Assembly: GCA_012927585.1 (NCBI GenBank)
Contig: JABBOY010000025.1
Coordinates: 1 to 64,000 of the forward strand
Length of the DNA: 64,000 nucleotides
Direction: 5' to 3'
Origin: Glaciimonas sp.
Lineage (GTDB): Bacteria > Pseudomonadota > Gammaproteobacteria > Burkholderiales > Burkholderiaceae_D
Shown piece by piece: positions 1 through 64,000 of the stretch (the first letter of the stretch is position 1; each line of letters opens with the position of its first letter). The position numbers and the translations under genes were made by a program. Under the pieces are notes generated by a model. It did no database searches. It saw only the letters and a program-made list of their open reading frames with translations, and was not told where the DNA came from.

Positions 1-132
1 GCTCCACAGAGGATGATGTATCCAGCGCAAAAGAATTGGGACAGCGCCATGCAGCTGGTGTGTGAGCAGGGCACTATCTTAAACTCGGTAAATATTTGTC
101 TGGACAGTGGGGTCCACTTTATAATTTTATAA
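1..132 (+). other. Open frame entering from the left edge, unidentified
   Basis: One frame is open from the first base to a TAA at 130-132 (43 codons), so it may be the end of a gene that starts outside the window. I do not recognise the peptide. The stretch around 108-130 (TGTCTGGACAGTGGGGTCCA) looks like the edge of a mobile element, but no partner end is visible. Nothing else is seen up to 191. Confidence 0.2.
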
Positions 133-191
133 TTGAAATTTACAGCAAGCGATGCCATTCCATTCTGAACGCATACCGTAGCAACAATAAA

Positions 192-863
192 TTAAGCTCT
201 CAGAAAATGGAACAGGTTACGCAACATACCTGCGGTTGCACCCCATATGAAAAATCGCTCATAAGGCATGGAGTAGAATGTTCGGTGACCAAATCCCGCC
301 GAAAATTCGGTCATGCGGCGCTGATGATGCGCGCCATCCATCAGGAATGAGAGCGGAACTTCAAAAATCTCGGCGACCTCAAAAGGATCTGGTTGAAAAT
401 CGAACGGAGGCGTGACGATTGAAACTACCGGAGTAACAAGATAACCGGTAATGGTGCAATAGTTGGGCAAGGTGCCCAACACATCCAAACGACTACGATG
501 AATGCCAACTTCCTCTTCGGTTTCCCGCAAGGCGGTCTCAATGGCCGACGCATCGGTTTTTTCGGCACGACCGCCAGGAAAACTGACCTGCCCTGGATGG
601 TCATGCAAATGTGCAGTGCGCTGGGTCAGAAGCAAGGTCATCCCACTCTCTCTGGCCACTAGGGGAATTAGCACCGATGCTGGACGCAACGGTAAGCGCT
701 GTGATCTTAAGCCGTTTTCGTCTGTGATTTCGGGGCGCCACACGGGTGGACTGGCAAAGCGCTGCCGTAGCCACGGCGACACTAGGTGCTCCGATGGTAC
801 CGCCAGTTCACCCGCAATCGACACCACTGTTGCAATCTTTGGATCAAAAATCAGTTTGGGCAA
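192..863 (-). CDS. CoA pyrophosphatase (NUDIX hydrolase)
   Basis: A 223-residue protein of the CoA-pyrophosphatase branch of NUDIX hydrolases (NudL/YeaB type), which cleave CoA or oxidised CoA to 4'-phosphopantetheine and 3',5'-ADP. The family signature HPGQVSFPGGRAE is followed by the NUDIX box core ALRETEEEVGI, where the two glutamates bind the catalytic metal. About 85 residues of N-terminal extension precede the NUDIX fold. It is downstream of rplS on the same strand, but a terminator lies between them, so it is probably transcribed separately. Family assignment is firm; the exact substrate is inferred. Confidence 0.88.
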   Translation of the reverse strand: MPKLIFDPKIATVVSIAGELAVPSEHLVSPWLRQRFASPPVWRPEITDENGLRSQRLPLRPASVLIPLVARESGMTLLLTQRTAHLHDHPGQVSFPGGRAEKTDASAIETALRETEEEVGIHRSRLDVLGTLPNYCTITGYLVTPVVSIVTPPFDFQPDPFEVAEIFEVPLSFLMDGAHHQRRMTEFSAGFGHRTFYSMPYERFFIWGATAGMLRNLFHFLRA

Positions 864-883
864 AAGTTACCTCTTGATTAACA

Positions 884-913
884 AAAAAGGACACCATCGG
901 GCGCCCTTTTTTT
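884..913 (-). terminator. Intrinsic terminator of the rpsP-rplS operon
   Basis: Read on the minus strand, GGGCGCC pairs with GGTGTCC through two G-U wobbles, flanked by A-rich and T-rich tracts. The wobbles fit only the minus-strand RNA, which matches the end of the ribosomal operon. Confidence 0.75.
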
Positions 914-934
914 ACACAAACCCCATACCTGACG

Positions 935-1318
935 TTATGCGGATTTTTTTGCCACCGTGCGGCGATTTGGCAATTTTTCTTTAATTCGCGCCGATTTACC
1001 CGAACGCTCACGCAGGTAATACAGTTTGGCGCGACGCACATCGCCACGACGCTTGACTTCAATTGAAGCAATCAATGGAGAATACAACTGAAATGTACGC
1101 TCGACACCTTCCCCAGAAGAAATCTTGCGAACGATGAAGTTGGAATTCAAGCCACGGTTGCGACGAGAAATAACCACACCTTCATAAGCCTGCGCGCGCT
1201 TGCGCGTGCCTTCTACAACGTTCACATTGACGATGACGGTATCTCCAGATGCAAACTCGGGGATATTCTTGTCCAAGCGAGCAATTTCTTCTTGCTCAAG
1301 TTGTTGAATCAAATTCAT
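935..1318 (-). CDS. rplS: 50S ribosomal protein L19
   Basis: A 127-residue L19 starting [12 protein letters not shown], located at the 30S-50S interface in the large subunit. Family hallmarks such as [28 protein letters not shown] and [11 protein letters not shown] are all present. The frame stays open for 28 residues upstream, but the chosen ATG is the start conserved in L19. It is the last gene of rpsP-rimM-trmD-rplS, 121 bases after trmD and directly before a terminator. The C-terminal tail is lysine and arginine rich. Confidence 0.97.
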
Positions 1319-1439
1319 TTTTAACTCCATATACCATCTTGCTGGCGCGTTTTTTGCCGCCATCGCCCAGTAGAGGATGGGATTAAACATACGGAAAACC
1401 AAATTGGTTTCGCCGCTCTTTACTATCTACTACAGACTA

Positions 1440-2186
1440 CTACAGACACCTTAAAAATTTTTCATCCGAAGCCGTAAGTAAACCTTCCTCACGCGCTTTA
1501 GCTAGCAGGTCTGGACGTTTCCTGGCAGTTGCTTCAAGAGCTTGGTGATGTCGCCACTTACAAATATCCGCATGATTCCCACCCAATAATACTGGGGGCA
1601 CCCGTACTTCATGATAACTCTCCGGCCTTGTGTAGTGCGGGCAATCGAGCAGACCATTGACAAAACTATCTTCAATTGCAGATGACTCGTCATGCAACAC
1701 ACCCGGCAATTGTCGAATGACCGCATCCAGCAAGGCCATCGCTGGCAGCTCGCCGCCAGACAAAACAAAATCACCAAGGCTGATTTCTTCATCAACACAG
1801 GTATCCAGCAAACGTTGATCAACCGCTTCGTAACGCCCGCACAACAGTACCAGACCAGGCTGCTTGCTCAATTCCATTACGCGCCGATGATTCAACGTCT
1901 TGCCTTGCGGCGACAAATACACCACTTTCGGAACCGGCAAACCCAACGCATTTTGACGCTGCTTGGCAGCGTCAATTGCGTCATCCAGAGGTTGAGCCAG
2001 CATCACCATCCCTGGTCCACCGCCATATGGCCGGTCGTCCACGGTGCGATGATTGTCGTACGTAAACTGACGTGGATTCCACAACGTCAAACCACATTTT
2101 TTCTGCTCAAATGCGCGCCGTGTAACACCGGACTGCGTCAGCGCAGCAAACATTTCGGGAAAAAGTGTGACGACATCAAATTGCAT
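1440..2186 (-). CDS. trmD: tRNA (guanine-N1)-methyltransferase
   Basis: TrmD transfers a methyl group from S-adenosylmethionine to N1 of G37 in tRNAs with G at position 36, preventing +1 frameshifting. The 248-residue length is normal. The trefoil-knot S-adenosylmethionine site is visible: [20 protein letters not shown] and [15 protein letters not shown]. The N-terminus [13 protein letters not shown] is typical. Third gene of the conserved rpsP-rimM-trmD-rplS operon, 56 bases after rimM. Confidence 0.97.
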
Positions 2187-2242
2187 CTCGCCACCTTATT
2201 CCAAAAAATGCTCGACCGTTCCAGAGTATGGTGCGCAAAAAT

Positions 2243-2797
2243 CTAATAATCCAGACTCCAGTCGACCGTAATTTTTCGTGCTTGCAAATCAACCGTCTTG
2301 ACGAACTGATCCACAAAAGGAATCAATAACTCCCGTACCGGCTTATCCTTAATTTGGAGGTCCACCACCGCCACACGCAGAATCGGGTGCGCACCGGTAC
2401 TCATCAAATCCTGGACGATGCCCAGAGGCGCGCCTCCCAGATCACTGACATCCAGGCCAATCAAATCAACCCAGTAAAATTCTCCATCCGCTAGAGCCGG
2501 AAAATGGCTGCGAGAAATCTGTATGGCGGTACCCTTCAGCGCTTCCGCCGCGTCACGGCCTGAGACTCCGACCAATTGAGCAACAACATCGTCGACATGC
2601 AACTTGGCCTGAATCACATCGACACGATGCACATCAGGCCGGTCAAACCACCATTTTTTTGCGTTTAGCAGCGCATCAGCGTCAGCAGAATAGGGTCTGA
2701 TACGAACCCAGCCGTGAATCCCGTAAGCACCAGATACGTACCCCACCAGCACTAAGTCGGCAGGGATTTGCACCCCTGCTGCAATCTTAAGCGACAA
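2243..2797 (-). CDS. rimM: Ribosome maturation factor RimM
   Basis: RimM assists late maturation of the 30S subunit head by binding S19. The 184-residue protein has the N-terminal RimM domain (LVLVGYVSGAYGIHGWVRI) and a C-terminal PRC-barrel domain (EFYWVDLIGLDV onwards). The only start that keeps the whole N-terminal domain is a TTG one base beyond the rpsP stop codon, suggesting translational coupling and reduced RimM output relative to S16. Confidence 0.95.
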   Translation of the reverse strand: MSLKIAAGVQIPADLVLVGYVSGAYGIHGWVRIRPYSADADALLNAKKWWFDRPDVHRVDVIQAKLHVDDVVAQLVGVSGRDAAEALKGTAIQISRSHFPALADGEFYWVDLIGLDVSDLGGAPLGIVQDLMSTGAHPILRVAVVDLQIKDKPVRELLIPFVDQFVKTVDLQARKITVDWSLDY

Positions 2798-2798
2798 A

Positions 2799-3050
2799 TT
2801 AAGCAGCTACTTTTTTGCCAGCCTGAGCCAGGCGAGCCACTGTTGGCGACAATTGTGCGCCAACGCCTTGCCAATAAGCCAAGCGATCCTGCACAATGCG
2901 AATCGATTCTTCGCCACCGGCAGCCATCGGGTTATAAAAACCGATACGTTCGATGAAACGACCGTCGCGGCGATTGCGTGAATCAGTTGCCACGATATTG
3001 AAAAAAGGACGCTTTTTTGCGCCTCCACGAGCTAAACGAATGACGACCAT
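2799..3050 (-). CDS. rpsP: 30S ribosomal protein S16
   Basis: An 83-residue S16 beginning [17 protein letters not shown]. The frame is open four codons further upstream, but S16 proteins start at this methionine. Conserved features include [20 protein letters not shown] and the region [16 protein letters not shown]. First gene of the operon, with a good promoter about 45 bases upstream; rimM follows with almost no gap. Confidence 0.97.
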
Positions 3051-3092
3051 ATTTATTTCCAAAAAAGTGTTCGAATGCGGAAAAAGCCGTAA

Positions 3093-3122
3093 ATTATAGC
3101 TTGTTTACCACAGCCCCTGCAA
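3093..3122 (-). promoter_or_regulatory. Promoter of the rpsP operon
   Basis: On the minus strand, TTGCAG (3117-3122) and a perfect TATAAT (3093-3098) are separated by 18 bases, about 45 bases before the rpsP start. The rest of the interval to 3306 holds no gene that I can support. Confidence 0.7.
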
Positions 3123-3306
3123 CAAAAAACATATTACCGACCACACGATGTTGCCAACCATGCAAACACAGCACTATCAAGGCTTCCATTTACGAAACAT
3201 TCAACATTGGCTTAACAATCGCCCGGACAATGCCGGGAATCATAGTTTACATTCAACAGAATCGTTGCCGTCCGATAAATTTCAAAAATAACACAAGGCC
3301 ATGCCC

Positions 3307-3378
3307 TATACTCTATAGTGCATTTTAAATAGCATCCAACGCATATGCGGAAACCTATGCGTTTTAAACCATACTCCC
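3307..3378 (+). repeat. Dispersed 73-bp intergenic repeat, copy 1
   Basis: Begins TATACT, has ATATGCGGAA in the middle and ends ATACTCCC. Same family as the copies near 13.3, 21.3, 27.8, 36.5, 40.4, 45.3, 52.1 and 58.0 kb. It lies just upstream of the TM2-type gene. Confidence 0.75.
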
Positions 3379-3405
3379 TGTGTTAATAACCATGATTGAA
3401 AAATT

Positions 3406-3822
3406 ATGTGCTCTCGCCATAAAAACAAAACTGCTGCCACTCTTTTAGCCACACTTCTGGGCGGTCTGGGCTTGCATCGAGTGTACTTATATGGCTGGCA
3501 AGACAAATGGGCCTGGCTACACTTTGCCAGTCTTCCGATTTCCATGCTTATTGCTCTGATGGCACCTTCTCAACCCTGGATGTTTACAGGTAGTCTGTTC
3601 GTTCTGTCTGTGCTAGCGGGATGCATTGAATCGCTGGCTATCGGCGTCACGTCTGATGAGGCATGGGATGCGCGCTTCAATCCCAATTCAGGACGACAAT
3701 CCATGTCGGACTGGCCTTTGGCAATATTGCTGGTACTCACGGTAGGTGCCGGTGCGACCGCACTGATTGCTGCAATGGCCCGCATTTCGGACCTATTACT
3801 GACCGGCGGCGCTTTCGGATGA
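3406..3822 (+). CDS. TM2 domain-containing membrane protein
   Basis: A 138-residue protein. The first 40 residues (HKNKTAATLLATLLGGLGLH, then RVYLYGWQDK) resemble the TM2 domain, two membrane helices joined by a short turn with a Gly-Leu-His-Arg-x-Tyr core. Two further hydrophobic stretches, around residues 45-75 and 105-130, suggest four membrane segments. The function of such proteins in bacteria is unknown. It stands alone between a dispersed repeat and the convergent Lrp-family gene. Confidence 0.7.
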   Translation: MCSRHKNKTAATLLATLLGGLGLHRVYLYGWQDKWAWLHFASLPISMLIALMAPSQPWMFTGSLFVLSVLAGCIESLAIGVTSDEAWDARFNPNSGRQSMSDWPLAILLVLTVGAGATALIAAMARISDLLLTGGAFG

Positions 3823-3833
3823 CCCAGAGTTAG

Positions 3834-4322
3834 TCATACGTCTGTCGGTAACGTCAATGTTTCCTTGACCTCTTCCATTACGACAAAACTTTTTGATTGG
3901 GTTACTCCCGGCAATTGCAGCAGGATATCGCCCAGCAATTTGCGATATTGACCGATCTCCTTGATGCGGGCCTTGATGATGTAATCGAAATCGCCCGAGA
4001 CCAGATGACACTCCAGTACTTGCGGAATCCGCACCACTTCACGTCGAAAATCATCAAAAGTCCGCCCGGATTTGGCTGACAGCGTAATTTCAACAAACAC
4101 CAGCAAACCCGCATCCAGCGTCAAGGGATTAACACGCGCGTGATAACCGGTAATGATGCCATCACGCTCCATGCGCTTGACACGTTCGATGCAAGGTGTG
4201 ATGGTCAAGCCAACCGCATTAGCCAACTCAGTCATCGCCATACGGCCATCCTGCTGCAATAGCATCAGTATCTTGCGATCCAGCTTATCCAGGGTGCGCA
4301 CAGGCTGTCGTTGAGTACGCAT
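3834..4322 (-). CDS. Lrp/AsnC-family regulator, probable DadR
   Basis: A 162-residue Lrp/AsnC protein: N-terminal helix-turn-helix (LDKLDRKILMLLQQDGRMAM, then TELANAVGLTITPCIERVKR) and C-terminal RAM ligand domain ending with the typical VVMEEVKETLTLP. The start at MRTQRQPVRTLDKLDRK is preferred over an upstream in-frame methionine. It is divergent from dadA with about 100 bases between the starts, the usual arrangement of a DadR-type activator that senses alanine. Family certain; ligand and target inferred from position. Confidence 0.88.
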   Translation of the reverse strand: MRTQRQPVRTLDKLDRKILMLLQQDGRMAMTELANAVGLTITPCIERVKRMERDGIITGYHARVNPLTLDAGLLVFVEITLSAKSGRTFDDFRREVVRIPQVLECHLVSGDFDYIIKARIKEIGQYRKLLGDILLQLPGVTQSKSFVVMEEVKETLTLPTDV

Positions 4323-4425
4323 TATTTTTTCCTTTAAAACACTGAAATACATGAACATTTACTAGATTGTAATCATTACCATAGCAATACTTAATAATAT
4401 ATATGTATTTTTTCAGGAAATTCTA

Positions 4426-5682
4426 ATGCGTATTCTGATTCTTGGAGCCGGTGTAGTCGGCGTCACCAGCGCGTGGTATCTAGCACATGCCGGGCATGAT
4501 GTGACTGTAATCGAACGCCAGCCCGAAGCTGCACTGGAAACCAGTTTCGGCAACGCCGGACAAATTTCTCCTGGCTACGCAGCACCGTGGGCCGGGCCGG
4601 GCGTACCCGCGAAAGCGATCAAGTGGTTGCTGCAAAAACATCCGCCATTGTCTCTCAAGCCGGACGGTACGCTATTTCAGCTGCAGTGGCTGACTCAAAT
4701 GTTAGCCAATTGCAACGAGAAACGCTATGCGGTCAACAAGGCGCGCATGGTGCGGCTGGCCGAATACAGCCGTGATTGCTTCAAGACAATCAGATCCGAC
4801 ACCGGCATCGATTACGAAGGACGTCAACAGGGCACCTTGCAAGTATTCCGCACCCAGAAGCAAGTAGATGACACGGCCAAGGATATTGCGATCCTGCAAA
4901 AAATGGGGGTGCCGTTCGAGTTACTCACCAGAAATGAACTGAGTCGTGCCGAACCTGCGCTGGAGCAGATAAAAGACAAATTGAGCGGCGGCCTGCGCCT
5001 GCCTAACGACGAGACTGGCGATTGCCAACTCTTCACCGCCAAACTCGCCGCGCTGGCGCAAGCTGCCGGTGTACGTTTCCTGTTTAACCGCAGCGTTGAC
5101 AGTCTGGTGATCGAAGGCGGCAGATTGAAAGGAGTGCGTTCAGCAGGCGAAACGGTGGAAGCGGATGCAACTGTAGTAGCGCTCGGCAGCTTCTCGACCG
5201 CGCTATTGCACGGCATGGTGGATGTTCCCGTCTATCCGGTCAAGGGCTACTCGATCACGGTGCCGATTACCGATGCAGCGGCAGCTCCGGTCTCAACTAT
5301 TCTGGACGAAACCTACAAAGTCGCAGTGACCCGTTTCAATGACCGCATCCGCGTCGGCGGTATGGCCAATCTGGTCGGCTATGACCTGGAACTGCATGAC
5401 AGCAAGCGTGAGACTTTGGAGTATGTGGTCACTGATCTGTTCCCGCACGGTGGCGACGTCAAACAAGCCACTTTCTGGGCCGGACTACGCCCGATGACTC
5501 CAGACGGCACTCCAATTGTCGGCCCAACCGCCATCCCGGGGCTGTGGCTCAATACAGGCCACGGCACCTTGGGCTGGACCATGTCATGCGGTTCCGGACA
5601 ATTGCTGGCAGATTTAATGTCGGGCAAGACACCGGCAATTGCAGCAGACGATTTGGGTGTGCGCAGGTATGCAAAAATTTGA
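4426..5682 (+). CDS. dadA: D-amino acid dehydrogenase small subunit
   Basis: A flavoprotein that oxidises D-amino acids (chiefly D-alanine) to 2-oxo acids and passes electrons to the respiratory chain. The 418-residue length is normal. The N-terminal FAD dinucleotide motif G7-A-G9-V-V-G12 is followed by the family segment [20 protein letters not shown]. Near the C-terminus, [19 protein letters not shown] and [17 protein letters not shown] contribute to flavin and substrate binding. Divergent from the Lrp-type gene, which probably controls it. No alanine racemase (dadX) is adjacent. Confidence 0.95.
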
Positions 5683-5810
5683 GGCCGGCATCGACAAGCA
5701 CCACAGATAGCTTAACTGTGAGATAGGTTAAATCTGATTTTCCGCCTCCCGCTCGTCGGTCAGTCTGACAATTAATTACCGGCCTGTTATGTTTAAACAA
5801 TTTCCGCAAT

Positions 5811-5836
5811 AAAAAAGGGCAGCCCGAAAGCTGCCC
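5811..5836 (-). terminator. Intrinsic terminator after the acyl-CoA dehydrogenase
   Basis: On the minus strand GGGCAGC, a six-base loop and GCTGCCC are followed by six T, just beyond the stop codon of the acyl-CoA dehydrogenase. Confidence 0.85.
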
Positions 5837-5862
5837 CTGCCTGCATTAAAACTGGATTTACA

Positions 5863-7665
5863 TCAGAACTGATCTTCGGTCAACGCCAGGACGCCCGCGC
5901 TGCCCGCAACAATCGCAATCCTGTAGCCGGCCGCCTGCGACAGGATATGGTCTGCAAAGAAACGTGCAGTACCGATCTTGGCGTGGTAGAACTTGGCATC
6001 GCCCTCTCCTGATTGCAGCTTTTGGTCGGCGATCAATGCCGCACGCGCCATTTGCCAGCCGCCAAGCACGATACCAGCCAACTTCAGATAAGGCACCGAC
6101 CCGGCAAACACCGCCTTGATGTCAGACTTCATGTTGCCGGCCACATAAGTAACGACTTCTTCCAGCGCAGTCGCACCGATAGCGAGTTGCGCGCCAATGG
6201 CGGCCAGATCGGCTGACGCATGTTGTGCGCAGTGTGCCGCTAGCGCCGCTTCGGTCGCACGCACCTGAGAGATAATCGCCTTGGCAGTCGCACCGCCATC
6301 GCGCACCGTCTTGCGGCCAACCAGATCATTGGCCTGGATTGCAGTCGTGCCTTCGTAAATAGTCAGGATTCTGGCGTCGCGGTAATGCTGCGCTGCGCCG
6401 GTTTCTTCGATGAAGCCCATCCCGCCATGCACTTGCACGCCGGTAGAGGTCACGTCCAGCGACATCTCGGTCGACCAACCCTTGATGATCGGTACCAGAT
6501 ATTCGTAAAAAGCCTGATTGGTCTTGCGCGTCGCATCATCGGCATGGTGATGCGCGATGTCGGAAGCGGCGGCGGCGACGTAAGCCAGCGCCCGCGATGC
6601 TTCAATCTGGGAGCGCATCGACATCAGCATGCGGCGCACGTCAGGGTGATGGATGATAGCTACCGGACCGGCGGAGCCGGCCAAGTCGCGCGACTGCACA
6701 CGGTCCTTGGCGAACTGGGCGGCTTTCTGATAGGCGCGCTCGGCGACAGCGACACCCTGCATGCCGACTGCGAAACGGGCCGCATTCATCATGATGAACA
6801 TGTATTCCAGGCCGCGATTTTCTGCACCGACCAAAGTACCGATGGCACCGCCGTGATCGCCGAATTGCAATACGGCAGTCGGGCTGGCCTTGATGCCGAG
6901 CTTGTGCTCGATCGAGACGCAGTGCGCATCGTTGCGCGCACCGAGCGAACCATCGGCATTGACCATGAATTTCGGCACGACAAACAGCGAAATGCCTTTC
7001 ACCCCTTCCGGTGCATCCGGTGTGCGAGCCAGCACCAGATGGACGATATTTTCGGCCATATCGTGTTCGCCATAGGTAATGAATATCTTGGTGCCGAATA
7101 CCTTGTATGTGCCATCACTCTGCGGCACCGCACGGGTACGCACTGCTGCCAGGTCGGAGCCGGCTTGCGGCTCAGTCAGGTTCATGGTGCCGGTCCATTT
7201 GCCGGAGATCAGGTTTTCCAGATAAATCGCTTTTTGTTCGTCAGTACCGGCAGTCATCAATGCCTCAATCGCGCCATCGGTCAACAATGGGCACAGGGCG
7301 AAAGACAGATTGGCGGAATTGAGCATTTCGATGCATGGCGTTGCCACCAGTTTTGGCAAGCCCTGGCCGCCGAATTCGGTCGGATGCTGCACGCCTTGCC
7401 AGCCGGCTTCGCCGTAGGCCTTGAACGCCTCCTTGAAACCCTTGGTGGTAGTGACTTGTCCATCACTCCAAGTACTCGGCGCCTGGTCGCCCGCCCAATT
7501 CAGCGGGGCAATGACCTCGCCGCAGAACTTGGCATTTTCTTCCAGCACCGCCTCGACGGTTTCCGGCGTCGCGTCTTCGCAACCCGGCAAGCCATTCACA
7601 GCAGACAAACCAGCGAGTTCATTCATCGCGAAAAGCATATCTTTCAAAGGTGCAACATAACTCAT
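5863..7665 (-). CDS. Acyl-CoA dehydrogenase (large, 600-residue type)
   Basis: FAD-dependent dehydrogenase introducing the alpha-beta double bond into acyl-CoA, with electrons leaving through ETF. Visible are the FAD-binding stretch MNLTEPQAGSDLAAV, the central domain, and ILTIYEGTTAIQ, whose glutamate is the catalytic base. An extra C-terminal domain of about 120 residues (from about 465) marks the long FadE/DmdC-like subgroup. It lies downstream of etfA/etfB on the same strand, so it probably uses that flavoprotein. Chain-length preference cannot be read from the sequence. Confidence 0.9.
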   Translation of the reverse strand: MSYVAPLKDMLFAMNELAGLSAVNGLPGCEDATPETVEAVLEENAKFCGEVIAPLNWAGDQAPSTWSDGQVTTTKGFKEAFKAYGEAGWQGVQHPTEFGGQGLPKLVATPCIEMLNSANLSFALCPLLTDGAIEALMTAGTDEQKAIYLENLISGKWTGTMNLTEPQAGSDLAAVRTRAVPQSDGTYKVFGTKIFITYGEHDMAENIVHLVLARTPDAPEGVKGISLFVVPKFMVNADGSLGARNDAHCVSIEHKLGIKASPTAVLQFGDHGGAIGTLVGAENRGLEYMFIMMNAARFAVGMQGVAVAERAYQKAAQFAKDRVQSRDLAGSAGPVAIIHHPDVRRMLMSMRSQIEASRALAYVAAAASDIAHHHADDATRKTNQAFYEYLVPIIKGWSTEMSLDVTSTGVQVHGGMGFIEETGAAQHYRDARILTIYEGTTAIQANDLVGRKTVRDGGATAKAIISQVRATEAALAAHCAQHASADLAAIGAQLAIGATALEEVVTYVAGNMKSDIKAVFAGSVPYLKLAGIVLGGWQMARAALIADQKLQSGEGDAKFYHAKIGTARFFADHILSQAAGYRIAIVAGSAGVLALTEDQF

Positions 7666-7696
7666 CGTCTAACTCCAGTAAATGGACAAAAATAGT

Positions 7697-7787
7697 GGTC
7701 TGTTAGCGATAGACTCGGCCAAGAACCCATTGCTAACAGACCCTGCCAAATCGACCATTGCAGATTGACAGGCGCGTACCTGTCAAT
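7697..7787. repeat. Two stem-loops between etfA and the acyl-CoA dehydrogenase
   Basis: GGTCTGTTAGC (7697-7707) pairs with GCTAACAGACC (7732-7742), and ATTGACAGG (7764-7772) pairs with CCTGTCAAT (7779-7787). Neither has a T-run, so they are more likely RNA-processing or regulatory structures than terminators. Confidence 0.6.
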
Positions 7788-7839
7788 CCAGCGATAAAGA
7801 CCATACGTCCCGTCGCTTTAGTGCGTTGAAATCGGCGAA

Positions 7840-8769
7840 TTAACCTAATTCGGCCACGAGTGCCGGCACTACATCGAACAAATCGCCGACGATACCGTAA
7901 TCCGCAACGCTGAAGATCGGCGCTTCCGCATCCTTGTTGATGGCGACGATGACTTTTGAGTCTTTCATCCCGGCCAGATGCTGGATTGCGCCCGAGATAC
8001 CGACCGCGATATACAGCTGCGGCGCGACGATCTTGCCGGTCTGCCCGACTTGCCAGTCGTTCGGCACATAACCGGCATCGACTGCAGCGCGCGAGGCACC
8101 CATTGCGGCGCCAAGTTTGTCAGCCAAAGGTTCGAGAATCTTGAAGTTCTCGCCGGAACCCATGCCGCGACCACCGGATACGATGACCTTGGCGGCTGTC
8201 AGTTCCGGGCGGTCTAATTTCGCGACGGCACGTCCGATGAAGGTAGACTTCCCAGAGTCAGCTACCGCCTCGATGTTTTCGACTACAGCCGAGCCGCCTG
8301 CGGCAGCGGCATCGAAGCCGGTTGCGCGCACGCTAATGACCTTGATCGGATCGCTCGACTGTACGTAGGCGATAGCGTTACCAGCATAGATTGGGCGCTC
8401 GAAAGTGTCGGGCGCATCCACCCGGGTAATTTCGGAGATCTGAGCGACGTCGAGTTTGGCCGCCACGCGTGGCAGGATGTTTTTACCGTAGGCCGTGGCA
8501 GGCGCGAGGATGTGCGAGTAACTATTGGCAATCGCCAGTACTTGTTCCGCCACGTTCTCGGCCAAACCATCGGCAAAAGCGGCGGCATCGGCCACCAGTA
8601 CCTTGGCCACGCCGGCGACCTGGGCCGCAGCCTGGGCGGCAGCGCCGCAATTGTGGCCCGCTACCAGAATATGAAGATCGCTACCGCAGGCGGCGGCGGC
8701 AGTAACGGTGTGGAGCGTGCTTCCCTTTAAAGAAGCGTTGTCATGTTCAGCAATGACGAGTATGGCCAT
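7840..8769 (-). CDS. etfA: Electron transfer flavoprotein alpha subunit
   Basis: With EtfB it forms the soluble FAD/AMP electron carrier that takes electrons from acyl-CoA dehydrogenases to ETF:quinone oxidoreductase. The 309-residue length is standard. The C-terminal FAD domain is clear: [33 protein letters not shown] and [17 protein letters not shown]. Encoded 100 bases after etfB and upstream of the acyl-CoA dehydrogenase, all on one strand. Confidence 0.95.
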
Positions 8770-8869
8770 GATGTTTTCCTAATAGCAGGATGAGCAGGAT
8801 GCAGTACAAAGGATGCCGCGCCACAATCTGCGCCTAACGTCCTTAAGTAATCAATAAGTCTTCAATGAA

Positions 8870-9619
8870 TCAAATGACTTTCGCTTCGTTTCTGAGCTTG
8901 GCGACCAGCGTTGCGACATCCGGCACCATGATGCCGGCGCTGCGCTTGGCTGGCTCGACTACTTTTAGTGTCTTCAGGCGCGAACTGACGTCTACACCCA
9001 AATCGGCCGGCTTGACTGTATCGAGCGGCTTTTTCTTGGCTTTCATGATATTCGGCAGCGTCACGTAGCGCGGCTCGTTCAGACGCAGGTCGGTGGTGAT
9101 GATCGCCGGCAAGGTCAAAGCAAGTGTTTCCAAGCCGCCGTCGACTTCACGGGTGACGGTGACTTTGCCGTCTTCCAGCACGACTTTGGAGGCAAAAGTG
9201 GCTTGTGGCCAGCCCAGCAAGGCCGCCAGCATCTGGCCGGTCTGGTTGCAATCGTCATCAATGGCTTGTTTGCCGAGGATGATGAGTTGCGGTTGCTCCT
9301 TATCGGCCAACGCCTTGAGGAGTTTGGCCACAGCCAGCGGCTGGATATCGGATTCTGTTTCGACCAGGATAGCGCGATCGGCACCGATAGCCATCGCGGT
9401 GCGCAGAGTTTCCTGGCATTGCGTCACGCCGCAGGAAATGGCGACAACTTCAGTAACTTTGCCCGATTCTTTCAGGCGCATCGCTTCTTCCAGTGCGATT
9501 TCATCGAACGGATTCATCGACATTTTGACGTTGGCGATATCGACGCCAGTGTTGTCTGACTTGACACGCACCTTGACGTTGTAATCCACCACGCGTTTGA
9601 CTGGGACCAAGACTTTCAT
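8870..9619 (-). CDS. etfB: Electron transfer flavoprotein beta subunit
   Basis: The 249-residue beta subunit, starting [20 protein letters not shown]; the seven upstream in-frame residues are not conserved in the family. The AMP-binding ETF fold shows [16 protein letters not shown], and the ETF-beta signature follows ([20 protein letters not shown] with [17 protein letters not shown]). First gene of an apparent etfB-etfA-acyl-CoA dehydrogenase unit. A palindrome about 40 bases upstream may be its operator. Confidence 0.96.
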
Positions 9620-9659
9620 AGTTCTGCCTTTACTGTGCAAATTTGCGAATGAAATTTAA

Positions 9660-9675
9660 TTGACGTTAACGTAAA
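9660..9675 (-). promoter_or_regulatory. Candidate operator upstream of etfB
   Basis: TTGACGTTAACGTAAA is a near-perfect palindrome with a perfect ten-base core (ACGTTAACGT). It resembles the operators I recall for the MerR-family regulator LiuR of branched-chain and fatty acid catabolism, which would fit etf genes. The interval from 9676 to 9939 holds no other feature I can support. Confidence 0.45.
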
Positions 9676-9939
9676 TCAAATTGAATTATAAAGCGAATAA
9701 TAACCACTGAGGCAAAATTTAGGACGATCGTTCTATTTATCCCGATACCTGAATGCAACCAGTTTTCAGGAATTGCTTAAAAATTGCTTATATTCAGTTC
9801 TGCTGGCCGTGCTTGCAAAGTTTTATCACATCGACGCTGAAGCAGCGCATTTTACACGCGTGATAACTACAGATTAATCAATGAGAGAAAATCCTGAATT
9901 CAACCAACGCGCTTTAGATAGCCTCGTCAAACGCTGCAG

Positions 9940-11298
9940 TCATCTGGATCGAAATTTTTCTGTAGATATCTCAAATCGCTTCAACTTGTCATACAGCGTT
10001 TTGCGCGGGATATTCAAGCTCTCAGCCGCTGCGACCACATTACCCTCCAAACGCCGCAGCCCATCCTCGATAACGGATTTTTCAAATGCGTCGACCTGCT
10101 CGGCAAGCGACCCCTCCCGCCGCACACTGGATGGCATCAACATTTCGTCGAGCAGTCCCAATACAAAGCGATCGGCAATATTGCGCAGTTCCCGCACATT
10201 GCCGGACCACTTCTGCGCCATTAATGCGCGCAATAATTCGATCCCGATCAATGGGGCCGTCTGGCCATAACGCACCGCCCCCTGCAAAACGAAGAACTCG
10301 AATAGCAGCGGTATATCCTCGCGCCGGTCCCGCAACGCGGGTAGGGTCATGCTGGCAACATTCAATCGGTAGTAAAGGTCGGCTCTGAATTTGTTTTGCT
10401 CGGCAAGAACGAGCAGATCGTCCTTGGTCGCGGCAATCACCCGCAAATCGATCGAAATCACCTGATTCGATCCCAGTCGCTCCACCTGCCTTTCCTGCAA
10501 CACGCGCAATAGCTTGACCTGCAACGAGAGTGGCATGCTTTCAATTTCATCCAGAAAAAGCGTACCCCCACTAGCGTATTCGATCTTGCCGATACGTTGC
10601 CGACTGGCCCCGGTAAATGTCCCCTCTTCATGACCGAACAGCTCAGACTCAAAAATAGACTCCGGCAAGGCACCGCAATTAATCGCGACAAAGTGATGGT
10701 CTCTGCGATCGCTGAAGTCATGCAGGCAGCGCGCAATCAGCTCCTTGCCCGTGCCTGTTTCGCCCAGAATCATGATGTCCGCCGATTTTGCCGCCAGACT
10801 CAAAACAACTTGCCTTACCTTTGCAATCGCATCGCTGCGCCCGATGATTCGTGCCTCGATGCCCTCGCGGTTTTCCAGTTGCCGACGCAAATCGATGTTT
10901 TCCAGAACCAGACGCCGTTTATCCAGCGCGCGATAACCCACTTCGACCAACAGATCGGCGGAAAATGGTTTCTCGATGAAATCGTAGGCGCCTTGCCGCA
11001 TTGCGCTCACTGCCATCGAAACATCGCCATGGCCGGTAACCAGAATGACCGGCAACGACGCATCTTGCGCGACAGCAATGCGCAACAATTCCAAGCCGTC
11101 AATGCCAGGCAATTTCACATCGCTTATCAAAATACCGGGAAACTCAGGCGATAAATATTCGAGTGCCTGCTCGGCAGTGGCGCAGGGTATAACGCTCAGA
11201 CCGGCCAACTCCAGAGTTTGCTTTGCCCCTTTCCTGACAATCGCATCGTCTTCCACAAACAAAACCTGCATGCCGTCAAAGCGCCGCTCATCCATCAT
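9940..11298 (-). CDS. Sigma-54-dependent response regulator, DctD-like
   Basis: An NtrC/DctD-type activator of 452 residues. The receiver domain (about 10-125) has phospho-acceptor Asp60 in LISDVKLPG and the conserved lysine in IEKPF. The AAA+ domain (about 150-380) has Walker A GETGTGKE and Walker B GTLFLDEIE. The sigma-54 contact loop reads GTFTGA rather than the usual GAFTGA. The C-terminal Fis-type helix-turn-helix includes NIPRKTLYDKLKRF. Its start overlaps the kinase stop by four bases. DctD-type regulators usually control C4-dicarboxylate uptake, but the neighbour here is an SsuABC-like importer. Confidence 0.9.
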   Translation of the reverse strand: MMDERRFDGMQVLFVEDDAIVRKGAKQTLELAGLSVIPCATAEQALEYLSPEFPGILISDVKLPGIDGLELLRIAVAQDASLPVILVTGHGDVSMAVSAMRQGAYDFIEKPFSADLLVEVGYRALDKRRLVLENIDLRRQLENREGIEARIIGRSDAIAKVRQVVLSLAAKSADIMILGETGTGKELIARCLHDFSDRRDHHFVAINCGALPESIFESELFGHEEGTFTGASRQRIGKIEYASGGTLFLDEIESMPLSLQVKLLRVLQERQVERLGSNQVISIDLRVIAATKDDLLVLAEQNKFRADLYYRLNVASMTLPALRDRREDIPLLFEFFVLQGAVRYGQTAPLIGIELLRALMAQKWSGNVRELRNIADRFVLGLLDEMLMPSSVRREGSLAEQVDAFEKSVIEDGLRRLEGNVVAAAESLNIPRKTLYDKLKRFEISTEKFRSR

Positions 11299-13199
11299 GT
11301 TCCCCTTTTCTCGCCATCAATATCGGATATACACATCAGACTGATGATAAATTCCGCACCGCATCCATCACCTTTTGGCCGGTTTCGAACAGAGAGCAGC
11401 CCCCCGGCGGTACGAATGATTCCTGCGCTAATCGAAAGCCCGAGCCCCAAGCCTTGCTCTCTGGTGGTATAGAAGGGATCGAATATTTTATCGATTTGAT
11501 TCGCAGGAATTCCGGTTCCTGTATCGCAGACGTGAATTTCCAGGCGATCAGCATATTTTATGGTCTTAATCTCGATACGCTTGGTAGTAGATTCGGCCAT
11601 CGCATCGATTGCGTTTGACAGAAGATTGGTAAAGACCTGCTCCAGCCCAATCTCACTACAAAATACGATAAGCGGCGGCACCGGCCACGCTGTTATTAGC
11701 TGTATCTGTTCCGCGCTCATTTTTGCATGCAGCAGCAACATCGTCTGGCTGAATGCTTTCTGGACATGGGCCGGCCTTTTAGCATCGTCGCTGCGCCGTG
11801 CAAATGCTTTCAGCTGCGATGTAATGTAACCAAGTCGCTTGACCAGATCAGAGATGATGGAAAGATTTTCCAGCGCCTCCTCGGTGCGCCCTCGCACAAT
11901 CAATACCCTGGCATTATCAGAAAAGGTTTGCATTGCGGCCAGAGGCTGATTCAGTTCATGGGTCACTCCCGCCGCCATTTGTCCAATCGCAGCCAGTTTC
12001 TCGCGCTGCACCAGCTCGACTTGGGCAAAGCGCAGCGTTTGTTCGGCACGTTCGCGCTCGGCTACTTCCGCTTGCAGACGTTGATTGGCATCGAGCAAAT
12101 CCGAAGTTCGTTGTCCAACCTTGATTTCCAATTCATCGTAAGCACACTTGAGTGCCACTTGCGCGGCCAGCCGTTCATGTATGCGCCGACGGCGTTGCCT
12201 TGCATACAACACACCGAGCAACACTACCGCCCAGGCCAGCGTCGCAGCGAGCGCCGCATTTCTGGCTACAGCTCGCACCTGAGCCAGATCAGACAACACG
12301 GTAATTTGCCATTCCAAAGGTGCAAGACGACGCCCCACGGCAAGAAACTCGCCACTGGGCACCACACGGCCATTCGCCGGATTGGTCAGGGAGATAACCT
12401 TCGCTCCATCTGCAAATTGCTCCAGCACCGAATGATCAACTGAGGGCAAGGCTTCATGCATGAATTGGCGCTGCTGGTTAATAGTTTTTCTGCGCGCATC
12501 CGACAATGGCACCAGGGTTGTAAATTTCAAACCGGGAAATGAGGACAAAATGATTACGCCATTGGAATCGGTCACCCATATCTGCTCGGTGGCGCCAGGC
12601 GCTCGCCATGATCGTTCGATCCAGTCAAGACTTACCTTTGCCACAGCGACGCCGATAATGTGCCCGCCACGTCGAATCGGTTGGGAAATGAACAATCCAG
12701 CCTCGCCGGTCGATACGCCAATACCGTAGAAACGTCCGATCCTGCCGCGAATGGCTTGTTCAAAATACGGTCGGAACGCATAGTTCTGATTGACATACGA
12801 AGTCGGCTCTCGCCAATTGCTCGATGCGAACACAACGCCCTGAGGATTTAGCACGTAGACGGCGAAAGCACCGACACGGGCATTGATATCCTCGAGATAG
12901 CCATTGACGCGCGCTACCTTTGCCGCGTCTTTTTGTTGTAGCAGTTCGGCCACTTCAGCGCTTTGCGCCAGCGCCAGCGGGAGGAATTCATATTTACTCA
13001 GGATGCCGTCGAGAGTTGCTGCGTAAAACTCGGCACGCGGCACCAGGATTCGATGCATGTCGTTCAGACTGCGGCGCTTCGCAAACCAGTAGGCAAAAAT
13101 CACAACCGCAACCAACAAACACAGTGCCAGCACTACCATGACCGAGTTTTTGATATTGCGATGAGCGAACACTGGTTGTACTCCGCGTTTAAACGACAC
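11295..13199 (-). CDS. Sensor histidine kinase, DctB-like
   Basis: A 634-residue membrane kinase. An N-terminal membrane helix (about 18-40) precedes a periplasmic double-Cache sensor region (about 45-310, with ASSNWREPTSYVNQNYAFRP) typical of DctB. A second membrane helix near 320-340 is followed by a coiled coil, the His box (AAGVTHELNQPLAAM), the N box (TNLLSNAIDAM) and the G boxes (DTGTGIP, GLGLGLSI). The first codon appears to be GTG. It is translationally coupled to the downstream regulator. Ligand unknown; a small organic anion is likely for this class. Confidence 0.9.
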   Translation of the reverse strand: MSFKRGVQPVFAHRNIKNSVMVVLALCLLVAVVIFAYWFAKRRSLNDMHRILVPRAEFYAATLDGILSKYEFLPLALAQSAEVAELLQQKDAAKVARVNGYLEDINARVGAFAVYVLNPQGVVFASSNWREPTSYVNQNYAFRPYFEQAIRGRIGRFYGIGVSTGEAGLFISQPIRRGGHIIGVAVAKVSLDWIERSWRAPGATEQIWVTDSNGVIILSSFPGLKFTTLVPLSDARRKTINQQRQFMHEALPSVDHSVLEQFADGAKVISLTNPANGRVVPSGEFLAVGRRLAPLEWQITVLSDLAQVRAVARNAALAATLAWAVVLLGVLYARQRRRRIHERLAAQVALKCAYDELEIKVGQRTSDLLDANQRLQAEVAERERAEQTLRFAQVELVQREKLAAIGQMAAGVTHELNQPLAAMQTFSDNARVLIVRGRTEEALENLSIISDLVKRLGYITSQLKAFARRSDDAKRPAHVQKAFSQTMLLLHAKMSAEQIQLITAWPVPPLIVFCSEIGLEQVFTNLLSNAIDAMAESTTKRIEIKTIKYADRLEIHVCDTGTGIPANQIDKIFDPFYTTREQGLGLGLSISAGIIRTAGGLLSVRNRPKGDGCGAEFIISLMCISDIDGEKRGT

Positions 13200-13252
13200 C
13201 TTGTAACAACATCAATGCACACCCTGCATCGACTGGCGCGCCATCATACACC

Positions 13253-13300
13253 GCGATAGGCATACCAATGTAGCTCGGCAGCGTGCGGTACTGGATTTCC
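13253..13300 (-). promoter_or_regulatory. Candidate -24/-12 promoter and CTGGATTTCC site before the kinase gene
   Basis: On the minus strand TTGGTATGCCTATCGC (13253-13268) has GG-N10-GC spacing as required by sigma-54. CTGGATTTCC at 13291-13300 (plus-strand reading) is the same motif found twice upstream of the ABC importer. Candidate only. Confidence 0.35.
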
Positions 13301-13320
13301 CGATGCATCATCAGAAAAAA

Positions 13321-13392
13321 TATACTATCCAATGTATTTTTTAAAATGCTAATAAAATAATGCGGAAGTATCAGCATTTATACCGATACTCC
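13321..13392 (+). repeat. Dispersed 73-bp intergenic repeat, copy 2
   Basis: Begins TATACT, contains AATGCGGAAG centrally and ends ATACTCC. It lies between the ABC importer operon and the two-component operon. Confidence 0.8.
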
Positions 13393-13481
13393 TGCATATT
13401 TTGTTAAATTAGAAATACGGAAAGGGCAGTTTATGGGAAAATCCGTTCCGCTGCATCAGCGTTACGGATTAATAGAACGCC

Positions 13482-14273
13482 TCAATCCGCGGTTGTTGCC
13501 AGCATTTCATCCTGGCGATGGCGTTGCTGCTCCTCCATCACTAGCGCACCGAGCTCTCGTTTCAGGCGATTGAACTCGGGGTCGCTCGGGTCGCGCGGGC
13601 GCGGTAGGGCGATCCGCACATCGCGCTTGATCGTGCCGGGGCGATACGTCATGACTATGGTGCGGTCGGCCAGATAGATCGACTCTTCGATACTGTGGGT
13701 TACAAAAACGATGGTGGTGCCGAACTCTTTCCAAATCTTCAGCAACTCATCCTGCAGGTTGCGGCGGGTTAATGCATCCAGCGCACCGAACGGTTCGTCC
13801 ATCAGCATGATCGGGGAATCGAGTGCCAGCACCCGTGCGATGGCAACCCGTTGCCGCATGCCACCGGACAAATCCTTCGGAAAACGATCGCGGAATTCAT
13901 GCAGGCTCAACATATTCAGCAATACTTCGACCCGTTCCCGGATCACCGACGCCGAACGTCCGGCGATTTCGAGGCCAAACGCAATGTTTTGATGAATCGT
14001 CATCCAGGGAAACAACGCATATTCCTGAAATACCATGCCGCGATCCGGGCCAGGCTTGGTCACACGCACATCACCAGCCCAGATTCCACCCGAAGTCGGA
14101 TGCGAAAATCCCGCTATGGCGTTAAGCAAAGTCGACTTCCCGCAACCTGATGGGCCGAGCAAGCAAACGAATTCACCGCCGGCAATTGCCAGATTAATAT
14201 CCTTGAGCGCTACCACATCGCCGCCGTCGCCAGAAAACACCTTGTTGACCGCTTCAATTCTGATGGTTGTCAT
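13482..14273 (-). CDS. ABC transporter ATPase, nitrate/sulfonate/taurine type
   Basis: A 263-residue cytoplasmic ATPase of the SsuB/TauB/NrtD group. Walker A is GPSGCGKST, the signature LSGGMRQRVAIARVLA, Walker B IMLMDEPFGALD, and the switch histidine is in FVTHSIEES. Last gene of a three-gene importer, 12 bases after the permease. The substrate is not shown by the ATPase; the family carries alkanesulfonates, taurine, nitrate or related small anions. Confidence 0.92.
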   Translation of the reverse strand: MTTIRIEAVNKVFSGDGGDVVALKDINLAIAGGEFVCLLGPSGCGKSTLLNAIAGFSHPTSGGIWAGDVRVTKPGPDRGMVFQEYALFPWMTIHQNIAFGLEIAGRSASVIRERVEVLLNMLSLHEFRDRFPKDLSGGMRQRVAIARVLALDSPIMLMDEPFGALDALTRRNLQDELLKIWKEFGTTIVFVTHSIEESIYLADRTIVMTYRPGTIKRDVRIALPRPRDPSDPEFNRLKRELGALVMEEQQRHRQDEMLATTAD

Positions 14274-14285
14274 ATTGTCTCCTGA

Positions 14286-15110
14286 TTAATTGTGTTCGAG
14301 CCCGCGGTGCCACTTCAGCAAGTGGTTATTCAACGCGTTCATTGCAAGATCGATCATCAGGCCGAAGAAGCCGATGGTAAACATCCCGGCGATGATTTTG
14401 TCCGACCAGAAATATTCGCGGGCTTCCAAAATCCGAAATCCAAGGCCATTGTTAACGGCGATCATCTCCGCCACGATCACAACAATAAATGCGGTTCCCA
14501 TGCCAATCCGGGCGCCGGTCAAAATATACGGCGTGGCTGCCGGCAAAATCACACGCCGGAACATGGTCATTTGCCCTGCGCCAAGATTGCGCGCGGCCCG
14601 GATATAAATACCATCAACATGCCGCACACCGGCAATGGTGTTCATCAGGATTGGAAAAAATGAACCGATGCTGATTAAAAAGAACGCGGGAGGATTACCT
14701 AAGCCGAACCATAAAATTGCCAAAGGAATGTACGCAATCGGCGGAATCGGACGCAGTACCTGAATCAGCGGGTCAAATAGTTTATAGATCGTTTTATTCG
14801 TCCCCATCAACAGCCCGAGCGGCAGCGCCAGCACCGCACCTATTAAAAATCCGCCAATTACGCGCGACATGCTGGCATAAGCATCGTGCAGCAATTCGCC
14901 GGACAAGAGCCACAATGCATAACTTCCCAGTTCAGGAGAATAGGGTTCTGTCGGCGCCAGATATTCGCCCCACTTGCGTATCACCGCCAGCGGCGACGGC
15001 ACAATCTGGGGATTAAGAAATCCAAGTGACGATAGGGTCTGCCACAGCGCCAGCGCAATCAAGGGCACGATCGCGCCGTACAGTATTTTTTTGAGAAAAG
15101 AGAGATTCAT
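14286..15110 (-). CDS. ABC transporter permease, SsuC/TauC type
   Basis: A 274-residue inner-membrane permease with about six hydrophobic segments. The coupling (EAA) loop reads RAARNLGAGQMTMFRRVILP and is followed by AATPYILTGARIGMGTAFIV, which places it with SsuC/TauC/NrtB permeases. It lies between the binding-protein gene (13 bases upstream) and the ATPase gene, consistent with one transcript. Confidence 0.92.
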   Translation of the reverse strand: MNLSFLKKILYGAIVPLIALALWQTLSSLGFLNPQIVPSPLAVIRKWGEYLAPTEPYSPELGSYALWLLSGELLHDAYASMSRVIGGFLIGAVLALPLGLLMGTNKTIYKLFDPLIQVLRPIPPIAYIPLAILWFGLGNPPAFFLISIGSFFPILMNTIAGVRHVDGIYIRAARNLGAGQMTMFRRVILPAATPYILTGARIGMGTAFIVVIVAEMIAVNNGLGFRILEAREYFWSDKIIAGMFTIGFFGLMIDLAMNALNNHLLKWHRGLEHN

Positions 15111-15123
15111 GTTGATCCCCTTC

Positions 15124-16119
15124 TCAATTCTTGATCGACTTCTTGGCCGCTTCCAGCAAATCGAGTTTCACCCAATCGAGCGCTGCCGGGGGGGATGCCA
15201 TCTTCCCAATACCGTACTTCACCATATAATCGGTCGTCAATTGCACGTGGTTGATCGAAATATCCTCGGTAAAGGAAGCGTTCTCCATCGCGTCACGGTA
15301 ATCCTCGCTGCTGACCTGATTCCTGAACATCGATGTACGGACATAATTCTCGGCCGCTATCGGATCGCTGATGAAATGGCGGGTGGCCGCCACAAAGCAC
15401 TGCATGAAACGTGCTGCGACGTCAGGACGTTCCTTGTACATTTTTTCCGTCATCACCAATGCCCGCACCGGTTCGCCAAGCGGAGTGTCATACGGACGCA
15501 AGATTTCCGAGCCATATTTTTTGTTCAGCGCCTGGGTGGAATAAGGCTCTGACTGGCTCATCGCATCGATGTTTTTGGTCAACAGGGCCTGATTCAGGTC
15601 GGGGTATCCCATATACATTATCTGAACATCTTTGCCCGGCTTATCCGACCATGTCAGATGGTTTTTTGCGAGCTCGGTGAATAGCAGAATTTCCTGTGGG
15701 CCGCCTCTGGTAACACCGACTTTTTTGCCTTTGAGTTCGGCAATGCTGCGAATATTCAGATCGGAGCGCCCGACGATGCGCACACCGCCTTTCGCAAACC
15801 CGCCTACCAGATATACCCGGACCCCACTGGCCCGGCCCGATATCGCCGCTTCCAGTGCGCTGGCCGATACATCAATTTCACCTGCGATAATCGCTGGAAC
15901 GATATCGAGCCCCTTGGAAAATACCCGTTCTTCAATTTTCAGGTTGTACTTGGGTGCAATTTCTTTCATATAAGCGACCGCTCCGTAATGGGCGAATTTC
16001 AAGTTGCCCAGACGGACCAGGTCAGCGGCGTTCGCAACCAGCGGGAACCCAGCCACCGCAACGAGTGCAGCCAGGGTATGCGTGGCGAGAAATGTCTTGA
16101 TATGGTGTTTTGAATTCAT
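15124..16119 (-). CDS. ABC transporter substrate-binding protein (NMT1/SsuA-like)
   Basis: A 331-residue periplasmic protein beginning MNSKHHIKTF, with a signal peptide ending near VANAA. The start has a good ribosome binding site (CAGGAGAA), so the longer in-frame extension is rejected. The mature part is an NMT1/THI5-like fold: RLGNLKFAHYGAVAYMKEIA, GEIDVSASALEAA and KKVGVTRGGPQEILLF. Such proteins deliver sulfonates, nitrate, taurine, aromatic acids or pyrimidine-like compounds. The nearby DctBD-like pair suggests an organic anion, but the sequence does not settle the ligand. Confidence 0.85.
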   Translation of the reverse strand: MNSKHHIKTFLATHTLAALVAVAGFPLVANAADLVRLGNLKFAHYGAVAYMKEIAPKYNLKIEERVFSKGLDIVPAIIAGEIDVSASALEAAISGRASGVRVYLVGGFAKGGVRIVGRSDLNIRSIAELKGKKVGVTRGGPQEILLFTELAKNHLTWSDKPGKDVQIMYMGYPDLNQALLTKNIDAMSQSEPYSTQALNKKYGSEILRPYDTPLGEPVRALVMTEKMYKERPDVAARFMQCFVAATRHFISDPIAAENYVRTSMFRNQVSSEDYRDAMENASFTEDISINHVQLTTDYMVKYGIGKMASPPAALDWVKLDLLEAAKKSIKN

Positions 16120-16193
16120 TGTCTTCTCCTGTTTTGGATTTATCGTATGCACTGTATTTCGGGCGCGCTGCATCAATACGCTGCCAGTTGTAA

Positions 16194-16211
16194 TAGCATC
16201 TTTCATACCAG
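16194..16211 (-). promoter_or_regulatory. Candidate sigma-54 promoter of the ABC importer
   Basis: On the minus strand CTGGTATGAAAGATGCTA has the GG-N10-GC spacing of a -24/-12 promoter and shares TGGTATG with the candidate upstream of the kinase gene. It lies about 75 bases before the binding-protein start. The -12 element is imperfect. Confidence 0.4.
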
Positions 16212-16296
16212 CCGCAAAAATCGCAGGGTACTCACCTAACATCATGAATATAAAGAAATATTTATAAAATTTTTAGAGATTTAAAAAAGGAATTTT

Positions 16297-16341
16297 CTGG
16301 ATTTCCGCATTAAACTGGCAATCCGAGGCTGGATTTCCGCA
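16297..16341. promoter_or_regulatory. Paired CTGGATTTCCGCA sites, possible activator binding sites
   Basis: The 13-mer CTGGATTTCCGCA occurs at 16297-16309 and again at 16329-16341, 32 bases apart (about three helical turns), and 90-130 bases upstream of the candidate -24/-12 promoter. This is the usual geometry for a sigma-54 activator. The remaining interval to 16700 holds no gene that I can support. Confidence 0.5.
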
Positions 16342-16700
16342 CACATATTGTGCCGTCATGCAACCAGCAATAGTTCTCGGGGATGCAGGAACCACAAGCA
16401 CTGAACGCTTGAGCACGGCTATGCGCGCGGAACTACTTTATTACTGATTTTGAGGTGTATCGCTCAAACCAACAGGGATTCATATTTTTTGGAAATGACG
16501 TTCGGAGGGGGGGTATAGCGGGGGAAATGAGTACACCGATCGTTTTGGAACAAAACACCGGGAGTAATACTGCGGACGTCGGCAGGGAAAACACCATCCA
16601 AGCTATTTCGAGCAAGGCAGCCCAAAACCGTAATCACGTTAGCGCAGTGGGCGCTTGTCTTGTTGATTGCCTCGGCAAAGAGAGGGATTTATTGAGAAAA

Positions 16701-16928
16701 TTACTTACGTTTGACGTAATACTCAAATTCCCGATCATGTACTTCATGCGACAACAATTCATTACCGGTCTGTTTTGAAAACGCCTGAAAATCTCGAACC
16801 GAGCCAGGATCTGTTGCCAGCACGTGCAACACTTGACCACTCAGCATTTCAGATAATGCTTTTTTGGTCTTCAGAATAGGCAAAGGGCAATTGAGACCAC
16901 GTGCATCTATTTCTTTATTAAATTGCAT
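16701..16928 (-). CDS. tusA: TusA-family sulfurtransferase
   Basis: A 75-residue TusA/SirA-like protein that carries a persulfide on the cysteine of the CPxP motif (ARGLNCPLPILKTKKAL, Cys14). In characterised bacteria TusA relays sulfur from IscS toward tRNA thiolation and other acceptors. The length is typical. It follows alaS on the same strand after about 290 bases without a recognisable feature. Its closeness to selenium genes 30 kb away is not evidence of a role there. Confidence 0.88.
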   Translation of the reverse strand: MQFNKEIDARGLNCPLPILKTKKALSEMLSGQVLHVLATDPGSVRDFQAFSKQTGNELLSHEVHDREFEYYVKRK

Positions 16929-17214
16929 GATTTCTATCCGTAGATAATTTGGTTATTAAATAATACGCCAAATTTCACAGAAAACATCTTTTGATGGTGC
17001 GTCGCAACAAAATAATTTTTAATCGCGACTTTGGCGTGCAATAAATTGGTGCGAAATATGAAAAAATGTACGTTAATGTCATTAAAAACAACATATTGCG
17101 TTCAATTCTATACATAAACACATCAGCGCCGATCAGCATGAATCAGTGAACTGCGCAACGCCGCAAACCGGGCCAAACCTGAACTCAGATAAAGCCCGTT
17201 GTCCCTAACACACC

Positions 17215-19836
17215 TCAGATGCGCTCGCCGACCCAAGCCGCAACGCCGGCCAGCGCTTGCGCCAGACCGCTCGGATCGGTGCCGCCGGCTTGCGCCATGT
17301 CGGCGCGGCCGCCGCCTTTGCCGCCGACCTGCTGCGCCACGAAGTTGACCAGTTCACCGGCTTTGATTTTTGCCGTCGCGTCGGCAGTCACGCCGGCGAT
17401 CAGGCTGACCTTGCCGTCATTGACGGCAGCCAACACAATTGCGGCGGTTTTCAACTTGTCTTTAAGCTTATCCATGGTTACACGTAGCGTGGCCACGTCG
17501 GCGCCATCGAGCGTTGCAGCCAGCACCTTGATGCCGTTTACAAGCACCGCTTGCTTGAGCAATTCATCGCCTTGGCCGGAAGCGAATTTGGATTTGAGCG
17601 CGGCAACTTCTTTTTCCAGTGTTTTGATAGTGTCCTGCACTTGCATAATGCGCTGCGTCAATTCTTCCGGTTGCGCTTTCAGCGCGGCGGCAGCGTCCTG
17701 CAAGCGGCGACTCAGTGTCTGCACCAGCACCAGCGCGCCTTCGCCGGTGACGGCTTCGACACGGCGAATTCCAGCCGCGACGCCGCCTTCGGCGACGATC
17801 TTGAACAGACCGATGTCGCCGGTGCGCGAGACATGGGTGCCGCCGCACAATTCACGCGAGGAACCGATGTCCAGCACCCGCACTTCGTCGCCGTATTTCT
17901 CACCGAACAGCGCCATCGCACCGTGCTTGACCGCGTCGTCATACGACATCACTTGCGATTGGGTCGCGACGTTGGCGAGAATTTCGCGGTTGACGATGTC
18001 TTCGACGCGACTGATCTCGTCAGCCGTCATCGGTGCGTTATGGCTGAAATCGAAGCGGGTTTTATCGGCGTCGACCAGCGAGCCTTTTTGCGCCACATGG
18101 CTGCCCAGCACTTCGCGCAACGCCTTGTGCATTAAATGCGTGGCCGAATGGTTGCGCATGCTGTGCGCGCGCACAGCCGCATCGACCTGTGCATTGAGCG
18201 TATCGCCAACAGCCAGCACGCCTTGGTTCAAAATGCCATGATGGCCGAACACGTTAGCCTGAATCTTTTGGGTATCTTCCACTTCAAAGCTCGCCGTATC
18301 GGTGCCATAGACCGATTCCAGCACCCCGGAATCGCCCGCCTGCCCACCCGACTCGGCGTAGAACGGCGTGCTATCGAGCACCACGATTCCCTGCTGGCCC
18401 GCCGCAATCGACAGTACTGCGCTGCCGTCCACATACAGCGCGACGACTTTGCCGGTCTGGGTCAAACGGTCGTAACCGACAAATTGGGTTTTATCACCGC
18501 TGTACTCGATACCAGCCGCCACCTTGAACTTGCCGGCGGCGCGCGCGGTTGATTTCTGGCGCGCCATCGCAGCATCGAAACCTGCCTCGTCAAGTGTAAT
18601 GTTGCGTTCGCGGCAGATGTCGGCGGTCAGGTCGAGCGGGAAGCCGAACGTGTCATACAAGGCAAAGGCGGTATCGCCGTCGAGCTTCTTGCTATTTTTG
18701 GCTAGCGCGGTTTCCAGCAGTTTCATGCCGTGTTCCAGTGTTTCGCCAAACCGTTCTTCTTCCTGCTGCAATACCTGCTCGACGCGAGATGCGGCATCAG
18801 TCAGCTCTGGATAGGCATTGCCCATCACGCCCACCAGATCCTTAACCAGCTTGAAAAAGAACGGTTTGGTCTGACCCAGCTTGTGACCGTGGCGCAACGC
18901 GCGGCGCACGATGCGGCGCAGCACATAGCCGCGCCCTTCATTGCCGGGGATGATGCCATCGACCACCAGGAAGGAGCAGGCGCGGATATGATCGGCAATC
19001 ACTTTGAGTGAATTGTCGGTCAAATCCATACAGCCGGTTTCACGCGCCGCAGCGATGATCAGTGTCTGGAAACTGTCGATGTCGTAATTCGAATGCACAT
19101 GCTGCAGCACTGCGGTGATGCGCTCCAGTCCCATGCCGGTGTCGATACAAGGTTTTGGCAACGGATGCAGCACGCCTTTCTCGTCCTTGTTGAACTGCAT
19201 GAAGACCAGATTCCATATCTCGATGTAACGGTCGCCGTCTTCTTCAGCACTGCCCGGAGGCCCGCCCCAGATTTCGGCACCGTGGTCGTAAAAAATCTCG
19301 CTGCACGGACCGCACGGGCCGGTTTCTGCCATCTGCCAGAAGTTGTCCGACGCATAGCGCGCACCCTTGTTGTCGCCAATACGGATGATGCGCTCGGCTG
19401 GCACGCCGATTTCCTTTTCCCAGATCGCATACGCTTCGTCATCTTCGAAATAGACGGTTACCCACAGCTTTTCTTTCGGCATCTTATAAACCGAAGTCAG
19501 CAGTTCCCATGCGTAATGGATTGCGTCGCGCTTGAAATAATCGCCGAACGAAAAATTGCCCAGCATTTCGAAAAAAGTATGGTGGCGCGCGGTGTAGCCG
19601 ACGTTTTCCAGATCGTTGTGCTTGCCGCCGGCACGCAGGCTGCGCTGCGCGGTGGTGGCGCGGGTGTAACTGCGTTTATCCTGGCCCAGAAACACGTCCT
19701 TGAACTGCACCATGCCGGAGTTGGTAAACAACAAGGTCGGGTCATTGCCGGGAATCAGGCTCGATGAGCGCACCACCGTATGGCCCTTGGATTCGTAAAA
19801 CTGGAGGAATTTATCGCGAATTTCGGACGAGTTCAT
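17215..19836 (-). CDS. alaS: Alanyl-tRNA synthetase
   Basis: Class II synthetase charging tRNA-Ala, 873 residues as expected. The N-terminus [19 protein letters not shown] leads into the catalytic core (motif [20 protein letters not shown]). The editing domain carries the zinc ligands [11 protein letters not shown] and [13 protein letters not shown]. The C-Ala domain ends with the glycine-rich [15 protein letters not shown]. All parts are intact. It is transcribed alone, with tusA downstream. Confidence 0.98.
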
Positions 19837-19944
19837 GTGCTTTGGCTAAAAATAAGAATGCGTTATAAAAAATGCTTTGCAAGAAAAGCGATTATACGTG
19901 ATGCGTAAATGGCATTTACCCGCCAGTTACCGTCCATTAAGCAG

Positions 19945-20757
19945 CTATTTGTCTGCAATTACGACCGCCGCACCCAGCGAAAAATCGGCGCCGATCAGGT
20001 CGATGCGGTCGGTGCAAAATCCGTCCACGCCCCAGGACAGAATTTCCGTGGCCCGCGCCGGGTCGTTGACGGTATAACAAAAGAGACCATAACCCGCCGC
20101 TTTTACCTGCTGCGCCAATTTGCGCGACAGGTTTTGATGATTGGTGTGCAGCGCAACTGCCGCCAACGCAACTAACCGTGCGTGCCAGTCGGCCGGAATC
20201 GTATCCACCAGATAGCCACGCGGAATTTCAGGCGCAGCGGCCCGGGCCGCCATCAATGCCTCGAAAGAAAATGAAGAAAACAAGGGCAAAGCACGCGAAG
20301 CGACGCCTGCAGTTGCAATTTCAGCAGCGATTTCGGCAGCAAACAATTGCCGCGTCAAAGCCGCCGTCACGCGACCGGTTGTGACCTCGAAACCAATGGC
20401 CGGCTTGATTTCGACATTCATCCAGATCGCCTGTGCCCGGCAAAATGCCGCCACCTGCGCATAACTTGGCACCGGTTCGCCGGCAAATGCGCTGCCAAAC
20501 CAGCTACCGGCATCCAGCCCTGCCAATTCTAAAGCGCCAGACGTGGGCACACTGCCGCTGCCGCTGACGGTGCGGCCGAATTGCTCGTCATGCATCAGTA
20601 CCGGAACCGCATCCCGGCTCAGCATCACATCAAACTCAACCGCATGAAAACCATGCGCCAAGCCGCAGCGCATCGCCGCCAGTGTGTTTTCGGGAGCCAG
20701 CGCACCGCCGCCGCGGTGGGCGACGATTCTTGGGTAGGGCCACAATGTTTTACGCAT
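19945..20757 (-). CDS. ugpQ: Glycerophosphodiester phosphodiesterase
   Basis: A 270-residue enzyme that hydrolyses glycerophosphodiesters to glycerol-3-phosphate and an alcohol. It has the catalytic signature IVAHRGGGALAPENT followed by AVEFDVMLSRDAVPVLMHDE, which supplies the metal-binding Glu and Asp and the second His. No signal peptide is visible, so it resembles cytosolic UgpQ. The start MRKTLWPYPRIVAHRG is chosen because the upstream extension overlaps the divergent DUF1499 gene and is not family-like. Confidence 0.9.
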   Translation of the reverse strand: MRKTLWPYPRIVAHRGGGALAPENTLAAMRCGLAHGFHAVEFDVMLSRDAVPVLMHDEQFGRTVSGSGSVPTSGALELAGLDAGSWFGSAFAGEPVPSYAQVAAFCRAQAIWMNVEIKPAIGFEVTTGRVTAALTRQLFAAEIAAEIATAGVASRALPLFSSFSFEALMAARAAAPEIPRGYLVDTIPADWHARLVALAAVALHTNHQNLSRKLAQQVKAAGYGLFCYTVNDPARATEILSWGVDGFCTDRIDLIGADFSLGAAVVIADK

Positions 20758-20799
20758 GACGGTAATATACCAATCATTGATACCAGCCAGCCGCCCATC

Positions 20800-21297
20800 A
20801 TGAGCCAAACTCTCCGCGTAATCGCCATCGTCGTGTTCATCGTCATTCCGCTGCTGGTGCTGGCGGTCGGCCAGGCCGGACTGCTCGGCGGCAAACAGCC
20901 GACCGATCTGGGACTGCACAACGGCCAGCTAAAAGCGCCGCGGGCTAACGCCTGGAACAGCGTTTCCAGCCAGGCCGCACTGCATCCGCACACCGATTAT
21001 CACGTGATTGCCCCGCTAGCCTATCGCGGCGACGCCAAAGCGGCTTTCATCAAGTTGACCGCCATCGTGCGCGGCATGGGTGGCGCTACCGTCATCAGCG
21101 CCGAACCCGGCTACCTGTATGCGCAATTCCAGACGCCGCTGATGAAGTACATCGACGATGTCGAGTTTGCACTCGACGCACAATCCGGCGTAATCCAGAT
21201 GCGCTCGGCATCGCGTTTGGGGAGCAAGGATTTCGGCGCCAACCGCAAGCGACTGGAAGCGGTTCGAAGCGCATTTGCAGCACAGAAACTTGCCTAA
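20800..21297 (+). CDS. DUF1499 domain-containing protein
   Basis: A 165-residue protein with one N-terminal membrane anchor (VIAIVVFIVIPLLVLAVGQ) followed by a DUF1499 domain (from about residue 30). Typical pieces are GKQPTDLGLHNGQLKAP, ATVISAEPGYLYAQFQTPLM and DDVEFALDAQSGVIQMRSAS, ending in SRLGSKDFGANRKRLEAVR. Function unknown; such proteins are usually membrane-anchored with the domain outside. Divergent from the phosphodiesterase gene with a 42-base gap. Confidence 0.8.
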   Translation: MSQTLRVIAIVVFIVIPLLVLAVGQAGLLGGKQPTDLGLHNGQLKAPRANAWNSVSSQAALHPHTDYHVIAPLAYRGDAKAAFIKLTAIVRGMGGATVISAEPGYLYAQFQTPLMKYIDDVEFALDAQSGVIQMRSASRLGSKDFGANRKRLEAVRSAFAAQKLA

Positions 21298-21300
21298 AAA

Positions 21301-21374
21301 AAATACTGGATGACGTATTTTAAATACTAGCAATGAATATATGCGGAGAAGGCAGTATTTATCGCGATACTCCC
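21301..21374 (+). repeat. Dispersed 73-bp intergenic repeat, copy 3
   Basis: AATACTGGATGACGTATTTT, then ATATATGCGGAGA, ending in GATACTCCC. It begins a few bases after the DUF1499 stop codon. From 21375 to 21721 I see no gene; it is the upstream region of the esterase. Confidence 0.8.
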
Positions 21375-21721
21375 ACAATAAAAACTGCACTAAAAAAGTC
21401 TGACGTCGGCATTCTCAATCGAGACAGCACAGGTTTACTCCTAGCAATATTTTGACTTCCTAGTTTGACCTCGCTCAATCAATCTAATTTTAAAACCTAC
21501 GCCGATCAACCTCTGCTTGAAATCGGCGCAATTGTGCATTAATTTCAACCAATTGCTGCGTAACGGGTCGAACAAGAAAATACCATGACGAATCTATCGA
21601 ACTCCGCGCGGCAATGCGCTGCCCATTCGAAGGGGATACGACAAATTAGTTGGGTTTGAATATTTGTAATGTCCAGAAATACATCCGATCAATTTTGAAT
21701 AACAATCAGAAAGAACTTGAC

Positions 21722-22807
21722 ATGAAAAAAAAATATTTTATTGCTTCCACCGCACTCCTACTGACTGCCGGCTTCGCTTATGCCCAAGCAAATGACGCAA
21801 AAAATGATACAAAAAATGAAGCAAAATCAGTAAGTAAACAGTCGAAAGCCGAACCCCATATGCAAAAAGTGCTGGATGCACTGACTATGCTCGGACCGAA
21901 ACCGCTTGACACCTTAACGCCAGAAGAAGCGCGCAAACAGCCCACTCCGGCAGATGCGGTCAAGAAAGTATTGAAGAGTCAAGGAAAGAGTACAGACCCC
22001 GAACCGGGCGTAAGTGTAAAAGACATGACAATTCCAGGACCGGTGGGCGAAATTCCGATTCACATCTATACCCCGCAAGGGAAAGGGCCCTTTCCCGTCA
22101 TGCTGTACTACCACGGCGGCGGCTTCGTCATCGCAGATACAAAAACCTACGATGCTTCGCCTCGCGCCTTAGCCAAAGGTGCGCAAGCCATCATGGTGGC
22201 AGTGGACTACCACCTGGCGCCCGAACATAAATTTCCCGCAGCACCCAACGATGCCTATGCTGCCTACACCTGGGTACTGGAACATGCCGCAGAAATCAAT
22301 GGGGATCCAAAACGTGTTGCGGTAGGCGGCGAAAGTGCTGGCGGCAACTTGGCAGCGGTGGTGTCGCTGATGGCGCGGGACAAGCAAGCGCCTTTGCCGG
22401 TGCATCAATTACTGATCTACCCAGTCACCAATAACGGCTTCAATACCCCCTCGTATCAAGAAAACGCGGAAGCCAAACCGCTCAATAAAGCCATGATGCA
22501 TTGGTTCTTCAAGCATTACTCCAGCAAAGAAGAAGACGGCGAAAATCCGTACGCATTGCCCATGAAAGCAGTCACCTTGAAAGGGCTGCCCTCGGCCACG
22601 GTGATTGGCGCGGAAATTGATCCATTGCGCTCAGAGGGAAAGAGTTACGCCGACCGATTGAAAAAAGACGGGGTAAAGGTTTCTTATAAGGAATACACCG
22701 GTGTGACGCACGAGTTTTTTGGAATGGGCGCCGTCGTGCCAAAAGCAAAAGCAGCGGAAAAACTGGCGGCGGACGCACTGAAGAAAGCTTTTTCAAGCGC
22801 GCGCTGA
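21722..22807 (+). CDS. Exported alpha/beta hydrolase (HSL-type esterase)
   Basis: A 361-residue hydrolase. A signal peptide (KKKYFIASTALLLTAGFAYA) ends near AQA, followed by a lysine/aspartate-rich linker. The hormone-sensitive-lipase motifs are complete: oxyanion hole YYHGGGFVIAD, nucleophile GGESAGGNLA, acid in GAEIDPLRSEG and histidine in THEFFGM. It should hydrolyse short-chain carboxylic esters in the periplasm or outside the cell. It stands alone with no visible operon partner. Physiological substrate unknown. Confidence 0.88.
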   Translation: MKKKYFIASTALLLTAGFAYAQANDAKNDTKNEAKSVSKQSKAEPHMQKVLDALTMLGPKPLDTLTPEEARKQPTPADAVKKVLKSQGKSTDPEPGVSVKDMTIPGPVGEIPIHIYTPQGKGPFPVMLYYHGGGFVIADTKTYDASPRALAKGAQAIMVAVDYHLAPEHKFPAAPNDAYAAYTWVLEHAAEINGDPKRVAVGGESAGGNLAAVVSLMARDKQAPLPVHQLLIYPVTNNGFNTPSYQENAEAKPLNKAMMHWFFKHYSSKEEDGENPYALPMKAVTLKGLPSATVIGAEIDPLRSEGKSYADRLKKDGVKVSYKEYTGVTHEFFGMGAVVPKAKAAEKLAADALKKAFSSAR

Positions 22808-22982
22808 CTCTTTTCATTGGTAATTTTTATTAGTCGCTGCGTGCCGCCGGAATCGGCGTGGTCGGCGTTTTCCTTCCAGAAGACCCGGGCGCGCAAGGAT
22901 GGCTGGAAGGTGGTTCTAAAACCGGGAAAATAACTGCCTGGCTGCACCTCTCGCCGAAGTTCCGAAAGTCACTTATTTTTTG

Positions 22983-23038
22983 TAGGAGCGACTTTAGTCG
23001 CGATCAAGCACAAACAATTACGGCTAAAGCCGCTCCTG
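22983..23038. repeat. Imperfect inverted repeat between convergent genes
   Basis: TAGGAGCGACTTTAGTCGCG and CGGCTAAAGCCGCTCCT form a long imperfect stem. Similar elements are common in proteobacterial intergenic regions. It may end transcription from both sides. Confidence 0.6.
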
Positions 23039-23087
23039 GAAAATCATATTTAATTGCCAAACCGGCTGAATAATTGCGCTAAACCAG

Positions 23088-23846
23088 TTAAAAGAAAATC
23101 TCATAGCCGAGCTTCATGATCAGCGTCGTCACCAGCACCAGAAACAATACCCGCACAAACCCGGCGCCCTTGTGCAGCGCCAGCCAAGTGCCAGAAACTG
23201 CGCCGAAGATATTGGCCAGCGCCATCGGTAGCGCGACCTGCCACAGCACATAACCGGCCGGTACGAAGAAAGCCAGCGCGGCCGCATTGGTGGCGATATT
23301 GACGAATTTGGCTGCGGCGGAGGCATTCAGAAAATCGAACGCGAAAAAGCGAATAAACAAGAAGATCAGAAAGCTGCCGGTGCCAGGGCCGAACAAACCG
23401 TCGTAAAAACCAATCGCGCCGCCGATCAGCACCGCGATAATCTTTTCGCGCCGGCCGACCTGCACCGGCTTATGAATGGTGCCGAAATCTTTTTTCCTCA
23501 GCGTATAAATTGCAATTACCACCAGCAGAAAGAACACCACTGGTTTCAGAAACGATTTCGGCACCATCGACACCGTCGCCGCTCCGGCGAACGCCATCAC
23601 GAACGCGCTGGCAGCAGCCGGCAACACTAGCGCCCAAGCGATACGTACCCGCTTGAAATAAGAGCGCGCAGAGAAAAAAGTGCCGGCAAGCGACGCCACC
23701 TTATTGGTGCCGAACAAAGCCGCCGGCGCGGTAGTCGGCATGAAATTAAACAGCGCAGGAATCTGGATCAAACCACCGCCCCCCACCGCCGCATCGATCA
23801 GGCCGGCAAAAAAGGCGAACAGGCACAGCAATAGTATTTCAGTCAT
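23088..23846 (-). CDS. TSUP-family sulfite/organic-anion exporter (TauE/SafE)
   Basis: A 252-residue inner-membrane protein with about eight hydrophobic segments in two similar halves. Each half carries the TSUP pattern: FFAGLIDAAVGGGGLIQIPA near the N-terminus and GAIGFYDGLFGPGTGSFL in the middle. It is closest to the YfcA-like branch. The start MTEILLLCLF is preferred over a longer reading frame. Substrates of this branch are mostly unknown (sulfite, sulfoacetate and other organic anions in characterised members). Confidence 0.88.
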   Translation of the reverse strand: MTEILLLCLFAFFAGLIDAAVGGGGLIQIPALFNFMPTTAPAALFGTNKVASLAGTFFSARSYFKRVRIAWALVLPAAASAFVMAFAGAATVSMVPKSFLKPVVFFLLVVIAIYTLRKKDFGTIHKPVQVGRREKIIAVLIGGAIGFYDGLFGPGTGSFLIFLFIRFFAFDFLNASAAAKFVNIATNAAALAFFVPAGYVLWQVALPMALANIFGAVSGTWLALHKGAGFVRVLFLVLVTTLIMKLGYEIFF

Positions 23847-24043
23847 CGGATAGCAGGCTTGAAAACAAAATGGCGATTCGGCGCGGCCCGGTGCAACTGG
23901 GCCAATCAAAGTCCATCAGTCTAACGCCTGGCAAGGCCGCTTGTAGCACTATTACATCAGCCACGCTAGCGGCCTGCCTGTCAGCCTCTACGGTAGAATG
24001 CTTTCAACCAATATCAATCCAACACCTCATCAAAGAACACACC

Positions 24044-25801
<1,758 letters not shown>

Positions 25802-25841
25802 ATTACAAGGGCATCCCGTCAGTCCGTTTGGAGAGCGATCT

Positions 25842-26735
25842 GTGTTTACAAAAAAATATGGCAAAACAATAAAAATGTTCCTGATGGACGCAGAACCAAA
25901 CGGCCGCATGATTTGCGAGTTGTCCAACTGGACAGGAAAAGCGTACCGGATTCCAAGGAACAGAGTTAAAGACTGCTCTAGTAGGCCTGAACTTAAAGGT
26001 ACCGCCGTTTATCTTTTATTTGGCAAACCTGAATCTAATGATGGAAAACTTCTTGTCTATATTGGTGAAGCCGAGAACATCTATAACCGACTGGTCCAAC
26101 ACGTCTCAGAAAAAGACTATTGGAATGAAGCTGTCGTATTTATTAGTAAAGATGAAAATCTTAACAAGGCCCACATTAAGTATTTGGAATCAAGATTGTA
26201 TGAGGCTGCGGTTTTAGCAAATCGGTATGAAATAAAAAATAGTTTAACGCCAACAAAATCATCCATCTCAGAAAATGATCAAGCTGAAATGGAAGAATTT
26301 GCCGAATACATCAAAATGCTAATAAATGTAATGGGGTTCAAAGTATTCGAACCTATTCATAGCAATCAGGCCAAAGACAATAAAGAAGATAATTTTTTAT
26401 TTATTAATGCTGCTAGAGGCGCGAACGCAAAAGGCCAGCGCACATCCGACGGCTTTGTGGTACTCGGCGGATCTGAGATTGCTATGTTGACGGCGGCGTC
26501 TTTGCCAAACGGCATTGCAAAATTAAGGCAAGCATTGATTGATGGGGAAATTGTGCTTGAAACGAATAACAAACTTACTTTTAAGGATGACTATCTATTC
26601 AACAGTCCGTCTGCAGCAGCTGCTGTTGTCATGGGGCGAAGTGCAAATGGACTACTGGAATGGAAAGATAAATCAGGAAAAACTTTAAAAGATATCGAAT
26701 ACAACGAAATTGCAAAAGCCAATGTAAGGCCGTAA
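25842..26735 (+). CDS. GIY-YIG nuclease-like protein with C-terminal DUF4357
   Basis: A 297-residue protein. The N-terminal half contains a GIY-YIG-type fold (GTAVYLLFG, LLVYIGEAENIYNRLVQH, and a conserved glutamate in KYLESRLYEAA). The C-terminal part (about 225-285) matches DUF4357 (LTFKDDYLFNSPSAAAAVVM, then GRSANGLLEWKDKSGKTL). The start is a GTG with GGAGAG a few bases upstream. The gene is clearly more AT-rich than glnS before it and is followed by a perfect 36-bp inverted repeat, suggesting horizontal gain. Such proteins often sit near restriction or defence genes, none of which is adjacent here. Biological role unknown. Confidence 0.75.
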   Translation: MFTKKYGKTIKMFLMDAEPNGRMICELSNWTGKAYRIPRNRVKDCSSRPELKGTAVYLLFGKPESNDGKLLVYIGEAENIYNRLVQHVSEKDYWNEAVVFISKDENLNKAHIKYLESRLYEAAVLANRYEIKNSLTPTKSSISENDQAEMEEFAEYIKMLINVMGFKVFEPIHSNQAKDNKEDNFLFINAARGANAKGQRTSDGFVVLGGSEIAMLTAASLPNGIAKLRQALIDGEIVLETNNKLTFKDDYLFNSPSAAAAVVMGRSANGLLEWKDKSGKTLKDIEYNEIAKANVRP

Positions 26736-26752
26736 ATTGCACACCGTCACGC

Positions 26753-26834
26753 GTAGGGCGTCAATAGCGAAGCGTATTGCGCCGTATGGCACGAATCGCA
26801 TACGGCGCAATACGCTTCGCTATTGACGCCCTAC
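26753..26834. repeat. Perfect 36-bp inverted repeat
   Basis: Two 36-base arms (26753-26788 and 26799-26834), beginning GTAGGGCGTCAATAGCGAAG, are exactly complementary around a 10-base loop. Related single-arm sequence occurs near 63.4 kb. Probably a miniature mobile or REP-like element. Confidence 0.85.
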
Positions 26835-26940
26835 AATTGCACCCTACTAAATTAAATCTTTACCAATCGAATACTTCAGCCCGTAGGTCGGGCTAACGCT
26901 TTATCAGCCCAACATTCAAGCCTCAAATAAACGAGAACGC

Positions 26941-27123
26941 GTGATGGGAAACGATTCAATCGATATAAATCAGCAGCCCAACCCTATTGCTGAAAAATTG
27001 CGTGACACAGCTACTTTAGAAAAATTCGTTAAACAAGCGGTGTTTGAGGCTGTCGACAGGGCGCAACGCTTGGGATTTTTGCCCATTCCGCCACAATCTG
27101 AAACAGAAAAACGTTCCCCTTAG
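26941..27123 (+). CDS. Small hypothetical protein
   Basis: A 60-residue frame (GTG at the first codon, ATG at the second) encoding a small soluble protein with an amphipathic helix (TATLEKFVKQAVFEAVDRAQ). No recognised domain and no clear ribosome binding site. It precedes the DUF2249 gene on the same strand by about 100 bases. It may be real but is supported only by its open frame and plausible composition. Confidence 0.4.
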   Translation: MMGNDSIDINQQPNPIAEKLRDTATLEKFVKQAVFEAVDRAQRLGFLPIPPQSETEKRSP

Positions 27124-27224
27124 CAAGCACTCCCAATCTGGTACGTTCCAAAAACTTGATCGGTCTTAAGGCACTCACGCAGCGCAATAAATAGGATTAC
27201 GTATTACTTTTTCTGGAATTAATC

Positions 27225-27566
27225 ATGTCAATCCAAGCAAGCCCTGAAGTTTATCAATTCGATGTACGTGGCGTTTCCAAGCGCTTGCGCCATGCGGCCA
27301 TTTTTGGTGCACTGGAATCGTTGGAACAAGGCGATGTGATGCGTTTTATCAACGATCATGACCCGCTGCCTTTGTTGAGCCAGATTCAGCAGCGCTACGA
27401 TGGCCAGGTTCACCATGAATATGTGCAAAATGGCCCGGATGCCGTGGTGATTGATTTCACTATCCACCCAAAACAGCCGGCAGCAGCGGCCGCGTCTGGT
27501 GCAGATGATGCGCCGCAAGCGGGCGGATGCGGTGGCGGCGGCGGCGGTTGTGGCTGCAAGGGCTGA
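27225..27566 (+). CDS. DUF2249 protein with Cys/Gly-rich tail
   Basis: A 113-residue protein. Residues about 10-80 are a DUF2249 domain (FDVRGVSKRLRHAAIFGALE, then FINDHDPLPLLSQIQQRY), a small alpha/beta fold related to the TusA-like and hemerythrin-linked families and often found near respiratory or nitric-oxide-response genes. The last 20 residues are an unusual GGCGGGGGGCGCKG tail with three cysteines, which might bind a metal. Apparently a single-gene unit. Confidence 0.75.
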   Translation: MSIQASPEVYQFDVRGVSKRLRHAAIFGALESLEQGDVMRFINDHDPLPLLSQIQQRYDGQVHHEYVQNGPDAVVIDFTIHPKQPAAAAASGADDAPQAGGCGGGGGGCGCKG

Positions 27567-27754
27567 TTTGCAATACCATCGTTGATGCCCTGCGCCCACA
27601 CGGCGTCAACGATGGTGCCTGTATCTTCACTTTGGTCAAAAACAGGTTTTACCAAAGTGGCGTCGATCTAACCATCGCCAGCATTTACAAACTTATATCA
27701 AACGATATTCGTATCCGCGCTGGCCGTCTTTGCCATGGCGTGAAATTTTTTAAC

Positions 27755-27827
27755 ACATACTATCTACCGTATTTTTGCTATAGATAAGTAATTAATGCGG
27801 CGATTGATATGATATTTAGCATACTCC
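27755..27827 (+). repeat. Dispersed 73-bp intergenic repeat, copy 4
   Basis: ACATACTATCTACCGTATTT, then TTAATGCGGCG, ending in CATACTCC. A diverged copy between the DUF2249 gene and the end of truA. Confidence 0.65.
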
Positions 27828-27862
27828 ACAAAATTTCAATAATAATGAAATAGTTGGTAGCC

Positions 27863-28705
27863 TTATATCCACGGCAAAAAATTCATCTTTTCCTGCGGCA
27901 ATCCCCATTTTTGATCGTATTCAATTTTCGCCAGATACAATCCATCTGGCATGAATGTTGGCGCCGCATACTTTCTATCACGGCCCTCCAGCACTTCTTT
28001 TAGCCAATCAGATGGCTTTTTACCGATACCGATGAAGATCAGCGACCCGACGATATTTCTAACCATGTGATGTAAAAAAGCATTACCACGCAAGGTGATC
28101 ACGATCAAGTTGCCGTTACGCGCAATATCGATCGCATGCATCGTCCGAACCGGAGATTTTGCCTGGCACTGCGAGGCCCGAAAGGCCGAGAAGTCATGAA
28201 CGCCAACCAGCGATTGGGCTGCAATACGCATTTTATTTTCATCCAGCGCACGAAACACCCAGCCGACTTTTCCGGTCAACAGGGGCGACCTGGTCGGATG
28301 GTTGTATATAACGTAGTGGTAAGTGCGTGCGGTTGCGCTAAAACGCGCATGAAAATGTCCATCTGCGTGGTCAGCCGTGCGGTCAGCCACATCGTCATCA
28401 CGCTGGACTTCGCAGGCCCAGCGGACTGCAATTGAGGGCGGTAAAAATGCATTTACGCCGCGCACCCAGGAAGCCGTTTCCCGGCTTATATCGGCATCAA
28501 AATGCACGACTTGTTCTATTGCATGAACGCCTGCATCGGTGCGGCCGGCGCACACGGTTGTCATCTCTTGTCGGGTGAATTTGCCGAGTCCTGATTCCAG
28601 CACATCCTGAACTGTCCTGCCATCCGGCTGGGTTTGCCAGCCGGACCAAGGCGAACCGTCGTACTCAATACCGAGGGCAATCCGCTTCAAATCAAATCCA
28701 TCCAA
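27863..28705 (-). CDS. truA: tRNA pseudouridine(38-40) synthase
   Basis: TruA isomerises uridines 38-40 in the anticodon stem-loop of many tRNAs. The 280-residue protein has the catalytic aspartate in CAGRTDAGVHAIEQVVHFD, the N-terminal IALGIEYDGSPWSGWQ, and the C-terminal FLHHMVRNIVGSLIFIG. Last gene of the run asd-fimV-truA on the minus strand, as in other Burkholderiales. Confidence 0.96.
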   Translation of the reverse strand: MDGFDLKRIALGIEYDGSPWSGWQTQPDGRTVQDVLESGLGKFTRQEMTTVCAGRTDAGVHAIEQVVHFDADISRETASWVRGVNAFLPPSIAVRWACEVQRDDDVADRTADHADGHFHARFSATARTYHYVIYNHPTRSPLLTGKVGWVFRALDENKMRIAAQSLVGVHDFSAFRASQCQAKSPVRTMHAIDIARNGNLIVITLRGNAFLHHMVRNIVGSLIFIGIGKKPSDWLKEVLEGRDRKYAAPTFMPDGLYLAKIEYDQKWGLPQEKMNFLPWI

Positions 28706-28769
28706 TACAAACCAAAAAAATAAAACGGGCTTCAGTAGAAAGAACGCCCGTCCCTATCAGCATGCGGAA

Positions 28770-31571
28770 TCAGACCAACTCGGCCAGCAAGATTTTAGCT
28801 TTCTCGATTTGCGCCGCTGTGCCATCTATCAATACCTCATTGAGCAATTCGCGAGCACCTTCCTTGTCACCGATTTCCTGGTAAGCAACAGCCAGATCGA
28901 GTTTTGTCGACATTTCAATGTTTCCAAAACCCGCATCGGCTGGCGCCACTTGATCTAAGTTATCTTGAGTAGACGCGCTAGGCGGCTCGACCGGATCAAA
29001 ATGCAGATCGAATCCGGATAAATCCAGCTCTAGCCCTGGTGTAGCCGGCTCAACAGAAGCTTCCGTCTCAGCCTCAGTTTCAGCATTTACACCAGGCAAA
29101 GTGGCATGAGTCGCATCCGCCAATGGTAATTGCGGATCCTGAGCGGCATCTGCTTTGTTAGTTGCTGTGCTTCCCAGGAAATCAAAATCGACTTCATCCA
29201 AATCGAACTTAGGGAAAATGGAAATAGGTGCGGCTTCTACCGCCTTCTCCGGCATGGTAGGTGCGGCCAGGGATTCCGTTACAAAATCGATGCTGCTATC
29301 GTCAAGCTCTTTACCCTTGGCCGCGTCTACATCGGATTCCGATGCCGCCTCGGCAATCTCGTCCAAATCAAAATCCAGGCCATTTGAAATCGAATTTTCT
29401 GCCTCGGCAATATAATCAGGAACTGAATTGATCGATGCGGCAGAATCAAGCTTGGGTTTTATTCTCGGCGCGATGTCTTCGAAAGCAAACTTCGTCGAAT
29501 CAACGCCGACATGCGATTGCGAATTGGTCAGGATAGCTTCTGGATCAAGTTCTTCCAGGGGCAAGGTTGGCTCATCCAATGCAACGGCATTGGCAGCGGC
29601 TTCTTCAGGAAGCGCACCACCTGCGTATAAAGGATTATTCGGATCCAGCGCCGCGCCAAGCTGGGCAGCCTGTTGCCACTCATCAGTTTCTCCCTTTGTC
29701 ATGCCATACAGTTCACTGGCAAGCATCTCAAAAGAGCGTAAATCCTTGCGACTCGCATAAATTTCAAGCAATTTCAGGCGTACTGGATGGCGATCCGGTT
29801 GCGTCCTTAGCGCCTCTTTCAAAATTTCTTCAGCCTGCGCGTCGCGCCCATAGGCAATGTACACATCTGCTTCAGCGACCGGGTCGACTTCATTGGCGTC
29901 GAGTTGACTGGCTGACGGTGCAAAACTGGAATTGAAGACGCTATTGTTGGTATCCACGCTTTGGCCGCCGGTCGAGCCAAAAAGTGAATTCGTTTGCAGA
30001 CTCGATGCAGCAAAAGTGCTGTCGTCGAACTTATTATGCGGTTTCTTTCTACGGCGATTACTGTAAATACCGAAAGCGCCCAGAATGGCGATCAAAATAC
30101 CGGCGCCTGGCAGCAATAAAGGATTATCCAGTAACTGGTCTAGGAAACTTGCTTTGGCGGGCGGCTCTACAGCTACTATTTTCGTTTTCGTTGTTGGCGC
30201 CGAAGGTGCTTGCAACGGAGCAGCCGGAGCAACTGGGGCTTCTTGGACAACTGGAGTAGCCGGAGCAACTGGGGCTTCTTGGACAACTGGAGCAGCCGGA
30301 GCAACCAGGGCAGGCGTTACGGGCTGTTCCACTTTCAAATTTTGCGCATTTTGTGCATTAAGTTGCTGTTCTGTCAGTGCTTTATTCTTGATTTCCAGAA
30401 GTTTTTGCAGGTCGCTTAAATTTTTCTCCAGAATCGTAATGCGCGCACTAGCCTCTGCTAGCGCCTTATCGGCTGCAATTGTGTTTTCGCCACCAGGCGC
30501 AGTTCCGTTAGCCTGCCCAGCGGGATTACCCGCCACAGCAACTGCTTTGGATAACTGTAATTTATCTTTTGATGCAGAAACAACTGCCTGTGTTTCTTCG
30601 ACTTTGGTTTCAATCTTGCCTACCGCACTTTGCGCATTTTGTGCGCTTTGTGCATTTTTTTTCAATGCTGTAGAGGATTTTGCTGCGCCTTGGGTAACCT
30701 TGCCGGCAAGTTGGTTACGATAAGCGTTGAAATCAGCTGCTTGAGCAATGACGATGCCAGAAGCGACAGGTGACGGAACGTTGCTAGTAGTATTACTGTC
30801 GGGGACCGACAAAACAAAGCCGGCACGCATCCGGTTCATGTTGTTGCTGACAAATCCATTCGGATTCGCCCGGTACAATGCAACCAACATTTGATCCAGC
30901 GATATGCTTTCCGGCTTGAATTTCAAGGCGACAAGAGTCAGTGTATCTCCGCTCTTGACTCTATAACTGGTGGATTTTTTGTCTTCAATTACCGTAGAAC
31001 GTCCTTTTGCCACCGGATTGCTGGCCCGTGCTGCGCTTTCTTGGGCGGCTAATTCCGAGGCGGACGGTGCCGTTCCCGATTCCGCCGCAACGGGCGCAGC
31101 CACCGGCGTAACTGTCTGGGCATTCTGGCCCAGACGCAAGTCAACCGGATCCAGCAAGAACGTGTATTCGCGAATCAGGCGGCCTTTGTTCCCGCCTAAC
31201 TCCAGCAGCACATCGACGAACGGTTCATTGATTGGCTGCGTGGAGGTCATGCTAATGATTTTCCGTCCTCCACGCTGCACAATAGCGAAACGCAATGATA
31301 GCAAGACAGGATTGAAATCAATTTTAGCTTGTCGATATGCCTCAGTTGGGGCCAATTTCGCCACCAAAGATCCGGCATCGTCCTGAGAGGTGGAAGATAG
31401 TTCAATTTCCGCCCTGAGCGGCTCTCCTAGCGAGGACAAAACCGTCAATTTACCCAAGCCGGCAGCAAGCGCTGCGGAACACAATACGGCCGAAGCAACA
31501 GCAGCGCCAAGTGTCCTTAGGCTAAAGGAAATGAATGTAGACGGGGTTTTTGGATGCATATTGATTGGCAT
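28770..31571 (-). CDS. fimV: FimV/HubP-family polar protein
   Basis: A large inner-membrane peptidoglycan-binding scaffold linked to twitching, polarity and type IV pilus function in other bacteria. About 933 residues from MPINMHPKT; an in-frame methionine ten codons upstream is also possible. In order: signal-like hydrophobic segment, FimV N-terminal domain (LTVLSSLGEPLRAEIELS), LysM region (STSYRVKSGDTLTLVALKFK), coiled coil, Pro/Ala-rich repeats, one membrane helix (LLLPGAGILIAILGAFGIYS), a long acidic cytoplasmic region, and a C-terminal FimV domain (LDLAVAYQEIGDKEGARELL). Domain order and size agree with FimV. Confidence 0.9.
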   Translation of the reverse strand: MPINMHPKTPSTFISFSLRTLGAAVASAVLCSAALAAGLGKLTVLSSLGEPLRAEIELSSTSQDDAGSLVAKLAPTEAYRQAKIDFNPVLLSLRFAIVQRGGRKIISMTSTQPINEPFVDVLLELGGNKGRLIREYTFLLDPVDLRLGQNAQTVTPVAAPVAAESGTAPSASELAAQESAARASNPVAKGRSTVIEDKKSTSYRVKSGDTLTLVALKFKPESISLDQMLVALYRANPNGFVSNNMNRMRAGFVLSVPDSNTTSNVPSPVASGIVIAQAADFNAYRNQLAGKVTQGAAKSSTALKKNAQSAQNAQSAVGKIETKVEETQAVVSASKDKLQLSKAVAVAGNPAGQANGTAPGGENTIAADKALAEASARITILEKNLSDLQKLLEIKNKALTEQQLNAQNAQNLKVEQPVTPALVAPAAPVVQEAPVAPATPVVQEAPVAPAAPLQAPSAPTTKTKIVAVEPPAKASFLDQLLDNPLLLPGAGILIAILGAFGIYSNRRRKKPHNKFDDSTFAASSLQTNSLFGSTGGQSVDTNNSVFNSSFAPSASQLDANEVDPVAEADVYIAYGRDAQAEEILKEALRTQPDRHPVRLKLLEIYASRKDLRSFEMLASELYGMTKGETDEWQQAAQLGAALDPNNPLYAGGALPEEAAANAVALDEPTLPLEELDPEAILTNSQSHVGVDSTKFAFEDIAPRIKPKLDSAASINSVPDYIAEAENSISNGLDFDLDEIAEAASESDVDAAKGKELDDSSIDFVTESLAAPTMPEKAVEAAPISIFPKFDLDEVDFDFLGSTATNKADAAQDPQLPLADATHATLPGVNAETEAETEASVEPATPGLELDLSGFDLHFDPVEPPSASTQDNLDQVAPADAGFGNIEMSTKLDLAVAYQEIGDKEGARELLNEVLIDGTAAQIEKAKILLAELV
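30217..30306 (-). repeat. 36-bp tandem repeat inside fimV
   Basis: Two full units and one partial unit of 36 bases encode a 12-residue repeat (EAPVAPAAPVVQ type) in the linker before the membrane helix. Copy number is likely to vary between strains. Confidence 0.75.
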
Positions 31572-31775
31572 ATTTATGCTTACGGTTAGCTTACTGTACA
31601 AGAAACGCGATTACTGCTTCCGGGCAATATTGTTCTCAGAGCGATCAACATATCATTACAATCTTTGCTGCGCAAGCGAACCATTCTCACTAAGCCCACA
31701 CTTGATATGCAGAATTCACCAAATATTCTCGCGAATTAAATTGGTGGATTCAAGTTGGATATTAGCAATAAAAAA

Positions 31776-32903
31776 TTATGCTTCCATCAGTATCCGTAGC
31801 ATGCGACGCAATGGTTCTGCTGCGCCCCACAACAATTGGTCGCCGACCGTAAATGCGGAAAGATATTCGCCACCCATCTGCATCTTGCGTAGCCGCCCCA
31901 CTGGGATGGCCAGGCTGCCAGTGACTGCAGCAGGCGTCAAATCCCGCATCGACGCTTCACGGCTGTTCGGCACCACTTTTACCCATTGATTGTTCTGCGC
32001 AATAATGTCGTTGATTTCATCCAGCGGAACATTTTTTTTGAGCTTGATGGTCAATGCCTGGGAATGGCAGCGCATCGCGCCCACGCGCACGCAAAGTCCG
32101 TCCACAGGAATAGCCCTGGAACCGAATCCTTCACCCTTGCCGAGTATCTTGTTGGTTTCGGCTCCGGCTTTCCATTCTTCGCGCGAGATGCCGTTGCCGA
32201 GGTCTTTGTCTATCCACGGAATCAGGTTGCCGGCCAGAGGAGCGCCGAATTGCTGGGTTTCATCAGCGCCCATGCCCTGTTGTGTGGCGAGTACCTTACG
32301 GTCGATTTCAAGGATGGCGGATGCCGGATTATCCAGCAGCGCCTTCACCGAAGAATGGATGGTGCCAAACTGGGTCAGCAATTCCCGCATGTGCTGGGCA
32401 CCGCCGCCCGAGGCAGCCTGATACGTCATCGCAGTCATCCAGTCCACCAGATCGTGCTGGAATAAGCCGCCCAAACCCATCAGCATGCAAGATACGGTGC
32501 AATTGCCGCCTGCATAGGTTTTCACGCCATTGTCTAGCGCAGTTCTGATGACGCCAAAATTAACCGGGTCGAGCACGATAACGGCATCGTCCCGCATCCG
32601 CAAGGTTGATGCCGCGTCGATCCAGTAGCCGTTCCAGCCTGCCGCGCGCAATTTTGGGAACACATCGGTAGTGTAGTCGCCGCCTTGGCAAGTAATGATG
32701 ATGTCGCATTTCTTGAGCGCATCAAGGTCGCCCGCATCTTTCAATGTCGATTCATTCTTCGCCATCGCAGGCGCTGTGCCGCCTACGTTCGAGGTCGAAA
32801 AGAATACGGGTTCGATACGGGCGAAATCGCCCTCTTCCTGCATGCGCTGCATCAGGACCGAACCAACCATGCCACGCCAACCGACTAAACCGACTAATTT
32901 CAT
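31776..32903 (-). CDS. asd: Aspartate-semialdehyde dehydrogenase
   Basis: NADPH-dependent reduction of aspartyl phosphate to aspartate semialdehyde, the branch point to lysine/diaminopimelate, threonine and methionine. 375 residues. The N-terminus [18 protein letters not shown] binds NADP; the catalytic cysteine is in [35 protein letters not shown] is the proton-acceptor histidine region of the Gram-negative type enzyme. Lies after leuB on the same strand, as in other Burkholderiales. Confidence 0.97.
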
Positions 32904-32950
32904 GATTTCCTCAAGTGCAATTCCAAAAATATTTTAATCCAGGCCACTAC

Positions 32951-34021
32951 TCAAGCCAGCGCTTGCAGGACTGCCGCGCCCATTTCCTTGGTGCCGACTT
33001 TACGCGTACCCGCCGCAAAAATATCCGGTGTGCGCAAGCCCTGCGCCAACACTTTTTTGACGGCGGCTTCAATTCGATCGGCCTGCTGCGCCTTGTTCAG
33101 CGAATAACGCAACATCATCGCTGCCGACAGAATCGTCGCTAGCGGATTGGCCACGCCTTTGCCGGCGATATCGGGCGCCGAGCCATGTGACGGTTCATAC
33201 AAGCCCTTGTTGTTGGCGTCCAGCGAAGCCGACGGCAGCATGCCGATCGAGCCGGTCAGCATTGCGGCGGCATCCGACAGGATGTCGCCGAACAGATTGC
33301 CGGTCACCATCACGTCGAACTTCTTCGGTGCCCGCACCAATTGCATGGCGGCATTGTCAACATACATGTGATCCAGCGTCACGTCTGGATATTCAGCATG
33401 AACGTCGGTAACGATGTCTCTCCAGAACTGGAAAGTTTCCAGCACATTAGCCTTGTCCACACTGGTCAGGCGCTTGTCGCGTTTTTGCGCGGCCTGGAAT
33501 GCGACATGGGCAATGCGGCGGATTTCGCCTTCCGCATAGCGCATGGTGTCGAAACCTTCGCGCTGGCCCTTGAACGGGCCGTCGGGAGATTCGCGCACAC
33601 CGCGTGGCTGACCGAAATACACGTCACCGGTCAGTTCGCGGATGATCAAAATGTCCAGCCCCGCAACCACTTCCGGCTTTAGAGTGGATGCACCTGCCAG
33701 TTCCTGGTACAAAATAGCCGGCCGAAAATTGGCGAACAGATTCAGGTTCTTGCGCAAGCCGAGAATTGCCTGCTCCGGGCGCAGCGCCCGCTCCAGGCTG
33801 TCGTATTTCCAATCGCCGACCGCGCCGAACAGGATGGCATCGGCTTCTTTGGCCAGCTTCAACGTACTTTCCGGCAGCGGATGTCCATGTGCGGCATAAG
33901 CGGCGCCGCCGACAGGCGCGGTTTCGATTTCGAAGGATTCACCTAAAGCTTTCAATACCAGCAATGCTTGTTCGATGATTTCAGGGCCGATGCCGTCGCC
34001 CGGCAAAACTGCAATTTTCAT
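32951..34021 (-). CDS. leuB: 3-isopropylmalate dehydrogenase
   Basis: Oxidative decarboxylation of 3-isopropylmalate to 2-oxoisocaproate with NAD. 356 residues, normal length. Features: [15 protein letters not shown] at the N-terminus, VYFGQPRG, the metal and substrate region [20 protein letters not shown], and [18 protein letters not shown]. Third of the leuC-leuD-leuB unit; 15 bases after leuD. Confidence 0.97.
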
Positions 34022-34036
34022 GATGATTCTTTATTA

Positions 34037-34684
34037 TTAAATGGTATTGGCCAACCAAGGCTGGGAAGCAATGTGGCGCTCTTCGAAAGCGTGAATCATG
34101 TCGGATTGACGCAGTGTCAGCCCGATGTCATCCAGCCCGTTGAGCATGCAGTACTTCCTGAAGGTATCGATATCGAATGGATACGCTACGCTGCCATTAG
34201 TGGTCGTCACCAACTGTTGTTCCAGATCGATTACCAGCCGGAAACCCGGAAACGCCTTGACTTCGTCAAACAGGCGATCCACCTGCGACTCGGTCAAGGC
34301 AATCGGCAGCAAGCCGTTCTTATAGCAGTTATTGAAGAAAATATCGGCGAAGCTCGGTGCAATCACAGCCCGGAAACCGTATTGCTCCAGCGCCCAGGGC
34401 GCATGTTCACGCGATGAGCCGCAACCAAAATTCTTGCGCGCCAAAAGAATCGCAGCACCTTGATAACGCGGCTGATTCAACACGAAATCGGGATTAATCG
34501 GACGCCGGGTATTATCCTGCCCGGGCTCGCCATGGTCGAGGTAACGCCATTCGTCGAACAAGTTCGGCCCAAAGCCGGAACGCTTGATGGATTTCAGGAA
34601 CTGCTTCGGGATGATGGCATCGGTATCCACATTCGCGCGATCCAGCGGTGCTACCAAACCATCGAGTACGGTAAATTTTTCCAT
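34037..34684 (-). CDS. leuD: 3-isopropylmalate dehydratase small subunit
   Basis: With LeuC it isomerises 2- to 3-isopropylmalate. 215 residues from [20 protein letters not shown], the conserved start; upstream codons are not family-like. The substrate loop [20 protein letters not shown] is intact. Separated from leuC by the small entericidin gene. Confidence 0.97.
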
Positions 34685-34694
34685 AATATTTGCT

Positions 34695-34817
34695 TTATTT
34701 CCTCGCTGCACCCTCAACCTTGCTGCCTACTTTCTGGACATCCTTACCAAACCCTTCCATAGTATTGCAGGCGCTCAGGAAGAAAACGATACAGATCAGG
34801 GCGAATAATTTTTTCAT
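34695..34817 (-). CDS. Entericidin-like lipoprotein
   Basis: A 40-residue lipoprotein, [17 protein letters not shown] then a short mature part [20 protein letters not shown]. The lipobox is LSAC, and the mature segment matches the entericidin A/B family (GxGxDVQxxGxxI/VE). Entericidins are small membrane-active lipoproteins studied as an antidote/toxin pair in E. coli. Here one copy lies between leuC and leuD, 10 bases before leuD, so it is likely co-transcribed with leucine genes. Confidence 0.85.
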
Positions 34818-34840
34818 TGTGATTTTTAGTGATAAACGGA

Positions 34841-36244
34841 TTAACGGAACAAGCGCACATCGACGAAATGTCCGGCGATGCCAGCAGCGGCAGCCATTTC
34901 GGGCGACACTAAATGGGTACGACCGCCCTGCCCCTGGCGTCCTTCGAAATTGCGATTCGAGGTCGATGCGCAACGCTCGCCCGGCTCCAGTCGATCGGCG
35001 TTCATGGCCAGGCACATCGAGCAGCCTGGATCGCGCCATTCAAAACCGGCATCCCGGAAAATCTTGTCCAGTCCCTCACGCTCGGCCTGATCTTTCACCA
35101 GGCCGGAGCCTGGCACCACCATCGCCAGCCGCACATTCGAGGCGCGATACTTGCCGCGTACTACAGCGGCGGCAGCACGTAAATCCTCAATGCGCGAATT
35201 GGTGCAAGAGCCGATGAAAACCTTGTCGATGCGAATATCGGAGATCGCGGTATTCGGCTTCAAAGCCATGTAAGCCAGCGCTTTTTCCATTGCATCGCGC
35301 TTGACTGCATCTTTTTCCTGATCCGGGTCCGGCACCCGATCCTCAATCGAGACCACCATCTCGGGCGAAGTGCCCCAAGTTACTTGCGGCTTAACTTCGG
35401 TTGCCTTCAAGGTCACCACCAAGTCGAAGCGAGCACCCGCATCCGTATGCAGGGTGCGCCAATAATCCACTGCACGATCCCAATGCGGGCCGACCGGAGA
35501 CAATGGCCGTCCCTTGACGTAATTGATCGTGGTTTCATCGACGCCGATCATGCCGGCGCGGGCGCCGGCTTCGATTGCCATGTTGCAGACCGTCATGCGG
35601 CCTTCCATCGACAAACTGCGGATGGTCGAGCCGGCGAATTCAATCGCATAACCGGTGCCGCCGGCGGTGCCGATCTTGCCGATGATAGCCAGCACGATAT
35701 CCTTGGCGGTGACGCCGAACGGCAGTGCGCCGTCCACTTGCACCAGCATCGCCTTGGATTTTTTCGCCAGCAAGGTTTGCGTCGCCAGCACATGTTCGAC
35801 TTCGGAGGTGCCGATACCGTGCGCCAGGCAGCCGAACGCGCCGTGGGTTGAAGTGTGCGAATCGCCGCAGACCACCGTCATGCCGGGTAGCGTTGCACCC
35901 TGCTCCGGCCCGATCACATGGACGATGCCCTGGCGCTTGTCGCGCATGTTGAAATAAGTCAGGCCGTATTCAGCGGCGTTCGCATCCAGCGTTTCGACTT
36001 GCAAACGCGAAGTAGGGTCGGCAATACCGTGTATGCGATCGGTCGTTGGCACATTGTGATCCGCCACCATCAGATTGGCGGCAACCCGCCACGGCTTGCG
36101 CCCGGCCAGTTTCAGCCCTTCGAAAGCCTGCGGACTGGTGACTTCGTGCAGTAGATGCCGGTCGATATACAGTATCGTGGTGCCGTCTTCGCCGGCATGT
36201 ACAACGTGCGAATCCCAAAGTTTGTCGTAGAGCGTCTTGGCCAT
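34841..36244 (-). CDS. leuC: 3-isopropylmalate dehydratase large subunit
   Basis: Aconitase-family enzyme with a [4Fe-4S] cluster; 467 residues. The cluster cysteines are in [12 protein letters not shown] and [31 protein letters not shown] is the conserved catalytic region. First gene of the leuC-ecn-leuD-leuB-asd run. The preceding 370 bases hold a dispersed repeat and no leucine-rich leader like that of leuA. Confidence 0.97.
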
Positions 36245-36460
36245 GTTTTAAGCTGCTAAAAAGTATGTAATACGTGTGTAAATGCTTGAATTAGCCTTGG
36301 ATTATGCCATATTTGCAACCGGCTCGAAATCGAATGCAGCGCTGCAAATTTACCTGGCAAAGTCATATGCCGATCAGCAGCATGCATGGAAAGAATATGA
36401 GTATGCACACTCTTCATTCTTGCTTGTCTTTGACGAGCAATCAGGATTTGCATCGCAACA

Positions 36461-36532
36461 TATACCGTATGCTGTATTTTTAACATCCGCAATAATATAA
36501 GCGGTAGTAACCACATTATTAACTATACTCCC
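36461..36532 (+). repeat. Dispersed 73-bp intergenic repeat, copy 5
   Basis: TATACCGTATGCTGTATTTT, then CCGCAATAATATAAGCGG, ending in CTATACTCCC. In the 370-base gap between yejF and leuC. Confidence 0.7.
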
Positions 36533-36541
36533 TGTTTTTTA

Positions 36542-36609
36542 GCAGGATAGGTGAAACCCATCACTTTTCAATCGCTATCAACGCAAATGATGGGTTTCAC
36601 CCATCCTGC
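36542..36609. repeat. Inverted repeat after yejF
   Basis: Two 22-base arms (36542-36563 and 36588-36609), starting GCAGGATAGGTGAAACCC, pair with one mismatch around a 24-base loop. It ends nine bases from the yejF stop codon and may act as a 3' stabiliser or terminator. Confidence 0.7.
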
Positions 36610-36617
36610 GCCGGCAA

Positions 36618-38243
36618 TCATTCTTCTTTCGCTGGAGCGCGCTCTAAACCGGCCTTCGCACTTTGTTTATCCAGCGCATACGCCGAAGCCGCCAGCAGAC
36701 GCTGGGTGTAGGGATGACTCGGCTGCGACATGATTGCTTCGGTCAAACCAGCCTCCACTACTTTGCCATCTTTCAGCACCATGACCCGGTGCGCCATCGC
36801 GCGGATTACGGCCAGATCGTGGCTGATGAATAGGTACGCCATGCCGTATTTGCGTTGCAATTCCGCCAGCAATAACAACACTTGCTGCTGCACCGAGACG
36901 TCCAGCGATGAAGTCGGCTCGTCCAGCAGGATCAGCGCCGGCTTCAGCACCAGCACACGGGCAATCGCGATGCGCTGGCGCTGGCCGCCGGAAAATTCAT
37001 GCGGGTAGCGCGACAGCATATCGGCGCTCAGGCCGACTTCAAGCAAGCCACTGACCACCGCAGCGCGCAGTGCGGCGGCGTTCAATTGCGGCTGGTGCAG
37101 GGCCAGCCCTTCGCCGACGATTTGCTCGATGGTGCGGCGCGGCGACAGCGAGGCGAACGGGTCCTGGAACACCACCTGCATCTTGGCGCGCAAGGGCCGA
37201 ATCGCGGCGCTCGACATCGCGCTCACCGGTTGTTCGTCAAATTGAATCCGACCCTCGACGGCAGCCGACGACAACCGCAGCAAGGCCATGCCCAGCGTCG
37301 ATTTTCCGGAGCCGGATTCGCCGACGATGCCCAGTGTTTCGCCTTGTTGCAGCGTCAGCGTGACGTCATCGACGGCGATAAATTGCGATTTTTTGAACCA
37401 ACCCTGTTTGATCTGGAAGCTGCAACTTAACTGTTGCGCAGCCAGCAATACCGGCGCGTCGGCCGGCACCGGATTAACCTGACGTTGCGGACGACTGGCC
37501 AGCAATTGGCGCGTGTAAGCCTGGCGCGGCTGGGCAAACAACTCTGCAGTCGGGGCGATTTCGACCAGACGACCATGCTCCATCACGCCGACCCGGTCGG
37601 CAAAATGGCGCACCAGATTCAGGTCGTGCGAGATCATCAGCACCGCCATGTTCTCTTCGCGCTGCAATTGATTCAACAGCTCCAAAATTTGCACCTGGAT
37701 CGTCACGTCCAGCGCAGTAGTGGGCTCATCGGCGATCAGCAGCTTGGGCTTGCAAGCCAGCGCCATCGCGATCATCGCGCGCTGGCGCTGGCCGCCGGAA
37801 AGCTGATGCGGATACGACAAAGCACGGCGCGCCGGCTCGGGAATGCCGGTTTTGTCCAGCAACTCGACGGTGCGCAGCGCCGCCGCCTTGGTGCCGATGC
37901 CTTCATGCTGCATCAGGACTTCGGCAATCTGGTTGCCAATTGTGAAGAGCGGATTCAAGGCCGTCATCGGTTCCTGAAAAATCATCGCCACGTCCTTGCC
38001 GCGCACTGCGCGCATCGCGGCTTCCGAGCGAGTCAGGATGTCTTGCCCTTCGAACAGAATTTGGCCGCCGTATTGCGCATCCTGATTCAGCCGTAATATC
38101 GACAAGGCGGTGACGGTCTTGCCGGAGCCGGATTCGCCGACGATTGCCAGCTTTTCGCCGGCAGCAATTGTGAAACTGACGTCATTGACTACAGTGGAGG
38201 TACCAAAGGCCACGCTCAGGTTGCGTATTTCCAGCAAACTCAT
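36618..38243 (-). CDS. yejF: Peptide ABC transporter ATPase with two nucleotide-binding domains
   Basis: A 541-residue duplicated ATPase of the YejF type. Two complete modules: Walker A GESGSGKT (about 40) and GESGSGKS (about 315), two signatures [16 protein letters not shown] and [16 protein letters not shown], and Walker [13 protein letters not shown] and [12 protein letters not shown]. The start [14 protein letters not shown] overlaps yejE by four bases. It energises YejBE for import of oligopeptides and, in E. coli, microcin C. Confidence 0.94.
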
Positions 38244-39271
38244 GCCTTCCTCCGTACATCCAGCGCATTGCGCAAGGCGTCGCCGATATTGGTCAGCAGC
38301 AGCAAGGTAATAGTCAGCACCGCAAAAGTCGACAGTGCGATCCACCAGGCATCCAGATTGTTTTTGCCCTGCGCCAGCAGCTCGCCCAGACTCGGCGTCG
38401 ATGGCGGCACGCCCAGCCCGAGAAAATCCAGGCTGGTCAACGCCAGGATCGCGCCGCTCATGCGAAACGGCAGAAAAGTTACCACCGGCGTCAGGCTATT
38501 CGGCAACACGTGACGCCAGATAATTTGCCCATGCGACAAACCCAGCGCACGCGCCGCCTGCACGTATTCCAGATTGCGGTTGCGCAGGAAATCGGCGCGC
38601 ACATAATCCGACAAACCCATCCAGCCGAACAGCGACAGTAATATCAACAACAAACCTATGCTGGGCTCGAAGATCGAAGAAAAGATGATCAGCAAGTACA
38701 GTTCCGGCATCGAGCTCCAGACCTCCATGAAACGCTGGAACAGCAAATCGGTCTTGCCCGCAAAATAGCCCTGCACCGCGCCGGTAATCATGCCCAGCAG
38801 CACGCCGGTAAAAGTCAGCGCTAGCCCAAACAGCACCGATATCCGAAAACCGTACAGCAGACGGGCGCTCACATCGCGGCCGCGGTCGTCGGTGCCGAGC
38901 CAGTTTTCGCTGGATGGCGGCGCTGGATTGGGCGACTTGGCAAAATAATTCAGGGTGTCGAAGCTGTACGTGTTCGGCGGGTAAATCGCCCAGTTGCCGT
39001 TTTTGCTGAACTGCTCGCGAATGAAGGGGTCGAGATAATCGGCCTGCGAATCAAAATCGCCGCCGAAAGCTTTTTCCGAATAGGTTATCAGCACCGGAAA
39101 CACCAGTTCGCCGTTGTAACGGGCCACCAACGGCTTATCGTTAGACAACAGTTCGCCCATCAGACTCAGCCCAAACAAAACGGAAAACAGAATCAAGCTC
39201 CAGTAACCGCGGCGGTTTTGCCTGAAACGCAGCCAGATGCGGCGTCCCGGCGAGATGGAAGAGGTTGTCAT
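38240..39271 (-). CDS. yejE: Peptide ABC transporter permease YejE
   Basis: A 343-residue inner-membrane permease of the DppC/OppC class. After the first membrane helix there is a YejE-type periplasmic insertion (GDFDSQADYLDPFIREQF, then NWAIYPPNTYSFD). The C-terminal membrane half carries the coupling loop AARALGLSHGQIIWRHVLPN. Overlaps both neighbours by four bases (ATGA junctions), so the three inner-membrane components are translationally coupled. Confidence 0.94.
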   Translation of the reverse strand: MTTSSISPGRRIWLRFRQNRRGYWSLILFSVLFGLSLMGELLSNDKPLVARYNGELVFPVLITYSEKAFGGDFDSQADYLDPFIREQFSKNGNWAIYPPNTYSFDTLNYFAKSPNPAPPSSENWLGTDDRGRDVSARLLYGFRISVLFGLALTFTGVLLGMITGAVQGYFAGKTDLLFQRFMEVWSSMPELYLLIIFSSIFEPSIGLLLILLSLFGWMGLSDYVRADFLRNRNLEYVQAARALGLSHGQIIWRHVLPNSLTPVVTFLPFRMSGAILALTSLDFLGLGVPPSTPSLGELLAQGKNNLDAWWIALSTFAVLTITLLLLTNIGDALRNALDVRRKA

Positions 39272-40326
39272 TTGTTCAGACTTTCAAACTGCACCCGCGG
39301 GTCGGCCCAGATGTAACACAGGTCGCCCAACAATTTGACCACCAGGCCAATCAGGGTAAATAGATACAGCGTGCCCATCACCACCGGATAATCGCGCCGC
39401 ACCACCGATTCATACGACAGCAAACCCAACCCATCGAGCGAAAACAGGGTTTCGATCAGTAAGCTGCCGGCAAAGAAAGCGCCGATAAAGGCGGCCGGAA
39501 AGCCGGTTACCAGCGGGATCAGCGCATTGCGAAACACGTGCTTGTACAGCACCGTGTTTTCACTCAAACCCTTGGCGCGCGCAGTCAGTACGTATTGCTT
39601 GCGAATTTCTTCCAGAAAGGTGTTCTTGGTCAGCATCGTCATCACCGCAAACGAACCGGCCACCGAAGCGGTCACCGGCAACGTGATGTGCCACAGATAA
39701 TCCAGCACCTTGCCCAACAGCGACAAGGATTCCCAGTTGTCCGAGGTCAGGCCGCGCAGCGGAAACCATTGCACGAAGCTGCCGCCGCCGAACATCACCA
39801 GCAAAAATACGCCCAGCACAAAGCCCGGTATCGAATACCCGATCAGCACCAATATGCTCGACAGCACATCGAAACGGCTGCCTTCGCGGATCGCTTTCGC
39901 AATCCCCAGCGGCAGCGAGACGAAATAGGTCAGGAAGAACGTCCATAGGCCCAGCGTGATCGAGACCGGCAGTTTGGATTTGACCAGTTCCCATACATCC
40001 TTGTGGTGGTAAAAACTCTGCCCCAGATCGAAGGTGGCAAAACCCTTCAGCATTTTCCAGAAACGTTCCGGCGCCGGCTTGTCGAAACCGTACAACGCCT
40101 TGATCTCCGCCACCCGTTCAGCATCGACGCCCTGCCGGCCGCGATATTGAGACGCGCCGCCACCGGACGCTTCACCTGCACCAACCCGGCCTTTAAGTTC
40201 CATCAGTGCTTGCTCGACCGGGCCGCCAGGCACGAACTGGATCACTGCAAAGGTGATGCTGACCACGCCGATCAAGGTCGGCAGCATCAGCAACAAGCGT
40301 TTCGCTATGTAAGCCCACAGATTCAT
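39268..40326 (-). CDS. yejB: Peptide ABC transporter permease YejB
   Basis: A 352-residue permease of the DppB/OppB class. Signature pieces are the N-terminal IAKRLLLMLPTLIGVVSITF, FVPGGPVEQ and the coupling loop YVLTARAKGLSENTVLYKHV. The YejB-specific insertion RVGAGEASGGGASQYRGRQG is present near residue 45. Separated from yejA by about 240 bases that hold two repeat elements, so its transcription may depend on read-through or a local promoter. Confidence 0.94.
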   Translation of the reverse strand: MNLWAYIAKRLLLMLPTLIGVVSITFAVIQFVPGGPVEQALMELKGRVGAGEASGGGASQYRGRQGVDAERVAEIKALYGFDKPAPERFWKMLKGFATFDLGQSFYHHKDVWELVKSKLPVSITLGLWTFFLTYFVSLPLGIAKAIREGSRFDVLSSILVLIGYSIPGFVLGVFLLVMFGGGSFVQWFPLRGLTSDNWESLSLLGKVLDYLWHITLPVTASVAGSFAVMTMLTKNTFLEEIRKQYVLTARAKGLSENTVLYKHVFRNALIPLVTGFPAAFIGAFFAGSLLIETLFSLDGLGLLSYESVVRRDYPVVMGTLYLFTLIGLVVKLLGDLCYIWADPRVQFESLNK

Positions 40327-40355
40327 CGTTGTCTCATTCGGAGTCGTGTTGCGTT

Positions 40356-40428
40356 TATACTACCAATTGTATTTTTATGTTCCGCATATTAAATATGCGG
40401 AATATTCATTGTTTTTAACCATACTCCC
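40356..40428 (+). repeat. Dispersed 73-bp intergenic repeat, copy 6
   Basis: TATACTACCAATTGTATTTT, then TATTAAATATGCGGAATATT, ending in CATACTCCC. One of the best-preserved copies, between yejA and yejB. Confidence 0.85.
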
Positions 40429-40445
40429 TATTTTTTATTATTTGG

Positions 40446-40569
40446 TAGGACTTATGCAAAATACGGCTTTATAAATAGTACAGACCTCGTAGTGCAGGCC
40501 TCCGTGCCTGCGCCCTGCAACCCAATGCAGGCACGCAGGCCTGCACTACTGGGTATTGCGTAAGTCCTA
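40446..40569. mobile_element. Nested-palindrome miniature element (MITE-like)
   Basis: Outer ends TAGGACTTATGCAAAATAC and (reverse complement) TAGGACTTACGCAATAC flank an inner palindrome with 23-base arms of the GTAGTGCAGGCCTCCGTGCC type. The right end supplies the TAG stop codon of yejA. It looks like a non-autonomous insertion; no transposase is inside. Confidence 0.65.
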
Positions 40570-42366
40570 TCTCGGTTTTTCTTCCCACCAACTCGAAATC
40601 ACATATGGATCGGCTTGGTAATACAGCGGCATCTTGGCGGGAATGCCAAAGCGATTGCGGTAAGCGACCCGGTGCGTCGATGAAAAATAATGCGTAACCA
40701 CGATATGCTTGTGCAGCAAAACCCGATCTAGCGCCCGTGCCGTCGCAACCAAATCGCGCCGCGTTGTGGCCGCCACCAGCAATTCCACCAGGCGATCCAC
40801 AGCAGCATCTTTCAGCCCCCATACATTGTTCGAACCCGGCTGATCGGCGGCCTTGGAGCCGAACATATCGAACATTTCATTGCCGGGGCTGGTGACATCC
40901 GGGAACCGGATGCTGGTCATGTCGAAATCGAATTCCTCCATGCGCTTCTGCACCAGCGCAAAATCGGCGGTACGCTGCCTGACTTGAAAACCCAGTTTTT
41001 GCAAATTGCGCACATACACGCTGATGACCCGCGACATGGCAGATGGCACGTCCAGAATCTCGAACTCAAATGGCACGCCGCTAGCATTGCGCAGCGCGCC
41101 GTCGCGGTACTCCCAACCGGCTTGCTGCAGCAAAGCCTTGGCTTGCAGCAGATTGGCGCGCAACGACGCCGGCGGGTTGGTGCTGGGCGGCAGCGGGGCC
41201 GGGCCGAACACCGCTGGGTCGAGTTTGCCGCGTAATGGTTGCAACAACTTCAGCTCATCATCCGACGGCAAGCCGGTTGCGGCCATCTCGCTATTATTGA
41301 AGAACGAATAAATGCGCGTGTATTGGTTGTAAAACAATTGCCGGTTCATCCATTCGAAATCCAGCGCCAGCGCCAGTGCGCGACGCACCCGGATATCCTG
41401 AAACTGCGAGCGTCGCAAGTTCATCACAAAGCCTTGCATGCCGGCGCCGTTGGAATGCGTCAATTCGCGCTTGACGATCTCGCCACTGGTAAATTTCGGC
41501 CCGTTATAACTGCGCGCCCAGTTTTTAGCACTGTATTCCACCACCACATCGAACTCGCCCGCCTTGAACGCTTCCAGGCGCGCCACATCGTCTTGATAAA
41601 AACGGTAATTGATCCGGTTGAAATTGAACATGCCCTTGCGCGACGGCAGATTCGTCCCCCAATACGACGGATTGCGCCGAAAGCTGATGGCGCGGCCGAG
41701 ATCATATTTATCGATCAAATACGGGCCGGAGGCGATCGGCGGCTCCAACTGGATACGGTCGAATTCCGTTGTCGCCCCCCACTTGCGGGAAAACACCGGC
41801 ACACTACCGACGATCAGCGGCAATTCATGGTTTAAGGTCTTGAAATCGAAACGCACGCTACGCTCGCCGGTCACCACGCATTGCTTTACTTCCGCAAAAA
41901 TCGACTTGAATTGCGGTGCGCCCTTGGCGACCAGCGTGTCGTATGAATGCTTCACATCGGCTGCCAGCACCGGATCGCCATTATTGAAGCGCGCCAGAGG
42001 ATTGAGCCGGAACGTCATCGACATGCGGTTCGGCGCCAGTACCATGTCGTCGGCCAGCAAGCCGTACATGGTTGCCACTTCATCGCTGGAACCCACCGTC
42101 AGGGTCTCGAACATCAGGGATGAGACACCGGCAGCGGCGACACCTTTCATCGAAAAAGGATTGAACTTGTCGAAACTGGTGCGCTGATCGGGATTAGCCA
42201 GAAACAGTTCGCCGCCTTTCGGCGCGGCCGGATTGACATAATCGAAATGGGTGAAACCGGCCGCATAACGCGGCGTATCGTAGAGCGAAAAAGCCGGCGC
42301 GGCCAAAGCATCGGCACCGAGCAGGCAACTGGCGCACAGCAATAAGGCATTCAGAATTTTTTTCAT
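40567..42366 (-). CDS. yejA: Peptide-binding protein YejA
   Basis: A roughly 600-residue periplasmic oligopeptide-binding protein (SBP family 5). Starting at MKKILNALLLCASCLLGADA, the signal peptide ends near ALAAP; a GTG three codons upstream is also possible. Family features: GGELFLANPDQRTSFDKFNP, FRLNPLARFNNGDPVLAADV and NVWGLKDAAVDRLVELLVAA. Its TAG stop lies in the end of a MITE-like element, so the extreme C-terminus may differ from relatives. Upstream gene of the yejABEF set. Confidence 0.93.
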   Translation of the reverse strand: MKKILNALLLCASCLLGADALAAPAFSLYDTPRYAAGFTHFDYVNPAAPKGGELFLANPDQRTSFDKFNPFSMKGVAAAGVSSLMFETLTVGSSDEVATMYGLLADDMVLAPNRMSMTFRLNPLARFNNGDPVLAADVKHSYDTLVAKGAPQFKSIFAEVKQCVVTGERSVRFDFKTLNHELPLIVGSVPVFSRKWGATTEFDRIQLEPPIASGPYLIDKYDLGRAISFRRNPSYWGTNLPSRKGMFNFNRINYRFYQDDVARLEAFKAGEFDVVVEYSAKNWARSYNGPKFTSGEIVKRELTHSNGAGMQGFVMNLRRSQFQDIRVRRALALALDFEWMNRQLFYNQYTRIYSFFNNSEMAATGLPSDDELKLLQPLRGKLDPAVFGPAPLPPSTNPPASLRANLLQAKALLQQAGWEYRDGALRNASGVPFEFEILDVPSAMSRVISVYVRNLQKLGFQVRQRTADFALVQKRMEEFDFDMTSIRFPDVTSPGNEMFDMFGSKAADQPGSNNVWGLKDAAVDRLVELLVAATTRRDLVATARALDRVLLHKHIVVTHYFSSTHRVAYRNRFGIPAKMPLYYQADPYVISSWWEEKPR

Positions 42367-42660
42367 CCGGCGCACCAGAGCAGGTGCCGGGAACCAAAGT
42401 ACAAATTGCGCATCGCCACTCCCTATTTTTACGTCATTTTACCGAAAGGCACCCGCCGCAGGCGCGAACATTTATACTGTGCTGCGGACAATATCGCGAG
42501 AACAGTTGCCGTCCCGTCGGCTACAACCTACAATCCCGAGCTATTTATAAAAAACTCAGCCGCACCTAAGAAACAACCCTATTCATACACATATATGCAG
42601 CTTCCCGCCGGTTTGGCGCTGAAAGCCGCTTCTATCCTGCGATAGCACCTGGAGACACAC

Positions 42661-43443
42661 ATGGCATTCTTGCAAGGCAAAAAGATTCTGATCACCGGCT
42701 TGTTATCAAACCGCTCCATCGCATACGGTATCGCAAAAGCATGCAAACGCGAGGGCGCCGAACTGGCATTCACCTATGTCGGCGAACGCTTCAAGGAACG
42801 CACCGTCGATTTCGCCAAGGAATTCGACAGCACACTGATTTTCGACTGCGACGTCAGCAGCGACGCGCAAATCAATGCCCTGTTTGCCGACCTGGGCCAA
42901 GCCTGGCAGCAGCTCGACGGTCTGGTGCATGCGATCGGCTTCGCTCCGCGCGAATCGATTGCCGGCGATTTCCTGGACGGTTTCACCCGTGAAGCATTCG
43001 CGATGGCACATGATATTTCGGCTTACAGCTTTCCTGCGTTGGCCAAGGCGGCGATGCCATTGCTACGCTCCAATTCGGCATTGCTGACACTGACTTACCT
43101 CGGTTCGGTGCGCGCAATTCCTCACTACAACACGATGGGCCTGGCCAAGGCTTCGCTGGAAGCCAGCGTGCGTTACCTGGCTGAATCAGTCGGCAAAAAA
43201 GGCATTCGCGTCAACGGCATCTCGGCCGGCCCGATCAAGACTCTGGCTGCCAGCGGTATCAAGGATTTCGGCAAATTACTCGGTTTTGTCGCCGAACATG
43301 CGCCGCTGCGCCGCAACATAACGATTGAAGATGTCGGCAATGTCGCCGCTTTCCTGTTGTCGGATCTGGCGGCCGGCATCACCGGTGAAATTACCTACGT
43401 CGATGGCGGCTTCTCGCATGTGATGGGGATTAACGCCGATTGA
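42661..43443 (+). CDS. fabI: Enoyl-[acyl-carrier-protein] reductase (NADH)
   Basis: Last step of the fatty acid elongation cycle, reducing trans-2-enoyl-ACP. 260 residues; SDR fold with [12 protein letters not shown] near the N-terminus. The catalytic Tyr146, Tyr156 and Lys163 fall in [20 protein letters not shown] at the same numbers as in the E. coli enzyme. Gly93-Phe94 of the triclosan pocket are also present. Ends directly before a palindrome that may stop transcription. The 294 bases upstream, shared with divergent yejA, contain promoters I cannot place exactly. Confidence 0.97.
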
Positions 43444-43446
43444 GTA

Positions 43447-43474
43447 GTAGTGCAGGCCTGCGTGCCTGCACTAC
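43447..43474. repeat. Palindromic repeat after fabI
   Basis: GTAGTGCAGGC and GCCTGCACTAC pair around a six-base loop, four bases after the fabI stop. Same family as the inner part of the 40.5-kb element and the 59.7-kb repeat. The following region to 43776 is the helicase upstream region; a 60-codon frame there is not convincing. Confidence 0.75.
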
Positions 43475-43776
43475 TAAAACCAGTAAAACCGGTGCATGCG
43501 CAGCAAAATTACTGTATTATCTCGTTTTTGCGCTACAAGACAAGGCGCAGAGACAACAAATCCGCAATAAATTAGCAGCTTCGCAAGCCTATGCCGCATT
43601 CAAATCAGAGTGCGGCATTTAAAGCCACCCCGCCTTTTGTGTCGTACCGACACAGTCCCGGCGCAAAGCTTTTGTGCCGAAATTTCTTTGTATTCATTTC
43701 AAGTCATTTCGTTGGTTGGCGTTGCTATTTTGCGTTCTCGCATTTGCATGAACGCTGATTTTTACGAAAGAAAAGA

Positions 43777-45186
43777 ATGACTTTTGAAGCTCTAGGCCTA
43801 CACCCGTCCGTAATTCAAGCATTGACGGAGGCTGGCTACACCAAACCGACCACGGTTCAGGAACAAGCAATTCCGGCAGCGCTGCAAGGCCGCGACCTGA
43901 TGGTTTCGTCGCAAACAGGTTCCGGCAAAACTGCTGCGTTCATGTTACCCGCACTGCACAAATTCGCCTCCATCGAACAACCAGCCGATGCGGGACAAAA
44001 CAAAACGTCCAACCAGGAACGCCAGGCAGCCCGTGCTCGCGGCGACCGCCCACGTTTTCAGCCGGCACAGCCAAAAATGCTGGTACTGACGCCGACGCGT
44101 GAACTGGCGCTGCAAATTACCAATGCCGCTGAAAAATACGGTTCACACATGAAGCGCGTGAAAACTGTGTCCATCCTGGGCGGCATGCCTTATCCAAAAC
44201 AAATGCAATTACTAGCGAAAAACCCGGAAATTCTGGTCGCCACGCCTGGGCGTCTGATCGATCATATGGAATCGGGCAAGATTGACTTCTCCCAATTGCA
44301 AATTCTGGTATTGGACGAAGCCGACCGCATGCTGGATATGGGTTTCATCGAAGACATCGAAAAAATCGTTGCTGCCACTCCAGCAGTGCGCCAAACCATG
44401 TTGTTCTCCGCTACGCTGGACGGCACAGTGGGCCGCATGGCACAGCAAATTACCAACAATCCAGTTGTTGTCAAAATTGCCGGCTCTGCCACCAAGCATG
44501 AAAACATTACCCAGAAAGTCCACTTTGTAGACGATCTGTCGCACAAGAATCGCTTGCTCGACCATCTGTTGCGCGACGCCACGATGGACCAGGCAGTTGT
44601 GTTTACCGCCACCAAACGCGACGCCGACACCATTGCCGACCGTTTGAACATCGCCGGCTTCTCCGCTGCTGCGCTGCATGGCGACATGCATCAGGGCGCG
44701 CGTAACCGCACGCTGGATTCGCTGCGCCGGGGCCAAGTTCGGGTGTTGGTTGCTACCGACGTTGCCGCACGCGGCATCGACGTTCCTGCGATCACGCATG
44801 TGTTCAACTACGATTTGCCAAAATTTCCGGAAGATTACGTCCACCGCATCGGTCGTACCGGCCGTGCCGGTCGTAACGGCGTCGCCGTGTCGTTGGTAAA
44901 TCATGCGGAAGGCATGAATGTCAAACGTATCGAACGCTTCACCAAGCAATTGATTCCAGTCGATGTGGTTGAAGGCTTTGAGCCTAAAAAAACAGCATCC
45001 ACTTCACGTTCGCCATCCAAGCCAGGCAGTTGGAAACCAGGCGATAATCGCAGCAGCGCCAAACCAGGCCAGCGCACTTTCAGCAATCCGAATGCTGCAC
45101 CGCGCAGTGCTAACGGCAATGGCGGCGGCTACAAGGGTCGCACTGGCGATACCGGCGGCGCACGGCGCTCTTACGGCGACAGGTAA
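43777..45186 (+). CDS. rhlE: DEAD-box RNA helicase, RhlE type
   Basis: A 469-residue ATP-dependent RNA helicase, probably in ribosome assembly or RNA turnover. The Q motif starts at FEALGLHPSVIQALTEAGYT; then Walker A SSQTGSGKTAAF, motif Ia PTRELALQI, motif II VLDEADRMLDMGF, motif III FSATL, motif V VATDVAARGIDVP and motif VI YVHRIGRTGRAGRNG. About 90 residues of basic, glycine/serine-rich tail follow, as in RhlE proteins. A terminator follows. Confidence 0.93.
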   Translation: MTFEALGLHPSVIQALTEAGYTKPTTVQEQAIPAALQGRDLMVSSQTGSGKTAAFMLPALHKFASIEQPADAGQNKTSNQERQAARARGDRPRFQPAQPKMLVLTPTRELALQITNAAEKYGSHMKRVKTVSILGGMPYPKQMQLLAKNPEILVATPGRLIDHMESGKIDFSQLQILVLDEADRMLDMGFIEDIEKIVAATPAVRQTMLFSATLDGTVGRMAQQITNNPVVVKIAGSATKHENITQKVHFVDDLSHKNRLLDHLLRDATMDQAVVFTATKRDADTIADRLNIAGFSAAALHGDMHQGARNRTLDSLRRGQVRVLVATDVAARGIDVPAITHVFNYDLPKFPEDYVHRIGRTGRAGRNGVAVSLVNHAEGMNVKRIERFTKQLIPVDVVEGFEPKKTASTSRSPSKPGSWKPGDNRSSAKPGQRTFSNPNAAPRSANGNGGGYKGRTGDTGGARRSYGDR

Positions 45187-45218
45187 TGGCTAAACGTTAG
45201 ACTATTTGTCGCATGACA

Positions 45219-45254
45219 AAAACGGCCGCTGGAGTAATCCAGCGTCCGTTTTCT
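45219..45254 (+). terminator. Intrinsic terminator after rhlE
   Basis: AACGGCCGCTGGA and TCCAGCGTCCGTT pair around GTAA with one mismatch, followed by a short T-run (TTTTCTTG). Confidence 0.85.
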
Positions 45255-45258
45255 TGTT

Positions 45259-45330
45259 GGAGTATGCTAAAAAACGTGCCAGTTCTCGCATATTTTAATT
45301 GGCATGTTAAAAAATACACTGCCATGTATA
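45259..45330 (-). repeat. Dispersed 73-bp intergenic repeat, copy 7 (inverted)
   Basis: The reverse complement matches copy 8 closely, including CGCATATTTTAATTGG and AAAAAATAC read on the plus strand. Lies between the rhlE terminator and the end of senA. Confidence 0.8.
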
Positions 45331-45351
45331 TCTAGCTGAATTGCCCCATTG

Positions 45352-46551
45352 TTATACAGTGCAGGTACGGAAGCCGACGAAGGTGTCATCGCGTTGCGGC
45401 AAATAGAAATTCCTGAATTTCGGTGAACGCATCCGCGGCCGGGTTACAAAAGATGCGCCGCGCAAGACTTGATGCGTGCCAAACCAGGGCGCCGAATATT
45501 CCCGATAGGCATCTGCCACAAAGCCGGGATAAGGCTCAAACTGCGTACAGGTCCATTCCCACAAGCTGCCCCATTGAAACGCCGCATGGCCCGATATGGC
45601 CGCGTATTCCCACTCGGATTCACTTGGCAATCGGCGACCGGCCCAGCGGCAGTACGCCTGCGCCTCGAACAAGCTGACATGGCGCACCGCTTGATGGGCA
45701 GGCAAAGCGGTCAGCCGGTTGAAACTTTCAGTGCACCACCCAAGACCATCGCGCTGCCAGTAACGTGGCGCTGAACGTTCCTGCTGCATCAGCCAGGCCC
45801 GGCCGGCAGTGCTCCAAAAATCCGACTTCTGGTAACCGCCATCCGTAATGAAATCGCTGTACTGGGCATTCGACACCAATGTTGCATCGATACTAAAGGC
45901 AGGCACCAGCATCGGATGTGCCCATTTTTCGTTGTCGAACACGAAGCCCGACTCCGGTACGCTGCCGAGCAGCATCGTGCCGCCGGGAAAATCGATCGCA
46001 ATCTGCGGTGCCGGCGCTGCCGTTGTTTGGTTTATCCGTGGCGGTGCTTCCAGACCCAGGGTTTGCAAGGTCATCGCGAAAGCCTCGCCGTGCATATCTT
46101 CATGCGCTAACACCAACTGGTAAGGTGCCAAGTCACAGCCTGATGCGCCTGATTTCTCTAACTTATCCAGCTTATCCAGCACCCGATCCAATATCTCGCA
46201 GCAATACGTCTTGAGCGCGCCGGCGCTGGGCAAATCGATCAGCCAGCGCGTGCGGTGCGGCACCGTATTCGAATCAAACCAGTCGTCGCCCTGTGTCAGT
46301 AAACAGGGGCGCTGCGCCGCAGCGGGGTTGCTCGACTCGGCCTCGCGCAGTACGAACCATTCAGCGAACCAGGCAATATGCCCCAGTTCCCACAGCGGCG
46401 GATTGATGATGGGTAAAAACGGCACATGAGCTGATACATCCAGGCTGGCAGCCGAAAAACGATCAAACAACAGCAGCGTATAATGCCTCGCGTCTTGCAA
46501 GGCAGTTGCCAGTTCTTCCGCAGAAGCATTTCGAAACGAGGGGCTAATCAT
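45352..46551 (-). CDS. senA: Selenoneine synthase SenA (EgtB-like)
   Basis: A 399-residue nonheme-iron enzyme related to EgtB. In the described pathway SenA joins hercynine to the selenosugar made by SenB, leading to selenoneine. The N-terminal DinB-like domain carries the expected iron ligands His58 (ELGHIAWFAEW) and His150/His154 (LAHEDMHGEAF). The C-terminal formylglycine-enzyme-like domain has ARRLPSESEWEYAA-type residues and ends with VLRGASFVTRPRM and KFRNFYLPQRDDTFVGFRT. The variant HEDMHGE replaces HEQQHQE of the EgtB at 52-53 kb. Divergent from senB with 33 bases between start codons. The function rests on homology plus the senB-selD neighbourhood. Confidence 0.85.
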   Translation of the reverse strand: MISPSFRNASAEELATALQDARHYTLLLFDRFSAASLDVSAHVPFLPIINPPLWELGHIAWFAEWFVLREAESSNPAAAQRPCLLTQGDDWFDSNTVPHRTRWLIDLPSAGALKTYCCEILDRVLDKLDKLEKSGASGCDLAPYQLVLAHEDMHGEAFAMTLQTLGLEAPPRINQTTAAPAPQIAIDFPGGTMLLGSVPESGFVFDNEKWAHPMLVPAFSIDATLVSNAQYSDFITDGGYQKSDFWSTAGRAWLMQQERSAPRYWQRDGLGWCTESFNRLTALPAHQAVRHVSLFEAQAYCRWAGRRLPSESEWEYAAISGHAAFQWGSLWEWTCTQFEPYPGFVADAYREYSAPWFGTHQVLRGASFVTRPRMRSPKFRNFYLPQRDDTFVGFRTCTV

Positions 46552-46584
46552 ATTTGCCGGTAATTTTTTGCGCCATCAAGGAAT
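46552..46584. promoter_or_regulatory. Short divergent senA/senB intergenic region
   Basis: Only 33 bases separate the two start codons, so at least one promoter must lie in the neighbouring coding sequence or the two promoters overlap. AAGGA just upstream of the senB ATG is a close-spaced ribosome binding site. No clear operator is visible. Confidence 0.4.
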
Positions 46585-47598
46585 ATGCTAACAAGAAATA
46601 TGCCGCAGATTGTCATTATCAGCCCCGCACTGGCAAAAGCCAATAACGGCAACTGGCAAACCGCCCAGCGCTGGGCGCGCTTGCTGCGTCAACATTATCA
46701 GGTATGCATTGCAGCCAAGTGGGATGGCAAGCGCTGTGATGCAATGATCGCGTTGCATGCACGGCGTTCTGCAGACTCGATTGCGGCATTTGCCGCAGCC
46801 CAGCCGAAATCTCCACTGGTGGTGGTGCTGACCGGCACCGACCTGTATCGCGACATCCAGACCGATGCAAATGCGCAACGCTCGCTGCAACTTGCCACAC
46901 AACTGGTGGTATTGCAAGCGTCTGGCCGAGCGGAATTAACGGCAGATCTGCGCACAAAAACACAGGTCATTTACCAATCGACGCGCACTCTCAAAGCGGT
47001 CGCGCCTGCAACACGGCGACACCTGAATATAACAATGATAGGACACCTGCGGGACGAAAAGGATCCGGCTACCTTCATGCGTGCCGCGCATCTGGTGCAA
47101 TCGCAGCAAGCGCGGTTGATCCATATCGGCGGTACGCTGGAACCTGCTCTCGGCCGCCTGGCAGCGCAAACCGAGCAACAAGAGAGCCGCTATCGCTGGC
47201 TGGACAGCCTGCCGCATGCGACCACCCGCCAGCGTTTGAAGCGCAGCCATTTGATGGTCATCTGTTCCAGGATGGAAGGCGGCGCCAATGTCATTATTGA
47301 GGCCATCGCCAGTGGGGTCCCCATATTGGCCAGCAATATACCCGGCAACCGCGGCATGCTGGGTGATGACTACAGCGGCTATTTTGCGCTGGAAGACAGC
47401 CAAGAACTGGCGCGCCTGATCGACCGCAGTATCGCCGACCCGGCGTTTTACGCGCTACTGCAAAGGCAATGCGCGGCGCGTGCGCCACTGTTTTCAACTG
47501 AACGGGAAAAAACCGCTTTGCTGCAGTTGATGGATAATCTGCTGAAAGCCCCTCTCCCCCAGCCCCTCTCCCGCAAGCGGGAGAGGGGAGCAAAGTGA
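46585..47598 (+). CDS. senB: Selenosugar synthase SenB (glycosyltransferase)
   Basis: A 337-residue GT-B glycosyltransferase of the family now called SenB, which forms a C-Se bond between selenophosphate and the sugar of a UDP-sugar, giving a selenosugar. Visible: IVIISPALAKANNGNWQTAQ near the N-terminus, VVVLTGTDLYRDI, the family 1-like core MIGHLRDEKDP, and CSRMEGGANVIIEAIASGVP, which binds the nucleotide sugar. A second methionine at codon 6 could be the true start. The last dozen residues are encoded by a palindromic repeat and are probably dispensable. Followed after about 55 bases by selD. Confidence 0.87.
   Translation: MLTRNMPQIVIISPALAKANNGNWQTAQRWARLLRQHYQVCIAAKWDGKRCDAMIALHARRSADSIAAFAAAQPKSPLVVVLTGTDLYRDIQTDANAQRSLQLATQLVVLQASGRAELTADLRTKTQVIYQSTRTLKAVAPATRRHLNITMIGHLRDEKDPATFMRAAHLVQSQQARLIHIGGTLEPALGRLAAQTEQQESRYRWLDSLPHATTRQRLKRSHLMVICSRMEGGANVIIEAIASGVPILASNIPGNRGMLGDDYSGYFALEDSQELARLIDRSIADPAFYALLQRQCAARAPLFSTEREKTALLQLMDNLLKAPLPQPLSRKRERGAK
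47563..47588. repeat. Perfect palindrome inside the 3' end of senB
   Basis: CCCCTCTCCCGC and GCGGGAGAGGGG pair around AA. It encodes the final senB residues and resembles repeats usually found between genes. Confidence 0.8.
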
Positions 47599-47652
47599 GC
47601 CGCTACGCGACTTTCACGTTGGACAACCCATCACATTACTAAGGCAATCCCA

Positions 47653-48714
47653 ATGAATACACCGACTGACTTGAAAATCAAACTGACCGCGTTTTCCCAC
47701 GGCGGCGGCTGCGGCTGCAAAATTGCACCCGGCGTACTGTCTGAAATCCTGAAAAATTCAGCCGGTTTCCCGATACCGAAAGAGTTAATGGTCGGCATTG
47801 AAACCGCCGATGACGCAGCGGTATACAAGCTCAATGACGAGCAGGCACTGATTGCAACCACCGATTTTTTCATGCCCATCGTCGATGACCCGTTTGACTT
47901 CGGCCGTATCGCCGCCACCAATGCGATCTCCGACGTGTATGCAATGGGCGGCACGCCCATTATGGCGCTGGCCCTGGTCGGAATGCCGATCAACAAATTG
48001 CCGGTGGAAGTGATTGGACAAATCATTCGCGGCGGTGAAACTATCTGCGCCGAAGCCGGCATCCCGATTGCCGGCGGCCACACCATCGATTCGGTCGAAC
48101 CGATTTACGGCCTGGTCGTCATGGGCTTGATCCACCCTTCCAAAGTCAAGCGCAATGCCGACGCCAAAGCAGGCGACAAGCTGATTCTCGGCAAGCCCAT
48201 CGGCGTCGGGATTCTGTCGGCTGCGCTGAAAAAAGATGCGCTGGACGCCGCCGGTTATGCGGCGATGATAGCCAACACCACCAAGCTCAACAAGCCCGGC
48301 CGCGCGCTGTCCGACCTCGACACTGTGCATGCAATGACGGATGTCACCGGTTTCGGCCTGCTCGGCCATTTGCTGGAACTGGCACGTGGCGCCAAGCTGA
48401 CCGCCAAGCTGGACATGGCGCAGATTCCAATGCTGCCGAACGTCCAGCACCTGGCTGAACAAGGCTTTATCACCGGCGCGTCAGGCCGCAACTGGGACGC
48501 CTACGGCCACGATGTGACACTAGCGGACGCCATCACGCCAACCCAGCAAGCCTTGCTATGCGACCCGCAAACTTCCGGCGGTTTGCTGGTTTCGTGCGAT
48601 CCGGCCGCGGTAGGCGAAATCCTTGCGTTATTCGCCCGTGAAGGCTTTGCCGACGCGGCGGTAATTGGCGAAATGACCGAAGGCCCAGCCGGGATAATCG
48701 TCACAGCAAAGTAG
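47653..48714 (+). CDS. selD: Selenophosphate synthetase SelD (SenC role)
   Basis: Makes selenophosphate from selenide and ATP. 353 residues. The catalytic motif is HGGGCGCKIAP, with Cys20 (equivalent of E. coli Cys17) and Lys23; the active site holds cysteine, not selenocysteine. The ATP and metal residues DDAAVY, TTDFFMPIVDDPFDFGRIAA and AGGHTIDSVEPIYGLVV are conserved, and the C-terminal half has TDVTGFGLLGHLLE and LLCDPQTSGGLLVS. In selenoneine clusters this gene is called senC and supplies SenB. No selA, selB, selC or selU is in the window, so a further role in selenoprotein or tRNA modification cannot be judged here. Confidence 0.95.
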   Translation: MNTPTDLKIKLTAFSHGGGCGCKIAPGVLSEILKNSAGFPIPKELMVGIETADDAAVYKLNDEQALIATTDFFMPIVDDPFDFGRIAATNAISDVYAMGGTPIMALALVGMPINKLPVEVIGQIIRGGETICAEAGIPIAGGHTIDSVEPIYGLVVMGLIHPSKVKRNADAKAGDKLILGKPIGVGILSAALKKDALDAAGYAAMIANTTKLNKPGRALSDLDTVHAMTDVTGFGLLGHLLELARGAKLTAKLDMAQIPMLPNVQHLAEQGFITGASGRNWDAYGHDVTLADAITPTQQALLCDPQTSGGLLVSCDPAAVGEILALFAREGFADAAVIGEMTEGPAGIIVTAK

Positions 48715-48753
48715 TTGCAACGGCACAAATATGCGCGAAATACCGCAAGGGGC

Positions 48754-48783
48754 TTGACAAACCCTGCTTGCGCCCACTACATT
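48754..48783 (+). promoter_or_regulatory. Promoter of the leuA leader
   Basis: A perfect TTGACA (48754-48759) and TACATT (48778-48783) are 18 bases apart, about 410 bases before leuA and just before two short leucine-rich frames. Confidence 0.7.
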
Positions 48784-48789
48784 GAACCC

Positions 48790-48876
48790 ATGTCATTCGC
48801 TCAATTCCCCTTTCTGAACTTCGTACAGCCTGCTTGCGCTCCGCTAGCAGGCTTGCTACGACTGCCGCTGGCGTAA
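48790..48876 (+). CDS. Short upstream frame in the leuA leader, moderately leucine-rich
   Basis: A 28-residue frame beginning MSFAQFPFLNF a few bases after the predicted -10 box, with six leucine codons, most in the last third (LAGLLRLPLA). It would start at or near the transcript 5' end, so it could be translated as a leaderless or near-leaderless peptide. It may be a first leader peptide or chance. Supported only by position and composition. Confidence 0.35.
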   Translation: MSFAQFPFLNFVQPACAPLAGLLRLPLA

Positions 48877-48898
48877 AACGCCCGCTTTCTGTTTTACC

Positions 48899-48922
48899 CT
48901 GCTGGCAGCGCGCTGCCAGCAG
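48899..48922 (+). repeat. Perfect 24-base palindrome in the leuA leader
   Basis: CTGCTGGCAGCG is followed at once by CGCTGCCAGCAG. No T-run follows, so it is not a standard terminator; it could be an RNA pause structure. Confidence 0.75.
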
Positions 48923-48974
48923 TCCGGCAAGAAAACAATACTGCTGATCCACAATATCCAACATGCATTCCATA

Positions 48975-49109
48975 ATGAATCCTGTAACCATCATGCAAGG
49001 CACATTCGTCGCCCTGATGGTTGTTGCGCGTTCGCTGGGTCTGCTGAATCTACCGCTACTGCCACGACTGCTGCTACCGCTACCGATCGGTTGCCTGGCC
49101 TTGCGTTAA
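48975..49109 (+). CDS. leuL: leuA leader peptide (leucine-rich)
   Basis: A 44-residue frame starting [14 protein letters not shown], with an in-frame ATG four codons upstream and another six codons downstream. About 13 residues are leucine, clustered as [18 protein letters not shown]. The frame ends 82 bases before leuA and its stop lies inside a predicted RNA structure. This is the pattern expected of an amino-acid attenuator: scarcity of leucyl-tRNA would stall ribosomes in the cluster. Too short and too biased to be an ordinary protein gene. Confidence 0.75.
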
Positions 49110-49134
49110 GTGGCCGTCAGGCAGCCTCGCTGCC
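49092..49134 (+). promoter_or_regulatory. Mutually exclusive hairpins of the leuA attenuator
   Basis: TGCCTG (49092-49097) plus GCC can pair with GGC and CAGGCA (49118-49123), spanning the leader stop codon. Alternatively GGCAGC (49120-49125) pairs with GCTGCC (49129-49134). The two share bases 49120-49123, so only one can form. The second lacks a U-tract, so termination would need Rho or another mechanism. Confidence 0.5.
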
Positions 49135-49191
49135 ACATCAATTGTTCAAACTTGTTATTACCATTTCCTCTCAAAACCCAAAGGATTCATC

Positions 49192-50883
49192 ATGATGTTG
49201 CCCAACCCTGCAGCCAAATACCGCCCGACTCCCGTTGTCCAAATTAGCAACCGCAGTTGGCCGGATCAGACTCTCACAACAACGCCGATCTGGATGAGCA
49301 GCGATTTGCGCGACGGCAATCAGGCATTGATCGAGCCGATGAGCCTGGAAAAGAAACTGCGTTTTTTTGAAATGCTGGTCAAGATCGGCTTCAAGGAAAT
49401 TGAAGTCGGCTTTCCTTCCGCCTCGCAAACCGATTTTGATTTCGTGCGCATGTTGATTGATGAAAAGCGCATTCCAGACGACGTCAGCATCATTGCGTTG
49501 ACCCAGTCGCGCGAGGCATTGATCGACCGCACGATTGAATCCATGCTCGGTGCCAAGCGCGCAATCGTGCATCTGTACAACTCGGTAGCGCCGGCTTTTC
49601 GCCACATCGTCTTCAAAATGTCACGCGCTGAGATCAAGGCGCTCGCCATCAGCGGCACCCAGCGCATCAAGGACTTGACTGGCGCGCACCCTGAAACTGT
49701 CTGGCGTTTTGAATATTCGGCGGAATCATTCAGCCAGACCGAACTGGATTTTTCCAAAGAAGTGTGCGACGCGGTGTCCGCAGTCTGGCAACCGACTCCC
49801 GCCTGCAAGATGATCATCAATCTGCCGGCCACCGTCGAATCCAGTACGCCGAACGTGTATGCCGACCAGATCGAGTGGATGCACCGCAATCTGGCCCAGC
49901 GCGACGCGATTATCCTCAGCGTTCATCCGCACAACGACCGCGGCAGCGCAGTAGCCGCAGCCGAATTGGCGATGATGGCCGGCGCGGATCGGGTCGAAGG
50001 CTGTTTGTTCGGTAATGGCGAGCGTACCGGCAATGTCGATCTGGTGACGCTGGCCATGAATCTGTACACCCAGGGCGTGCATCCGGGACTCGATTTTTCC
50101 GATATCGATAGCGTGCGGCGCTGCGTCGAAGAGTGCAACCAGATCCCGGTGCATCCACGCCATCCGTATGTCGGCGATCTGGTATTTACCGCCTTCTCCG
50201 GCTCGCATCAGGATGCGATCAAAAAAGGTCTCGCCCAGCAGCAAGCGGATACCAATTGGGAGGTGCCGTATCTGCCGATTGATCCAGCCGACCTCGGGCG
50301 CAGCTACGATGCGGTGATCCGCGTCAATAGCCAGTCCGGCAAAGGCGGCATGGCATATTTACTGGAGCAGGAATACGGTTTGTCGCTGCCACGCCGGTTG
50401 CAAATAGAATTCAGCCGTGCGGTGCAGGCAACCACGGACCGCACCGGGGGCGAAGTTGCAGCGCAGGACATCTACGCCATCTTCAAGCAGGAATACCTGG
50501 CTCGCACCACGCCCTACGCCTATCAGGCACACCGGATGGAAGAAGACTCTGCCAAAGCGGAAGCGGTTCAGATCGAAATCGACATCGTCCAGAGTGGTAA
50601 ACAAATGGCGCTGGCAGGCGGCGGCAACGGGCCGATCGACGCTTTCGTCAACGCGCTCGGCCTGGATATCCAGTTGATGGATTATCACGAACATGCGATC
50701 GGTTCCGGCGCCAATGCGCAGGCGGTTTGCTACGTCGAGTTGCGTCTCGATAATGGCCCGACTTTATTCGGTGTGGGACTTGATGGCAACATTGTGACCG
50801 CTTCGTTCAAGGCAGTACTGAGCGCCGTCAACCGGCATCTGGCGCTGCGCCAGCGGGAACAGGCACTCGCAACACAGGGGTAA
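49192..50883 (+). CDS. leuA: 2-isopropylmalate synthase
   Basis: First committed step of leucine synthesis: acetyl-CoA plus 2-oxoisovalerate. The 563-residue protein is the long class (LeuA type 2). The TIM-barrel motif [15 protein letters not shown] supplies the metal-binding aspartate, and [20 protein letters not shown] the metal histidines. The C-terminal regulatory domain (from about 440) binds leucine for feedback inhibition. Translation may start at either of two adjacent ATGs. It is controlled by the leader upstream and is separated from leuCDB by 13 kb. Confidence 0.96.
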
Positions 50884-50938
50884 TTAGCCGGTAGTGGTAG
50901 TAGTAGTAGCTATTAGCGCGTAATTGCGCAAGCGGCGC

Positions 50939-50981
50939 GGGGCATGGGTTATCGTTATAACTGACCCATGCCCCGGATTTT
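50939..50981 (+). terminator. Intrinsic terminator after leuA
   Basis: GGGGCATGGGT and ACCCATGCCCC form an 11-bp perfect stem, followed by GGATTTTATT. Confidence 0.88.
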
Positions 50982-51087
50982 ATTGCTACTTTGCGTTGCC
51001 GCAACGTCGATTGACAATGGTCATTGATACAATTGTGCCAAATAATAATGATAATAATCGCCGGCTTTGCGCTGCAAGAAAGTATGC

Positions 51088-51312
51088 ATGGCCAACTTGA
51101 ACCCGTCCACTTCATTGCACAAGATCGTCGCCTTCCAAGCAAGGCCTGAAATCGGTATGCCGCCGGTGGCAGGCATCGGCACATTCCCCGGCGGATTGGC
51201 AGCGCGAATGTATACCCTTGATCTGAAAAAAATCGTAATCCTGCTGCGCGAACCCAATGGCAACGATTTTTCGCGCACCGCGAAAAACACCAACAAAGCG
51301 TCCCTGCCATAG
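51088..51312 (+). CDS. Small hypothetical frame
   Basis: A 74-residue frame from MANLNPSTSLHKIVAFQARP, containing a hydrophobic stretch (DLKKIVILL) and no recognised domain. A longer frame overlaps it on the opposite strand, so coding status is uncertain. It is the only candidate in the 540 bases between leuA and the PAP2-like gene. Confidence 0.25.
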   Translation: MANLNPSTSLHKIVAFQARPEIGMPPVAGIGTFPGGLAARMYTLDLKKIVILLREPNGNDFSRTAKNTNKASLP

Positions 51313-51423
51313 TCGAAAAAAGGGCTTATGTCTTTTTTCGCGTCTTACGTGGACAAGGCTTTTCATATCTTGCAAGCAACCTGCGCTACCTGCGTTATTT
51401 ACTTTGTTTAGGGAATCTCTCAC

Positions 51424-52086
51424 ATGCATTACTGGACCACAATTACGAGCTATGGCGGCAGTGCCGTGATGATGCCTGCGGCTGCCGCTTTTGCCGCATG
51501 GCTTGCGCTGGGAAGAGCCTGGCGCATGTTTTTTTGGTGGTGCGGCTTGTTTGGTGCAGGTCTTACAATCGTAATCGTATCGAAGATTGCCTTTATCGGC
51601 TGGGGCATCGGCATCCCGGCGCTAGATTTTACCGGCTTCAGTGGTCACGCGATGCGTGCCCTGGCGGTAATCCCGGTGTTGTTCTATCTGGTGCTGCAAA
51701 ATACCGGCAGAGCGACGCGCACCGTCGGAGTGCTGGTGGGGCTGCTGCTGGGCGCGCTGATCTGCACCTCGCGCATTGCGGTGCAAGTCCATTCGGTAAC
51801 GGAAGCAATCTCGGGTGGGGTGCTCGGAGCAGCGGTCAGCTTGAGCTTTATCGCACTATCTTGCAAGTTGGAAAAGCCGCTGCTGAACCGAGCACTAATG
51901 ATCGCAACCGTCATCGGCCTGATAGGCTTGTCGTATGCAGAGCCGATACCGTCGCAAGGCTTGCTGACTACAGTGGCGCTTTCTCTGTCCGGCCATGACA
52001 AACCGTATACCCGCGAAAATTGGAAGTTGCAGCGCAACACGGAACCTGGCGTCACTGGCAAAGAGCAGCCTTTTGCAAGAATGTAG
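51424..52086 (+). CDS. PAP2-like membrane protein
   Basis: A 220-residue protein with five or six hydrophobic segments. It resembles type 2 phosphatidic acid phosphatases: DFTGFSGHAMRAL in place of the PSGH motif and TSRIAVQVHSVTEAISGG in place of SR-x5-H-x3-D. The catalytic pattern is altered (F for P, E for the final D), so it could have changed specificity or lost activity. Located between leuA and the convergent egtB; no functional tie to either is evident. Confidence 0.65.
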   Translation: MHYWTTITSYGGSAVMMPAAAAFAAWLALGRAWRMFFWWCGLFGAGLTIVIVSKIAFIGWGIGIPALDFTGFSGHAMRALAVIPVLFYLVLQNTGRATRTVGVLVGLLLGALICTSRIAVQVHSVTEAISGGVLGAAVSLSFIALSCKLEKPLLNRALMIATVIGLIGLSYAEPIPSQGLLTTVALSLSGHDKPYTRENWKLQRNTEPGVTGKEQPFARM

Positions 52087-52123
52087 GGTGCATCCGACCC
52101 GCGTGAATTTCCTGAAAATTTAA

Positions 52124-52196
52124 TATACTATAAACAGTATTTTTTAAAATTCCAATTAAAATATGCGGAAGATGCATTGTTTTTAATCATACTCCC
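52124..52196 (+). repeat. Dispersed 73-bp intergenic repeat, copy 8
   Basis: TATACTATAAACAGTATTTT, then AATTAAAATATGCGGAAGAT, then CATTGTTTTTAATCATACTC. Well-preserved copy between convergent genes. Confidence 0.85.
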
Positions 52197-52222
52197 ACTG
52201 TAATTTTAATATAGCAAAATCA

Positions 52223-53428
52223 TTAAGAGCGCGCCAGACGGATGCCGCTGAATTGCCAGCGCGCGCTCGCCGGGAAAAAATTACGATAGCTGGGACGTGC
52301 CTGATCAATCGGCGTGGCGCAGGAAGCACCGCGCAATACGTATTGATTGACCATGAATTTGCCGTTGTATTCGCCAATGGCGTCTGCCGAAGCCCGAAAG
52401 CCCGGATACGGCGCATAGCTGCTCGATGTCCATTGCCATGCGGTATCGAATAATTGCAATAAAGGCTCCGCGTCCGATTCGCTCGCCACCGCGCACTCCC
52501 ACTCGGCTTCACTGGGCAGACGCGCGTCGAACCAGCGGGCGTAAGCATCGGCCTCGAAATAAGACAGTTGGGTAACCGCACGCTCCACATCCAGTAATTG
52601 CAAGCCGTTCAGAGTAAATTCATGCCACTCGCCGTCTATCTGACGCCAGTACAACGGCCACGTCAATTGCTGCGCTTGCAGCCAATCCCAGCCTTCGGAC
52701 AGCCACAACGCCGCATGCCGATACGCGCCAGCTTCGATAAACGCCAGATATTCGCCGTTCGTCACCAACCGGGACGCCAGTGCGAACGGTTCGACAAACT
52801 GCCGGTGGCGCGGCAATTCATTATCAAAGCAGAATCCGCCGCCGGCATGACCGATCTCGACCACGCCGCCCTGCTGCTGCTGCCAATGCAACGGCAAGGC
52901 CAGCGCCAGCGGCAGCACCGCGCCGGCGGCATAGGCAGGCAACAGGGGATTGCAGGAAAGCAGATGCAGGACGTCGGTCAGCAGCAGTTCCTGATGCTGC
53001 TGTTCGTGCTGCAAACCCAGCGTCACCAATTGCACCAGTTCGGCCACCCGTGCCGGCGGCAGGCCAGCGGCGATCAAAATCAGCGCCTCCATCCGGGCAT
53101 CGACATTACTGCGGTAATCCTCCACTTCGGCCAAGGAGGGCCGCGTGATCAGGCCGCGCCGGGGACGCGGATGCCGGTTGCCGACGCCGTGGTAATACGA
53201 GTTGAACAATACACGGTAGGCCGGATGATGCGGCTTGAAATTAAGCTCGAACTGCTCCAGCACAAAAGTCTCGAAAAACCAGGTGGTGTGCGCCAGATGC
53301 CATTTGACCGGGCTGGCATCCGGCATCGATTGCACACAGCAATCCTCATCGGATAAAGGGTCGGCCAGCGCCATCGTGGCTTGTCTTGTCAAGTCGTATT
53401 CAGCCAGCAGGGAAATAAGCATTGTCAT
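52223..53428 (-). CDS. egtB: Ergothioneine biosynthesis protein EgtB
   Basis: A 401-residue nonheme-iron sulfoxide synthase joining hercynine to a thiol donor (gamma-glutamylcysteine or cysteine, depending on the subtype) with oxygen. N-terminal DinB-like domain with iron ligands His47 (WHLAHTTWFFET) and His141/His145 (LQHEQQHQELLL). C-terminal formylglycine-enzyme-like domain with DARLPSEAEWECAV and TSSSYAPYPGF, ending VLRGASCATPIDQARPSYRN. Encoded 18 bases after egtD on the same strand. egtA, egtC and egtE are not in the window; the C-S lyase must be elsewhere. Confidence 0.92.
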   Translation of the reverse strand: MTMLISLLAEYDLTRQATMALADPLSDEDCCVQSMPDASPVKWHLAHTTWFFETFVLEQFELNFKPHHPAYRVLFNSYYHGVGNRHPRPRRGLITRPSLAEVEDYRSNVDARMEALILIAAGLPPARVAELVQLVTLGLQHEQQHQELLLTDVLHLLSCNPLLPAYAAGAVLPLALALPLHWQQQQGGVVEIGHAGGGFCFDNELPRHRQFVEPFALASRLVTNGEYLAFIEAGAYRHAALWLSEGWDWLQAQQLTWPLYWRQIDGEWHEFTLNGLQLLDVERAVTQLSYFEADAYARWFDARLPSEAEWECAVASESDAEPLLQLFDTAWQWTSSSYAPYPGFRASADAIGEYNGKFMVNQYVLRGASCATPIDQARPSYRNFFPASARWQFSGIRLARS

Positions 53429-53446
53429 GTCGCGTTCCCGGTCCGG

Positions 53447-54442
53447 TCATGCAGCCCGCGCATGCATGACGGCAAACCAGCCGCAGTCATCGGTCCAGGT
53501 CCGAATAGCATCAAAACCGGCGGCGCCGAGCAGTGCGGCAAACGATTGCGGAGTGTACTTGTAACTATTTTCGGTATGGATCCGCTCGCCTTGGGCAAAA
53601 CGGCGCTGCCCACCCGGCCAGCGCACAGTTAACGCCTGGCGCGCTTCCAGATGCATTTCGACCCGGCTCTGTTGCGGGTTATAAAACGCCCGGTGCAGCC
53701 AATCTTGTACCGCAAAATCGGTCTCAAGCAAACCGTTCAGATGGTGCAGTAGATTCAGGTTGAACGCCGCCGTCACCCCCAGCGCATCATCGTAGGCGGC
53801 ATCGAGGATGGCGTGATCCTTGATCAGATCAACCCCGATCAGTAGCGCGCCGTCGGCACCGCAAGCAGCGCGTATCCGGCCCAGAAAGGCCGCCGCCTGT
53901 GCCGGCACGAAGTTGCCGATTGATGAGCCGGGATAAAAAAATACCCGCTTTTCGTGCCTGACGGTAGCCGGCAAATCCAGGCTGCTGGAAAAATCGAGCC
54001 CGATGCCGGTCATTTCAACGGTGGGGAAACACTGCCGTATCGGTGCCAGTGCCTGCGCCAGGAAATCGGCCGAGATATCAATCGGCACATACTGGCGCGG
54101 CAGCAAGGCGGGAAACAGTCGCACCGCCTTGGCGCAATTACCGGCACCCAAGTCGATCAAAGTGGATCCTGGCCCGACCGCCTGTGCGATCTGCGCCAGG
54201 TTTTCATCGAAAATCGCCGCCTCGGTGCGCGTCGGATAATATTCCGGCACCAGACAGATCGCCTCGAACAGCCGGGAGCCGAGCGCGTTGTACAGGTATT
54301 TCGGTGAAGTGAAGGCTGGCGTTGCCATTAAGCCGGATCGTAATTCGACACGTATTGCTTCAGTGGTGGCTGCACTGTTGTGCACCAGATCTGCGCCAGT
54401 CGCACGCAATGTGGGAAGGGAAAGTCTCTGTGATAGTGGCAT
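53447..54442 (-). CDS. egtD: L-histidine N-alpha-methyltransferase EgtD
   Basis: Trimethylates histidine to hercynine with S-adenosylmethionine. 331 residues. The SAM-binding motif is LIDLGAGNCAKAVRLFPAL; FFYPGSSIGNFVPAQAAAFL and LLIGVDLIKDHAILDAAYDD are typical of the EgtD/DUF2260 fold. N-terminal SPKYLYNALGSRLFEAICLV is the usual substrate-side region. First gene of egtDB and divergent from the ABC importer. Its hercynine would be the shared precursor of both the sulfur (EgtB) and the selenium (SenA) product. Confidence 0.94.
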   Translation of the reverse strand: MPLSQRLSLPTLRATGADLVHNSAATTEAIRVELRSGLMATPAFTSPKYLYNALGSRLFEAICLVPEYYPTRTEAAIFDENLAQIAQAVGPGSTLIDLGAGNCAKAVRLFPALLPRQYVPIDISADFLAQALAPIRQCFPTVEMTGIGLDFSSSLDLPATVRHEKRVFFYPGSSIGNFVPAQAAAFLGRIRAACGADGALLIGVDLIKDHAILDAAYDDALGVTAAFNLNLLHHLNGLLETDFAVQDWLHRAFYNPQQSRVEMHLEARQALTVRWPGGQRRFAQGERIHTENSYKYTPQSFAALLGAAGFDAIRTWTDDCGWFAVMHARAA

Positions 54443-54621
54443 AAGTATGGATTAGATAGGTTTATCGGTTTATCGGGAAAAACCACCAGCGTCTGCATCA
54501 ATATGTTGAGCTTGAATTTTTACCAATTATGCCTGCAACCGGTAATTCGCGGATAATACCCGCCTGGAATAGACACCGCACCGCGCCCGAAATTCTCCCA
54601 ATGCATAAAAAAAGGTTTATC

Positions 54622-55500
54622 ATGCTGCCCCTTTCATTCTCCAAAATGTTCAAAACACTGTTGTCAACCGCACTGGCGTCAGCCCTGCTGCTGTCATCGG
54701 GCCTGTCCCAGGCACAGCAAGTTTTGCGCGTATCGGCCATTCCAGACGAGGCACCGACCGAATTACAGCGCAAGTTCAAACCGCTAGGCGATTACCTGGA
54801 AAAAAAACTCGGGATGAAGGTCGAATTCACGCCGGTCACCGACTATGCGACATCAGTCGAAAGCTTGATCAATAACAAACTTGATATGGTTTGGTTTGGC
54901 GGTTTTACTTTTATCCAGGCCAAAGTACGCAGCAACAATCAAATTGTGCCGCTGGTGCAGCGCGCAGAAGACAAAGTATTCAAATCGGTATTCATTACCA
55001 CCGACAAGAACATCACCAAACTGGAAGACCTTAAAGGAAAAACCTTTGCCTTCGGTTCCGAATCGTCCACTTCCGGCCATCTGATGCCGCGTTCCTACCT
55101 GTTGGCAGCGAAAATCAATCCCGATACCGACCTGAAGCGCATCGCTTTCTCCGGCGCACATGACGCCACCGTCGCAGCAGTTTCCGGCGGCAAGGTCGAT
55201 GCCGGTGCGCTAAATATTTCAGTCTGGGAAAAACTCGTCGCCAGCGGCAAGGTCGACACCAAAGTAGTACATGTGTTCTACACCACGCCCGGCTATTACG
55301 ACTATAACTGGAGCGTGCGCGCCGACATGAACCCGGTAACGCGGAAAAAACTGACTGACGCCTTCCTGGCGCTGGATGCCAAAAATCCGGCCGACAAGGT
55401 AATCCTCGACTTGCAACGTGCCAGCAAATTCATCCCGACCAAGGCTGAAAATTATGCAGCTATCGAAGCGGCAGCACGCAACGCCGGTTTGTTGAAGTAA
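54622..55500 (+). CDS. Putative selenium-oxyanion ABC transporter binding protein
   Basis: A 292-residue periplasmic protein of the PhnD superfamily. The start MLPLSFSKMFKTLLSTALAS is preferred because AAAAGG lies seven bases upstream; another ATG is 21 bases earlier. The signal peptide ends near SQAQQ. PhnD-like features: DYLEKKLGMKVEFTPVTDYA, LDMVWFGGFTFIQAK and FSGAHDATVAAVSGGKVDAG. The sequence resembles the subgroup annotated as putative selenate transporter proteins rather than true phosphonate binders, and it sits by selenium-related genes. Ligand is inferred, not shown; phosphonate or phosphite remain possible. Confidence 0.7.
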   Translation: MLPLSFSKMFKTLLSTALASALLLSSGLSQAQQVLRVSAIPDEAPTELQRKFKPLGDYLEKKLGMKVEFTPVTDYATSVESLINNKLDMVWFGGFTFIQAKVRSNNQIVPLVQRAEDKVFKSVFITTDKNITKLEDLKGKTFAFGSESSTSGHLMPRSYLLAAKINPDTDLKRIAFSGAHDATVAAVSGGKVDAGALNISVWEKLVASGKVDTKVVHVFYTTPGYYDYNWSVRADMNPVTRKKLTDAFLALDAKNPADKVILDLQRASKFIPTKAENYAAIEAAARNAGLLK

Positions 55501-55513
55501 GACTGAAGTAACC

Positions 55514-56341
55514 ATGTCATTCGTTCTACGCGGCGCTAGCGTGCGCCATCCTTCGGCCGCGCAGGCAGATGCCGGGGCCGGGTTTGCCTTGCTTGACGTC
55601 AGCCTGTCCATCGGCCAGGGCGAACAAGTGGCGTTGATCGGGCCGTCCGGTGCCGGCAAGACTACGTTGCTGCACACTTTCGCCTGCGCCCATCGCGCCC
55701 AATCAGGCGAATTTTCCGCTTTCGGGATGTCGCCCTGGAGTTTGACCCACGCCGAGCGCCATCGGCTGCGGGCACGGCTGTTTCTGGCACCGCAAACGCC
55801 GCCGCTGCCGCCGCGCCAGCGTGTGGTGACGGCAGTATTGGCCGGACGTTTGCCGCAGTGGGGCTTTTGGCGCGCGCTGGCTTCACTAATCAAGCCAGGC
55901 AGACTCAACACGCAAACCGCTTATGACGCGCTGGCGCGCTTCAATCTGCAAGACAAGTTGTATGCGCGGGTCGATCGCTTGTCCGGCGGCGAACGCCAGC
56001 GTTGCGGCATGGCGCGCCTGCTGGTGTCCAGTGCCGAAGCGTTCCTGGTCGATGAGCCGCTGTCGGCGCTGGACCCGACGCTCGCGCTGCAAACCTTGGC
56101 CGCACTGCAACAAGAATCTGCACACCGCAATGCGACGCTGATCTGCAGCCTGCATCAGGTGGAACTGGCACGCAGCCATTTCCCGCGCATCGTCGGCTTG
56201 CGCGATGGCCGCATCCTGTTCGATGCGGCGCGTGCGCAAGTAACCGACGCGATGATTACGGCGCTGTATCAGAATGCCGGCAACACGCCGCAACCGACGA
56301 ATTTCAGTGTGCCGCCTGCCATCATCATTGCGCACTGCTGA
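55514..56341 (+). CDS. ABC transporter ATPase, PhnC-like
   Basis: A 275-residue ATPase with Walker A GPSGAGKTTLLHTF, signature LSGGERQRCGMARLLV, Walker B FLVDEPLSALDPTLA and switch histidine SLHQVELA. Closest to PhnC of phosphonate-type importers, with a divergent segment around SLTHAERHRLRARLF. Starts 13 bases after the binding-protein gene and is followed by two permease genes; no phosphonate catabolism genes are nearby, which favours another substrate. Confidence 0.88.
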   Translation: MSFVLRGASVRHPSAAQADAGAGFALLDVSLSIGQGEQVALIGPSGAGKTTLLHTFACAHRAQSGEFSAFGMSPWSLTHAERHRLRARLFLAPQTPPLPPRQRVVTAVLAGRLPQWGFWRALASLIKPGRLNTQTAYDALARFNLQDKLYARVDRLSGGERQRCGMARLLVSSAEAFLVDEPLSALDPTLALQTLAALQQESAHRNATLICSLHQVELARSHFPRIVGLRDGRILFDAARAQVTDAMITALYQNAGNTPQPTNFSVPPAIIIAHC

Positions 56342-56348
56342 TGCAGCC

Positions 56349-57179
56349 ATGCCTGTAACCCGTTCGCAGCATCCCGATCCAGCCTGGCGCCCCCGCGTGA
56401 TGGGCAGCATCATCGCGCTGGTGTTGCTGTGGCCCATCCTGGTGTTGAGCGAATTCAAGCCCTGGGTTTTGCTCGATGCGCAGAGCCTGAGAGCTGCCGG
56501 GCGCTTCCTGGCCGATTTCGTGCCGCCGGCCCATTCCGGCGAATTTTTGCAATTGATGCTGGCCGCGACCTGGCAAACCGTCGCGATGGCTACCGCCGGC
56601 CTGACCTTGGCATTGCTGGGAGCCATCCCGCTGACTTTGCTGGTAACGCAATCGCTATCGATTTCCCGTCTCGGCAGCGGCCGCATGCGACTGGCCGGCT
56701 TTATCGTTCGGCAAAGCGCGCGCTGGCTGCTGGTGCTGTTGCGCAGCGTGCCGGAACTGGTCTGGGCGCTACTGTTCGTGCGCATCGTAGGGCTGGGGCC
56801 AACTGCCGGCGTGCTGGCAATTGCACTGACTTACTGCGGCATGCTGGGCAAGGTGTACGCCGAAATCCTTGAATCCACCGAGGCCCATGCTACAGAATCG
56901 CTGCTCAAAAACGGCAGCAGCCGACTGGCTGCACTGTTGTATGGCACGTTGCCAACAGCAGCCTCGGAACTGGTTTCTTACACCACTTACCGCTGGGAAT
57001 GCGCAATCCGGGGTTCGGTCATCATGGGCTTCGTCGGAGCCGGCGGTCTTGGGCAACGGATGGATGAATCGATGAAAATGCTGGCCGGCGGCGAAGTCGC
57101 CACCATGCTGATCATCTTCGTGCTGCTGGTGGCTTGTGCCGATCTGGTCAGCACTTTTTTGCGCAAGCGCCTGGGTTAA
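56349..57179 (+). CDS. ABC transporter permease, PhnE-like (first)
   Basis: A 276-residue inner-membrane permease, starting MPVTRSQHPD, with about six hydrophobic segments. The conserved part RSVPELVWALLFVRIVGLGP and the coupling region (YAEILESTEAHATESLLKNG) are typical of PhnE. It starts eight bases after the ATPase stop. An in-frame extension overlapping the ATPase gene is rejected. Works with the second permease as a heterodimer. Confidence 0.87.
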   Translation: MPVTRSQHPDPAWRPRVMGSIIALVLLWPILVLSEFKPWVLLDAQSLRAAGRFLADFVPPAHSGEFLQLMLAATWQTVAMATAGLTLALLGAIPLTLLVTQSLSISRLGSGRMRLAGFIVRQSARWLLVLLRSVPELVWALLFVRIVGLGPTAGVLAIALTYCGMLGKVYAEILESTEAHATESLLKNGSSRLAALLYGTLPTAASELVSYTTYRWECAIRGSVIMGFVGAGGLGQRMDESMKMLAGGEVATMLIIFVLLVACADLVSTFLRKRLG

Positions 57180-57181
57180 AC

Positions 57182-57976
57182 ATGAAACCCCATCAAGCTC
57201 CGCCGCCACCGGCAACCGATCTTTCTGCGCTTGCCTTGCTCATTGCATTGCTGGCATTAATCATCGTCAGCTTTGCATCGCTGCCGCTGCAGTGGAGCGC
57301 ACTATTGAGTGCCGATGCGGTGCGCTCCAGCATGGAATTTTTGCATGGCTTCGCGCCGCCCGAGCTGGCCGGGCCATTCCTGCTGAAAATTGCCATCGGC
57401 ACGCTGGAAACCCTGTCGATGTCAGCGCTCGGCACCGGTATCGCGGTCATACTCGGCATCGCTTTGGCGCTGCCGGCCAGCGGCCGTTTTGGCAGTACTG
57501 CACGGGCGGCGATTCGATTCATACTGAACGTGTTGCGCTCGATACCGGAACTGGTCTGGGCCTCGATCTTGCTGATTGCCGCCGGTCTTGGCCCCTTCGC
57601 CGGTACGCTGGCACTGGCGGCGCACACCACGGGCGTACTGGGACGCCTGTTCGCCGACTCGCTGGAAAACCTGCCGCCGGCACCGGAAGCGACGCTGCGC
57701 ATCAACGGTACGTCGCCGATGACCGCCTTCTTTTATGCGACACTGCCGCAAGTGCTGCCGCAAATGCTGTCGTATACGCTGTACCGCTGGGAAAACAATA
57801 TCCGCGCCGCCGCCATCCTGGGTGTGGTCGGTGCCGGCGGACTGGGCCAGATGCTGAAATACCACCTGTCGCTATTTCAGATGCAGCAAGCTGCCAGCGT
57901 CATCATTGCGATGCTGATGATGGTCGCTGCGGTCGATGCAATCAGTTTCTGGCTGCGACGCGTACTGACCAGATAG
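57182..57976 (+). CDS. ABC transporter permease, PhnE-like (second)
   Basis: A 264-residue permease starting MKPHQAPPPPATD two bases after the first permease stop. RSIPELVWASILLIAAGLGP repeats the motif of the first permease, and the coupling region is LFADSLENLPPAPEATLRIN. GVVGAGGLGQMLKYHLSLFQ is near the C-terminus. The pair arose by duplication. Last gene of the four-gene importer. Confidence 0.87.
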   Translation: MKPHQAPPPPATDLSALALLIALLALIIVSFASLPLQWSALLSADAVRSSMEFLHGFAPPELAGPFLLKIAIGTLETLSMSALGTGIAVILGIALALPASGRFGSTARAAIRFILNVLRSIPELVWASILLIAAGLGPFAGTLALAAHTTGVLGRLFADSLENLPPAPEATLRINGTSPMTAFFYATLPQVLPQMLSYTLYRWENNIRAAAILGVVGAGGLGQMLKYHLSLFQMQQAASVIIAMLMMVAAVDAISFWLRRVLTR

Positions 57977-57994
57977 CATAGTTCTAGAAAACAA

Positions 57995-58056
57995 GGAGTA
58001 TCACTATTTTTATGGCATTTTCCGCATGTATTAATTATTGTTAATAAATATACTCA
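57995..58056 (-). repeat. Dispersed 73-bp intergenic repeat, copy 9 (inverted, diverged)
   Basis: GGAGTATCACTATTTTTATG and TTTTCCGCATG are recognisable on the plus strand, but the right end (AATATACTCA) departs from the family. Just upstream of the J-domain gene. Confidence 0.55.
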
Positions 58057-58078
58057 CCTAAATGCCAGGTAAACATCA

Positions 58079-58366
58079 ATGAAAAATATAAAAGATTACT
58101 ATCTCGTATTAGGCGTCGAGAGCGATGCCTCACTCGCTTCGGTGAAGACTGCTTTCCGGCAAAAAGCGTCATTGTTTCATCCAGACAAGAACGCAGCGCA
58201 CGATGCGCCAGACAAATTCCGGGAAATCAAGGAAGCGTATGACACGCTATCGGTCGCAGAAAAACGGTCTGCCTATGATGAAAATCGCCGCCGCAACCTG
58301 CTCGATAACCCGATTCAAACCGCCAGAGAAATCTGGACAAATTATATTCAAGGAGTGCTGCATTGA
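58079..58366 (+). CDS. Small J-domain protein
   Basis: A 95-residue protein that is almost only a J domain: helix I YYLVLGVESDASLASVK, the HPD motif at 34-36 (SLFHPDKNA), and helix III FREIKEAYDTLSVAEKRSAY. It would stimulate the ATPase of a DnaK-type chaperone. It lacks the G/F-rich and zinc regions of DnaJ. Translation of the next gene begins inside its stop codon. First gene of an unrecognised four-gene cluster. Confidence 0.88.
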   Translation: MKNIKDYYLVLGVESDASLASVKTAFRQKASLFHPDKNAAHDAPDKFREIKEAYDTLSVAEKRSAYDENRRRNLLDNPIQTAREIWTNYIQGVLH

Positions 58367-58938
58367 GACTATCCCCATTTTTCCATGACCTCAAATCGGC
58401 CTATGATTCCGAGCTCGATGACATGAGCAGCGATTCTGCCGGCAATGATGTTTTAGAGTCCCGACTGGAAGCGAAGCGGGCCCAAATCGATTCTCTGATG
58501 CCGATGATCAAGAGCTATCCTGAAATGGGTGCAGTCGCTTTTCACAACGGCATCCACTTTATCAGCGGCAAGGCAATGGATGAGCTGGTAAAACAAGAGC
58601 CAGACGACTTTCCGTTGTGGTCAGCGTTGCTGCCATCGCTGGAGTTAACCGCATGGGCCAGCAAGCTGGCCAAGACGGTCCTTGCACATCCAGACGGCGA
58701 GCAGTTCCTGATCGTCACAGCCGGCCTGGAATACCTACACGGCAAGAGCGATATGGGCATCCCAAATCACGCCGGCTCACATGGCGCAAACGACTCGGAT
58801 GAAGCCGATAGCAATAATGGCGATGCGTTTGACAACGATTACGACGATGAGAATGACGACGTGGACGGTACCGATTCCGATCTTGCCGATGCAGGTTCAG
58901 ATTGGCTCACTGAACAGGGATTTGACCGTAATAACTAA
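58363..58938 (+). CDS. Hypothetical acidic protein, coupled to the J-domain gene
   Basis: A 191-residue protein with a TTG start that overlaps the J-domain stop, preceded by AAGGAG. The first 130 residues are mixed helical (LESRLEAKRAQIDSLMPMIK). Residues about 140-180 are extremely acidic (FDNDYDDENDDVDGTDSDL), like calcium-binding or disordered acidic tails. No family recognised. Tight coupling suggests a physical partner or client of the J protein. Confidence 0.7.
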   Translation: MRLSPFFHDLKSAYDSELDDMSSDSAGNDVLESRLEAKRAQIDSLMPMIKSYPEMGAVAFHNGIHFISGKAMDELVKQEPDDFPLWSALLPSLELTAWASKLAKTVLAHPDGEQFLIVTAGLEYLHGKSDMGIPNHAGSHGANDSDEADSNNGDAFDNDYDDENDDVDGTDSDLADAGSDWLTEQGFDRNN

Positions 58939-58961
58939 TCACTTTTTTGTACTGGATAGCC

Positions 58962-59693
58962 ATGAACACCACTCCTGCACTACTAAAAGCACAAAGCCTG
59001 ATCCGCGCCGGCGACATTGTCGGTGCAGAATCGGCGCTGGTATCCTTGGCCGATATCGAGGGCGACTACGCCCTGGTGGTCGCCCTGGATGATCTGCCGC
59101 CAAGCGACCTGCTGGCGATCATTCGGGAATACGACGTATCCAAGGAATCAATTGTGAATATGCTGGTCACTCCAGAACAATTCGCCCGCGCGGTTGTTCT
59201 GGAGAGTCGCTACAACGATATCAGTCACGAGCACTTGCGCGGCATGATCAACTCGGTGATTTTTCGCGAAGACCACGATACCGGCGAATTCCTGAACGCG
59301 ATTGGCGCGCTGGATGGTGGATGCGATGCGCTGGTGGACTATCTTTCCGACAAGGCGGAACGGGTTGAACATTTTTTCCAATACGCTACCTTCGATCTTT
59401 TCAAGTATGGCAATGAGTCGAAAACGGCTTTGGTCGATTATGACCTGGCAGCCGATCCCGACGAACATCCTCGCCTCAGTCTGGAAGAAGTGAATGATCA
59501 CGACTGGATGGAATTGACATGGACGCTGCGCTACGTCACTCCTGATCTGTTCAGCGAAATTCTGTTCATGTTGCGCGCCCGCTGGCGTGACAGCGTGCGC
59601 CTTGAAGCCCTTGCTGAAGCGGCATTGAACGCCAAAGAGCATGTCCCAGAAGAAGGTTCTGCCGCAGTATTGGGCGAGGAATCCGCGCTGTAA
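58962..59693 (+). CDS. Hypothetical protein in the J-domain cluster
   Basis: A 243-residue protein, start MNTTPALLKAQSLIRAGDIV. The N-terminus (LIRAGDIVGAESALVSLADI) resembles a helical repeat; the rest is mixed and acidic without a recognised domain (EHFFQYATFDLFKYGNE, VNDHDWMELTWTLRYVTPDL). Lies 23 bases after the acidic protein gene on the same strand, so probably co-transcribed. A TTG five codons upstream is an alternative start. Confidence 0.65.
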   Translation: MNTTPALLKAQSLIRAGDIVGAESALVSLADIEGDYALVVALDDLPPSDLLAIIREYDVSKESIVNMLVTPEQFARAVVLESRYNDISHEHLRGMINSVIFREDHDTGEFLNAIGALDGGCDALVDYLSDKAERVEHFFQYATFDLFKYGNESKTALVDYDLAADPDEHPRLSLEEVNDHDWMELTWTLRYVTPDLFSEILFMLRARWRDSVRLEALAEAALNAKEHVPEEGSAAVLGEESAL

Positions 59694-59710
59694 ATCGCTG
59701 TAAATAAGGC

Positions 59711-59758
59711 GTGCAGGCCTCTGTGCCTGCATCGCGTTGCAGGCACAGAGGCCTGCAC
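59711..59758. repeat. Palindromic repeat within the J-domain cluster
   Basis: Two perfect 21-base arms (GTGCAGGCCTCTGTGCCTGC type, 59711-59731 and 59738-59758) around a six-base loop. Same family as the repeats at 40.5 and 43.4 kb. It separates the third and fourth genes of the cluster. Confidence 0.85.
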
Positions 59759-59794
59759 TACTATCAGACCGTTTTAAACCAATTCCAATTTCCT

Positions 59795-61012
59795 ATGTCC
59801 GATAGCAACAATATTTCACTGTACGACAGTCGTCCGTTTTTTGAAAAAGCACTGCATTTCGGCGTGCAAAACGACATCATCGACCCTGCCAAAGTGCGCG
59901 TCATTCTGGATGACGCGCCAAAAGGCATGATCCAGATTGCCGATTTTTTTGGCTCGCAATACCTGCGTCCGAATGTTGAACTTGCACTTACGCGCATGGT
60001 CAATCTGGTAAGTCTGTACCTTGAGGAAAAAACCGCTGGAGATTTGGGAAAAGCCGCGCAATCACTGCGCGACAATTCGTTCCTGTCGCATTCGCGTGGC
60101 GGCTCCGAGATGCTCAAAAAACTGTTTGCCCTACCGGAAGACACCATCATCAGTAGCCGCAAGAGCGCACAGGTCAAGGAGTTCCTGGAAAAATGGTCGC
60201 GCCTGACGCCGATTGCCTATCGAAAGGAACACAGGAAACGCATTGCTGCGCAGGCTGAAATTGCAGCCGCGGTCTGGCTCGCCGAACAATCGGGAATGCC
60301 CGCTGATGCACTGGAAGATGAAAGCGCCGAATTGGTGATACGCACCGCGATACTGCTGCGTTTGAGCGCAAGCAAAAATCAGCGTGCAGCAGACTCGATG
60401 CCGAACGCATTCGAATTTGCACAATTAATAGACACCCTCAGGATCAAGGGCATTAAGGCCGAAGCCCGAACGCCTGCCCATGTAATGCGCAATGACATGC
60501 CCGAGGAGTACCAGCGCATCGTGGAGCGCATCCGCAAGAAAATAATCAAGACCGACATCCCGGAAATTCTCGATCCGACCACCAACCTGGCAGAGCTGCT
60601 TGACAAGCTCAAGCAAAAATATTTCTTGCGCAGCGACGCCGCCGACGATGTCAGCAATTTTGACGCCATCGTCTCGAAAGACTGGACCCGCGTCACCGAA
60701 GGCAAATCGGACTCGGACTCCCTGCTCACCCTATTTTTCTGCCTGGCCGGAAGTACCGCGCCAAAAACCGGTATCAACGAGAAAAAAGCACGAGAAGTAA
60801 TCCGAAACATGCGCAAGAATGGCATCAACCCGGCATTGGTGCCGGCATACATCCATCAATTTGCCCCCTACGAAATGCGCGAAGACCTGGTTGCGCTATG
60901 GGATGATTTTTTTGCTGAAGCAGAAAAATACCTGCTGGACGATTGGGATACAAAATTCGTCGAGGTAATATCTTTCTTAAAAGACAACTGCAATATTCTG
61001 AAGACACCATGA
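59795..61012 (+). CDS. Hypothetical protein, fourth gene of the J-domain cluster
   Basis: A 405-residue soluble, mostly helical protein starting MSDSNNISLYDSRPFFEKAL. The upstream in-frame extension is encoded by the palindromic repeat and is rejected. No catalytic motif or family recognised. It contains KFVEVISFLKDN near the end, a basic linker (RIVERIRKKIIKTDI) in the middle, and a run resembling a structural scaffold. Position suggests it acts with the J-domain protein and the two proteins before it. Confidence 0.7.
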   Translation: MSDSNNISLYDSRPFFEKALHFGVQNDIIDPAKVRVILDDAPKGMIQIADFFGSQYLRPNVELALTRMVNLVSLYLEEKTAGDLGKAAQSLRDNSFLSHSRGGSEMLKKLFALPEDTIISSRKSAQVKEFLEKWSRLTPIAYRKEHRKRIAAQAEIAAAVWLAEQSGMPADALEDESAELVIRTAILLRLSASKNQRAADSMPNAFEFAQLIDTLRIKGIKAEARTPAHVMRNDMPEEYQRIVERIRKKIIKTDIPEILDPTTNLAELLDKLKQKYFLRSDAADDVSNFDAIVSKDWTRVTEGKSDSDSLLTLFFCLAGSTAPKTGINEKKAREVIRNMRKNGINPALVPAYIHQFAPYEMREDLVALWDDFFAEAEKYLLDDWDTKFVEVISFLKDNCNILKTP

Positions 61013-61251
61013 TCGGGCCGAATTATGACGCTATACCGAACCGATTTGACCGCCGACCGAACAACTCATACCGCGATTAAAAATCTTGCTATTCAAGCTT
61101 TTCGCTAAATTGGTCTACAAGTTGTTTGTCGATCTGCAAACAAAATCGGAAAAACAGCTAGATACAGTTGCGAGATAGCATATAAGTCTGGTAGCGCACA
61201 GACAACAGGCGCTGTTGTTCGATAGACTTATTTTTTAAACCGGAGATCATC
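61013..61251. other. Intergenic region, nothing recognised
   Basis: Noncoding stretch between the J-domain cluster and the small exported protein gene. It is AT-rich and presumably holds the promoter of the latter, but no clear -35/-10 pair or repeat can be singled out. Confidence 0.4.
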
Positions 61252-61680
61252 ATGTCAAACAACCAGATTCGTTTTTGTTCAGCATTCACTAATACCCAGC
61301 GCAAAGCAGCTTGGCTATCGGCTCTGATGCTGCTCGTATTGAACACCGCTTTTGCCGCAACGGCAGCAATGGCTGCAAGTAATACCTCAGACGCGGACGC
61401 ACGCTACAAGGCAGACCGCGCAATTTGCAATAGTGGCCAGTCGAACCAGGACCGCGCAACTTGCCTGAAAGAAGCAGGAGCAGCGCACCAAGAGTCAAAA
61501 AAAGGACAGGTCGATAGCGGCAAGGGTACGTACCAGCAAAATGCCTTGATACGTTGCAATGCGCTGCCAGCAGACGAGCGTGATGCATGCCAGCGTCGCA
61601 TAGGGGGTGAAGGCACTACCAGCGGCAGCGTGCGTGACGGCGGCTTGTTCCGAGAATTGGTTGTGCCAAACAACAAATAA
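61252..61680 (+). CDS. Small exported hypothetical protein
   Basis: A 142-residue protein with a hydrophobic signal segment (AAWLSALMLLVLNTAFAATA) ending near AMAAS. The mature part has four cysteines in two pairs (ADRAICNSGQSNQDRATC and RCNALPADERDAC), suggesting two disulfides. No named family recognised. Convergent with the catalase gene and ends before a shared terminator. Confidence 0.7.
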   Translation: MSNNQIRFCSAFTNTQRKAAWLSALMLLVLNTAFAATAAMAASNTSDADARYKADRAICNSGQSNQDRATCLKEAGAAHQESKKGQVDSGKGTYQQNALIRCNALPADERDACQRRIGGEGTTSGSVRDGGLFRELVVPNNK

Positions 61681-61722
61681 GTTGCGCAGCGCAGTCGAAT
61701 CCACCTTGTGCAGGCATGAAAA

Positions 61723-61748
61723 AAGGCCGGCTAATCCACGCCGGCCTT
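61723..61748. terminator. Bidirectional terminator
   Basis: AAGGCCGGC and GCCGGCCTT pair around eight bases, with an A-run to the left that is a T-run for minus-strand catalase transcripts. It lies between two convergent genes. Confidence 0.8.
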
Positions 61749-61768
61749 GGTCTTACGCATCGAAAAAA

Positions 61769-63235
61769 TCAGTCAATATTGATGCCGTGCTTCCTTAATG
61801 CGGCGCGTACACCAGCGCCGTAGGCTGCATCGGCCTGGTCAAGGTGCGCGAGTTGACGCTCCATGATTTCGACGTTTACTTGCGACAACGGTCCCGCCAT
61901 GTTGTCGAACAAGTTTTGTTTTTCTTGCGCCGGCAGGAGCCGGAACAGGTTGCCGGCCTGCGTATAGTCGTCTTCTTTGCCCCGTCCATCGTAGCGGCCA
62001 GCAATGCCGGAAAGCTCCCAGCCGGCATCGCCATGTCCAAAACCGGACGGATTGGTACCGGCCGCATCGACATTCTCATAGTTCGGCGTGGTACTGCCGC
62101 TGTGGATTGCCATGGCGCCGTCGGCCTGGTGATTGTGGAACGGGCAGCGTGGTGCATTCACCGGCAAGTGTTGGTGATTGGCGCCGATACGATATAGCTG
62201 CGCATCGTGATAAGCAAAGAGACGGCCTTGCAGCATCTTGTCGGGAGAATAGCCCATACCCGGCACGATATTAGCCGGCGAGAATGCTACTTGCTCAACC
62301 TCGGCGTGATAATTGGCCGCATTGCGGTTCAACTCGATCATGCCCACCGGAATCCTCGGAAAGTCTGCGTGCGGCCAGACTTTGGTTACATCGAACGGAT
62401 TCCAGCCGGTACGTGCTTCCCATGCGACCAGTTCGGCTTCGGTTGCAACCTGGAGACGCACCTCCCAACGCGGGAAGTCCCCCGTTGCTATCGCATTAAA
62501 CAAGTCGCGCTGGGAATAATCGGGATCTTCCCCAGCCAACCGCACGGCCTCAGCAGCAGATAGATTTTTAATGCCCTGTTGGGTAGTGAAGTGCCATTTC
62601 ACATATACACGCTCGCCCTTATCATTGATCAGGCTATAGGTGTGGCTGCCAAAACCGTGCATGTGCCGATGGCCATCGGGTGTGCCACGGTCGGAAAACA
62701 GCATGGTGACCTGGTGCAGACTTTCCGGCGCCTTGCTCCAGAAGTCGAACATCATCGTCGGCGATTTCAGGTTTGTTTGCGGATCACGCTTTTGCGTATG
62801 GATAAAATCCGGGAACTTGATCGCATCTTTAATGAAAAACATCGGTGTATTGTTACCCACCAAGTCCCAATTACCCTCTTCCGTATAAAACTTCATTGCG
62901 AAGCCGCGTGGATCGCGCTCGGTGTCGGCGCTGCCGCGTTCACCGCCCACGGTAGAGATGCGCATGAACATGTCGGTCTTCTTGCCGATCTCGCTAAATA
63001 GCTTCGCTTTGCTCAAATGGGAAATATTATGGGTCACTGTGAAAGTGCCATGAGCACCGGAACCCTTGGCGTGCACTACTCGCTCTGGAATGCGCTCACG
63101 GTTGAAATGCTGCAATTTTTCGATCAGGTGGAAGTCCTGCAACAACAAGGGGCCGCGCGGGCCAGCGCTAAGCGAATTTTGGTTGTCAACAACCGGGATG
63201 CCGGCAGCAGTAGTCAAGGTGGGCGTCTTGCTCAT
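61769..63235 (-). CDS. katA: Catalase (small-subunit heme type)
   Basis: Dismutates hydrogen peroxide. 488 residues, as in clade 3 small-subunit catalases. The catalytic His55 lies in RVVHAKGSGAHGTF, the active-site asparagine in WDLVGNNTPMFF and the heme-ligand tyrosine in GRLFAYHDAQLYRIG. No signal peptide. The promoter region (63240-63340) has ATAG...CTAT-like pieces, including GATAGCTAT, that could be an OxyR site, but this is not clear enough to mark separately. Confidence 0.96.
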   Translation of the reverse strand: MSKTPTLTTAAGIPVVDNQNSLSAGPRGPLLLQDFHLIEKLQHFNRERIPERVVHAKGSGAHGTFTVTHNISHLSKAKLFSEIGKKTDMFMRISTVGGERGSADTERDPRGFAMKFYTEEGNWDLVGNNTPMFFIKDAIKFPDFIHTQKRDPQTNLKSPTMMFDFWSKAPESLHQVTMLFSDRGTPDGHRHMHGFGSHTYSLINDKGERVYVKWHFTTQQGIKNLSAAEAVRLAGEDPDYSQRDLFNAIATGDFPRWEVRLQVATEAELVAWEARTGWNPFDVTKVWPHADFPRIPVGMIELNRNAANYHAEVEQVAFSPANIVPGMGYSPDKMLQGRLFAYHDAQLYRIGANHQHLPVNAPRCPFHNHQADGAMAIHSGSTTPNYENVDAAGTNPSGFGHGDAGWELSGIAGRYDGRGKEDDYTQAGNLFRLLPAQEKQNLFDNMAGPLSQVNVEIMERQLAHLDQADAAYGAGVRAALRKHGINID

Positions 63236-63360
63236 AATGTTTCCTAGGTGTTGTTTGGAATCGAAAATTGATTATAGGTAGCATTTGAAAATACCTAAAG
63301 ACAATTGATCCAATTGATTCGATAGCTATTTTCTACTGTTGTGCATTTTTCTTGGAGGAT

Positions 63361-63439
63361 AAGGCTGTAAGCCGTAATTCGTAAAGCGTCAATAAGCGCA
63401 AGGCCGTAAGCCGCAATTCGTAGGGCATCAATGAGCGCA
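63361..63439 (+). repeat. Two-copy 39-bp tandem repeat
   Basis: Copies start AAGGCTGTAAGCCGTAATTC and AAGGCCGTAAGCCGCAATTC, 39 bases apart. The part GTAGGGCATCAATGAGCGCA and the following CATTGCGCCGTATG resemble an arm of the 26.7-kb inverted repeat. Confidence 0.75.
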
Positions 63440-63572
63440 GCGCATTGCGCCGTATGCTGCGTTCAAGGCGACCGAAGTCGCATTATCGTCATGCCAGGTA
63501 TTCTGGAAGCACATATTTTTCATCGTGAATTTCTTGCCAAAGTCCGGTTGCATGGTGTGATCACACGGCGCA

Positions 63573-63905
63573 ATGCGCTGCGCTTCAATTGATCCCTACC
63601 GTAAGTTGCGGGTTACGGCCTTAGCTGAAAAAGCTGACAGGTTCGTGCCAGAAGCTGTGCGATGGCGGGTTGAGCGCGCCATCGCCTGGATTACCGACTG
63701 CCGTCGAGCAGCCAAGAAAAGTCGGTGCATGCGAGGGTGTTGCATGGCTTGCCAGCTGCTACATCGCACTTGGAAAACTAGTTGGACGAAAGCCTTGGAC
63801 GAAGAAAAAATTGCTTTTAATTACGTGACACTCTCTGAGGATTTGAGTACAAATGGCGAGAAAAAAAACGATTACGATCATTTGTATTTGAAGCCCAACT
63901 ATTAA
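63573..63905 (+). pseudogene. IS5-like transposase remnant
   Basis: The frame contains FVPEAVRWRVERAIAWITDC then RRAAKK, which matches the C-terminal catalytic helix region (R-W-x-V-E-R-x-x-A-W) of IS5-type transposases. It lacks the rest of the DDE domain, and the following residues do not fit the family. Together with the nearby repeats this looks like the scar of a decayed insertion sequence. Confidence 0.55.
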
Positions 63906-64000
63906 TTTGCTCGCGGGCGTAGTTTGCCGGCCAGCTTGAGCCCAGCCCGGAAATTCATGCTCATGAGGGTGAACTGCATGACACCGACGCTCAGTTCCAC
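63902..64000 (-). CDS. C-terminal end of a gene running off the window
   Basis: On the minus strand the last 32 codons of a frame, ending AGLKLAGKLRPRAN, enter from the right edge. No family recognised; given the context it may belong to a mobile element. Confidence 0.3.
   Translation of the reverse strand: MELSVGVMQFTLMSMNFRAGLKLAGKLRPRAN

Follow-up and report, generated by a model that had tools for sequence, protein, structure and literature searches.

Tandem leucine-rich leaders and an interleaved RNA element upstream of leuA in Glaciimonas sp., a candidate ribosome-gated leucine sensor

How is the expression of leuA governed in a Glaciimonas sp. genome in which the interval between selD and leuA holds a promoter and two short open frames (uORF1 and uORF2)? 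An original prediction, made from the letters of the window (the entire stretch of 64,000 nucleotides of contig JABBOY010000025.1 analysed here), described a leucine-rich leader frame with competing hairpins in an attenuation-type arrangement, and omitted uORF1 (48790–48876). The features of the locus are as follows.

47653–48714, upstream of leuA: selD
48754–48783, forward strand: promoter with –35 box TTGACA (48754–48759), 18-nt spacer and –10 box TACATT (48778–48783)
48790–48876, forward strand: uORF1, leucine leader MSFAQFPFLNFVQPACAPLAGLLRLPLA followed by its stop, with the ATG 6 nt past the –10 box
48963–49109, forward strand: uORF2, second leucine leader with 13 leucine codons (4 of them CTA), stop codon TAA at 49107–49109
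49080–49082, forward strand: last leucine codon (CTA) before stem A, 6 nt ahead of A
49089–49099, forward strand: 5' strand of stem A, GGTTGCCTGGC
49110–49114, forward strand: 5' strand of stem B, GTGGC, within the loop of A
49116–49126, forward strand: 3' strand of stem A, GTCAGGCAGCC, forming 11 bp with the 5' strand, stop codon in the loop
49132–49136, forward strand: 3' strand of stem B, GCCAC, beyond A, forming 5 bp
49138–49177, forward strand: C-rich, G-poor stretch between the element and leuA (10 C, 2 G), a candidate Rho-loading region
49192–50883, forward strand: leuA, 2-isopropylmalate synthase of the TIGR00970 type (795 bits versus a cut-off of 697)

The good promoter claimed by the original prediction was recovered: two promoter-like sites were found in 48600–49300 versus 0.6 expected, the TTGACA/TACATT pair being one of the two, and the layout TTGAC-, 17–18 nt, TA---T is common to 47 of 47 chosen loci of Oxalobacteraceae. 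This set left out a duplicate (L036) and two cut-off loci (L012, L048), and also omits five loci of the same family with a more distant LeuA (L022, L025, L026, L029 and L030); two genomes (G013, G032) yielded no locus. Since the ATG of uORF1 follows the –10 box at 6 nt, the transcript probably starts at or next to this ATG, and judged by the promoter position uORF1 is thus probably leaderless. The corresponding gap measures 6–7 nt in 46 of the 47 loci and 9 nt in one, gaps of 3–11 nt having been accepted by the script. uORF1 recurs in all 47 loci as a mostly leucine-rich frame, in which CTA accounts for 202 of 354 leucine codons, whereas leuA from the same loci uses it for 5 of the 1806 leucine codons among its first 500 codons, a very large contrast for which a p-value is not meaningful as such, these loci being related. 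In the window alone, the CTA signal is modest, with 2 of 6 leucine codons in uORF1 and 4 of 13 in uORF2, set against a background of 75 of 1658 in the 39 ORFs over 250 aa.

Two folds in this upstream part are not claimed as parts of the arrangement. uORF1 of the window folds well (z –3.5, none of 200 shuffles as low), and a very strong 10-bp hairpin without U-run lies between uORF1 and uORF2 (48899–48922). Similar hairpins are present in same-genus relatives, with no family-wide fold at that place. For the family as a whole, no conserved fold was found after uORF1: the mean z is –0.2, and values below –1 occur in 8 of 40 loci. The last 70 nt of uORF1 are intermediate, with a mean z of –0.7 and values below –1 in 20 of 40 loci.

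The leucine-rich frame of the original prediction is real and contains 13 leucines. Its length of 44 codons, which results from a second in-frame ATG at 48975, needs revision: in L004 and L005, two relatives from the same genus, this second ATG is missing and the first is kept (MHST...), so that 48963 is the likelier start, giving 48 codons. At the 3' end of uORF2 resides a conserved 58-nt RNA element, which was compared in 78 loci (alignments A2 and A3 combined; 75 distinct element strings, related loci). All 78 placed loci have an open frame that enters the element. The last leucine codon before stem A is CTA in 65 of them and another leucine codon in 13, at a spacing of 6 nt throughout except for three loci with 5 nt; because the element was excised in the leucine-codon register, the informative figure is the share of CTA and not the presence of leucine. 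Over the last 21 codons before A, CTA makes up 173 of 441 leucine codons. The residues encoded between CTA and A vary (P/A/S/L, I/T/R) with the RNA letters largely constant, and the loop letters CTNGCG persist, whether coding or past the stop codon. In two Herbaspirillum loci and in L009, the frame stops directly after the last CTA (CTA TGA) and both stems are kept. Two properties of uORF2 count against the explanation favoured below, namely the variable position of its stop, which lies as little as 4 nt and elsewhere over 100 nt inside the element, and the small number of leucine codons that several loci from other lineages contain (L024, L109 and L174, for example).

Stems A and B bear out the predicted two overlapping stems, one of which spans the leader stop. 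They have no position in common and interleave in the manner of a pseudoknot. Hence, the two hairpins described as competing do exist as interleaved stems, but share no bases, unlike the strand-sharing hairpins of the enteric model. Across 51 aligned loci, 98.2 % of the cells of the whole structure are paired, and two-sided changes amount to 30 cells versus 7.4 in shuffles (none of 500 as high); the pairing falls to 22–59 % when the partner is shifted by one to three columns. For stem A, 97.5 % of cells are paired and 6 of the 11 pairs have changed on both sides; 837 of 858 cells pair in the 78 loci of both alignments. Stem B is almost invariant among the 51 aligned loci. Counted by script, as MAFFT misaligned its 3' strand in alignment A3, B finds its partner in 77 of 78 loci, and in seven distant loci (L024, L088, L111, L174, L213, L229 and L231) it is altered yet recompensated (e.g., GCGAC/GTCGC or CTGGC/GCCAG). 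Stem A thus covaries strongly and stem B is supported, albeit less strongly than A, because in 3233 of 14741 trials a shuffled B strand could likewise pair with a strand at most about 25 nt away.

The element of the window folds with z = –1.8 (11 of 200 shuffles as stable), and 37 elements of the family have a mean z of –2.0 with 31 below –1. In the topology scan, the window scored 40.0, which is above the 95 % quantile of 180 shuffles (38.0) and below their 99 % quantile (41.0). Formation of A and B as a full pseudoknot in one molecule is uncertain, because the linker after A comprises only 3–5 nt in 50 of 77 loci, which was judged insufficient to cross an 11-bp stem without fraying of A.

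The element was not found in three of the 47 loci carrying uORF1 (L019, L040 and L049), and in none of the five loci with a more distant LeuA did an element score exceed the 95 % shuffle quantile, a weaker candidate in L030 reaching 34.5. In Massilia eburnea and Duganella sp. CF458 (L040 and L049), the promoter and the putatively leaderless uORF1 are kept without uORF2 or the A/B element, the stop of uORF1 lying about 80 nt ahead of leuA. Leucine-rich leaders closely behind a –10-like box and before leuA, with no scored A/B element, were also observed in Burkholderia arboris (L152) and in L083, L095 and L107, so leaders of the first type may occur more widely than the element does.

Searches of further genomes tie the element to leuA of the TIGR00970 type. 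A model of the A stem (R1) was run on 399 Burkholderiales genomes, 132 of which possess a TIGR00970 leuA, and matched 27 sites spread over 26 genomes; all 27 matches are located 43–187 nt upstream of such a gene on its strand. A second model (R2) gave one match each in 81 of 145 genomes of the family. Of these matches 80 precede leuA, 78 of them directly upstream of a TIGR00970 match at 43–127 nt (median 67) and two (G027, G843) ahead of a leuA start near a contig end. Both models were trained on some of the genomes later searched, and of the 22 among 80 upstream regions matched by R2, 18 stem from the training set. R2 also misses some members, such as G004 (locus L011), despite its being in the training set. 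Among the 105 family genomes with a TIGR00970 leuA, 26 are without an element match, which counts against the favoured explanation. The phylum-wide search matched 5 of 398 genomes, all from within the same order, the stricter filters of the larger genome searches losing weak matches. In the window's own genome, the next-best element match has an E-value of 1.75. Outside these matches, both stems are present in Parvibaculum (L089, L090) and a comparable A stem in Shinella and Sphingomonas, in whose loci R2 found no significant match. The start positions of part of the upstream regions were set by script, which failed for one region (L221), and a few look misplaced.

The arrangement is more than chance, since the stems covary and the element precedes leuA in other genomes. 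Conservation in relatives, the absence of which would have refuted the original prediction, was found in the covariation, in the frames of all 78 loci and in the placement before leuA. The conservation of the leaders, the CTA codons, the stems and their register is established. Two additional copies were observed. The match in G854 (L237, C15 88844–88906) is followed by no leuA in the forward frames of about 2.1 kb downstream, in a genome without any TIGR00970 match, and represents an orphan copy or one that has lost its leuA; in G266, a second copy (L142, C6:215700–215756) precedes a second TIGR00970 match that covers profile positions 1–325 only.

A U-run is absent after stem B in the window, just as had been pointed out for the final stem. 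Terminator-like hairpins were detected in 4 of 42 and 0 of 25 loci versus 2.0 and 1.3 expected from shuffles, and two of the four (L053, L055) sit upstream of the promoter. An intrinsic terminator as the missing part was rejected, its frequency across relatives being near the shuffled expectation. From the proposed attenuation-type arrangement, therefore, the conserved and largely CTA-based leucine leader stands, whereas terminator-like hairpins do not clearly exceed shuffles. The scan of both strands returned two terminator-like sites versus 0.9 expected, only one of them on the leuA strand. A weak terminator-like hairpin is located at the stop of uORF1 (48870–48882; GGCGTAAAACGCC then CGCTTTCTGT, 5 pairs and a T-rich tail) and is kept in at least L003 and L004; it counts against the favoured explanation. 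Rfam contained no match at the gathering threshold, and at E ≤ 10 only matches to microRNAs and snoRNAs (E 3.2–7.5).

In the stretch between the element and leuA, C outnumbers G at 70 of 72 loci, with C/(C+G) at a median of 0.66, compared to 41 of 78 loci for a control stretch 540–600 nt upstream and to a median of 0.50 (90th percentile 0.63) at the starts of 52 ORFs in the window. This rut-like composition provides circumstantial support for Rho. As no conserved intrinsic terminator was found and a C-rich, G-poor stretch precedes leuA, Rho-dependent termination is favoured as the output.

Taken together, the locus probably encodes a cis-acting, ribosome-gated leucine sensor of leuA, for which Rho-dependent termination is the favoured output and regulation of leuA translation the other candidate. 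Transcription would start at the ATG of uORF1 and ribosomes would translate both leucine-rich leaders. The last leucine codon of uORF2, usually CTA, would be read 6 nt before A, which would close over the leader stop codon while B interleaves. Under scarcity of leucyl-tRNA, the moment at which A is opened or shielded would differ between ribosomes slowed at the leucine codons and ribosomes reaching the stop, and this timing would shift the balance among A, B and a possible A+B pseudoknot. The balance would in turn determine either Rho-dependent termination or the translation of leuA; which way the switch turns and what it acts on are both inferred. That ribosomes read the leader for leucine is well supported by the leucine codons being conserved and largely the rare CTA.

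The best reading of the element is that of a proteobacterial LEU-type variant with tandem leaders. According to Seliverstov 2005 (PMC1262725), a LEU element precedes leuA in most Actinobacteria and consists of a leucine leader, a conserved pseudoknot and a base stem with the Shine-Dalgarno sequence, its mechanism being unexplained. A leucine-run leader before leuA, interleaved helices and the lack of an obvious terminator are common to that element, as described there, and the present one. The base stem between the leucine codons and the leuA Shine-Dalgarno sequence is at best weak here. Further differences are the two tandem leaders, the dominance of CTA, and a predicted leaderless leader that is not the one overlapping the element. 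Actinobacterial leuA regions from a plasmid collection (Nonomuraea, Microbacterium, Nocardia and Tsukamurella) contain a short leucine leader starting closely behind a –10-like box and, 3–5 nt past its last leucine codon, a stem A of 11–12 bp with an interleaved B; they scored 44.5–48.5 in the topology scan, the shuffles of which were not matched to their base composition. The leuA copy on a Streptomyces megaplasmid (L150) showed no such leader or element (score 35.0). With filters off, R2 gave no match at the element in five actinobacterial loci (L147–L151), so that common descent is not established. The present element may work like the actinobacterial one and be related to it; it was not classed as a LEU member, because no profile similarity was found and at most a weak base stem was seen.

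Among the rival explanations, translational control of leuA, in which the accessibility of the leuA ribosome-binding site would depend on where the ribosome stands on uORF2 and on the A/B fold, with no termination involved, is unlikely but to be reckoned with. It agrees with the short distance at which the element ends ahead of the leuA HMM match in the family (43–127 nt, median 67), with the base stem described for the actinobacterial elements in PMC1262725, and with a slight excess of pairing between the leucine run and the Shine-Dalgarno sequence. This excess, however, is small: in 47 of 76 loci the stem is more stable than with shuffled Shine-Dalgarno sequences, the averages being –10.4 and –9.4 kcal/mol (p 0.004 in a Wilcoxon test across related loci), and in some loci the element is much farther from leuA, starting up to 211 nt upstream. 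A site for an RNA-binding regulatory protein, as proposed for the actinobacterial element in Seliverstov 2005, with the leaders incidental or only tuning translation, would account for the high conservation of the loop letters CTNGCG and of GTGG/CCAC; the abundance of CTA in both leaders would be difficult to account for if the codons were not read, and this proposal is improbable. Still less probable is classical transcription attenuation of the enteric type, in which stalling on the leader selects between an antiterminator and an intrinsic terminator. Leucine-rich leaders, alternative stems and the weak hairpin at the uORF1 stop would suit it, yet the stems interleave without a shared strand, no U-run follows B, terminator-like hairpins stay near the shuffled expectation and Rfam is silent at its gathering threshold. 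Finally, a conserved sequence without leucine-specific role, such as a general stabiliser of the 5'-UTR, has nothing specific in its favour and is highly improbable, the element occurring almost only before leuA with leucine codons adjoining.

The leader of the enteric leu attenuator uses rare leucine codons. It resembles the present system in placing a leucine-containing leader before leuA, and differs from it in that here no intrinsic terminator was found, the stems interleave instead of sharing strands and Rfam yields no match. In Escherichia coli, the leu leader has 28 aa including 4 leucines (PMC6123439), and that source mentions in general terms, citing another work, putative leaders and terminators before branched-chain amino acid genes of various Gram-negative species. 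A presumed leuA leader of Corynebacterium glutamicum contains four consecutive leucine codons (PMC4046766).

For Streptomyces coelicolor, the mutants cited in PMC1262725 count against ribosome-gated reading: changes of leader codons were without effect in ilvB, and the effect in leuA was inconsistent with classical attenuation. In Streptomyces lividans TK24, the leaderless leucine leader leuL1 (MRFGLLLLSCRGEGL and its stop) precedes leuA without a typical Rho-independent terminator, as stated in PMC8079986. That leader is single, short and reported to be leaderless, whereas in the present locus there are two leaders and leaderlessness is predicted. Here, uORF1 is leaderless by promoter position, but the leader overlapping the element is uORF2, and terminators are near expectation.

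A leaderless, amino-acid-rich short ORF is also found in the polycysteine attenuators of mycobacteria, in which a cysteine-rich frame reportedly controls biosynthetic genes and is said to do so by translation attenuation. The amino acid is a different one, and we know of no A/B element in these attenuators.

The actinobacterial leuA leader went without an explanation in 2005, with a leucine leader and a pseudoknot, no terminator and mutants not fitting classical attenuation. A counterpart in Betaproteobacteria, with both stems changing and a striking CTA signature, opens the mechanism to direct tests in tractable hosts. It would also be a sign that amino-acid attenuation which does without intrinsic terminators and relies on leaderless leaders reaches beyond the enteric model. 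A description from Betaproteobacteria was absent among the literature matches listed, and Lopatovskaya 2010 and Vitreschak 2004 might mention the case. More speculatively, and with considerable doubt, one may think of a leucine switch across phyla, tied to TIGR00970 leuA in Beta-, some Alphaproteobacteria and Actinobacteria, in which interleaved A/B RNA would be read at rare leucine codons with Rho-dependent output, and which a leaderless upstream leader would have doubled into two serial sensors in Oxalobacteraceae.

On either side of the selD–leuA region, two large, similar-looking ORFs (45352–46551 and 52223–53428) are located on the reverse strand, which presumably resemble EgtB-type enzymes.
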